NCBI RefSeq assembly: GCF_020520425.1
Contig: NC_079492.1
Location: forward strand, 145,545,861-145,609,860
Reading direction: 5' to 3'
Source of the DNA: Spinacia oleracea
Lineage: Eukaryota; Streptophyta; Magnoliopsida; Caryophyllales; Amaranthaceae
Length of the DNA stretch: 64,000 nt
In this document: positions 1 to 64,000 of the stretch, piece after piece
How the letters are laid out: every line of letters begins with the position of its first letter
Position numbering within the stretch: the first letter of the stretch is position 1
Translations under genes and position numbers: made by a program
Notes under the pieces: model-generated
What the model was told of the DNA's origin: nothing
Databases searched by the model: none
Seen by the model: the letters and a program-made list of their open reading frames with translations, nothing else

Positions 1-759
1 TATGTGGAGAGTGAAGAAAAATTGTAGGTAATTTTGTTGACAGTGATTAGGATATGTGTTCATCAATTACATCGATGTCACCACTTTAGACCTAAAAAAC
101 AAAACATCTTGGTAGTCTTTAAGCCTTCACCTCATACGGTCATACCACATGAGAGGAAGAGTTTACTTGGGTTGTAACAATCAAAGCCCAAAGTTAGGTT
201 TCATACTTTCATCCTATAATTAATTGACATTTCACAATAAAGGTACTATGTAGTACTCTACTTAGGTTATAAACCGAAAACTCTTTTATTCATCTTTTAA
301 TTTGGACACATAATATTCATATTTGCGCAATTGCGCTTAATTCTTTAAAAGTCATGTACTCATCAAAGGCATTTTATTGCGCTTTAAAAATGATTGTGAA
401 GAGCGTTGGTCACTTGGTTGTATCAAGTCAAAGGTAGAGCCTCCAATTCTTGAGTAATTGCAGGCAAGTCCAAAAACAACACCTTGTCTTAAATCTTTGG
501 AATAATCCGACCTAATCTTAATCACCACAAGGAAATATGGGATTGTGACAAGTTGGGATTAAAATTCTCATTCCCGCTCTCGTATTTTTATATGTTTATC
601 TTATATTATAGAATTTTTTATTCTCAACCACATTTTTAGATTTTCGTTATTTAAGCTTTCGACACGAAAACTGTTACTCCGTAAGCTGGTATACACAATT
701 GTTTAAGGGAGGTACTAAATGCACGTAGTATTTAACCCAAATGTAGATTACTTAAATAT
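1..759. other. intergenic, no feature seen
   Basis: AT-rich sequence with no convincing reading frame, splice-bounded exon or terminal repeat on either strand. The first recognisable structure is the Stowaway element that follows. Confidence 0.6.
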
Positions 760-761
760 TA

Positions 762-1226
762 CTCCCTCCGTCTCTTTGCGTTCTTTACGTATTCCATTTT
801 GGGTGTCCCATTTTGTTATTTACGTTTCCTTTTATATTATCACATAAATGTCTTCATATCTATTACTCCCTCCACCTCTTTTTGTTCTTTACGCGCGTTT
901 TCCTTATTGGGTGTTTCAAAATGTTCTTTACATTTCCTTTTATAATATCACATAAATGCTATAATATTCTATCAAAGTCCGTGTCCAATAATTATTTAAA
1001 CCAATTAAATTAATTGAGTCATTTAATCTCTCACACTCTTTTCACTGGGACATTAAATCTTTCTCATATTCCCAATATCAGATTTTTGATAAAAGTGAAA
1101 ACATTATAAATAAACGTAATTTTTCTTGTTTGAATAAAAAAAATAGAGGATTCTCAACACGCATTAATTAATCGTTAAAACGCGTGAAAAATATCAAACG
1201 TAAAAAACAAAAAGAGACGGAGGGAG
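762..1226. mobile_element. Stowaway-type MITE (Tc1/mariner)
   Basis: The ends are inverted repeats: CTCCCTCCGTCTCTTTG on the left and CAAAAAGAGACGGAGGGAG on the right. A TA dinucleotide flanks each end (760-761 and 1227-1228), as expected for Tc1/mariner derivatives. A second, diverged copy of the left end (TACTCCCTCCACCTCTTTTTG, about 863-883) lies inside, so the left part is partly duplicated. It encodes no transposase. A related 3' half lies at 3277-3540. Confidence 0.85.
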
Positions 1227-1239
1227 TATTTATTACTCC

Positions 1240-2993
1240 GCTATATATTAAAAGAGACATAAGGAATGACACGTGTCAAATTCTGGTGCAATTTTCCCGC
1301 CAAAAAGTTTTATTTTTTTTCCTTTTTTTTTCTCTTAAGTTACTAAAATTACTAAAACTGGGTACTACAAAATATTAAAGAAAGATTGTAGTGTTTTCAT
1401 AATTAAAAAGTTGACGATTCTTAATGCATTCGAATTGGTCATAATTTTTTCCCTTTTTTTCCTCTCGAAATCCTTAAAATGGGTATAGTTATTAATATTT
1501 GTCTTGAACAAAGATTTAAGCGATCTTATATAAATCTACGGTTGAAAAATCTTATTGCACTTACCAGGGCCGGCCCTGGGGCAGGGCATAAGGGGCCGTC
1601 GCCCTAGGCCCCAGGGAAAAGGCCCAATATCACTTAAACTAATCAAAGTATGGTTCTATAAAATTTCATGCAAATTTGTTTATATTAGGCATTGTAGCCT
1701 AGTCGTTTGTATGTGTATGATTTTGATAAACTCACCTGAGTTCGACTCCTACTAGCCTTAATTTTGCTTGGTTTTTTTCTCTTCTTTTTTCTCTTTTTTT
1801 TTTTTCATTTTTGTTATTTCTCATTTGCTAACAATGAAATCATATTCTATTATCCAATTTGAGTCCAAATGAACACCATAAAGTAGAGCCATATACAATG
1901 TTTATAATCATAATATTTTTTTTTTCTTTTGTTAATCTAATCACACTCCTTGTTTTATTTTAGAGTTTAGAAAAAATAATTGATATTTAGCTTATTGTAC
2001 TTCAAAAATTATTACCGACTTGCTAAATGGTTCGTTACTACATCATCGTCGTTTTCAATTTTAAGTTTCGTTATTTCTTTAATTATTCAAAACATTTCTT
2101 TCATCCATTTTGAGATTTGAAGAGGTCAAGTTGTTGTAAGATTTGTCTTATGTTTCCTTGAATGTTTGAAATATTTGAATATAATTCATGTTTAATGGCA
2201 CAATTTCGAAAATATTCAAGCCTTCATATTTTGTAATAGAGGTAATATTTCTTGGCTAGTTTAATTAGAATAGAGTAGTATTAAGTTTTAAGAAGGTAAA
2301 TGCCAATTATTTACATACATTTTTTCAATCATAAAGTACATCACATTTATGATAAAAAAAAATTGTCCACGTGCCGTTAAAAGGGCCTCAATTTTTTTTC
2401 GCCCATAGGCCACCAAAAAGCCAGGACCGGCCCTGGCACTTACATTAGTCATAATTACAATGTGATTAGATAGAATCGTGAACTGCCAATAAAAAAAGGA
2501 AAAAAATTATAGAATCATGAACTTCCAAGAAAAAAGGAAACGAATATGGAGAATCGTAATCTACGATGCACGTTATAAAAATTACCTATTAAATAAAATA
2601 TTTTATAAATATTATATACATACAAAATAAAAAGTATTACTCCGTAATAACCATAATTAAGATTTCAACAACCTTGCATAAATAACAAGTTGACAATTCT
2701 AATTGCATTTGAATTGGTCATAATTACAATTGATTTGATAGAATTGTGAGTTGTCAAAAATAAAAGGTGTAATTGTGAATTGCCAAAAGAAAGGAAACAA
2801 CAATGGAGAATAGTAATCAAAGATGCACGTTATGGAAATTACTTATTAAATAAAATAATTTACAAAAATTATATACATAAAAAATAAAAAAATAAAAAAA
2901 TAAAAACGTTGACAATTCACTCGAAAATGCTGCTACCCGTATATATAAATTTCAACCACATTATTCAAATCAATGTCTGTCACAATTCACAAA
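1240..2993 (+). mobile_element. Helitron-derived repeat block, degenerate
   Basis: The block starts with CTATATATTAAAAGAGACAT followed by a segment ending TTTTCCCGCC, which resembles the 5' end of the mini-Helitron at 2994-3276. Downstream are at least two diverged copies of a roughly 250-bp unit, recognisable by TTGACAATTC, GAATTGGTCATAATTACAA and GATGCACGTTAT (near 1410-1560 joined to 2444-2560, and near 2690-2910). The hAT element at 1565-2435 interrupts one unit. No protein is encoded. The block could be a decayed longer Helitron of the same family; its 3' limit is uncertain. Confidence 0.45.
1565..2435. mobile_element. non-autonomous hAT element, 871 bp
   Basis: The terminal inverted repeat is CAGGGCCGGCCCTGG on the left and CCAGGACCGGCCCTG on the right. 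A perfect 8-bp duplication GCACTTAC flanks it at 1557-1564 and 2436-2443; 8 bp is the hAT signature. No transposase frame is visible. The interior holds a tRNA-like pair of boxes (TAGCCTAGTCG and GAGTTCGACTCC, near 1685-1750), possibly a captured SINE head. The perfect duplication suggests a fairly young insertion. Confidence 0.88.
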
Positions 2994-3276
2994 TCTATTA
3001 CATTATATCAAAACAGACATCAGGAATGACATAGATCACTTCTTGGTGAAAAAATTACCCGCCAAAAGTTTTTTTTAATTCATTTATTTGTTTCAATAAC
3101 TTTTTATGAAAAAGATTCAGTATATTTGACTAAAACTTAATATTTTGAAAATATATCAAAATCTTTTGTAGTTCATACTAATTAATGTATTTTCGAACAA
3201 TTCTTTGTTAGTCAAATATTTTATAAAAAATGATCAAATTATAATTTTATAATATTCGTGCGTGCACGGAATCTGG
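2994..3276 (+). mobile_element. mini-Helitron, 283 bp
   Basis: It begins TCTATTACATTATATCAAAA after a host A and ends in a GC hairpin (CGTGCGTGCACG) followed by CTGG and a host T. These are the expected A|TC and CTRR|T Helitron borders. It matches along its whole length the 277-bp element at 56146-56422 on the other strand, sharing GATTCAGTATATTTGACTAA and the TCAAATTATAATTTTAT stretch before the hairpin. It encodes nothing and must be moved by an autonomous Helitron elsewhere. Confidence 0.8.
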
Positions 3277-3540
3277 TTCTATCAAAATGTGTGTCGAAAG
3301 ATTATTTTAACCAATTAAGATTATTGGGGCACTCAATCTCTCATACTTTTCCATTGGGGCATTAAAATCTTTCTCATTTTTCCAATGTCATATTATTGAT
3401 AACAGTGAAAACAATATAAATCAACGTAAATTTCCTTGTTTAAATAAAGAAAAATATAGGGATCTCAATGCAAGTTAATTAGTCATTAAAAAACTTGCAT
3501 AATACCAAACGTAAAGAACAAAAAAAACGGAAAGAGTATT
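3277..3540. mobile_element. partial Stowaway MITE (3' half)
   Basis: This is a diverged copy of the right half of the element at 762-1226: CCAATTAA, a Stowaway-like TTTCTCAT stretch, AACGTAAATTTCCTTGTTT and the degraded end ACGGAAAGAGTA. The left half is missing; the mini-Helitron sits where it should continue. Confidence 0.65.
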
Positions 3541-3813
3541 TAAATATTTATTTTAATCTATAGCTTTTTTTCCTTTTTCCATCCAAAACTATGTAATCAG
3601 TCATGACTTGTAATTACAATTTCAAATGTCTTTAACTTCCACCTTACGCTACAAATCGATGGACAAGAATGGTGAACTATGCAACGACAATTATTTTCTG
3701 GTACGTAGTATTTGCAAGTTGGATTTGTTTTGCGCAATATTTTTGTCCGACTCATATTTAAAACGAAACAAATCATACATAACTTCCAGAATAGAAATCT
3801 GAAACTCGTACAT
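3541..3813. other. intergenic, nothing seen
   Basis: No reading frame, terminal repeat or RNA gene recognised. The stretch ends at the 33-bp tandem repeat. Confidence 0.5.
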
Positions 3814-3979
3814 TACCTCCGGAAATTGTATCCGTCACCCTGACTGTACCTCCGAAAAACCATTCTGGCACTATGAATGTACCTCCGGAAAACCTTTCCG
3901 GCACCCTGGCTCAATCTCCGGATAACCTATCCGACACCCTAATTCTACCGTCTGGTTTACTATCCGGAACCCTTTTCGG
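3814..3979. repeat. 33-bp minisatellite, five units
   Basis: Five diverged copies of a 33-bp unit run head to tail; the best unit reads TACCTCCGGAAAACCTTTCC then GGCACCCTGGCTC. Because 33 is a multiple of three, one forward frame stays open and gives an 11-residue repeat like VPPENLSGTLA. No start codon, splice site or wider coding context supports translation, so it is called a minisatellite here. Confidence 0.75.
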
Positions 3980-4002
3980 AACATACCGAACTCATCTAAT
4001 TC

Positions 4003-4191
4003 ACCAATTGGGGTTGACGTGAGTGGTTAAGGGTTTCTTGCTCTTTAACCAAAGTCTCGTGTTCGAGGCTTGGGTATAGAAAAAACCTCAGTGGGAGGAA
4101 TGCTGCCCATCGAGGTACCCATGCAAACTCACGCATGAAATTAGTCAGCTCGCCTATAGCGGTGGGAACTCCTCATATTAGAACAAAAAAA
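4003..4191 (+). mobile_element. tRNA-derived SINE, copy A
   Basis: It has a Pol III type A box (GACGTGAGTGGTTAAGG) and a B box (GTGTTCGAGGC), a body containing TGCCCATCGAGGTACCCATG and GCGGTGGGAACTCC, and an A-rich tail (AACAAAAAAA). It matches the SINE at 6421-6608 nearly end to end at lower identity to the B-box consensus, so it looks older. No convincing target duplication was found. Confidence 0.8.
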
Positions 4192-5083
4192 CATTTTCTT
4201 TATCAAAATTCAGAATTCCTATACATGTGCAATTTGAAAGGTTATTCAACAATTAAACCATAAAAATCTCACCTTAGAAAGGAGGGAGAAATGAATTGAT
4301 CAATAAATTGAGAGTGTTTGTTGAGAGGGGAGAAAGTCAGACGAGAAGAACGGGAAGGAGGTCAAAGGCCGAAGATAATGGGTACGAATAAATAAGGATT
4401 TTTTCGTCATTAACTTATTCTATGTTTAGGATATTACGTAATGCATTTAGTACTTGCGTCATTTAATTACCTTCATTTTTGTTCTCTTAGATTCAAACAC
4501 CTTTGGTTAATTTGCAAATTATTATAAGCACAATTTCAGATGCATGTAGGAAATCCATTTTTTTCCTGGAACAACGACGATCTTCTTATAATGGTTTCAG
4601 TTATAGTTAAAAAATATTAAAAAATTTATGGAAAATTTGATGGAAATAAGTCAACATTTGGGCCGTCTATTAAAAATAAGTCATGATTTTGATTATATTT
4701 TAATTTGAATAAATCTAACTTTACCACCCATCAATTTTATACAAGTCAAACCAACTTGTGACCTCGTTGCAGGTTATAATACTTGTCACTTGTTTTTTTT
4801 TGAAAAGAAATGGCGGGTTTTTTAAAGCATATTTTGACATGATTTTATGCAACTCTTTAGCACGTTATTCGAGATTATATTTTGACTCGTACACCAAGAC
4901 ACGCTAGCCGAGGAAAATTTTGATATATTTTTTTTCGAGAAAATCAGCTTAATTTTCTAAAACAAATCATCTTATTTTTATTTATTTTTAAATCTACAAA
5001 AATACAGGAAAGAAGGTTGGTCATTTACCCGTAGACCCGGTCATCAGTAACTTGACTTTGTTTGGAATTGATGGGTGCTAACT
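4192..5083. other. intergenic, no gene seen
   Basis: AT-rich sequence between a SINE and a CACTA element. No long frame, terminal repeat or RNA gene recognised. Confidence 0.55.
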
Positions 5084-6420
5084 CACTACTACAAAAACAG
5101 GAATAAGTAACGCCGAATAAGGTACGGTTAAGTGTGATAAGCGTTTCCAATGATCATATAGTACATTTTTCTTTGATAACAGTTCTATGGGGGAAAGAAT
5201 ATAGAACGGGTACCTTATTTAACAGTTTCATATTCTTTTACCCTGGTAAAAGAATAAAATAATACGGAGTATTATTAAATCTATACATAAATGCATACTA
5301 TTTTCTATAAAAAAAATACAAAATAACTATATCAGTATTGGCGGCAGACAAAACTCAAATTAACTCTAAGAAAATGAAATATCTCCCGCAAAAGACAAAC
5401 CTAAAGCCCATAATTAATAAACTCAAATAAAAGTGTTATTACTAATTACTAAAACTAATATACTCATACCCTAGCCCACCTTCCCCATTAGGCATTAGCC
5501 GCCAACTCCTCCACTCCTCCGTCTATCTCTCTGTTTTACCTATGTGTTTCTCTTTCCCCATTTCATAAATTACTAGTTTAAGAAATTGTCATTGTTCCAT
5601 TTCGATTTCCACGCCAATACTCCTCACACATGATTCTCATTTCTCAGCAGATTAAATCATTGAGAAATGGTTTGCACTCTTTCGATTTCTGTATATTCCT
5701 CACAAGCTTAATATATGATTTAATGTTTATTTGATCAACCCCTTTTCCTATTTCTCATCATTAATATAGGTTTTCTTGTCTTGCCTTTAATTTTAATTTT
5801 CGAATTGAATTACAGGAGATCTGATTGAATTTTGGTTATTTTTATGTTCTCTTTAATCGTCAGACTCGCCGCCGTCATGATTGCCGCTCCACCATCATAT
5901 CTCCGACTCCTGTCTTGTTGCTGCCCCAACTAACACCGTTTTTAAGGTTTAAGGTAACATAATTTTTACAAGTAAAGTGCATGACGAAGATAGCTGGTTA
6001 TGGGTGCTGGCATTTTAACGCAATCCTTATCCAATCCCAACTTTAATTATGTTATTTTGACCTTTAGTGCATGACGAAGATATCTGGTTTAAACAAGACA
6101 ATTATATTTACAAGGGGGGATACTAGGATTCGAATCTATTACTGAGTATATATTTATTGGCATTGACTAATTTTATCAAGTCATGTTGCATATTGGTTGG
6201 TCCATTTAAAACTAGATTAAGAAAATGTCAAACGTTTGTGTGGGACTATGCTGCTTAATTGTCACAAATTGCCTTGAACATTTTCTAATAGCTCAAAATC
6301 AACTTGATTATTACTAGCACATAACTCTGAGTCTCTGATATTAGAAATTAGAACAGGACATTAGATGGGAATATTTTGGTATCTCTTGTTTGTTATGGAA
6401 CTAATAACAAGTATGAAGAT

Positions 6421-6608
6421 ACCAATTGAGGTTGGCATGAGTGGTTAAGGGCCTCTTGCTCCTTAACCAAGGTCTCGGGTTCGAGCCTTGGGAATGGAAA
6501 AAATCTCAACTGGGAGGGATGTTGCCCATCGAGGTACCCATGCAAACTCCCGCGGGAGATTAGTCCACTCGCCTAAGGCGGTGGGAACTTCTCGTAGTAG
6601 AACAAAAA
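6421..6608 (+). mobile_element. tRNA-derived SINE, copy B, with target duplication
   Basis: The A box (GGCATGAGTGGTTAAGG) and B box (GGGTTCGAGCC) are well preserved, followed by the family body and an A-rich end. An exact duplication of about 18 bp (AATAACAAGTATGAAGAT) flanks it at 6403-6420 and 6609-6626. The insertion lies inside the CACTA element, directly upstream of the E1 fragment, so it postdates the capture. It belongs with copies at 4003-4191 and 43997-44064. Confidence 0.92.
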
Positions 6609-6628
6609 AATAACAAGTATGAAGATGA

Positions 6629-6895
6629 ATGAAGGAGCTTATATTCAATGACAAAGCAATTGAATATGATGAATATTGCCATAATCATAAGCCTCCTATT
6701 GGCTATTGGCTATTGCTTTCATCAAGTCACAAGTATGTGGCCTATTTGGTAGTGTCTTTTGTAGACTTTGGGCCTGAGTTTATTGTACTTGACACAGATG
6801 GTTATGATCCACACGCCGGCATAATTGCATCTATCATTAATGAAAATCCTGCCCGGTTATTCTGGTGTGATTGTAAAATTATAAACACTTTTTAG
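6629..6895 (+). pseudogene. fragment of ubiquitin-activating enzyme E1 gene inside CACTA element
   Basis: The open frame contains KAIEYDEYCHNHKPPI and then FVDFGPEFIVLDTDGYDPHA followed by GIIASIINENPA. These match the consecutive E1 (UBA1-type) stretches known as the EYDDYCHxHQPPI and CDFGPEFTVxDxDGEEPHTGIIASISN region in the N-terminal half of the enzyme. The 20 residues between the two blocks do not match E1 well, and the frame runs off into unrelated residues and a stop instead of the expected DDERLEF continuation. It covers well under a tenth of the roughly 1080-residue enzyme, lacks the catalytic cysteine and adenylation residues, and cannot make a working E1. It reads as an exon captured by the transposon. 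Identification is from remembered family sequence, not a search. Confidence 0.8.
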
Positions 6896-7671
6896 ACAGT
6901 TAATGATTCCAACTCAACAATTGGAGTATGTCAACAACTAGGTAGCCAATTTATTTTTCTCTTCCAAAAACTTAAATGCTTCAATTATTGGTTCTTAATC
7001 TTAAAGTCCTCTAATTCTCTTTTGGTGATTTCAGGTTTAAGTCTAATGCAGAGCAGCGAGATAAAGTTCATAGTTCATCGTTTTTTTTCCAGTTGCAGTC
7101 AAGTGAAAGAGCTAGGAAATATTTGAAGAGGCGAAGAACTTATAAAGAATTATAGTTTGGGAAGTGGGAACATCAATTTATTCATTTTTTGTTTTTAATT
7201 TCAGTTGTAAATTAGAGTTACTTCGTAATATGTATGTTTGTGTATTTGAACTTTATTGTAATATTAACACATATATACAAGAAGTTTTTGGAAATCGTAT
7301 ATTAAGAATTGTTTAATTTTTTTTTTTTGAAATAAATAAGTATATAGTACGCCTATGTATGGAAGATGTTCTGTATCTCAATATTTAACAAGAAAAATAG
7401 ATGACGGTTATGTATGGAAGGTGCGCTTTATTATAGAGTATAGGAGACAGTTATGTACGTTAACTGTTCTATATTCTTTTTTCATTTTCTGATTTTAGGA
7501 AGGGAATAGAGGACGCTTATCTCTTATCACTGTACTTTATGATTAGGTATATAAAACGCTTCTTTTACCCGTTTTATAAATTTTATAGCGCGCTGAGTTG
7601 GAGAACGCCTCTAAGGCGTCCTATAAAGTGTATTTCAACAGTACTATATGCCCCTTTTTGTAGTAGTGACT

Positions 7672-8578
7672 TATTCAGATATAATAAAAAGCATGATTTG
7701 TTTTTAATAGACGGTCCAAAGGTTAACTTATTCCCATCAACTTTTCCAATTTTTATTACTTTTATGATTTTTTTATCATTTTTATTAAAAGGAAATGTAA
7801 CTAAATACTTTAAGATTGTTGATCTTCTCTCACAACTGAAACCCTAACTTATTTCAAATATTTTTAAAAAATTGCTATCTATGTACGGATTTACAACTTG
7901 GTAGATATGGGTGTGATAACCTAAATTAACAACATAATTCGTATCGCGATTGAGTTCCTGCTAAATGTGAGGAGAAGAAAACTATTAAAAAGATCTGCTT
8001 GACACAAGTCACATAATCCACAAACTCTTGAATCTCCCACAAGAGTTTGTCCCTGCAAAATATCACAACCTCTATGAATTAATTACCACCTCAATGTAAA
8101 CATGAAATATATTATTTTCAACGGCTAACAGAAACTATAAGTTAAGTAATTGATCCAACAAGTAGAGGCATTTCAATATTGAAGGTTCGACTAACAACGT
8201 TATTGTCTAGGCGATCTCTAATAACTAGACTTGGCTTATTGAAATGAACCAACCAATCAAAGTTAAGCTTTATAGTACTAGGGGCAGAATAGGTCTATGC
8301 AACTCGATGGGGTGGTACACTGGTACATGGAGACTAGCTATGTAGGAGAGTTATTATGAATATTCGCACCCAAGGAATCTAGACATTTACGCGCACATAT
8401 TAGTTACATAAACTTCCTAAATGATAAATATCATGTAAGAGACAAGAGTTTGTCTAAAAATGTGAGCATTACGAGTTTCCATATACTCAATAGAATGTAT
8501 AATCTTTTTAGCCGAAAAGATAACATAATTATGATTTTTATTGACATCTTATCAACAATAATTGAAGTCAAATTTATA
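7672..8578. other. intergenic, no gene seen
   Basis: No convincing frame, terminal repeat or RNA gene. It lies between the CACTA element and a degenerate Stowaway element. Confidence 0.5.
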
Positions 8579-8834
8579 CTCCTTCTGTTCCCTTTTAATG
8601 CATCACTTTGACGTTTACGATATTCATATACTCCGTACTATATTTGACTTGAACATATTTTTTTACCAGTATGCGAAATTAAAATGTTATTATGTCAAAT
8701 ATTGTTGCAATAGTCATAATACATATTTTCAAAATTTCAACCTATAATTTTTACAAATAGAAAATTAGAGATGTTTGCCGGTCATGCATTGACAAGTGTA
8801 CCGGTCCAAGTGATGCATTAAAAAAACATGGAAG
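8579..8834. mobile_element. Stowaway-like MITE
   Basis: The left end CTCCTTCTGTTCCCTTTTAA with ATGCATCACTTTGA pairs with the right end AAGTGATGCATTAAAAAAAC and CATGGAAG. TA flanks both ends (8577-8578 and 8835-8836). The ends are diverged, so it is an old copy. Confidence 0.7.
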
Positions 8835-9264
8835 TATATTAAATCGTAAGAATTAGTCGGAAATTGTATTTAGTTTGCATAGATGAAAAATGTATCGTGT
8901 TGGCTCGTATTCAAGTCAAATAAGAACGAGTTGGAAAACTTCAACAATTACAAACCCTATTTAATTAAATGTTTCTTGTCATTTTGATACCTTTACACCA
9001 ACCCTCTACACTCTTTCTGTGTCCGGTGATGTCGTAGTATCATATTTACATTACAAAGTTAGTCTAATTCTAAAGGTTTATTGCAAACTACATCAGGTTA
9101 CTGGTTGTTTTTTCTTAGGAAGATTGAATCGTGTCCAACTTCGTATTTGATTTCAACATAAAACTGCAAAAGAAACTACCTACTATATTTAGTTAACACC
9201 AACTTAATTTACTCATATGGCATCTTATTTACCCATTTAATTAAGCAGGTCATTGTCCCCTGAC
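8835..9264. other. intergenic, nothing seen
   Basis: No gene, RNA or terminal repeat recognised in this AT-rich stretch. Confidence 0.5.
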
Positions 9265-9555
9265 ACCAACTAAACCGATCAACATGAGCCCGACCCAACC
9301 CGATTTAACGCGGGTTTGGACAGAAGTTTCCGGCCCGTTTCCCGAGCCTGGGCCGTAAATTAATTTTTTTTAGCGAGTATGGGCAACATAAAACTACACT
9401 TTTTAGGCTCGAAAAGTTCGATATTTTAGGTCCAAAATAGCGGATTTGGACAATTTTTTGGGCCGAATCTTGGCATGAACCCGGCCCGACATACGGGCTG
9501 ATTTTTATACATCTACCCGGCCCGAACCCGACCCGTCCCTCATTTGATCGGGTCT
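9265..9555. repeat. GC-rich CCCGACCC repeat block, probable MITE relic
   Basis: An island rich in CCCGACCCAACCCG, GGCCCG and CGAACCCGACCCGT, broken by an AT-rich core. Similar CGGGTCGGGT-rich composition marks the element at 12399-12940. Clear terminal repeats and a target duplication were not found, so the class is open. It lies immediately upstream of the PHD gene leader. Confidence 0.4.
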
Positions 9556-9813
9556 AACCCCAACTCAATTTACTCTAGTGATAGCGGTACAATTCGACTC
9601 CGCCCGCCCTCCCACACTTTTCTCTTACCTCAGATAGTCACCTGCAAAATTCTTCATCCCTTTGCTCCAGAAAATATAAAAAAACCACCTTCTTTCTCAG
9701 CTACCTATCACCGGCAAGGGGCGGCAACCGCCGAATTCCGACTGCAAGTAGCGACAATTAAACCACAATCGCCCAATCCGACACTCCCTCTTCCCGTCAG
9801 AAATCGAGCTCTA

Positions 9814-9915
9814 ATGTTCAATTCTTCAATACCATCACTCGATTTTAAGAATTTAGGGTTTTTCCATTTAAACCCTAGATCTGAAATACACTGGATTTTC
9901 TTTGCACAGAATTGA
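9814..9915 (+). promoter_or_regulatory. upstream ORF in PHD gene leader
   Basis: An ATG at 9814 opens a 33-codon frame closed at 9915, 88 bases before the main start. The leader also contains AAACCCTAG, a telo-box-like motif often seen near the 5' end of plant housekeeping genes, and is CT-rich around 9600-9660. Whether this stretch is exonic in the mature transcript cannot be told from sequence alone. Confidence 0.35.
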
Positions 9916-10003
9916 GGTTACACCTTTATTCCTCGACTAAATTCAGTTCAAACTCCCGGAAATCTTGAATTCGTAGAAATTAATCCACAATTTGTCGAAA
10001 GCT

Positions 10004-13000
10004 ATGAAGAGCAGGTCGAATCGCCACCCGACATCCGACCCGCCGGATGACTGGGTAGACGGTTCATGGACAGTGGATTGTATTTGCGGCGTCAATTTCG
10101 ACGACGGCGAGGAGATGGTGAATTGCGACGAGTGTGCCGTCTGGGTCCACACTCGTTGCGTTCGTTTCGTTAAAGGAGAGAAATCATTCGCTTGCGACAA
10201 GTGCAAGAGTAAAGATAACAGGAACGATGATAGCGAAGAGACGGAGGTTGCTCAATTGCTTGTTGAGCTGCCCACCAAAACAATCAAGATGAGTAGTGGC
10301 AATAACCATAGTATCAGGAATAATAGCAACGATGCGTTTACTTTTAGCAATTATCCTCCACCTCCTCCTCTTCCGCCTCGGCGGCCGCCACACCGGCTGT
10401 GGGTGAACAGACCCATGGAAGAAAGGGTACATGTACAAGGTGTTCCAGGTGAGGGTGATGTTCCTACTCTTTTTCAAGGGTCACCGACCGTTTTCGGGTC
10501 GAAGTTGTGGAAGTGTTCTGGCTATGTACCTAAGAAGTTCAATTTTAAGTATAGGGAGTTCCCCTGTTGGGAGACAGAGGAGGATGTTGATGATGAGGCA
10601 AAGGCGGACCAAAGCCCTGAAAATGTAATTGATAAAGGGGCTGGGGTTTTGTTCTCTTTGTCTAAAGAGAATGTGATGCTTAACATGAGGGGTGGTCAAT
10701 CTAAAGGTGGTGCTTTTGATGGGAAAGCTTTCAAGGATAGGAAATGGGATAATGGGGGTTCGAAGAAGTTAAGTTCACCTGGTTTGTCGAAGAAAGAAAA
10801 GGGTATGGGTCGGTCAATTGTGCTTCATTGTAGTAAGAGGAGTAGGGAAGAATTAGGGTTATCTAAGGATCGCAGTGGGAAGAAGAAAATTAAAGGTAGT
10901 CTTAAAGAACAGGATGGGAAGAAGGAGAAAGGTCATGGTTTTAAATCAGGTATTTCTGGAACTCTTAATACTGTTTTATTAATATGCCTATATTTTTTGC
11001 TCTCAATTTCATGTTCATTGATATTGCTATTGTTTTTTTATTTTTTTATTTTATGTTAGTTGTCATACATTCAAGTAGTGCTAGGCAAGCTGAAGTGTGT
11101 GAAAGCAAAGGCCACAAGGTAGAACCAAATGCTCACCTAGCTGAGGGTAGTAACATAGAAAAACCCAAGAGAAATACAGCTACTGATGAGGGAAATTTGG
11201 TACTTAGGTGCACAGAAGTGTCTGGACTTGGTTGTTCAAGTGAAAAGAGGGTCAAAGCAGAAAAGCCTAGCCATGATGCTACTGATAGCTCCCAGAAGTC
11301 TTCTAAAACTGAAGCAGTTTCGTTGCTAATTGTGGAGGACGGTGTCTCGAGGAGCCCTGTAAAAAAAGAGGTATGTCTGCTGATTATAGTTTTTCCCATT
11401 GTGCACTTATGCTGAATTTTCCTGTTAAACATGATTTTTTTTGTTTTGTTGAGGTTGATTAATATTCTCGACATCGAAATATGAAGGCTATCTGTATATA
11501 TATGTCGTTGTTAATGTCTATTATATCAATCTTTAGTCTGTCCTTAAGAGTCTGGGCATGTGCTTTTCTCCTGATGTTCACTTGTCCTGGATTTATATGG
11601 TTCATAACTTATGGTAGCTACGAATTTAACTATCTGAACTTATTGTCCCTAGTAACTTACTGGAACTGATCCTCAAAATTATCTGGTTGTGAACTTATTG
11701 GAATTTTTACCCCTTAATTTATCTTAACTTATTTCTTCTGAAATCAAGTTTTTCTAACGTGAAAAGGATAGCCTTTGTACCAGTAACTGAAATGAATAAA
11801 TGTGCTGGCCCAGCTTCTGGTTTGTTAAATTTTCTTGTCATGCCTCACTTGTTTAACCATATGAAATGTCACATTGTATCAAGATTCCCTTGGCTCTAGA
11901 GTGATTTTCGTATGAGATTGTTTAGTACTATATAGAATGATCGCTACCGTTCTCTTTGTTGTTCTTTATGGATATCTGAAAAAAACCTTCCCCTCTTTTG
12001 CTATTAATTCTTATCCCTAAAGCTATGTATCAAATAATAGCTATTTGAATTCTTCTCCCTCAAGATATGTAACTTGGGTTATGTTGTGGTGTTTGATACG
12101 GGTTCCGGATGTGTATAAGATTCATCGAGAGTCATAGTTGCTCAAAATTTTATAACATGGAGATTCGAGACTATGCCCAAAGTTTGGTCATGACCCATGG
12201 GTACTCCTAGAGGCTAGAATTTCCTTTGATCTTGAAAGATGGATACGATTTGATAGTCCAAAATATAAGCGTGTTTGATATTCCAAAATTCTTGGGCCCT
12301 AGGTCTAATCTATGACCTATACCATTTTGTATGTATAAATAAATGCTGACAATTCATCATCCGGGCAACGAGTCTAGTTAAAGAAATTACTACAGCTGAC
12401 CTGTCAAACGGGTCGGTCGGGTCGGGTTGTAAAAAATTATTTTCGGGTTCGGGTTGAATCGGGTCGGTCACTTTCGGGTTCGGGTTTACAAATGCTTGTT
12501 CAAGACCCAGAACATTCGGGTTCGGGTCGACCCAACGGGTTGAGAGATTTTAAAACGCGCATTATATTTTCATTAATTTGGGTGCTAAAAATACACAATA
12601 TGGGCCTAAATTAACAAATTTTCCTACACAAGTTTATATTTAGTCAAACTCAACCATAAAATGACGTATCATTCAAATTAAAATCATATTACACACAAAA
12701 ATAGTAAAAACAACGTGTTTATTATGCTTAAATTTTCTCATAATCTCATTTATTACTATAAATACAATGATTTTCAATCGGTCGGGTCTAAAACGGGTTC
12801 GGTCGGGTTTTGACCCATTACTTTCCGGGTTGCTCGGGTTCGGATAAAATCGGGTTACGGGTCACAAAATCTTGTTCAGGACCCAGTATTTTCGGGTCGG
12901 GTTCGGGTCGGTTTTCGGGTCGGGTCCATTTTTGACAGGTTTAAGCACAAGTGTGCAACTAGCCCACTACTTTATCCAAAAAATTGTTTTTGTCAATCTT

Positions 13001-16000
13001 AGTTGTTTATACATAGCATTATAGCCAAGAATTGAGGAAGGAGAGGAGATACATTTTATTGAGCTGAGCTAGCAGTGAGAGGTATCAAGTAGCCATGGAG
13101 GATGGTTTGGAATGATGAAACTGAGAGCTCAAAGCTAGGACTGATGTTTCATTCCTTTCTCAGTATCTTCCTACTTAACTATTACGTTTGCTCAACTTCC
13201 ATTTAGTTTGGATGGTTTGAAGTTTGAACCTGTCGCAGCGTTACATCAGGTATGTGGTAAACTCATTAAACTACAGTGTGATTGTTGTGGGACTTGTGGG
13301 TGAGGTATAAATCCCTAGTTTCATGTGGATTGCACACCCATATTTGGCTGTGTCGTTTTCTCGTGTTACTCCCTCCGTCCCAAAATTATAGTCCTGTTTT
13401 CTAAATCGGGCGTCCCCAAAATTATAGTCCTGTTTCTAATTTTGGCTACTAAGGTCCCCACTTTCTCAGGTACTATATTAATTAAAAATGTATTGAAAAC
13501 CCCACCCATGTACTATATTCCACTTTCCTATGTACTATATTCCACTTTCCTATGTACTATATTCTCCTTCACATGTACTTTATTCCACTTTTCCATACAA
13601 CTCAATCATCATTTGTACTTTATTCCAGTTTTCCATGTATTATTATTCCATTTTTCTTAAAACCTGTGTTTTTGGTCAAACGGGACTATAATTATGGGAC
13701 GGAGGGAGTAGCATGGATACTGCCAGCATTTTTCGGGTAACATACCAAATAGTTATTCCTTTTCCTTTATGTTAATTAAACAAATACGTACAAGTATTGC
13801 GTACATCTTAAAGTGTCTCTCTGGATTTTACACTAAATTAATACTCCCTCCGTCCCGGAATACTGACCGGCATATAGTTTAAGGCAATTTAATTAGGTGG
13901 TAGTTGAAATTGAGTATTTTTTAATATAGTTAGTGGGAAATGTGAACTTTTTGAGGGTGGTGGGGGTGGGGTGATTTTTTTAATGTTTTTTTAAATGTTA
14001 GGAATACAAGGGAGACCTTAGGTAAGTGAGAGAAACAATATAAAATTAGAAAAAATATTCCATTTATAGAAACGGTGCAAGTATTTCGGGACGGCTTTAT
14101 AAGGAAAGCGGTGCGAGTATTCTGCGACGGAGGGAGTAGGTGTATAAATGAGGGGGATTTAAGTATTTAACCAAGTTTGTATCAGTAAGTAGAGAAATTT
14201 GATTAGATTAAAGTGTAATACATATATGCTAATAAAAAAGGACAATAATATCAGAGAGACCAAAAAAGACTCGAACGTAAAGATATTTGGAAGAAAGAAG
14301 CACCTTTTAAGATAAATGTTATGTCTAACAACAGTTTTTTATACCATTTATACACACCCACCTTGTACCTATTTTTGGTTAGCAATCACACTCTCCACAT
14401 GTTCTCTTCCAATTTCCTCATCTATACATGATGTAAAGAGATTACGTTGATTATTGGCAATTATTACCAAAGTATGAGTGTTCTACCCTATGTTACTTGG
14501 ACTCTTCATTTCACCTCAAGTGCCCGCGTCGGATCCTTGACACTCAAACATGAGCACGGACACTGGACACTTCATTTTGGACCAAAATCATGATTTTTTC
14601 CACAAAATAGCCGAGTCAGACACTTGGACACATACCCGTGTCCGACATGGGTACCCGAGTCCGAGTAACATAGGTTCTACTCTACGATGACTGTAAGGGC
14701 AGCATAGCTAAACACCTCAAAGTAAAGATTGAATGGGCAAGGAAGTTGAATATCGGAGTTAGTTCAAGCTTTAAGTAATCAAATAAATGAAGCATTTCCT
14801 ATTGCCTGCCTCCCTTGTCTGTAATGCCTATTCAGCTTCCCAGCTCACTATAGGTAGCCGTTTCCTCTCCATGTAACCCTTGACATGTTTTCTAGCTAGT
14901 GCTCCTTGCCACTACACCATTTTTTTCTCTCTCCTATTTTCCTCTATTTCTCCTCCTAAAGATAACTCTCAATTCTGAAAGTTAGTTTTTTGGTGTCTTC
15001 ACAGGCTAGAAAAATAAACATTTCAACTCATCAATTCTAAAATTCGCAGATCTATTATGTTTAAGACAATTTAGGATGAAATGGTGAAAAAAACACAGCA
15101 TGAGATCGTTGCTCTGCAATCCCTTGGTAATAGTGGCAGCAATCTTGGCAGAATAGAGGATCAGTAGATTCAGTAGGGTAGCAGTTGATGAGGGGTAACA
15201 AAAATTTAAAAGCTTGTAGTTGCACCCTACTATTCTCTCTCTCTCTCTTGATATTGATAAAACTGTTATTAGTTATGCAATGTTAGCTCTGTATGTGAAA
15301 TTGGAAGGGTGGTTTCTTCCAATACATTTAATAACAGGATTTTGAAGATCAAAAGTTGTCCCAGTTACATTTCTAACTTTGGTTCTCACTTGTTCCTCAG
15401 TCGATTAAGTTTTTCTGTAGAAACCTTGTTGCTGGGTTATGTTTGTTGATTAATCGCCTAACCCGACTCTATATCTGATGAGTAATTGCTTATTTCTTTT
15501 GTAACTGCTAGGGACTCGTTTTAGATGTCTTTGATAAAAATCAAGGAGCATTTCCAGAATTATCAAAGTCAAAGGCTCTCGCTGATGATGTGGATAATGC
15601 TGGTCTAGAGCTTAATAGTTCTGGGACCACGAAGGATGCAGGGACTGCCGTGCCATTGATCTCTGGTTATTCTGATGATAGAACAGAATCAGATATTGAT
15701 AATCATAATGGGGTTTTGAGAAGTCATCCTTCTGATATGGATGTGGACTTGCTCTGTACCGAGCAAGTATTCTCTCCTGACCGTGAATGTGAAGACTCCA
15801 AACTGAATGAGGGTGCTGCAACTAGTCCCCATCTCCATGAACATGAGGTTCAAGATAATGACAAGAGTCTCGAAACAGTCAACGGTAGTCAGCTCGTGAA
15901 AAATGAAGAGTTAATGGAAAATCAATGTAATAACAAACTCAAGTGTGAGGGTTCAGAAAATTCCGTTGAGGTGCAGAAAACCTTTTCAGACTCTAAACAA

Positions 16001-19000
16001 GTTACAAGAGTTGCAGGCGAGATTTCAAAATTGAGTGGGGAAATCCTGCCTCCACCAGCCAGTCATCATAAAACAGTGTCTGTTAAAAAGTCGTCGAGCT
16101 CTTCAACCATTGTCATCTCCAGATCGTGTCTTTCTGATAAAAATAGGGCTGGAAATTCTCAGAATCCTAGTTCCATTGGCAAACGAGTGTTTTCAAATTT
16201 TAGTATGGGTACTAAGAAGGAAAATTCACCTCTTGGTCAGGTAAAAGATGAAGATAAACATGAAAAAACAAAAAACATGCTAAAAGATCATTCAAAATCC
16301 TCTACCAATGCTGTGTTGAAGGCATCACAGCCAAGCAAGCCTGTGACAAGTCCTAGTCCAAAAAATCATACTTCTCTTGGAAAGGATTCGTCAAGGCATC
16401 CATTTTCAAAGAAGTCTTCCGTGGAGGGTGCCTTGCTTTCTCCAGGTATTGATGAGCCCGCTGGGTCACTGCAGACTCAACATGCTTTAACTGGCCAAAG
16501 TAAAAATGCTGCTTCTGCTGGACAACATAGAGGGGAAAAAGTCCTTCAGCCGAACTTACAGTCGTCATCGAAGTCAACACAATCGTCCTTGGGGCACCCG
16601 CCACCTTCGCCAAGTGCTCCTCCCGGATTGAGCGATGAAGAGGTTAGAATAGTATAATTGTTAACTTTTTATTAAAGCTTTCTTCATTTTATTGTTTCTT
16701 TTTTTATTCACTAGCTGTGTTTTGTGTTGCAGCTTGCTTTGCTATTACACCAGGAACTTAACAGTTCCCCAAGAGTTCCTCGAGTACCCCGTGTACGTCA
16801 TGCCGGGAGTTTACCTCAATTAGCTTCTGCCTCTGCGACGAGCATGTTTATCAAGCGTAATACTACTAGTTCTGGAGGGAAAGATCAGCAAACAGTAAGA
16901 TGCTTCCTTTTATTTTAGGAATGAAATTAAATATAACAATAATTTCCATTATCAGCATTATTTTGTCTTTATTTTCTTCCAAGAGCTTGATATTGATGTT
17001 AAGAGCATGTTTGGTATAGCATTTTTCAAGTGTTGGAAATGGAATCAATTAACTAATTCCATTACCTATTGAGATGGATAACACATTCCATTTCTGATTG
17101 CTAACCTTGAGGTAACAAAGTGTTACCCTCCTCAATCACTAATTTGATACAAGAGATGGCTTTCCTTGAGTAAACCAAACAACAAATGATGGTAACACTT
17201 AACATTACCGTTTCTCTTTCTTAAATGTTTCCAATCCATTTCGTTTCCTGAATTCATACCAAACATGCTCTAAGCATCTTTGCTTACAATGCTTCCATCT
17301 CGATTATTTTTTCCTGACATCAATTTTATTATCTGATTATGTGGAAAATGTTGTGTTAGTTTTCAAGAAGAAAGAAGAAAGACGGATCTCGCAATTCCCG
17401 TGAACAAGATATTGAAGCTAGGAAGGTAGAGAGGGAACCTTCCTCTCCTGATTCAGTAAAAACATCTGATTCCGCTAGGAAAAGCGTCGATGACGTCTCC
17501 ACCTCAGCAGCGAATAGTGGTCCATCCTCCACTGATGCTAACGAGCGAAAATCATCATCTACCCGTGATTCGCCAGTTAATAAGCCTGAAGATGATGCAG
17601 GGACTAATAAGGGACTTCCTCTAATCCATCGAACTCTACCAGGTTGCTTCCCTAGTGTGTTTAATTGGTTATTGCTTTCTTTTGATACCAAATAATAATG
17701 TATTGGGCCTCAAGTTGATTGATATTCTTTTGTTTTTACACTTGTAGGATTGATTGCTGAAATTATGGGCGCGGGCAGGCGTATGACATACGAAGAATTA
17801 TGCAACGCTGTCCTGCCGGTGAGCTCCTTCACAGTCTGCATATGCTTTACTGTCTTAAATATTTTTATTGCATTTTCAATGTGTCTAAGGAGATGGTTTT
17901 GATGTCTTTTTGCCGTTTAACCTTCACAGCATTGGCAGAACTTGAGAAAGCACAATGGCGAGAGGTATGCCTACTCCAGTCATTCTCAAGCTGTACTCGA
18001 TTGTTTGAGGAACCGGTCTGAATGGGCACGGCTAGTTGATCGTGGTCCAAAGGTATGCTTCCATGCCAATAAATCTACCCTACTCTTTTTTGGTCAGTGC
18101 TGACTTCCACAATCATTAGTATGTCCAATTAAACCAAGCATCAATTCCATGTTCACCACGCCCACTGTTATATTTGGTGACCAATTGCACTAAGCGGACG
18201 TGGATTTTTCATACAATGTCCAAAATTTGGAAACTTTTCAGTTGAAAACCCGATTTATGCCCGTGTACGAAGTATATTTTTATGATTGCTCTACTCCCAG
18301 CCAATGGCTACATGCTGGAGGTGGTGATGGTGTAAGTGTTGAATATAGATACTCCCTCTGTCCCTTATTGTTTGCCCCCTGAAGCAAATGTGCTTTATTA
18401 AGAATTGGGTGAGTGAAATTTAGAAGAGACAAACGTGGTGGGCCAAATATATTTTATGTGGGAGTAAAGTTGTGGTCCCATGAACATTTATGGTAAAGGG
18501 GCAATCTTTTAGGGACGGACTAAAATGACAAACGGGGCAAACAAATAGGGACAGAGTGAGTACTCTCTCCGTCCCTTAATACTCGCACCAGTTTGACCGG
18601 TGCGGAGTTTAAGACATTTGAATTGACTTATTAATTTAATGGGTGTTGGTTGATAGTGGGGTATTTTTTAATATAGTTAGTGGAAAATGTGTAAGGGGTG
18701 GGGAGTAGTGAGTGAGGGGTGTGGATTTTTAAATGATTTTTTTGTAAGAAGTAGGGGTGTAGGTGGGGTGGTAGGTAAGTGTGAGAAATAATATAATATT
18801 GATAAAAATTTCCATTTATAGAAGCGGTGCAAGTATTAAGGGACGGCCCGGAAAGGAAAGCGGTGCGAGTATTAAGGGACGGAGGGAGTATATGTTTTAT
18901 ATTTTGGCCTGTGGAAGGTGGGTTTAAGATGCTTCTTTATCTAATGGTCAAAGGTTTTGTTCTTTTTTCCAGACGAATGCTAGTAGAAAGAAACGGAAGG

Positions 19001-19326
19001 TTGATGTTGAGCCTCCTAATACTGAATCAGAGGATGGTGATGACAGAAGTGTAAGGGAAAGGGATGATAAAAGCAAGAGCTTTGATTCAAATAAAGAGGA
19101 GTTTCCAAAGGGAAGGAGAAAAGCTCGGAAGCGTAGGAGATTAGCCTTGCGAGAAAGAGGGGTTAATAAGAAAAGAACGAAAAAGGGGGCACTACTTTCT
19201 GATGACTCAGCCGCCACATTGTCTAATTCCAGTGAAGACAATAATGTTTCTAGTGACGATGACAGTCAAGGAAGTGGTAAAAGTGAAGCCTCTGCTAGTT
19301 CAGCTGATATTGTTGCTGGCTCCTAA
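10004..19326 (+). CDS. PHD-finger nuclear protein, 8 exons, 1126 aa
   Basis: Exons: 10004-10949, 11060-11370, 15512-16642, 16733-16894, 17360-17642, 17748-17818, 17930-18052 and 18973-19326; all junctions are GT-AG and stay in frame. Residues 26-67 form a Cys4-His-Cys3 PHD zinc finger (C26, C28, C41, C44, H49, C52, C64, C67) with the conserved FDDGEEMVNCDEC core; PHD fingers usually read histone H3 tails, so a chromatin role is likely. Residues about 170-190 hold a conserved YVPKKFNFKYREFPCW block. A long Ser/Lys-rich disordered middle ends in a proline-rich stretch. Exon 7 (969-1009) encodes HWQNLRKHNGERYAYSSHSQ and RNRSEWARLVDRG, a motif I associate with the plant family typified by Arabidopsis At3g52100. 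The last exon is basic then acidic. ATG at 10004 is the first in this frame. Intron 3 is 4.1 kb and full of small transposons. Its biochemical role is not established by the sequence. Confidence 0.9.
12399..12940. mobile_element. MITE with CGGGTCGGGT-rich ends, in PHD gene intron 3
   Basis: The left end ACCTGTCAAACGGGTCGGTC and right end TTTTTGACAGGT form an inverted repeat. Both subterminal regions are packed with CGGGTCGGGTT and CGGGTTCGGGT repeats around an AT-rich core. The ends resemble plant non-autonomous hAT elements, but I found no clean 8-bp duplication. No coding capacity. Confidence 0.65.
13369..13708. mobile_element. Stowaway MITE in PHD gene intron 3
   Basis: The ends CTCCCTCCGTCCCAAAATTA and TAATTATGGGACGGAGGGAG are near-perfect inverted repeats, with TA on each side (13367-13368 and 13709-13710). 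The left end motif ACAAAATTATAGTCCTG-like is repeated once just inside, and the core has tandem TGTACTATATTCCACTTTCC units. Non-coding. Confidence 0.9.
13844..14136. mobile_element. Stowaway MITE in PHD gene intron 3
   Basis: Inverted ends CTCCCTCCGTCCCGGAATAC and GTATTCTGCGACGGAGGGAG are flanked by TA (13842-13843 and 14137-14138). A CGGTGCGAGTATT motif and a T-rich core place it in the same subfamily as 18563-18888. Confidence 0.88.
14488..14673. mobile_element. short TIR element in PHD gene intron 3, 186 bp
   Basis: Ends CTATGTTACTTGGACTC and GAGTCCGAGTAACATAG are inverted repeats, flanked by GTTCTACC (14480-14487) and GTTCTACT (14674-14681), a 7-of-8 match. An 8-bp duplication points to hAT, though a Mutator relative is possible. 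The interior has diverged GGACAC repeats and no frame. Confidence 0.75.
17003..17270. mobile_element. Tourist-like MITE (PIF/Harbinger) in PHD gene intron 4
   Basis: Ends GAGCATGTTTGGTAT and ATACCAAACATGCTC are perfect inverted repeats, flanked by the 3-bp duplication TAA (17000-17002 and 17271-17273). That target and the end sequence fit PIF/Harbinger derivatives. It fills more than half of the 465-bp intron. Confidence 0.85.
18352..18560. mobile_element. Stowaway MITE, first of a tandem pair, PHD gene intron 7
   Basis: Ends CTCCCTCTGTCCCTTATTG and CAAATAGGGACAGAGTGAG are inverted repeats, with TA at 18350-18351 and 18561-18562. The right TA is shared with the next element. Confidence 0.85.
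18563..18888. mobile_element. Stowaway MITE, second of a tandem pair, PHD gene intron 7
   Basis: Ends TCTCTCCGTCCCTTAATACT and AGTATTAAGGGACGGAGGGA are inverted repeats, flanked by TA at 18561-18562 and 18889-18890. A second inner copy of the right end (GTGCAAGTATTAAGGGACGG) is present. It is related to 13844-14136. Confidence 0.87.
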
Positions 19327-20926
19327 CTCTGAACCATGTCAAGACTATAGTCAACAATGAGAGGGTTATTTTCGTCATTTCTCAGAAGTTGAACCTAAAT
19401 CTTCTCTGAATGGATGCTGTTATCCTGTTATGTGTTAAAAGTGTTGCCTTCAAGTTCTGAGGAATGGGGGTCTGCTTTCTTCTCCAACATGAGGCAATGG
19501 TTCCATTTTGACTATAGAGAAAAAGAAGGGTTTGTGTAAATAAAACTAGTATTCCTCTTTTCTCTTTTGTTGGAGGGTTGGGGATTTGAGAGATGAGGCT
19601 GAGAAATTACACTAGTTAATTGACCATTGTTGTAAATTGTAAAGTCCTGTAAAATTCAATTTTCGCGTCTATATTATTAAAGCGGAGTGGTGAGGGATGT
19701 GTGGGCTTTAAAACCTCAATCCTCACCTCTCCTGCAAAGTTATTTAAGGAAATGCAGACAATTATAAAAAAGCAAAAAAAATAAAAAATCAGCCAAAGTC
19801 TTCACACATAATTAATTGAGAGACTAAATTAGAAATAAGAATAATTAAGATAGTAGGTAATAAATAATAAGAAAACAATTTAAAAATACATTTTAAAATT
19901 TCGTCAAAAATATTAGGTACAAAATGAAAACATTATTGTTATTAATTTGATCAAGTAAGCTCTTGTATCATGTATGTAGTACTCTTTTATGGCTGCTCCA
20001 AAACAACCTACACATATCCTACACATAACATACTAGTCGGCCTTTTATGATTAATGTATTATCTATGGTCAAATTTTTATCAGAGTACGTGTATGATATG
20101 ATAATCATCAGAAGACAATATTTTTTTTTTGTATTATTATTGTTTTGTTATGCTCATGTATAAGAGATGGATATAAAGTATACACCATGTCACTATGTTA
20201 CAGTCGCTATACAAAAAGTCAACTTGAGAGTTCGTTAATTTGTTGTGGTTGGTCGTTGAGCATTCCAAAGATAACGGTGGGAAAATGCAACGTAGATGGA
20301 ATTTGGTGTTCATGGATAAATATGTATATATGACTGGAATCGTAATCTATATTAATATTTTATAAGGTCTTTTTTAGTTTTAGAACTAAATATTTAACTT
20401 TTAACTTTTGCAGGATGGTGAGATGCAAGTGACTTTGTATGACAATGTCATTGATACATATGGACATCGTGAAATAAGGTTAAGTGTATTCTATTGGCAA
20501 TTTAGATATAATGCCATTATATACGAATTATAAATATATTTCGGATAATTATGGATTGAAATTGGGTGAGAAACTTGATGATATAGCATGCTACAATACT
20601 TTAACAAGAAAAATCCATCACACATTGATATGTACTTTTTTATTTTGAATCATATAAGATTTTTAAATCCTTTTAACAATGTAGATAATTGGGTTGGAGT
20701 AGCATCATATTAATTAAAAAACAATGTCTACAAAAAGACAAAAATAAAAACATAAAAGATTAAAAATTACAGTAAAAATCAGACGTTCGTGTAAATGGCA
20801 AACCAAAGGCAACCAAAACCCTTGTTAACCCCCGAGGCCGTCTCCCCAATAGCATATCAATGGAGGAATAAGCTAACTACCGAATACTGATTAACAGAGG
20901 CGAGAGAAAAGGAGGGTTTAATCACG
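19327..20926. other. 3' flank of PHD gene and intergenic repeat
   Basis: About 340 bases after the stop resemble a 3' UTR. At 19668 begins TCTATATTATTAAAGCGGA, which looks like a Helitron 5' terminus, but I found no matching hairpin plus CTAG end before the next gene, so it is not called as an element. The rest is AT-rich with no gene. Confidence 0.4.
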
Positions 20927-23900
20927 ATGTTCGCCACAAGAAATCTCCATAAACAATTTATCAAAACCCTAACTTCTCTTCTCAATCACAACCACCATTC
21001 TCTTCCAAGAAATCCGATTCCTATTTCTAACGCTGAAATTTATCAAAATGCTTCATCAATTCTCAACATTTCTTCCCCTAATTCTCCATCTTCTTCGCGC
21101 AATCTTGATTTGGGGTTTTATGGTTTCCGCCGCTGGATGTCGACGGCGAAGGGACGGAGTATGAGGAGCAAAGTGGAGCGAAGGATGCAGAGAGAAGCTG
21201 GTAAAACTCAAAGACAGATTCGTCAAGCTAAGAAGATTAAGATTAAGCTTATGACTGAGGAAGAACGCCTTATTTACAGTCTTCGAAGGGTATATTTCAT
21301 TTCCCCCTTTCAATTTTGTGAGAGATTATCATTATCATTACAGTATGATACAATTAATTGTCACATTGAACCGGACTCGTTATAGTAGTCGATGACATCC
21401 TGAAATACTATTATTATTATTATTTTATGGGAGTCTCGTACTTATGTTAGTGGGTCATTTGTTATAGCAAATTATGGACATTTTTACATTGTTTATTTTG
21501 TTAATACTGTGATATGATGGTGGGTGCTAGTTATGGTTGTGTAGGTTGATTTTTGTTTATGAAAGGATGGGAATTTTCTATTGCGTTGAATTACGTGGAT
21601 GAATTTTGGATTCGGGATTGTTTTAGGATTGTATTTGTAGGGAATGGGTTTTTGCCAAAGATTTTTCGTATGCATTTTAGCGGATAGTAAAGTTATTGTA
21701 GGGGGGTATGAGGTGATTTGGTCACATTGGTTGCATCTAATTGTCTATGGGGAAGTGATGGAAAATTGTACTACTTAAGTTGCAACAATGGTGAGGGTAT
21801 TGGAGTTAAGACTTAAGAGACTGTAGAAATCAGAAAACTTGGAAACTTATGAGTTCTGCTGAAAGCTGGGTTTCTTTTTTTTTTCCTTAACACATGGAAG
21901 TGCTTCAGTTTCTTTTACTATTCTAAAGTAATGAAGAATTAATTATGTGGTCTATTATTTGTGTGAACTAAATATTAAACTCCATGAGATGTTTGGACAG
22001 TGTTGTTTTTTGGAGGATAAACCATGTTATCGCCCTCTTGAAATCAGGTAAATAATCTAATTGTATAACTGAAAAGCAATAACCTTAAAGGGGGGAAATG
22101 AAACTGATTCGTGGCGAATTTACAGCTCTTGTCATTGTGGCTAACACTTGATTTGCTTTTTTCACCTTAAAAAAGTTTTAATTCAGATTAAGTTCAACTT
22201 TTTTTCCAGATAAGTGTCAATCAAGTTCAATTTGCAGTTAATGTAAGGTTTATAAGTTCAGATAAGTTCCATTACGTTCAGATAACTAGATAAGCAGATT
22301 GCAGGTGAAGAGATCGAAGCCATTTGCACTTGTGCAGTTGCAGTTGTTATCATTGTCAAAATGCTAATTACACTGTTAGGCTGTTAGCTATGAGTAGTAC
22401 TTGAATGCAAAAAATCACCGGTATTTCCTGAAATTTCCACCTGGAATTCTGCATAGAGTAAAAAAACCTGCATAATTGGCTGTAAAAATTCTCCTCTGTT
22501 TGCTCTCCTCTATTCAGTCTCCCACGAAATGGGGTACTACCATACTACTCTACGTGGTTCAGTCTATTTATGAAAATAAATTTCCAATCTCAGGTGGCTT
22601 GTTGAAAACGCTTCAGCACAGCATGTGTGGACATGATTTCATCAACTTTTCCCAGTTTAAATATTTTATAGTTCGATCATTTGATCTTCTTTAAATACTG
22701 CAGGCTAAGAAGAAAGTTGCATTGCTTCTGCAAAAGCTCAAGAAATACGAGTTGCCTGAGTTGCCTCCACCAAGGCATGATCCTGAGCTGCTGGCATCCG
22801 AGCAGCTCCAGGCTTTTAAGAAGATTGGCTTTAGAAATAAAAACTATTGTGAGGTTGGTGTTCGTGGAGTCTTTGGAGGAGTTGTCCAGAATATGCATCT
22901 TCACTGGAAGTTCCATGAGACTGTGCAAGTTTGTTGTGATAACTTTCCTAAGGAAAGGATCAAGGGGATGGCAACAATGCTTGCAAGGCTAAGTGGTGGT
23001 ATTGTGGTTAATGTACACAATGTGAAAACAATCATTATGTTCCGTGGTAGAAACTACAGGCAACCAAAAAATTTGATACCTGTTAACACCCTTACGAAGA
23101 GGAAGGTATGTGAATCTATTCTTGTTGCCCTTTGCTAAGGCATGCATGGTTAATTGCCTATTGCAGGTTATTTTAGAAATTCTGTGTATCTTGATTGATA
23201 CGTATGTTGGCACCCACCTACCTCCCTCCCTGGATCTTTAAGAGACCTTGAACCGCTCTGATTCACCCTTTCTTCGGTTTTTTCAAATTCATTGAATGAT
23301 TTATCAAAATAGCTATCAGCCTATCAATATCTATTAATGTGGGTATTCAATTCTACTTTTCTTTGTGTTTACCTTTTGTGTTTACCCAATGAGGGCTTTC
23401 GGTTCATGCATATCTGGTCAGTTGGCGCCTTTGGCTCCGTTTGGTTTGGTGTAAAACGTTTTCAGTGCAAAATGATTTTCCATGGAAAACATTTTTCAAG
23501 GGAAAACACAATTACAAACTAGTTTTCTTTTGTTTGGTTCCTTAAAAAGAAAAGGGGAGAAAATATGGTGAGGATTGAGGGGAAGAAGGGAGAGAGGGGG
23601 TAAGGAGGAAAGGAGGAAAACTGGTTTCCCTCACTTTCAAATGGAAATGATTTTTCCTCCTTCGAGGGAATTATGGAAAATTGTTTTCCATCTCTTGCCA
23701 AACCAAACAGCGTAGAATGATTGAAAAGGGGAAAATCGTTTTCCATGAATACGTTTTACACCCTACCAAACGGAGCATTAGTGCAATTCCATTAATGATG
23801 CTTCTCTCGTGAATTTGAGTGGAATGATATTCTTTCCATTGTTTTAGTTGCCTGTTTCTGCTTCTGTATATTGGAATTTTACACTAATGTTGTACGATTT

Positions 23901-24782
23901 GGTTTCAAAATGCAGGCTCTTTTCAAGGCAAGATTTGAGCAAGCACTTGAATCTCAGAAACTCAATATTAAGAAAACTGAACAGCAGCTTCGGAAAAAGG
24001 GAATAAGCCCAGATGATCCTGTTGCCATGGCGAGCATCCAGAGGGTTGCATCAACATTCTTTAACGCGATTGATAAGAAGGAAGGGAGCCCTTATGTCTT
24101 CCGTGAGGCTGGAGAATCTGTGAAGGAGCCTCAGAAAACCTCAGAACAATATGATCTTGCTGAGGATAGTGATCAAGAAGAGCTTGATAAATTTATAGCG
24201 GAGATTGAGGATGCTGTTGATAAGGAATGGGCCGAGGAGGAGGCTGCAGAACGGGAAGAGTTTGGTAAAATTAGGTACCGGAACAAGGAAGACTATGGTG
24301 GAAGATTTGTAAATAATTTATCTGATGATGGAAATAGAGGTCGAAATATGGATACAAATCGAAGGCAAAGAGTGGAAGACAGTGAAGATGAAGATTATGT
24401 TTCTGCACCTATTAATGAAGAAGATAACACAAGCGATGATGAAAGGCACACTTGTGATTTTGATGATGATAAAGTTAAGCGCCCACCATCCAGAGTTGAA
24501 ATTGAGAGTGATGATTCAGATGATGGAGACAGAAATTCTAGGTTTAGAGATAGAACCAGAAATCAGGAAAAAAGAGGCAGGTTTGATACTAAGGGCAGAA
24601 AATGGGGGAAAGAAAGTTCTGATATTGCTGAAGATTTTACTGATTCTGAAATCACCATGTATGGGTCAGATGATGATGATGAGCTGGAATCCAGTGCTCT
24701 GAGAGGAGCTGATGAGGACTACAGTGGGCTGCCACATCATCGTGCAAAGGAGGAGGATAGCAAAATTCCTAGGGAAAATTAA
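20927..24782 (+). CDS. CRM-domain RNA-binding protein, 3 exons, 543 aa
   Basis: Exons: 20927-21289, 22704-23105 and 23916-24782, all phase 0 with GT-AG borders. The N-terminus (MFATRNLHKQFIKTLTSLL) is basic and hydroxylated without acids, as in organelle targeting peptides. Residues 122-255 carry one CRM domain, including YELPELPPPRHDPELL, the IGFRNKNYCEVGVRGVFGGV segment, QNMHLHWKFHETVQV and the LSGGIVVNVHNVKTIIMFRG strand. CRM proteins bind group II intron RNA in plastids or mitochondria and assist splicing. The sequence resembles the family annotated from Arabidopsis At3g25440 and At2g28480. After the domain come a coiled-coil-like FEQALESQKLNIKKTEQQL stretch and a long Asp/Glu-rich tail (about residues 320-530). 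No key domain part is missing. Which organelle it serves is not decided by the sequence. Confidence 0.92.
23434..23776. mobile_element. TIR element in CRM gene intron 2
   Basis: Ends GCTCCGTTTGGTTTGGTGTA and TACACCCTACCAAACGGAGC form an inverted repeat; the interior repeats GGAAAACNTTTTCC-like palindromes, so a transcript would fold strongly. The GCTCCGTTTGGT ends are common to several plant hAT and PIF-type MITEs. No clean target duplication was found, so the superfamily is open. Confidence 0.72.
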
Positions 24783-25849
24783 GTGCCTTGAAAACAGAAG
24801 GATGGTGAAATCTGAGATAAAAAGTGAACTTTTTTGAAGTAACATTATGGCAACTCTTCATTAGTGAACTGTTTTCTAACTTTCCATGATGCCTAACTGC
24901 CTAAGACATATACATATATATAAGTAAGGGATGCTTTTGTACATTTATGCATGAAATCTTTTACAGAGTAGTAGGTTGTTAAATTCCATTTCTTTTAGTA
25001 AGAAAGACCGACTTCTTTCTCATCTGCTCTTTCCGTCCGTATGGGTCATGACTGGAACATATTTAATTGGAACTATATTCTATTCAACACTTCACATGAC
25101 TTTTGGTTCTCTATTGTTTTTCATGGCTAAAATGTTCTCTTTTGTGTTCGAAAGGTCAGGTTGTACAGGATTTGTTGGCTGCTTGCAAGAGTGGTAACTT
25201 CGATTTGGCTGACAATTCGATTTGGCTGACAAACAAGTGAATATGTCATTTCAGAAGGCTATCCAGTTTCGCAGATGATTTCTCAGGTCTCATACTGTTT
25301 AATTTTACCATGCTTCTCTGTATTAATTGCTTACTGTGACATGGAGCTTCAATTTGTGTGATTATGCAGTTATTTGATATTATTGTGGAAGCGGCGATTT
25401 GTCAGATGAGCAAAAAGGCGAGGGTTTTGAAAAAGTTGGGTGAAACAGATAAGGTAAATTTACGTATTAGTTTTGTGTTTCTGGAATGGCTTCCAGTTCT
25501 TGTTTGTTAAGGGACCTTTTTCTGGGACTTGTTCAATTACTGATGTGTTCCATAAACATCTTCCTTGTATCAGAATTTCAGTAGGATCCTTTTTTCTGCC
25601 CCTTTCTTGCAATTACACTTAGGTTTTAACTTCTCCTATGCTAGCTTAGGGAAATTTTAACTTGGAGCTCGATAGAAATGAAGGCAATATAGAGGTGGGT
25701 CCAGGAATTTAGATTAGGGTAGGCACACTTATTAAAACAATCTGAGTATTTCATACGTAGAGAAAACAAAATGACTTTCCAAATAAGGAAAGCAAGGATT
25801 TTATGGGGAAAATTTGAAGAACCAAAGCTAAAATAACAAATTAATGTTA

Positions 25850-25925
25850 GGCATGAGGGTAGAACCCATGACCATTTGTATTTAAACAAAGCTTTAAATG
25901 CATCATTAATTACCACCAAGCTACA
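25850..25925 (-). mobile_element. possible SINE head
   Basis: On the minus strand GTTGTAGCTTGGTGGTAATT and, about 55 bases on, CATGGGTTCTACCC resemble tRNA-type A and B boxes at the right spacing. No 3' tail or duplication was identified. Confidence 0.35.
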
Positions 25926-27639
25926 ACTTTATTTTTGCTATCAATATTATTTAGATATTAGTAGCAAAATCACTGTCACTAGGTAGCTAATCATACAATA
26001 ATATTTCATACGAAGTACTTTGTATAATTTAAGCTAGCTTGCTATATTTTAGAGTAGGGGGAAAAAAGGTAACTTAATTAAATGTGGAACCAGAAAATGG
26101 GGAGGGGGGAGGGTGTTTACTCTGTTTAGTGTTTACTCTCTGCATTTGTATAAAGTCTGTTAATCTCAAGCTACATATTTTTTGGACAAAATAAGTAACA
26201 ATATGTAAACCTCTATAAAAAATGTTAAGCGGGGGATCTCTTAAATCTTAAGTCTCTTTGTAGTAACATTTTCTGAAACGTTTACTAATAATATTATTGA
26301 TAGACTTTTGCAAGGATGATATAATGTCCCTTCTTTACCTCTCCCTTGAGTATTTACCTTACGCATTATGTTGATTTATATACGTTGATAACCTTTCATT
26401 TGTGGTATGTTTTGTACTGTCTTGTTGATGGAGCGGATTAGTATTTGCAGTTGCTAGATGTTGCTGGTAACACCATGCGTGCCTTTTGTAACATGCCACA
26501 AGATTTCTCCTATTAAACCTTTTAGCTTTGGGTAGCGTAAACTTTCCGATACATATATGAAACGATGTCAAATGGAAATTTTAGAGACACGTGTTGGAGG
26601 TTTTCATAGCCTCGTATTTTCCTTAGCAAAGTGAGCAGTGGGAGGCTGAGAGCTTAGGCCGACGGAAGAGGTTTCTTTTTGGGAGGAAATCTAGATTAGC
26701 AATTATCTAAGTATGAAAGTGGTCATTTTGCATTCTCACGAGTCATGAGCCTCCAAGTAAAATCATCAAACCTCTTATCCTTCACAATACGGAGTGTCTA
26801 ATACTCCTTCCGTTGTTTTTATTTTCCTGCTTTAACTGTGCACATTTTCTTACCAAATAATAATAATAATAATAAAAAAAAAAAAATTGTGCACATTGCC
26901 AATCCACATCTTTGACTATTAGTATCTTTAATTTCGTATTACTTATAATTATAAACTTTGATATTCTTAAAGTATACATTTTGGATGGATTCTCTCATTC
27001 TGAACTTGTTAAGATTTGTTTGATTGTTGCATGTTCTGGTGCAGTTGATCTTGAGTGTTTAGAATCTTTAGATTGCGATCTATGTCATCCAAAACTTGTT
27101 AAGTAATATGGTAAAAAGATATCATCAGTTGTACTTAAGATATCTGCAAACTCTCATCTGCGTCCCTCTAAATGATCCTAGAGTAACCCTTCGGAGCTGA
27201 AGAGCTGTTGCACCTCCCCAAGCAGTCACTGCAGCAGTTCCAGCACCACTGTGTTGAACAGCAACAACCCCTTGATAAACTGATCCGGAGCGTGGCTGCA
27301 GTTTGTTAGTGTTGGTGGCTTAGAATCAATCTCGGGACTAGGTTCAGAGTTGTCGGAAGCGTCTAGTTGTTGCAGTTGTGGTGTTTCTTAGTGGTTTTTG
27401 GGAGACTGTGAAGAGGTAGGTGATGTCTTGTAGTGTGATTTTGTTAAATTGATCATTGTTCTTGTAAATTGTCAAGTCCTGTAAATTCAATTTTCGAATA
27501 CTACATTTTTACTTGTTACTTTTAGCCTCTTCTATGGTCATGGGCTTTTATAGGCCAAAATGAATTTAGTTCTATACCTGAGCCAATTGAGTGCAAATCA
27601 TGCAAGAATGTGTGATGCACCCGAATGAACATGCAATAC

Positions 27640-27730
27640 AAATTACAAATGGGGGCGGGGGGATTCGAACCTGAGATTTATCGTATACAGACCCTCAATC
27701 TTAACCACTAGGGCAGGACATCATTGGTGT
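27640..27730 (-). mobile_element. tRNA-derived SINE fragment, second family
   Basis: On the minus strand CTGCCCTAGTGGTTAAGATT is an A box and CAGGTTCGAATCCC a good B box. The 5' part (ACCAATGATGTCCTGCCC) matches the start of a second copy at 60330-60392. It is a different family from the SINEs at 4003 and 6421. The 3' end is unclear. Confidence 0.6.
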
Positions 27731-29146
27731 TTTTCACTATGTTCTTTTGATACTTTGATGGTAGAAAATTGATATTTTATGTCATCAATGTAATAACAAA
27801 AAGGGTGTAGATTTTGCCAAGGTAAAAATTGATATATTCAAAGCAATACTGTTGCCCGCTGCTCGAGATCTTTCAATTACCATACATACCAATTGACAAA
27901 ACTGAATCAAATCTCCCACAATTCCTTGTTGCCAAAATTATGAAGTCACAATATACTCAATCCCCTATTGATTTTACTTTCTATATTTTTGCATGCCCCA
28001 TATCGGTAATTAACTGCTATCTTTCTTAGTTATTGGTAGTTTAGATTATTAATTCATGGCTTTCGTCGTCAGTTTTCATAACTAGTAACCCTATTATAAA
28101 AAAACAAAAAAAAAACGGATGACACTGACCACACTATCAATATTATATTTGAGTTTCAAAGATTTATTTCATTACTCCTTTTCATTAACTTTTTTAGTGA
28201 TAATAGAGTGAGTACGTGTTATACGTATGTAGTACTTCATCCATTTCCTAATAGTTTTGATGTTTTGACTTTCACGTTTGTTAACGCACATCTTTGCACC
28301 ATTACCTCGAATTAAAGATAAATAAAAATTATAAAAAGTTGGCATTGTGAAAATATACATGATGAATATTATTATTGTCATACAAAGCAAATATTAATAA
28401 AAGCTTTTATGTCTCTTGACAAATTTGTTATTTTTCTATAAATTATGTTGAAAATCATATCAGACTTAAGATAGATTTCTAGGTGTCAATTCATGGATGA
28501 CACAGTTATAGACTCTGATGCAAGTCAATTTAAGTTTTGAATATGGTTTTTGTTTACCTTAAGCTCAAACTTGCATTATAACGTCTACTTGGAACACTTA
28601 GGGTAACAAAGTACAATAAAAAGTTAATTAGAAAGAAAAATGGAAATGAACGAGAGATCACAAAAAAAAAAAGGTTTTCTGTCAGAAAAATCAAACAAAG
28701 GTTTGTAAAACCAACAAAAATACATAAGGAAATAGATTAATGAAATAAATTGATAGAATGAAGTTGAAGCCATCAACGAGTAAGAGACCGATTCATTACC
28801 ATAATAGAGCATGCAACAAAAATAGAAAATAAAATAAGTGGGTGATCAAATATATTATGGTTTCATATTTTTGACAATAAAGGATAATGGAAGATTTGAT
28901 TCCATTTTGTTAGTTGGCGTACATGCCAGTAAAAAGATTACGGGTTACATACAACAATATTGCCGTGAATTTATAAAATTTGCCTTGACAAAATCCGCCC
29001 CCTAACAAAAAAAACAAAAAAAAACTCGGTATTAGTTAATTTTTTTTCTTACATAAAATCGGGTTTTTATTGGATTTAGACCTAGACCGAACAAATTGGG
29101 TGCACCCAAACGAAAACGGTAGAGTAGCGAAGGGGTAAGTGGTGGT

Positions 29147-29852
29147 TAGGGATGGCAGCGGGTCCAGGACCCTACCCGGACCCTGTCGGACCCTACCCTA
29201 AAATTAGGGTATGGGTCTTTATTTTTTAGACCCTATAGGGTAAGGGTAGGGTATGGGCATATGCTGTTTTTTTTAGGGTAGGGTAAGGGTCTTAATTTTT
29301 CAGACCCGTACCCTACCCATACCCTACTCGCGGACCCTTAAGACCCATACCCTATATGTAGACCCGCTTAAATTTTGTTATTTTTATGTACTTCACTTTT
29401 TTTTGTAGGATCTTGATGATGATATGGACGATAACTACTACTAAAGTACTGACTATTTATTAACTTAATGTTGTGTAGTTAAGAATGTGGGATTTTGTAA
29501 CTTATGAGCTTCGTACTTTAAAATGTATTGTGTTTAAGGAAAGACAAGGATAATTTTTGAAGACTGGCTATTTATTTGTTTTAAAATGTCTTATTAATCG
29601 TTGTTCTTGTATTATTTTTTTATATTACGTATAATTGCATACAAAAAAGGAAATAAAAGTTATAGTTTAACGCGGATCCGCATAAGACCCTAGACCCTAC
29701 CCATACCCTGTCGGACCCATAGGGTCCGAGTAAGGGTCTTAAAATTTTAGACCCTATAGGATAAGGGTAGGGTATGGGTATATGTCAAAAAGTTAGGATC
29801 CGAGTCCGGGTATTACTAGACCCTACCCAGACCCTACCCATTGCCATCCCTA
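29147..29852. mobile_element. non-autonomous hAT element, 706 bp
   Basis: Ends TAGGGATGGCAGCGGGTCC and CCCATTGCCATCCCTA are inverted repeats, flanked by the exact 8-bp duplication GTGGTGGT (29139-29146 and 29853-29860). Both subterminal regions are crowded with ACCCTACCC and its complement GGGTAGGGT, probably transposase-binding repeats. The AT-rich core has no transposase. It lies just upstream of the transcription start region of the ubiquitin protease gene and could touch its promoter. Confidence 0.9.
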
Positions 29853-30140
29853 GTGGTGGTCGTCGTACAAGACCAGAAACAAACAAATTTCCCCAAACCC
29901 AACTTTTATTACTCGTCTTCTCATTTCCCAACCCTGCAATCAAGGCAAGCCTCGCTTTTCGCATATTCCTTTCTCTCTAATCAGGGATTTCGATTCCAAC
30001 TTTCGAATTCAATTCAAAATTCAATTCAAATTTCCCATTTCGTCAAATCACATTGTTTAATCTTTTCATTTGCACCTATTCAATTTCTTTTATCTTCCCT
30101 CAATTTTTTCCAGTTGTTGATCTCCACTTTCAATTCACTG

Positions 30141-30251
30141 GTAAGCATTTAATTAATCCCTAACCCTAGCATTCTTTTGATAATGTGATCTGTTATGTAA
30201 TTGATTTAATTATATGTGTTCTTCCCATTTCTAAATCTGTCAATTTCGCAG
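30141..30251 (+). other. leader intron of ubiquitin protease gene
   Basis: A donor CACTG|GTAAGC and an acceptor TTTCGCAG lie 64 bases before the ATG at 30316. The upstream leader (29930-30140) is CT-rich, as in plant 5' UTRs. Confidence 0.6.
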
Positions 30252-30315
30252 GAATAAATTTTATTAGTTGATTAGCTAAATCAATTAATCAATCAAAGCT
30301 GATTTGGGATCTACA

Positions 30316-42793
<12,478 letters not shown>

Positions 42794-43286
42794 GAACATA
42801 ATCATTCTTAAAGGCAGTGTTGATTGTGCATATCATCAACAAACGGCATTATAAATGTATTTGTTGAGGCAGGCTGAATTTAGCTATAGACGGAGCTGAT
42901 GAACAAGGGTTTTTTGTTAACAAGATTTGGAGGTAGGCCTTCGTTATTCCATTTGCTCATTTGTTCAACAAAATTTTGAAGTGAGCAGCTAGATCATAGA
43001 TTCTTATGTATAGGTCTGTGGCCAATATCATTAGTCATTAACAATATTAGGAAACATTTTTAAGTCTTTTCACACCTTGTGGTGGATTACTTAGTTTCAT
43101 TTTGGAGAACACGTTGATGTGTAACTACTCTTTCCTACACCCTTCATTATGAAAATTTTCTTTTGATGATGTCTATTCCGAGTATGAATCTGGTTTGCGC
43201 TAAGCTAGCAAGTTTTAGGTTATATAGAGTTATGTTTTAGCAAATTTTTGCCAACTATAGTACCAAATGATGTGCTTCATCATATA

Positions 43287-43570
43287 TTCCCTCTGTATTT
43301 ATTTAAGGGATACATTTGCTTTTTTTCCGGCCGTATTTATTTAAGAGATACACTTGTCATTTTTAGTAACTTATCAACCCTACCATCTAATTAAATAATC
43401 TATCTTTACCCCATCCCCACCCCCATCCCCTAAAATGGCATGGTCCCTACTTGTTTTACTTATTAAAATATCTACCCAACCCCACTTGTTTTATTACTTA
43501 TTTCATTCAATTCTTTTTCTTAATACACGTGTCCGACCAAGTGTATTTCCTAAATAAATACGGAGGGAGA
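43287..43570. mobile_element. Stowaway-like MITE between protease and glucanase genes
   Basis: Ends TTCCCTCTGTATTTATTTAA and CTAAATAAATACGGAGGGAG are inverted repeats; the left end is repeated once inside (CCGTATTTATTTAAGAGATA). The right border is slightly uncertain because GAGGGAGAG extends past the match. It lies between two convergent genes. Confidence 0.75.
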
Positions 43571-43868
43571 GTACTAGCTCTCCTTTGTATTCCTTATGAC
43601 TTGGAGAATATTAGTACTCTGTATTTTCCAAAATTTGTAATAAGGAGATAAGAAGCAAAAAAAAAGAAAAAAGGTGAAGAAAAGTAAAAGATAATCAATG
43701 TTACTTTGCATTGTCAAAAAGAACAAGAATGACTCATGAAAAATAATGATATTAACAGGAGTAGAATCAAAGAAAATACATTCCTCCTTTTCCCTTGCCT
43801 AACTCTTAAGTCTCTCTTCCGAATCTACAATAAAAATGGCGTACAATGTTTCTGTAATCTAATCTAAT

Positions 43869-45711
43869 TTAAAGCACCATCATCATAACAATCAGAATCA
43901 ATGAAGTGATTGAGAAACCAATTGAGGGATATCTTTCCTGCAAATTCACACAGAAATAAACGTTAATATGATTCAAGTTTACGCAAATTAGATCATTTTT
44001 TTTTTTTGGTTCTACTACGAGGAGTTCCCACCGCCTTCGGCGAGGTAATCTCCCGTGGGAGTTTCGCAAATTAGATCATGAATACAGGACAAATGCACTT
44101 TTCATTGTTATGTCATGTTCTTTTGTATATGCATTTTCGTGACTTGGTATTTAATTAATCAATAATTTAAATTCTACTCAAAATGGCAAACACAAAAATT
44201 CGTAAGAATAAAAAAAGTTGAAGCGAATCTATACCAATCTGTCACAGACACGAATCTATACTTTTACAGTTCTTTTTAGTGGGGTGGGCAAGATGAGGTA
44301 CACTTTAACAATGAAGAATCAAACAGAGCAATTATTTTAATTTATCTTAAAAAAAAAATTGAAGAAAAAGCGTACCGTTGAGGAAGAAATGGAGAGATAC
44401 CCAGAAGAGGAGGGACCACCACCACTTCCACCACCACCAGCGGCGGTTTCAGCAGTAGAAGGAGGTACATAAGCATCAGTACCACCACCAGACGCATTAC
44501 CAACAGCTTGAATAGTAGGAAACCCTAACGAATAAGCCGGTGTACCATCTGGTTTAAACAACCCATAATTCCTCTCAGAAGTTGGCCCAGGCTTCAAATT
44601 CTCGTTAAACAAGGCGAAAACGAACACATTCAGATCACAGTTTGGCTTCATTGGCGTACCCTTTTTCTGCGTCGCCAAAAGCTTAATTAGGTTTCCGTTA
44701 TACTTCTTAGCGTTTTCCGGGGTGGCGCCGACCTCGTCTTCATCTCCTTTAGACGGCCAACCAGTTTCCGACACCTGTACTAAGATCTTCTTGTTGAAAG
44801 TGGGGCCCATGGCGGCGTATACGGCGTCCACCTGAGCGTACAACATGTTATCATAATGCAGGCTAGAATCCGGGTCGACTAAAACTTGCGGTGTTTTCGC
44901 CTGAAAGAGAACATAATCCAGATTCACTTCTTCTGGGTTTCCTTTATAGGCGAAATACGGGTATGCGTTTATCAAAAACGGGGATCCAGTTTTGGCGTGA
45001 AATGTCAGTATCTGAGTTATACAACCGGCGACGTCTTGCCGGAAACTGCCCGCCGACGGCGGATACGATGTGTCGAGGATTGCGAGATTGTGTGCAGTAG
45101 TTACCCACACATTGCGATCCAAACCTAGGGTTTGCAGCGCGGAATGCATGTTCTGCATTGCCGGTAACAAGCTGGTGGTTAAAGCGGTGTCGTTTAGAGC
45201 AAGCACTTCGTTTCCGATGAGGATGCAGGTGATGTTTGTATCAGGAAGATAGCTCTGAACATTCTTCTTAACCCAATCAATGGCTTGTTTTGGATCTTTT
45301 GCCATTTGTGGTAAGTCGCCGTTGCCGACGGTGACGGTGAATTCGATTCCGGTGTTGGCAAATGCTTTGAGTACTTTCGGGTCGGCGTCGTAGAGCTTTA
45401 CTTTGGTTGCTCCGATTGCTTTCACTAGTGGTACTACTTTTTCTGGGGAGGGAAGATTGTTGGCGATTTGGCCGTAGTTTATTCCTAATGACACCACTCT
45501 AACTGGCATATTACCTGATTCAGCAAATAACAGAGTAAAGGGTTAGATTAATTGCGATTTAAATTATGAAAAAAACGAGTAAGAATTAAGATTAATTACC
45601 TGAAAGAAGAAGGATTACTGACAAAAATAATGATAATGAGAAGCATGGTGGTGATGATAGTGATGAATGTGGGGAACTTGTGCTTCTTCTATCTCTGCTG
45701 GGGGATTCCAT
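43869..45711 (-). CDS. GPI-anchored GH17 beta-1,3-glucanase, 3 exons, 439 aa
   Basis: Exons on the minus strand: 45600-45711, 44376-45514 and 43869-43937, GT-AG and in frame. It hydrolyses beta-1,3-glucan (callose) at the cell surface. A signal peptide (CFSLSLFLSVILLLS, residues 23-37) precedes the GH17 barrel beginning LGINYGQIANNLPSP. IGNEVLALND holds the proton donor Glu140 and VSETGWPSKGDEDEVGATPE the nucleophile Glu287; NENLKPGPTSERNYGLF is also typical. No CBM43 module follows. A Gly/Ser-rich spacer leads to SSGYLSISSST, and the 22-residue last exon adds ERYPSIGFSITSLILIVMMM and the end, a hydrophobic GPI-anchor signal. The layout matches Arabidopsis endo-1,3-beta-glucosidases 11 and 14. 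If intron 2 is retained the protein ends VRFFFNFFFKIN. The ATG at 45711 was chosen because it opens a frame that splices cleanly into the barrel. Confidence 0.93.
43997..44064 (-). mobile_element. 5'-truncated SINE in glucanase intron 2
   Basis: On the minus strand it carries only the last part of the SINE seen at 6421-6608 (CTCCCACGGGAGATTACCTC-type body, GGCGGTGGGAACTCC, TAGTAGAACC) plus an A tail. An exact 15-bp duplication CGCAAATTAGATCAT flanks it at 43982-43996 and 44065-44079. The tRNA-like head is absent. Confidence 0.88.
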
Positions 45712-47878
45712 TACTAGATCTCTTTGCTTACAACAGAAAAAATGAGTTTGCAGGAATTGTTGACAATATTAGGCGGCTGAGAGAGTTGCAGAGAGAGAGA
45801 GAGAAAAGGAGGTGAGGAAGAAGAAAGACAGAGGAGCTGCTTTGGTCTGCTTTAGTAGTGTCTGTTGACAGCAGAGTGCAAGGTTTAGCAGCTAGTGTTG
45901 ATTTGATTCTTTCTCTTCTTGTAAATAAATAATTATAGTTGGTGTAGGAGATTATAATAGTAAGCGTATCCTGTTTAACAATAAGCAATGTGGAGTGGAG
46001 TAGTTGTTAATGATTTGTATTAGTTATGTATGCACAAGTAAGTGTTCGGTAATTAGCTATTAGTCTACTCCGGTTTTAACTTTATGACAAAGCAATCGGT
46101 AGAAGGTATACTTATTTGTATGTATCTCTACGGCTTTACTTGTGTCCGGGTCGTTTAGAATTTTTGTCTTTTAAAAATCACGTTTTTATTGTTTAAAAGT
46201 ATATATTTACCGATTAAAAGCACATTTTTATAAACAAAATAACACAAATGCTTTAAAAGAACATATTGTTCAGTATTCGTACAACACAATCACTAAAATA
46301 TAAACAATATTTTCTAAAAAAATTGTATGTGCTTAAGCTGTAGAATGTGTTTTCAAACCGCAAAAATGTGCATTTAAACAGTAAAATACGGAATGTTCTT
46401 TTAACCCGGTCGCATGTAGAACTACATACATACATACATCCGGATGTATCTTCTAATTTGTGATGATCAAGTGGTCATTTCCTCTCTTACCAAAAAGTCA
46501 TCTTATTATCTCCGTCAAAATTAGCTTATTGGACTCAAACCTCTCTACTTCTCTCGACCAACCACTTCAATTAGAGGTTTGACATACTCAAACATCTCAT
46601 TTCGCCTTAAACCTTTCTCGATTTATTTTGTTCCCCAAACAACCCCTTTTTCACAAATTCCAACTTAAGGAGTATTACACTTTTGTAGTAAAATATGTTT
46701 AATTTTTGTTCCATAGAGCTAAAAGCCATGCCTAGCAAATAAGCAAGTAGTACTCATAAAACATTTAGGGATACCCTGTTTCTTTTTTACTTTTTCAACT
46801 TTACCATCTTTTCTGGATTCCACTCCCATCTCAAAGCACCCAATGCTATCACCCCAATTGATATTTGCTGGCAACTTTGTCAATACTTTATTTTTTTTTT
46901 CACTACACAATACACAATACACAACAATATCATCCGGTGTGTATTTCATAAGTTCATATACTTCTTATGTGTTTGTTGTCTAACTTGTTCAAAGAATACA
47001 CTTATTAGACTTTGTACTCTTATCTGTTCTGGTTTGATTTTTCTAGTTTTTTATTGGATTTGATCTGATTTTTCTTGATCTTGTCTGGTTCAGTCTTAAT
47101 GTTTTATGTGAATATTTTTTTGCCTTTTCTAGTCTAATATGTTCTGATTTTTCTGTCTTTTTTAATAAGCAATGAGAACAAAGTGAAGAGAACATACTCT
47201 TGCTATTCTTAACTTGGACGATACCATTGTCTTTAAAACATTTGCATGTTTGTTCATGCATAATACACCTGGTTGAACCGAGTCTTGATATCACGATTAT
47301 GATGTTTCAAGTAATGGGTTCGTGGGCCCACACATATATACCCATGTTGAGAAAGTTAAAAATAAGAAGGGGAAGAAGTTATGAGCATCAACCAAGTGTG
47401 CGTGAATGTTTGAAGTGACAGCTGACAGGTTTCACATGGGGTTACACACGTTTCGAGTTATTATCATTTGTATGTTGGAGTAATATGATTAAATTCATTA
47501 TCTGTTTCTTTTGCTTTGGTTCACTGTGTTTGATTGCGGCACCAACGTTAACTTAATTAAGCTTTTTTATAAGCAGAGACGTGACGTACCTGCAAAGTAA
47601 CCTTTTTTCTCACACCAGCCCATCTTTCTTTTCATATTTTCAAGCCGACCTTGTTCATTCACTCTAATTGGAGTAGGATGGGAGGATAAATGATAAATGA
47701 TAAATGATAAATGATAAATGATAAATGATAAATGATAAATAAATACTTGTACGATTTTAATTGATAATCGTGGACTTCTGAATATAATTAAAGGTCGGCC
47801 GGTCGGATCGACCCGTCAAACTCAGTGATATGTTAATAGTGTTTAATAGCAATATCAGTGTCAAGTTTTAGACTTAAA
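45712..47878. other. intergenic, glucanase upstream region
   Basis: The first few hundred bases are the probable glucanase promoter and leader, with a (GA)n tract at about 45783-45806. Beyond that there is AT-rich sequence with no gene and no recognisable terminal repeats until the heptanucleotide repeat and Helitron. Confidence 0.5.
47684..47745. repeat. (ATAAATG)n microsatellite, about 8 copies
   Basis: A pure 7-bp repeat GATAAAT runs head to tail with no interruptions, then decays into ATAAATAAAT. Confidence 0.9.
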
Positions 47879-49283
47879 CTAGTTTTTGGGTCCGGGCAAT
47901 GCCCCGGGTTACTACATTAATAACACTTACATGTACTTTTTTTTTTGCAATGATAACATGAAACATGTAGGATCTTTTACCAAACTAGCTAATTTTACAA
48001 TTTTATTTACCAAAATAGCTACTTTTAAAATCTATTTACCAAATTAGCTACTACGTATAATTTATTTACCAAAATGACTATTTTCATTTTGTGGCAAAAA
48101 CAATTAAACTGGTTTTGTTTGGTGCATTTTTTTAGTATAGTTAACCGGCTTTTTGGGGGTTTAGTTATCTTTTATTTTTGTTTACTTTATAATCCCAATT
48201 AATTTTTCTTTTGAATTTGCCCATAAATAATATAAAATATTGCTCTTGATGGTTTAATTTTGATACATACACGATACAGCATAGTAATACTTTAAGTTCA
48301 TTTTTTTTTACCCATTTTAATATTTTAATTATGTTTACTTTTTGACAATATAAACTCCAATGGTCGGAATTTTTTTATTATGCATGCTTGTTATGACGCA
48401 TTATCTTCTCAAGTTACACACTTGCTACATATTTCTTGCTCCAATGATAAGTTAATTATTAATTAATTATTTTAATTAATTTTTATTCAATTCATAGTTT
48501 CAACTTAATAATGAGAAATTACAGTAATTTAAAAAATAAAAAATTACAATTGAGTATAGTAAGATAGTGGTCCGACTTGTAGGGATAATAGACGCAAAAA
48601 TTTGCATTGTTAGACGCATTTATTGCACGCGTTATTTTTCTCCTTCATGTCACTTTCACGCACACGGTTTTAGAGTATGTTAAATTCTTGGTTGATCGAG
48701 TTTGCCAAGCAAATTCGTTTAACACAACGAATTCGCGTAGCTAAGAGATCGGATTAACAATATCTGCAACAAGGTTCAACTAATTTCTTTATATTTGTAA
48801 TATTTGCGAGCAAGTCTTTTAAAAACTTTGAAGTTGCTAAGAGGCTAAAAATATAAGTAAATTGTCAATCGGTTCATTAATAAAAAAATTCACATCGGTT
48901 CACTGTGTAAAAAAATTAAACAGGTTAATTGGTTTTAAAAAAACTCAAACCGGTTTATTGGTTTTTAATTGAAAGTAAAAAATTAGCTACTTTTTTTTTG
49001 AAACTAATTAAAGAATAGCTACTTTGGAAAATACAATTTAAAACTAGCCGTTTTGGTAAATAAAATTTTAAAAGTAGCTAGTTTGGTAAAAGATCCAAAC
49101 ATGTAATAGCCTAGTGGTAAAAAGTTTAATGTTTAAATTCAATGTCAAGGGTTCAAACCTTATGCAAACCAGGTTTACATATTTTTAATATATATGAAGA
49201 TTACATAGAGCGAACGACCCGTAAGCAGAGCGCCACATGTCACGTATACTTTCTTATAGACGCCTTTTAATATATATTATAGA
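47879..49283 (-). mobile_element. non-autonomous Helitron interrupted by a MULE
   Basis: Read on the minus strand it begins TCTATAATATATATTAAAAG after a host A, and ends with the hairpin CCCGGGGCATTGCCCGGACC, AAAAACTAG and a host T. These are canonical Helitron borders. Without the inserted element at 47970-49096 it would be about 270 bp. The same end sequences occur in the Helitron at 57315-57656, so both belong to one family. Near 49105-49165, on the plus strand, TAGCCTAGTGGTAAAAAG and GGGTTCAAACC look like tRNA-type A and B boxes. No Rep/helicase is encoded. Confidence 0.85.
47970..49096. mobile_element. Mutator-like element nested in Helitron, 1127 bp
   Basis: Ends GGATCTTTTACCAAACTAGC and GCTAGTTTGGTAAAAGATCC are inverted repeats that continue for over 100 bases at lower identity (ATTTACCAAAATAGCTACTT units on the left, their complement on the right). 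An exact 9-bp duplication AAACATGTA (47961-47969 and 49097-49105) is the Mutator signature. The core has no transposase. It inserted after the Helitron. Confidence 0.87.
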
Positions 49284-49603
49284 TTTTGCACATGATATAT
49301 GACTCACCTAATCTTAAGATCAGACATATCAGTTTGTAGCGTTAAAATGGGTTAGTCTTAACAAAGTCTTAAACCGAGTCTTGAAAAACTAAAACTCAAC
49401 TTAAGACTCAATATGTGACTTAAATAAAAATAAAATAAATATAGATATATCATATGAGATGCTTTACATGAGTTTGATTGATGAATAGCTAAATTTGGAT
49501 GAGTTTGAAAAAGTCTTAACAAAATTTAATTAAATAAATGTTTGTGAAAAGCTGACATGGATATGTATTAAAAGTCTTAAGATAAGACTACGTTGATGTT
49601 GCT

Positions 49604-49854
49604 TTTAGATAGTGTTCTCTTCAGCTGAATTTGACTTATCTTAACTTATCTTATCTTATTGTTTATGAACTTATCTTATTTTATCTTATTGACCATTATC
49701 CTATCTTATCTTATCTTATATGAACTTATTGACTCTTATCCTTATCTTATAGTATTACCTTATGTAATATTTACCTTACCTTATCTTATTGGCCCTTATT
49801 TTATCTTATCAGACATAAAATAAGTGAAAATAAAGTGAAGAGAACAAAGCCTAA
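49604..49854. repeat. MITE-like repeat rich in CTTAT
   Basis: The ends (TAGTGTTCTCTTCAGC and GTGAAGAGAACAAAGCCTAA) form an imperfect inverted repeat, and the interior repeats CTTATCTTAT. A related copy lies at about 58277-58490 in a starch synthase intron. No target duplication found. Confidence 0.55.
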
Positions 49855-50080
49855 ATATAAAAGTCAAAATGATGCATGTATTGAGAAACACAAGGAGTAT
49901 GACAACACAATAATAAATAAATTTAAAAATTGTTGAATTTGATTTGTTTGTTTTTGCACCTATGTAAAGCCTACAGATGTCAAAAAATAACATGATCTAA
50001 CCGATTTCTGACAAAAATCGAAGTGACTTGAAAAACTCTCATAAGCACAATGATCCCGCATAACTACATTATTTGATTAT

Positions 50081-53000
50081 CGGAAATGATAAAGGTCGCA
50101 ATATGCGACCTTTAAGCCGTGTCACAGTGGTGACATGGCACGCCTATGTGTCATAAATGTATTTGGAAACTAAAATATTTAGATTATATGACCTATTATA
50201 CATGTCATAATAATGGTAGGAATATCTTAATATTCTAATTTACAAATTGAATAATATAATTTTTTATTTCAGAAAAATAATTCTAATTTGTATAGAAAAT
50301 TAGAAAAAATACTTTTAATTATTTATATGATTAATATGATATAGGAAATTAAAATAAAAAATACATTTACTAATTTATACTTAGATTAGTAAATCATTAC
50401 AGGCAATAGGTCATATAATCTTAACCTATGAGACTGTTGGCAGAAGTTCATTTCAATGAGAGGCAACCTATGCGATTACATGCAATCATTACAGGCTACC
50501 AAGGTTAACCGTACATTAGAAAATTACATGTTATAAAATGGTTGTACATTTCATAACGCAAGGAAGCCTGTAATGATTGTACATTTCATAAGGTTAACCA
50601 ATTAGTAAATGTAATGATCGTTCCATACAGGTTACCAAGGTTAACCGTACATTAGAAAATTAAAAAATTAGGAAAATGATTTGTCTTTATTGGTTTACTG
50701 GGTTCTTCTTCTTCTCTAGATGGGATGATGATGGTGTTGTGAGAAGCGAGAGAGCAATGGACGCCTTTAGAGAAATGATAGATGATTGTGGATTGCATGA
50801 TTTAGGGTACAGAGGCTCCATTTTTACGTGGCAACGGGGATCGGAACCTGGGCATATTATCCGAGAACGGCTCAATCGGTTTCTTGCAGGCACGGAGTGG
50901 GAAGACATGTTCCCATAGACTATGGTAAGGCACCTTCCCATATACTCGTCGGACCATGCACCGATACTTATGAGTACTGATGCTAGACCAAGACAGTCAA
51001 ATAAAATGAAGAGGTTTCACTTTGAGGCTTTGTGGTTAGCAAGCGATGAATGTCAAGGGGTGATCAAGAACGCGTGGGAAGGGGGTGGGAGTGCGTCTCT
51101 TCCCACTCGAATAGCTCAGTGTGCAGAGGAGTTGAGTAGCTGGGCAGAGGCTAGTTTTGGTGGAACAAAGAAGAGGATTCGGGAGGCGGAAAAGGAACTA
51201 ACAATGTGGCAAAGAGGTGAACCAGATGCAGTGATGATACAAAAATGCAGTGAGTTATCAGAAGAGCTTGATGAGTTACACAGGAAAGAAGAAACTTACT
51301 GGCATGCGAGGGCACGTGCCAACGAGCTTCGTGATGGGGACAAGAACACCGCATATTTCCACCATAAAGCAAGTTCGAGGAGAAAGCGCAATCAGATTGT
51401 AAAACTCAAAAATAAAGAGGGCGAACTGAAGTGTGGGGAAGAGGAGTTACAGAAAATAATTGAGGCCTACTTTGCGGAATTATTTACATCAAGCGAACCA
51501 ACTAACTTTGATGATGCTACTGCTGGCCTGTCCGTAATGGTGAATGAGGAGATGAACGTGGCCCTTAATGTGCTCCCAACTGCAAGGGAAATACACAATG
51601 CTCTCAACCGAATGCACCCCAATAAGGCACCGGGAATTGACGGTATGCACGCTCTCTTCTTCCAAAAATGCTGGAATATTGTGGGCACGACGATTGTAGC
51701 TTTTGTCCAAAATTGGTGGGAAGGTACTGTAGATATTGTTGAAATTAATAAAACATGTATAGTGCTCATTCCTAAGTGCAGAGAACCGTTACAGATGGGT
51801 GACTTTCGCCCCATTAGCCTGTGCAATGTTGTTTATAAAATCATATCTAAGGTCATGGCGAACAGGTTGAAGGTAATCTTGCCGGAACTTATTTCTTATC
51901 ATCAGAGTGCATTCGTCCCCGGAAGGCAGATTACGGACAATGCTCTAGTTGCCTTTGAAATTTTTCACGCAATGAAGAGGAAGGGAGAGGGAAAGAGAGG
52001 TACAATGGCCTTGAAGTTAGACATGAGTAAAGCGTATGATCGTGTGGAGTGGACGTTCTTAGAAAGAGTAATGTACAAAATGGGGTTTGGTGATGAATGG
52101 GTTCGAAGGGTAATGGCTTGCTTGAGCAGCGTGTCCTTTGCGTTCAAGGTAAATGGTAACATTTGTGGTTCTGTGGTTCCGTCCCGAGGGCTAAGACAAG
52201 GTGATCCGATATCCCCGTATTTATTTCTTTTGTGTGCGGAGGCTTTCTCATCTCTAATAAGCCGAGCTGCAGTGAATAAAGAAGTGCATGGGGTGATTAT
52301 TTGCCGGGAAGCTCCTAGAGTGTCGCACCTATTTTTTGCCGATGATAGCATTTTATTTGCTAGAGCCACTTTACAGGAGTGCTCAAAGATTGCCAGCATT
52401 ATTGACATATATGAACGTGCATCTGGTCAGAAAATTAATTTTGATAAATCCGAAGTGTGCTTTAGTAAGAACGTTGAGGGAACAAGAAAAGGGGACATTC
52501 TGCGGGTCTTGAACATGAGAGGGGTGGATAGGCACGAGAAGTATTTGGGGCTCCCTACAATCATCGGAAGGTCAAAGAAAGCGGTGTTTGCATGCCTTAA
52601 GGATAGAATTTGGAAAAAGCTACAGGGATGGAAGGAGAAGTTGTTGTCTCGCCCGGGAAAGGAGGTGCTTATTAAGGCGGTGGCTCAGGCGATTCCCACA
52701 TATATGATGAGTATTTTCCGCATCCCGGATGGCTTACTTGAGGAGATGAACTCACTGTTTGCAAAATTCTGGTGGGGGTCGAATGACACAAGACGTAAGA
52801 TGCATTGGTTGAGTTGGGAGAAGCTATGCCTTCCAAAGTCTATTGGGGGTATGGGTTTCCGGGACTTAAAAACGTTTAATCAAGCCTTGCTTGCAAAACA
52901 AGGCTGGCGTCTAATGTGTAATACCTCTTCACTGGCTTACAAAGTATTAAAGGCGAGATATTTTAAAAACACTGAGTTCTCTGATGCAGCGCTGGGTCAT

Positions 53001-54696
53001 GACCCGAGTTATGTTTGGAGGTCTTTGTGGGGAGCTAAGGCATTACTGCTGGATGGGACCAAATGGAGGGTCGGAGATGGGTCACAAATTAAAGTATGGG
53101 ACGAGGCTTGGTTACCTGGTGAGTCCTCCTCGATCTGTTGTACCAACTCCGAATGTCAACAGTCCTGCTGATTTGTGTGTTGGAGATTTAATTGATAGTA
53201 ATGAGTGCACATGGAATACGGATGCCCTGAAGTCTGAAGACCCATTTTACTGACGAGGATATAGAGTTAATCAAAGAGATCCCCTTAAGCAATAGACGAC
53301 CTCCTGATGCTAAGTTCTGGTGGCCAACGAAGGATGGTAACTACACAACTCGGTCGGGGTACTGGTTGGGTAGACTTGGCCACTTACAGGGCTGGGCACA
53401 ACACTATGGGGGTGATAACCAGTCAGTGTGGAAGGTGATATGGAGTATTGGTGGACCGCCGAAGCTAGGCCATTTCCTGTGGAGAGCTTGCACGGGCTCT
53501 CTAGCTACTTAAGGGAGGTTGTTCGAACGTCATATAGCTGATTCGGGTATGTGTAGCTTATGTGGGGAGAGACTCAAGAATCTATCATTCATGCAATCTT
53601 TATGTGTCCCGAAATCGCTACAGTTCAATCAAGTAGTAAATGAGGCACCCAAGGACTCCTTCATGGAGCTATTTGCCGGGTTGCTTTCCAAGCTTGATAA
53701 AATCGAGCTACTTTGCTGTGCAACAATAATGTGGTCTTTCCGAAACTCTGTAATATTTGGAGTGCAACAGGGGGTCGTGGGTTTTCTGAAGCTGGTAGGA
53801 GATTATGCAAAAGCGGTTTTTGGCCGCGCTGCAGGGGTGTCTGTTCCAACAAGGTTGGGCTGGCAAGTTCCAGAACCGGGGAAGGTGAAAGTTAATGTGG
53901 ATGCCGCAGTGATGGTGGAAGGAGTAACTGGTTTGGGTGCAGTGATAAGAAGTGATACGGGGCAGATACTAGCAGTAGGTGTAAGGAGAGTCAAGGCACG
54001 CTGGAAGGCTGACTTAGCTGAAGCTATGGCAGCTCGATTTGGTCTGCTGGTGGCCCGTGACATGGGATACAGTGAGATAGAATTTGAGTGTGATGCTATC
54101 AATGTGGTGAAATCCATAAGAAACAGGAGCTTCGGGAGGACGCCACTGGATCTCATAATAGAAGATGCTCCTCCTTTAGTTTCTTTTCTTGCTCACATAT
54201 ATGTACGTAGAGGTGGGAATGCTGTAGCCCACTTAGCAGCTAGACTAGTACCTCCTAATGGGGATATGATGAACATGTATTCAAAGATTGCATCCCGCAA
54301 GGTATTTCAACCTTGGCGGAGCTCGATTTAATAAATTAACAAGGCAGCTTAGCCTTTCCCTCAAAAAAAAATATGGGATGATGATAATGGTGCCACTAAA
54401 TTGATGTATTTTTTTAATTGCACAAAAATATATTATTAAATTATAATTTTTATTTTTTAATGTGTAATTTATGAGATGAAAGGAAATATATATTTACTAT
54501 CAATATAATAAATATTTATTTCCTTCTTTGTATTGATTGCCTTATTTATATAATTTCATAGTAAAAATATTGATTGATAGTAAAAATAAATTGATGACGT
54601 GTAGCCTACATTGTGCTTATTTGTACCAATGAAATGCCGACATGTAAGATTGCGACAACACAATGTTGTCGCAACTTGCGACCTATATCATCGCCC
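50081..54696. mobile_element. Mutator-like element containing a LINE
   Basis: The ends are GGAAATGATAAAGGTCGCAA on the left and, complemented, GGCGATGATATAGGTCGCAA on the right, about 23 of 30 bases alike. A perfect 9-bp duplication TTTGATTAT flanks the unit (50072-50080 and 54697-54705). Without the LINE it would be about 960 bp and non-coding. The left arm holds direct repeats (CCAAGGTTAACCGTACATTA at about 50498 and 50638) and an inverted pair around AGGTCATATAATCT. Confidence 0.82.
50737..54372 (+). mobile_element. 5'-truncated L1-type LINE with reverse transcriptase and RNase H
   Basis: The 5' edge falls within the endonuclease domain (MDAFREMIDDCGLHDLGYRG, then SSDHAPILMS). The reverse transcriptase follows, with NKAPGIDGMHALFFQ, DFRPISLCNVVYKIISKVMA, LRQGDPISPYLFLLCAEAFS and the catalytic FADD at 52335-52346. 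A zf-RVT-like region and a plant-type RNase H (VNVDAAVMVEGVTGLGAVIR through FECDAINVV) end near 54331. A run of nine A closes it. The flanks ATGGGATGATGATGGTG (50720-50736) and ATGGGATGATGATAATGGTG (54373-54392) are a target duplication differing by 3 bases. An in-frame stop at 50916-50918, a frame change after about 53120 and further breaks before 53519 make it non-functional, besides the missing 5' part. Confidence 0.92.
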
Positions 54697-54705
54697 TTTG
54701 ATTAT

Positions 54706-55733
54706 ACCCTAATCGATTATATCCGACCCGTAACCAACCAATAACTCGATTTGATAGTCCTACTCAAGCCAAAGCAGCCGCTTTCTGGTTTGCCTAATAT
54801 TCCGTGAGAGCGTACATGCACCCGCGGAGCGAGCTCACGTTGGCTTCTTTCTTAGGTCAATGTACTTATTGATAAGTAATTTTAACCAGTGAATTTTAGA
54901 AATTGGAAATTCTAAAAGCCCAAACTATTGAACTGGTAACTCAACTATAAGAGGATCTAGGCCCAACCCAAGATGATCACATAACTTATGAGGATCCAGG
55001 CCATGGTAACTCAACTATAAGAGGATCAGGCCTAACCCAAGACGATCACAGAACTTAGGAGGATCCAGGCCTAGATCCTCCTAAAGTTGGGCTAGCTAGG
55101 TTGTTTTGGGTACCTGAGCTAATCGGTTCTGTTCATTGATATCAATTTTAGCATGATTAATTATCGGTTATCCAATCCGATAATGCTCGGTTCACGTACC
55201 TGACCCATGCTCACCCCTTGTGCGATGGTCCAAGTTTGCGAACTCAACTCAGACCATCCCACCTGGCCACCTAGATAAGCCTCATTGTGAAATGGGATAC
55301 AAATATGATAGTACAATGCATTATAAGAAACTTTTTCTCAAAGAAAAAAAAATGTGCATTTATTATAGGAAACTCTTAAAAAGCTTCACTTACTGGTTAA
55401 GAAACCTTATACAACCTATTATTGCTTTAGGCAGACATTGCCATTTCACCCATTTTTTTGATATTATTATGATGCATAACAACTACGCATTTCTTACATC
55501 AGTTACACATGCAGATGCTCAAACATACATTGCATATTTGCATGCATCTTAGCATTGAACTACGCATCCTTACAAATGCAGATGCTCGAACATGCTGCTA
55601 TACATTTTCTCGTTCAGCCACCCAACAAATTATCATTCCAGGCACAAGGATGGAACGCCGAAAATGTTCCCGTACTTTATGTAGGCATAATATTACCATG
55701 TACTGTTAGTAACTTCAGTAACTTTTAAAATGC
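54706..55733. other. intergenic with a 70-bp tandem duplication
   Basis: Two copies of a 70-bp unit lie at 54935-55004 and 55005-55073 (GGTAACTCAACTATAAGAGG, GATCACA, AGGATCCAGGCC). The end of the stretch is the starch synthase 3' UTR region. No gene seen. Confidence 0.6.
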
Positions 55734-58700
55734 TCATACGGTTGCAGCCTCCTTCTTTTCTTTGACAGGAGTAGCAACTTCCTCTGCATCAATACCGGGT
55801 TCACTTCCGGGAATTTCTAAACTCAACAGCAGCTTTTCCCACAGCTTAGCAGGTTCCTGCATTATGCAACTCTTGCCATTAACATACCAGCTTGCAAGTT
55901 TTATGTTTGTAATGGTAAATAATCTTATAATCCTGTTTCAAACTGATCAATCTAAGACTTAGGAAAAGGAAGAAGTAGCAAACCTTCCAAGAAACATCCT
56001 GAGCCATGCAGTTCTGTATCATCTCTTTCATGGCTGGGGTGTCGTAGGTTTTCAGGGCTCTCTTGACAGTTGTGGATAGAGCAGCTACATCACTTTCGTC
56101 TATGGTTTCACACTAAAGATAACAAAGGGTAAGCTTTAGTACTTACTAGATTAGGTCCCGTGCACACACTGATATTAATAAAATTATAATTTGACCATTT
56201 TTTTATAGAATATTTGAGTAACACGGAATTGTTCCAAGATAAAGTGGTATGGAGTACAAAAGAATTTGACATATTTTAGTCAAATATACTGAATCTTTTC
56301 CGTAAAATGTTTTGAAACTAATAAATGAATAAAACAAAGAAAAAAAAGTTTTGGCGGGAAAGTTTTTCACCAGGAAGTGACACGTGTCATTGCTGGTGTA
56401 TGTTTTAGTATCATGTAATAGATTTTCGGTCATACAAAACTTATAAAGCATGTATGTTTGAACAACATCGACATTCTTACTCCGTCTCATAATAATCTCT
56501 GTTAGGTTTTATCAAACATATTACAAAAACAATGTAGGGGAAAGTTGGGAAATAAAACAACTCACATCCACATTGAAAGCTCCCATCTGGAATCCAGTGT
56601 AACCTTCCTTGACTGTGTCAACTAATCCTCCGGTTGAGGCAACAATTGGGACCTGCCAGAAAACCATTTTGAAAGGAGATGATTAGCAACAAAGAAATCA
56701 GTCAATAAATCAAACACCAAAGTTTAGCAAGGTTTTAAGACAATACAGTTCCATAGTTCATGGCATGCAATTGGACAAGACCACAAGGCTCAAATCTGCT
56801 TGGAATTAACACGTAATCAGCACCAGCAATTATCATATGAGCCAAGGGGGTGTTAAACTTTGCAACTCCTCTAGCTTTGTCAGGGTACATGGTCTCAAGT
56901 TCTTCAAGCTGCTTCTCCATGGATTTTTTGCCAGTTCCCTAATAAGGAGTTAAAGACACAACCCTGTCGATCAGCTTGTTTTCCTAAAACAATAACCAAT
57001 TCAAAACGCGTAGAGAACAAGTTAAGGAGAATACTTACCAGGACAACAATTTGAGCATTCTCTCCAATGAATTCTGGAATTGCTTCAGCAAGAATATCAG
57101 AACCTTTCTGTTCCTCAAGTCTACCGATGAAACCTATCACTGGAATGCTTGGATCAATTGGTAACCCAACTTCTGCTTGAAGGGCTTCCTTCAACAGTGG
57201 TTTTGCATCCATCACCTGAAAAATAGCAGTAGCACAATACTTCCCACGTCATTATAAGTACACGGTTGAAAACTAGTAAGACTGTGTTTGACAACCCCAA
57301 ATTTTGAAAAACAACTAGTGTTTTGCCCGGGCGATGCCCCAGGTTACTACTTTGAACATCATATATTGTGGTGTATATTATGTAAAAAGTTAGAATATAT
57401 TATACACTTGGAAGTTCCAAATTATATGTATTTATGTGCAATGAAGACTATATCTCATGATTGGCTAAGATGGTAAGATATCAATTTTTCATGTGACAGG
57501 TCTCAAGTTCAAATCTTATTGAAAGACATTTTTTATGCATGTAATATGTGGTATATATTCTTTGTTAAGGGGATGACGTGGCGTGTTCTAGTGATTAGAT
57601 AGTTCTATTTGACACATATACGTTATTAGAGACGCTTTTTAATATATTAGTATAAATTAAGCAAAGTAGCTTGTGGCTTGGGGGTCTGTGGCTGATTTTC
57701 AAAGCTTGAGTCTCAATTTGCTCAGAACAAAAATATCATTTTAAAAGAAGGGGAATCAGGAATGTCTTTACCGTTGTATTATCGTAGTTGACACCAATGT
57801 ACTCATCAGTCAACGGATTCCAGTCCTGGATATCTGTGCCATTGGTGATTCCAGCAAGAGTAGCCGTACGACAGGCATTGTGCAACTCAACACCTTTTGC
57901 AGGACCTGAGAGGATTTCCTGGGCATAATGAGGACTGACAGTCACTACTCTGTCAGACTCCAAGATCCCAGCTTTCATCCAATTGATTTTCCTTCCTTTA
58001 ACAGGCTTAACATGCCTGCAAATCCAATAGAAATTTAAGATCAGGAAAGAAGGAGAGTTTTCTTCATCAAAAAGATTTGAAGAAAAAACTTCACAACTTT
58101 ACCCGTCAATGAAATCAAAGGATCCCTTGAACTCTTCAGGGAGGTTGAGTAGTGAGAAATCAGAAAAGGCGAATCTCCCTTGGTAAGCTATGTTGTGGAT
58201 ACAGAACACAACCTGCCATCATTATACATTTCAAACAACCCAGGGTTAGTACTTTCACATTTTGCTTAAGTGAACGTTTAGTATAAGGGTGTGTTTTATT
58301 CACCAGGTTTTCACTTATTTTTTTTGAACTTAACTGAACCTATCTGAACTTATTAGAATTTATCAAAAATTATTTTAGTTATAAATTGTACGTGTTCAAC
58401 CCTTATTTTTCCTGAACTTATCTTATCTGAACTTATTTTTCCTGAAATAAAGTGAAAATAAGGTAAACAGAACAAGGCCTAAAACAAACTAAAGAAGGTT
58501 TACCTTGGCATTTTGATAGATGCCCTTAGACTGATACACGGACTTAAGGTAGCATGGAAGAAGACTTGTGTGCCAGTCATTGGCAACGAAGACAACATCC
58601 TCCCCTGCAAGAATATTGAAACAACAAATGCATTAATAAAATATTCATACACCTTGGTGCATTTTGATGTGCATCTTATATAATCAAACTCAAAGCTAAA

Positions 58701-60204
58701 ATGTTCCTAACCATATGGGCCAGAGAATTTTGGATTGCTGTTCAGATTCAAAATTCTTGGGGCTTCCAAAGCAGCCTGCAGATAAGGTATACACGACATC
58801 AAATTGCCTGCTGGCTAATGAATCAGTAACTAGCTCGGAACTGGTAAATTAAAGCTCGACAAAATTTTGTGAAGGCAAAATCATACGAATACAGAAAAGC
58901 TTTAAGATTATAACATTCGGCAGCTTTTGTGTAAGACCGCTATACCGAAAAGACCGATTTGTTTCTTAATTAATTAATTCCATTGCTTAACTAATTAGTT
59001 TCAATGCTTAACTAATTAGTTTTATTCTTTAACTAATTGGTACCAATGCTTAACTAATTAGTTCCAGTGCTTAACTAATTGGTTTCATTGCTTAACTAGT
59101 CTTTTGTGAAAGACCGCCTTGTATAAAAGTTTGTATACTAATAACCTTTCACAGCTCAACCCGACAAGTGATCACTTGGATGGATGTGCTACCAGAATAA
59201 CCTGTTAATTTCCCCTTTGATACTGTAGGAAAGATTGTAACATGAAATTGCACTCTAAGCATTTACCTGGCAAAGCAAGCTGAAACGAATCTGGTTGTCA
59301 TCATAATCCGATCCAGCTGATGGACCATAAAGCTTGGAACCAGTTTTGCCCATAACCTGAAAAACTCATGAGTTAAACAATCGATCAAGAGTTCATATGC
59401 TGCATTAGGTTAGTGACCCTAGGCAATCTTAGTTTCCATGATAAACTTGGTGCAAACAAACCTTCTCAAGGAATATCGGATGGTCCACAAAAATACGGTC
59501 TACTCCCCTTTTATGACAATGGAAGAAACGGACAGTGAAAAGCGTATCCCCAACTTTCAACTGCAACACATACCAGTTTGTCAAATCCCAAACAATGATT
59601 ACTAACTATCTGCCACTCAAAGAGGTCAATTTATGTATTGATTACCTCAACGAGCACACTGGTGTCCCATGCATCTTTGTATTGGTCATACCGTGGGACG
59701 ATTGTCATGACTCTGTGACCTCTTTTCTAAAAGATTGGAAAAAAGAATGAATATTACATACTTGTTCATTACTAATTACTAATTTAAATCAACCATTCAA
59801 ACGAAGAATGATTACTAATTACTAATTTAAATCAACCATTCAAACGAAGAATGAATCACAAGACTCACAGCCAAAGCTGGTGGAAGACCACCAACAACAT
59901 CACCAAGGCCACCAGTTTTGCACCATTTATCACATTCAGTTGAAACAAACGCGATGTTCATTCCACGTATAATAGCTCTTGAAGGCACATCATTCTGTGC
60001 CATGTGTCCTTTGCTCCTTACCGTCATTGATTTTGCATTGGACTTCAACTTTAACATGTCTCCCTTGTTCAATGATCTCAAACCATTGTGAGTGGTGAGA
60101 CGGGTTTTTAAGTCAATCTGTGCCAAATTTGCTCTACTTTCTGGAGCAGCGCAATTGAGGCGCGCGCCTCTTGAAACAAAGTGAGAGGAGGCAACAGATG
60201 CCAT
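55734..60204 (-). CDS. GBSSI: granule-bound starch synthase I (waxy), 13 coding exons, 610 aa
   Basis: Minus-strand exons: 59869-60204, 59646-59726, 59462-59560, 59267-59356, 58712-58775, 58504-58604, 58103-58212, 57772-58015, 57039-57215, 56747-56938, 56566-56652, 55984-56112, 55734-55856; all GT-AG and in frame. The enzyme adds glucose from ADP-glucose to starch in the plastid and makes amylose. A Ser/Arg/Lys-rich transit peptide (about 1-78) precedes the GT5 domain, starting [20 protein letters not shown] with the ADP-glucose-binding KTGGL at 96-100. [55 protein letters not shown] and [11 protein letters not shown] follow. The C-terminal lobe has [34 protein letters not shown] and STGGLVDTV (504-508 STGGL). 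The end is [14 protein letters not shown]. Length and exon count match known waxy genes. No lesion is visible, so the allele appears functional. Introns contain two Helitrons. Confidence 0.97.
56146..56422 (-). mobile_element. mini-Helitron, 277 bp, in waxy intron 11
   Basis: On the minus strand it starts TCTATTACATGATACTAAAA after a host A and ends with GTGTGTGCACGGGACC, then TAATCTAG before a host T. It is a full-length relative of 2994-3276. It occupies more than half of the 453-bp intron between exons 11 and 12 without touching splice sites. Confidence 0.85.
57315..57656 (-). mobile_element. Helitron, 342 bp, in waxy intron 8
   Basis: On the minus strand the 5' end reads TTTATACTAATATATTAAAA (one change from the expected TC) and the 3' end is CCTGGGGCATCGCCCGGGC, AAAACACTAG and a host T. 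It shares both ends with the Helitron at 47879-49283. A tRNA-like pair of boxes (TTGGCTAAGATGGTAAG and AAGTTCAAATCTT) lies on the plus strand at about 57462-57525. It fills about 60 percent of the intron. Confidence 0.82.
58277..58490. repeat. MITE-like repeat in waxy intron 6
   Basis: Related to 49604-49854: it shares TTTTCACTTATTTT near the left end and AAAGTGAAAATAAGGT with AGAACAAGGCCTAA at the right end, and repeats CTGAACTTAT inside. The ends form an imperfect inverted repeat. Confidence 0.55.
58965..59100. repeat. tandem AATTAGTT repeat in waxy intron 4
   Basis: About six diverged copies of a 21-22 bp unit like TTGCTTAACTAATTAGTTTC. Flanking GTAAGACCGC and GAAAGACCGCC suggest the tract lies within a small repeat element with direct ends. 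Confidence 0.7.
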
Positions 60205-60329
60205 TGCTTAGCCTGAAACCAATATAGAGAATGAGTAAAGATTTAAATACATGCATATTGCATTGACTAAACCATCAGCGAAAAGATTAATACAAATACA
60301 CTACGAACAAAGCCATATCTAAGTCTAAT

Positions 60330-60392
60330 TATTGATCCTAGGCAAATATTACAGGCCATCAATCTTAACCATTGGGCCAAGACCTCATTGGT
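60330..60392 (-). mobile_element. SINE fragment in waxy leader intron
   Basis: On the minus strand ACCAATGAGGTCTTGGCCCA and ATGGTTAAGATTGA match the head of the SINE at 27640-27730, with a degraded B box. Only the head is recognisable. Confidence 0.5.
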
Positions 60393-60597
60393 ATATTGAA
60401 AAATACTAGTGAATCAATAAAAACAGTGTTCACAAATAAAAACCAGATTTAATCAATATGAGTAAAAATTAATCACATGGGTAAAAAAATTCAGTTTTGA
60501 TCCTTAATATTTAGCAAAAATCAGTTTCAATCAACAATAAGTTGAAATGAACGAGGCCTTAGCCATCTTATAGATCCAACATCAAACCTAAATTGTA

Positions 60598-60676
60598 CTC
60601 CCTTCGTCCCAAACAAACTATCACTATTACAATAGTCTAATTACAAATTGTGACAACTAAATCAGGACAGAGGTAG
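60598..60676. mobile_element. 79-bp Stowaway-type MITE in waxy leader intron
   Basis: Ends CTCCCTTCGTCC and GGACAGAGGTAG are inverted repeats flanked by TA (60596-60597 and 60677-60678). It is an extreme internal deletion. Confidence 0.65.
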
Positions 60677-61176
60677 TAAGTAATTAATGTGAATCAACAT
60701 GAAGCCAATACCAATTCTCCCTCTACCTAATGAAAACTTGTCACAATTTCTAATAATGAGATACCCTAAGAAGCATTTTGGTAAAAAATATCAGTAAAAA
60801 TGAAAACTTTACTTTAATCCTTGTCATAAAACATTGATTAATTTCAAAATACCTCCACAAGCATATGAAATTATGAATATCATACATTCCTAAAAGGCTA
60901 AAATAATTACTGTATCATTTTAAAAATAAATCCCTAATCCCATGTCAGATTGTCAGCATTCTTCTAAAAATTCCCAACTCTTTAAATTATCCTGTACACG
61001 CTCAAAAAAGCCACTTTTAAAACCGAATTACCAACTAATTACACATTACCAAATCATACATTTCAACTAAAATAACCAGGAAAACCAAAAACACAGAGCA
61101 ATTCATGAACAATCATAAATTAGAGATACCCAAACTCAGAATCATAAAATTGGAAATGGAAATATGAAAGTTTTAC

Positions 61177-61375
61177 CGGAAAATTTCTGAAAGAGGAAAA
61201 CTTGATTACTGCTTTCGCTGAGGAGTGGGTTGAATCAATGAACAAAGACACCCCTTTTTTGGACACTGATACAGAGTGAGTGAGTGAGTGAGGAAGTGAG
61301 TGAGGGCTCAGTCGTTGAACCTTCACTTATTTGTAGGAGTAGCTCCTTCTCACGTGTTTCCATACGTGTCATTAT
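61177..61375 (-). promoter_or_regulatory. waxy leader exon and core promoter
   Basis: The probable non-coding first exon ends at 61177 and has a CT-rich 5' part, (CTCA)n, at 61268-61306. About 30 bases further up a TATA-like ACAAATAAG lies at 61324-61334. A palindromic G-box CACGTG is at 61351-61356 and a second ACGT core (GACACGTA) at 61363-61370. Such ACGT elements bind bZIP and bHLH factors. The start of transcription is inferred, not seen. Confidence 0.5.
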
Positions 61376-62694
61376 TTCAACGGTTAAGCTCTGTTTGCCA
61401 CATTTTTTCATTATTTTTTTCCATTAATCGGGGAGTAATTTTGTTAAGTGATGTATTGGCCTTAAGACTCGGGAGTTATTAGAAGATAATCTTCCATTTC
61501 TTTCGTTTGCACCTTAGAAGTTGATCACATGTCCAAACGAGAGGAGTTTTTGCTTGATAAAATGCGCAAATTATTTCACGCTCCTGAAAGTGCGTAAGAC
61601 AACACTCTTGATCTAACGCGTGTATACTGTGCAACTGAGAGGTGCGCATGTTGTTCTTGTATCATGTAAATTGTATAAGCTCTAGTTAAAATGATTCAAA
61701 TTATCAAGCTTGAGTTTCTTAGTTTGTCATATGGATCAACTAACAAACTAACATCAAAATTTTGTACAAAATTAATTTCATAAGTGGCTTGTGGTGTACT
61801 ATAAATTCGAACCAATGGAGTTAATTATTATAGTTACAATAATTTATACTTTTTGTTTGGTACACTTTCCTTAATCGGACGTAATTAAATTATGGGTGCA
61901 CTTTTTATTTTTGTAAATATCTCTTCTTATTTTATTTCTTCTTACACCAAATATCGCACAAATACAGAGTAATATTTAATCATTTAATCCACACCTACCC
62001 ACTTATTCATTTCTATTATTTTTTATTTCAATTATTTAATCTACATTTATCCCACTTAGTTTATTCTTTAATAAAACCAACTCATTCATTAAACTAGTGA
62101 CAGTTAAAGTACACCAATCATTTTCATACGAAGGTAATAATGGCCTATTAGATGTGGACATGGTCACATGGGTTATGCAGGATTAGGCCTGATTCAAAAT
62201 TACGGAGTTGGTTCGACACGGCATATGTCCGTTGTTAGCCAAACATGATAACAGAGGGATAATGGAGAGTCGTTTAAAGAAATCATTATAGAAATTTGGC
62301 ACGAGTATGATAAGGAATAAAAACGGGGATAATAATAATTGAGGTTTGGTAAAACGCAGTGCAAAGTAGCAAATGGCAAATGGTCCAATTTGATGGTTTG
62401 CCAATTGTTTGTATGTATTTTGATTTTTGACATGTGTGCCGTTTGTTTGGTGTGTCCTCTTGAACAAGATTTTTGTAGACAAGCATCGGGCATCGTCTCA
62501 AATTGCACAAACTGACGATCCCCATCCCCAACTCATACTAAAGCATGGGGCCAATTCTATAAGGAAAATTAACGGTCCTCAATTACTCATGTCAGTTCAC
62601 CGTCAATATAATCTTACATTAAACAAGCTGTTAATCCAAATGCAATATTCACCATCCTTTTCCAATTAAAGAACTTGAAGAAGGAACAGGTTAC

Positions 62695-62849
62695 ATGTAC
62701 ACCTAGTGTATAAGATTCTCATGTATATTACCATTAATTTATTGACATATCATCAAACCCACTAAAAAATGAGAATGAAAGACAATAAATATGTCATTTC
62801 AACCAATAGAAAAACATGTTGTAAGATGTCTTGTACACTAGGTGTACAT
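62695..62849. mobile_element. 155-bp TIR element
   Basis: Ends ATGTACACCTAGTGTATAAG and CTTGTACACTAGGTGTACAT are inverted repeats. No clear target duplication; superfamily unknown. Confidence 0.7.
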
Positions 62850-63723
62850 ATAGTAGAATCCCTTGAAAAAGAACTACCACATGATACTTGCACAACCTCG
62901 AACATGGAAAGTAGATTTATTTTGCCACTCCTCCTTTTGAATAGCACACATAAATTGTACTCTTGCAGTAGGTTGTAGGAGAGTCAAGGTCGGCCATGTA
63001 CATGTTCAAAGTGGGACACAGAACATGGCCCTCGTGTTCAAAAGGCCCCCAATTAAATGAATTCACCGCACAACGCTCAATCCACCGCAAATGCCTAAGG
63101 GCATGAATTCACCTCGCAACAGAACATCTACGGCCATTCATACAATTATACAAAACGACGTGCTATGCTACGACAATAACAAGTATTTTCACAAAACCAA
63201 CCCCTGCCCCTTGTTATAAGGTTGCAGGAAAGACCAACCTTATTTCAATATGCCACCATTATGAAGTGATACATTAGTACTACGTACATCATTAACAGCT
63301 AATATAAACCATGCATGTGAAAATTAACATTACAAATCAGTTCTTGCACTAACACGCAGCTCGAAATCAAAACATTCCTGAACATTTAGGATCTTGATTA
63401 CAAAGAATAATCAACCTAAATTTCACAATACCAACATAACAAAAACATGACTACGATTTACAGACATATGATATAAACTGTCTCCTAGAAGATCAGCAAC
63501 CCAAGTTGAAGGGGCACATATTTTGCAAGAAAAATGTGAATCTCTATTTTCTAGAACATCTCCAATCTAAACCCTTCACATGTCTAACATTAGGTTCAAG
63601 ATAACTTTCATCATATTTTTATGTTCTCAAGAAACCTCAACCAACACTTTTACCCTTAATCCAGTAATCCCCAATCCTCGTGAGACAATGATCACGGGAT
63701 CTGAATCATGTCCCTTCTTAGTA

Positions 63724-63985
63724 CTTTCTCCGTTTCGCAATAGATGCATCGTTTCTCTTTTGGACATTGTTCATTAATTAACTTTGACAATTATTCTTTC
63801 ACATTATGTAAAAACAAACATAGTCAAGTGAGATCTTGTTAAATTCGTATCAATGTGAGGATTCCAAATATTAATTTTTTATAAGTTTTACTTACACTCA
63901 ATTAGAGATATTAATCTTCAAAGAAGCATGTTGGAATACGTGAAAAAAGAAATGATGCATCGATTACGATACAAAACAGAGGTAG
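63724..63985. mobile_element. Stowaway-like MITE
   Basis: Ends CTTTCTCCGTTTCGCAATAG then ATGCATCG on the left match ATGATGCATCGATTACGATA and CAAAACAGAGGTAG on the right, flanked by TA (63722-63723 and 63986-63987). Confidence 0.75.
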
Positions 63986-64000
63986 TATGTTATCTCATCA

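Follow-up and report, generated by a model that had tools for sequence, protein, structure and literature searches.

Positions 5084-7668 of the window (the whole stretch of spinach DNA that was analysed, C6:145545861-145609860, 64,000 nt) raise the question of how a piece resembling ubiquitin-activating enzyme E1 came to lie between the ends of a transposon. The original prediction took this tract for a CACTA element with a captured piece of an E1 gene. We searched the genome (894,210,420 bases in 242 contigs) for the element, for the E1 piece and for related elements. The core of the prediction is borne out by strong nucleotide similarity to a host gene, and we consider it very likely that 5084-7668 is a non-autonomous DNA transposon of the Pack-CACTA type that carries a captured host E1 piece. 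Its parts are as follows (positions in the window).

5081..5083, no strand: target-site duplication ACT, left, from flank comparison
5084..5097, plus strand: 5' terminal inverted repeat CACTACTACAAAAA, exact match
5084..5383, plus strand: 5' terminus and subterminal region, inverted counterparts of which lie in the 3' end; also in a 28-kb element on C4 and in L054
5384..5954, plus strand: leader-like family tract, with candidate donor AAG/GTAAC (5953/5954) read by eye
5955..6402, plus strand: interior; a query of 5960-6415 matched the six copies only
6403..6420, no strand: 18-bp target duplication of the SINE-like insert, left copy
6421..6608, plus strand: nested SINE-like retroposon, 188 bp
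6609..6626, no strand: 18-bp target duplication of the SINE-like insert, right copy
6629..6895, plus strand: 88-aa open frame over the captured piece, partly out of the E1 frame
6650..6852, plus strand: captured E1 exon fragment; donor L045, reverse complement of 4872-5059
6853..7034, plus strand: family stretch up to candidate acceptor GTGATTTCAG/GTTTAAG (7034/7035), site read by eye
7035..7337, plus strand: terminal-exon-like family tract, which contains 7035-7155
7338..7668, plus strand: 3' subterminal region, with 94-95% matches at many other places
7655..7668, minus strand: 3' terminal inverted repeat, exact match
7669..7671, no strand: target-site duplication ACT, right, from flank comparison

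Elsewhere in the window lie a LINE-like sequence (50922-54331), in which a 749-aa frame with RVT_1 (7.2e-33) is followed by an RNase H-like frame (RVT_3, 2e-16), and two probable host genes, one with a PHD-finger frame (9992-11059; 1.7e-6) and one on the minus strand with a glycosyl hydrolase family 17 frame (44337-45509; 5.5e-85).

The identical ends and the ACT duplication were found as predicted: CACTACTACAAAAA is exact at 5084-5097 (plus strand) and, inverted, at 7655-7668 (minus strand), and ACT stands on both flanks (5081-5083 and 7669-7671). Within the window alone, the ends have two matches at up to two mismatches, a number reached by 35 of 100 shuffles, which makes this count weak evidence. 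Across the genome, the two strands hold 984 and 981 occurrences of the 14-mer, versus 90 and 79 for the reversed control. The duplication is 3 bp in all six copies described below, and the agreement between flanks ends there, so there is no 5-bp duplication. Target-site duplications of the CACTA superfamily are generally 3 bp long. Two further marks of that superfamily are present, namely inverted termini that begin with CACTA and are exact at both ends, and degenerate subterminal repeats in direct and inverted orientation. Three 42-nt direct repeats lie between 7335 and 7474, the second and third being 71% and 62% identical to the first, and inverted pairs link the 5' and 3' ends (I1, 77%, and I2, 75% complementary). 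Of the frames that overlap 4800-7900, the longest (102 aa) runs across the element end, and none is of transposase size. Pfam found nothing in five frames inside the element, which were searched as single frames, spliced short exons being outside the scope of such a search, and the one Rfam match in 5000-7750 scored 21.7 bits versus a threshold of 108. Together with host coding DNA from another locus, the lack of a visible transposase is what is expected of a Pack-TYPE element.

A protein search with the 88-aa frame (E ≤1) gave ten matches at eight loci, which are the six copies of the element and two host E1 genes, UBAa (136.82 Mb, L045) and UBAb (115.15 Mb, L046), both on C6. By BLASTN, 6650-6852 matched UBAa within one exon (177 of 203 columns identical, 15 gap columns) and 6712-6852 matched UBAb (109 of 141 columns). 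The UBAa frame holding the match contains the Pfam domains E1_FCCH (1.1e-29) and E1_4HB (1.5e-25), and the match lies almost entirely upstream of the FCCH domain. The 88-aa frame by itself matched nothing in Pfam or PDB, which would fit a chance resemblance or a shared motif without any capture. This reading is already refuted by the identity to UBAa given above and by the local score of 6629-6895 against UBAa, which was 284, versus a mean of 25.7 and a maximum of 36 in 100 shuffles; its probability is close to nil.

The similarity predicted for 6629-6895 is real, but the match spans 6650-6852 only. The flanks (5955-6650 with the insert removed, and 6853-7040) did not rise above 15 shuffles each with either E1 gene, and we rejected an E1 match upstream of 6650 or past 6852. 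The match therefore stops far inside the ends of the element and does not continue beyond the terminal repeats. A second E1 exon had been proposed at 7035-7155. On both strands and with both E1 genes this segment stayed at shuffle level (40 shuffles each), the tract is common to sister elements, and the proposal was dropped. A 40-nt BLASTN match of 7307-7345 to the other strand of UBAb (E 0.004) was discounted as a T/A run. The UBAa exon starts at TTGCAG/GTTG (by eye), and the match begins 27 nt downstream and ends well before the UBAa frame closes. Both of its limits are thus inside the exon, and neither native splice site was taken.

Between the two E1 blocks of the 88-aa frame, 20 residues deviate from E1, and they had been described as altered or spliced together from parts. 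The motif CTATTG occurs once in UBAa and three times at a 7-nt period in the window (+14), and the window has one extra A at TGTaGAC (+1). The deviant residues arise because these two changes shift and then restore the reading frame. The segment is accordingly altered, by a tandem repeat and a single base, and not spliced. The other five copies are without 35 nt of the window here (net -21 nt relative to UBAa) and without the extra A. Four of them have a 76-aa frame, and the fifth (L040) is frameshifted with a stop at 47 aa.

We compared 188 aligned nt of the piece with UBAa codon by codon and found 12 differences (5 synonymous, 7 in amino-acid-changing codons). With UBAb as outgroup, three changes, each at a third position, were assigned to the UBAa branch and eight to the branch of the piece, where codon positions 1, 2 and 3 had 3, 2 and 3 (small counts); one was unresolved. 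From this spread over codon positions, the E1 piece looks unconstrained. On these small numbers, UBAa would look like a constrained gene and the piece in the element like an unconstrained copy.

A different reading would give the element a function, as the source of a chimeric transcript or small protein or of small RNAs that arise from the E1 piece and affect the E1 gene of the host. In five of the six copies the frame is open across the E1 piece even though both lineages have indels, a pattern that might point to weak coding constraint, and 188 aligned nt with 12 differences from the host gene are a plausible source of small RNAs. A leader and a last-exon-like tract with a conserved acceptor-like site would suit a chimeric transcript. 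Against a functional product stand the missing third-position excess on the branch of the piece, the frameshift in one copy, the partly out-of-frame reading of the window copy and the position of the exon's native splice sites outside the match. The E1 piece, moreover, sits between the candidate donor (5953/5954) and the candidate acceptor (7034/7035), and splicing of a transcript at these sites would probably excise it together with the intron unless cryptic sites were used. We regard such a function as unlikely and prefer to see the E1 piece as a passenger that would be decaying without coding constraint.

The search for other copies with the same ends, run with the whole element (40 of 1646 candidates scored, so that counts of family ends are lower bounds), found the window copy and five more of full length, on C2, C3 and C4 and twice on C6. 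The five others are 2356-2363 bp long and the window copy 2585 bp. Each has its own 3-bp duplication (ACT, TGT, TGT, TAT, CAT, TAT). The predicted spread of the E1 cargo is thereby supported, as all six carry the piece and, with their separate duplications, exceed the two copies moved with cargo that define a Pack-TYPE element. Pairwise K2P distances were 0.0004-0.0030 within the five copies and 0.0082-0.0096 between these and the window copy. At a substitution rate of 6.5e-9 per site per year, the five copies would be roughly 0.03-0.23 My old and the window copy would have split off roughly 0.6-0.7 My ago. We infer a recent burst that gave rise to the five, with the window copy as a sibling at a slightly greater distance.

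The window copy also differs by the insert at 6421-6608, which the original prediction overlooked and which is absent from the five other copies; AATAACAAGTATGAAGAT occurs twice in the window and once in each of the others. The 188-bp unit has at least 40 genomic matches including itself, all with at least 97% identity (40 of 1193 candidates scored). By eye, it has an A-rich end and what we take to be a candidate box A (6433-6444) and box B (6479-6487), judged against the consensus. ARAGORN found no tRNA in 6300-6700. The insert is SINE-like, a retroposon nested in the CACTA element that the window copy would have received later. By title, none of the papers listed in a literature search dealt with SINEs in Amaranthaceae or spinach.

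The outer parts of the element recur around other interiors. One such CACTA element spans C4:67224136-67252389; it is flanked by ACT on either side, and its 3' end has a single mismatch. It matches the window over 5084-5954 (77.5%), 6857-7196 (84-85%, in two pieces) and 7233-7668 (72%). Its homology ends at 5954, the candidate donor, and picks up again just past the E1 piece. The first gap holds about 21 kb of foreign filling and the last one 5 kb, and this filling includes another exact 14-mer and a retrotransposon gag frame (Pfam 2.8e-7). Among 22 frames of at least 110 aa listed at this locus, the 11 scanned with Pfam (67248367-67250506 left out) showed no transposase. One frame at this locus had sub-threshold Pfam matches to DUF7745 and to the plant mobile domain. 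A DUF4216 frame (Pfam 3.6e-17) lies just outside the 3' end of the C4 element (L067:2208-2651, minus strand).

Four shorter sister elements share the leader (68-70%) and the 3' part (93-94%) with the window. L055, L057 and L058 are 1981, 1975 and 1975 bp long, with duplications CTA, AAA and GCA. L056 (C2:72.269 Mb) is 2219 bp long, shows a single mismatch at the 5' end and has the duplication ACT in its own orientation. An 801-bp element on C6 (119.90 Mb, L054:1177-1977) joins counterparts of window 5084-5543 (82%) and 7345-7668 (94%), and we found no matching 3-bp duplication around it.

The leader-like tract recurs in the sister elements and is the family's own, and an origin from the E1 gene was rejected by the 81% match of 5384-5954 to the C4 element, compared with which L055-L058 match more weakly. 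The acceptor-like 17-mer GTGATTTCAGGTTTAAG occurs at nine exact places in the genome (none for the reversed control), namely in the six E1 copies, two L056-type copies and the C4 element. L083, another element with matching outer parts, has GTGATTTCAGGTTTAAG with one change, so the nine places are not the whole family.

We compared the interiors of four elements with the genome, and two of these hold pieces of host genes. The interior of L056 matched itself, its sister L069 (C2:52.39 Mb, compared without its 5' end) and C6:125925410-125925750. The last alignment had two parts, with 272 of 342 and 34 of 41 columns; the second reached the query end, where the sequence had been cut at the acceptor stretch. 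At this C6 host locus, two exons joined gave Pfam DnaJ at 3.3e-12, while the captured exon alone (L056 peptides) had no Pfam or PDB match. By eye, the piece in L056 includes an exon with both splice sites and the following intron. The intron sequence argues for capture from DNA. For L055 and L083, whose interiors have three and two full matches, we found partial matches of the interior elsewhere and identified no host gene. The L055 interior (L055:1709-2573) is shared by three near-identical sister elements, and parts of it match elsewhere at 70-93%. The same outer parts thus enclose different host pieces, E1 in six copies and DnaJ in two, as in Tpn1-like elements.

The exchanged cargo also bears on whether the E1 piece was captured at all or came in on its own, as a retroposed or fragmentary pseudogene inserted into the transposon. 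The piece lies in one exon and is intronless, and a retroposed fragment would look identical; by itself, capture within one exon fits a DNA template as well as an RNA template. No direct repeat of at least 14 nt surrounds 6650-6852, however, unlike the SINE-like insert, and the sister's DnaJ piece in the same slot has an intron, which favours DNA-level capture in the family. We therefore hold an independent insertion to be very unlikely. Under the preferred reading of a captured host piece, the E1 fragment would have been acquired by a DNA-level rearrangement inside a family element, and the family would retain its outer parts (ends, leader and last-exon-like tract) and swap its interior.

The arrangement of leader, slot and acceptor may be a plain remnant of an ancestral gene of the family. 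It is also conceivable, though rather doubtful, that the family is an exon-trap platform, in which leader, fixed intron slot and fixed acceptor with terminal exon persist by making chimeric transcripts of any cargo. If so, E1, DnaJ and other cargoes would be read out from one reusable frame, with possible small-RNA effects on the donor genes. A leader, slot and acceptor common to a family merit follow-up.

Movement of the element would depend on a CACTA transposase encoded elsewhere in the genome and acting in trans. Transposase_21 had at least 150 genome matches over the cut-off (150 of 1375 candidates scored), two of which, at about 13.78 and 27.40 Mb in the listed part of C1, lie between facing exact ends. 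At C1:27394393-27410634, exact CACTACTACAAAAA ends stand around a Transposase_21 match with a 1092-aa frame, and the score and frame length of this match recur in many other listed matches. This locus is a candidate autonomous CACTA element of another subfamily. As a parent it was rejected, with about 20 terminal nt in common and no subterminal match. A cognate autonomous partner was not found in this single comparison, which counts against the preferred reading of a transposon with captured host DNA.

Capture by CACTA elements is already known from morning glory, soybean, Arabidopsis and maize, and the spinach E1 element adds a member. By titles and abstract openings, we found no report of a CACTA element that captured a ubiquitin-activating enzyme, and our literature search found none of CACTA gene capture in spinach. 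As far as the available text on the En/Spm-type Tpn1 family of Japanese morning glory goes, interiors are replaced by host sequence while termini are conserved, and many elements stand beside few transposase genes (PMC5105172). The spinach family resembles it in being non-autonomous and in exchanging captured interiors between conserved terminal regions. Its shared outer part includes a leader and a terminal-exon-like tract with a conserved acceptor-like 17-mer, which may set it apart.

Pack-CACTA elements of Arabidopsis and maize likewise have CACTA-type ends, a target duplication, no transposase, host coding pieces and clusters of copies, according to the portion of the source available (PMC8903248); they differ in genome and donor gene. 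The same portion gives 5 nt for CACTA duplications in rice and maize (PMC8903248), in contrast to 3 bp in the spinach element. The capture route proposed for Pack-CACTA in the accessible parts of two reports is the joint mobilization of neighbouring insertions (PMC8903248, PMC13317346). Tgm-Express1 of soybean is likewise a CACTA element with host gene pieces that include introns; its partial account describes five host pieces and demonstrated chimeric transcripts (PMC1947982), whereas in spinach there is one identified piece per element, known from DNA. CACTA-like elements of Chenopodium, from the same family (Amaranthaceae) and order (Caryophyllales), also carry captured host fragments (Neprosin, AP2). 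In the excerpted description these lie upstream of the element's coding sequence (PMC8978399), whereas the spinach element has no transposase-sized frame. Beside these systems, spinach offers young elements with different host gene pieces at the same position between conserved outer parts. With such same-slot cargoes, the step of capture can be dated, and a crop with resequenced accessions allows tests of what becomes of captured exons, be it decay, transcription or donor silencing.
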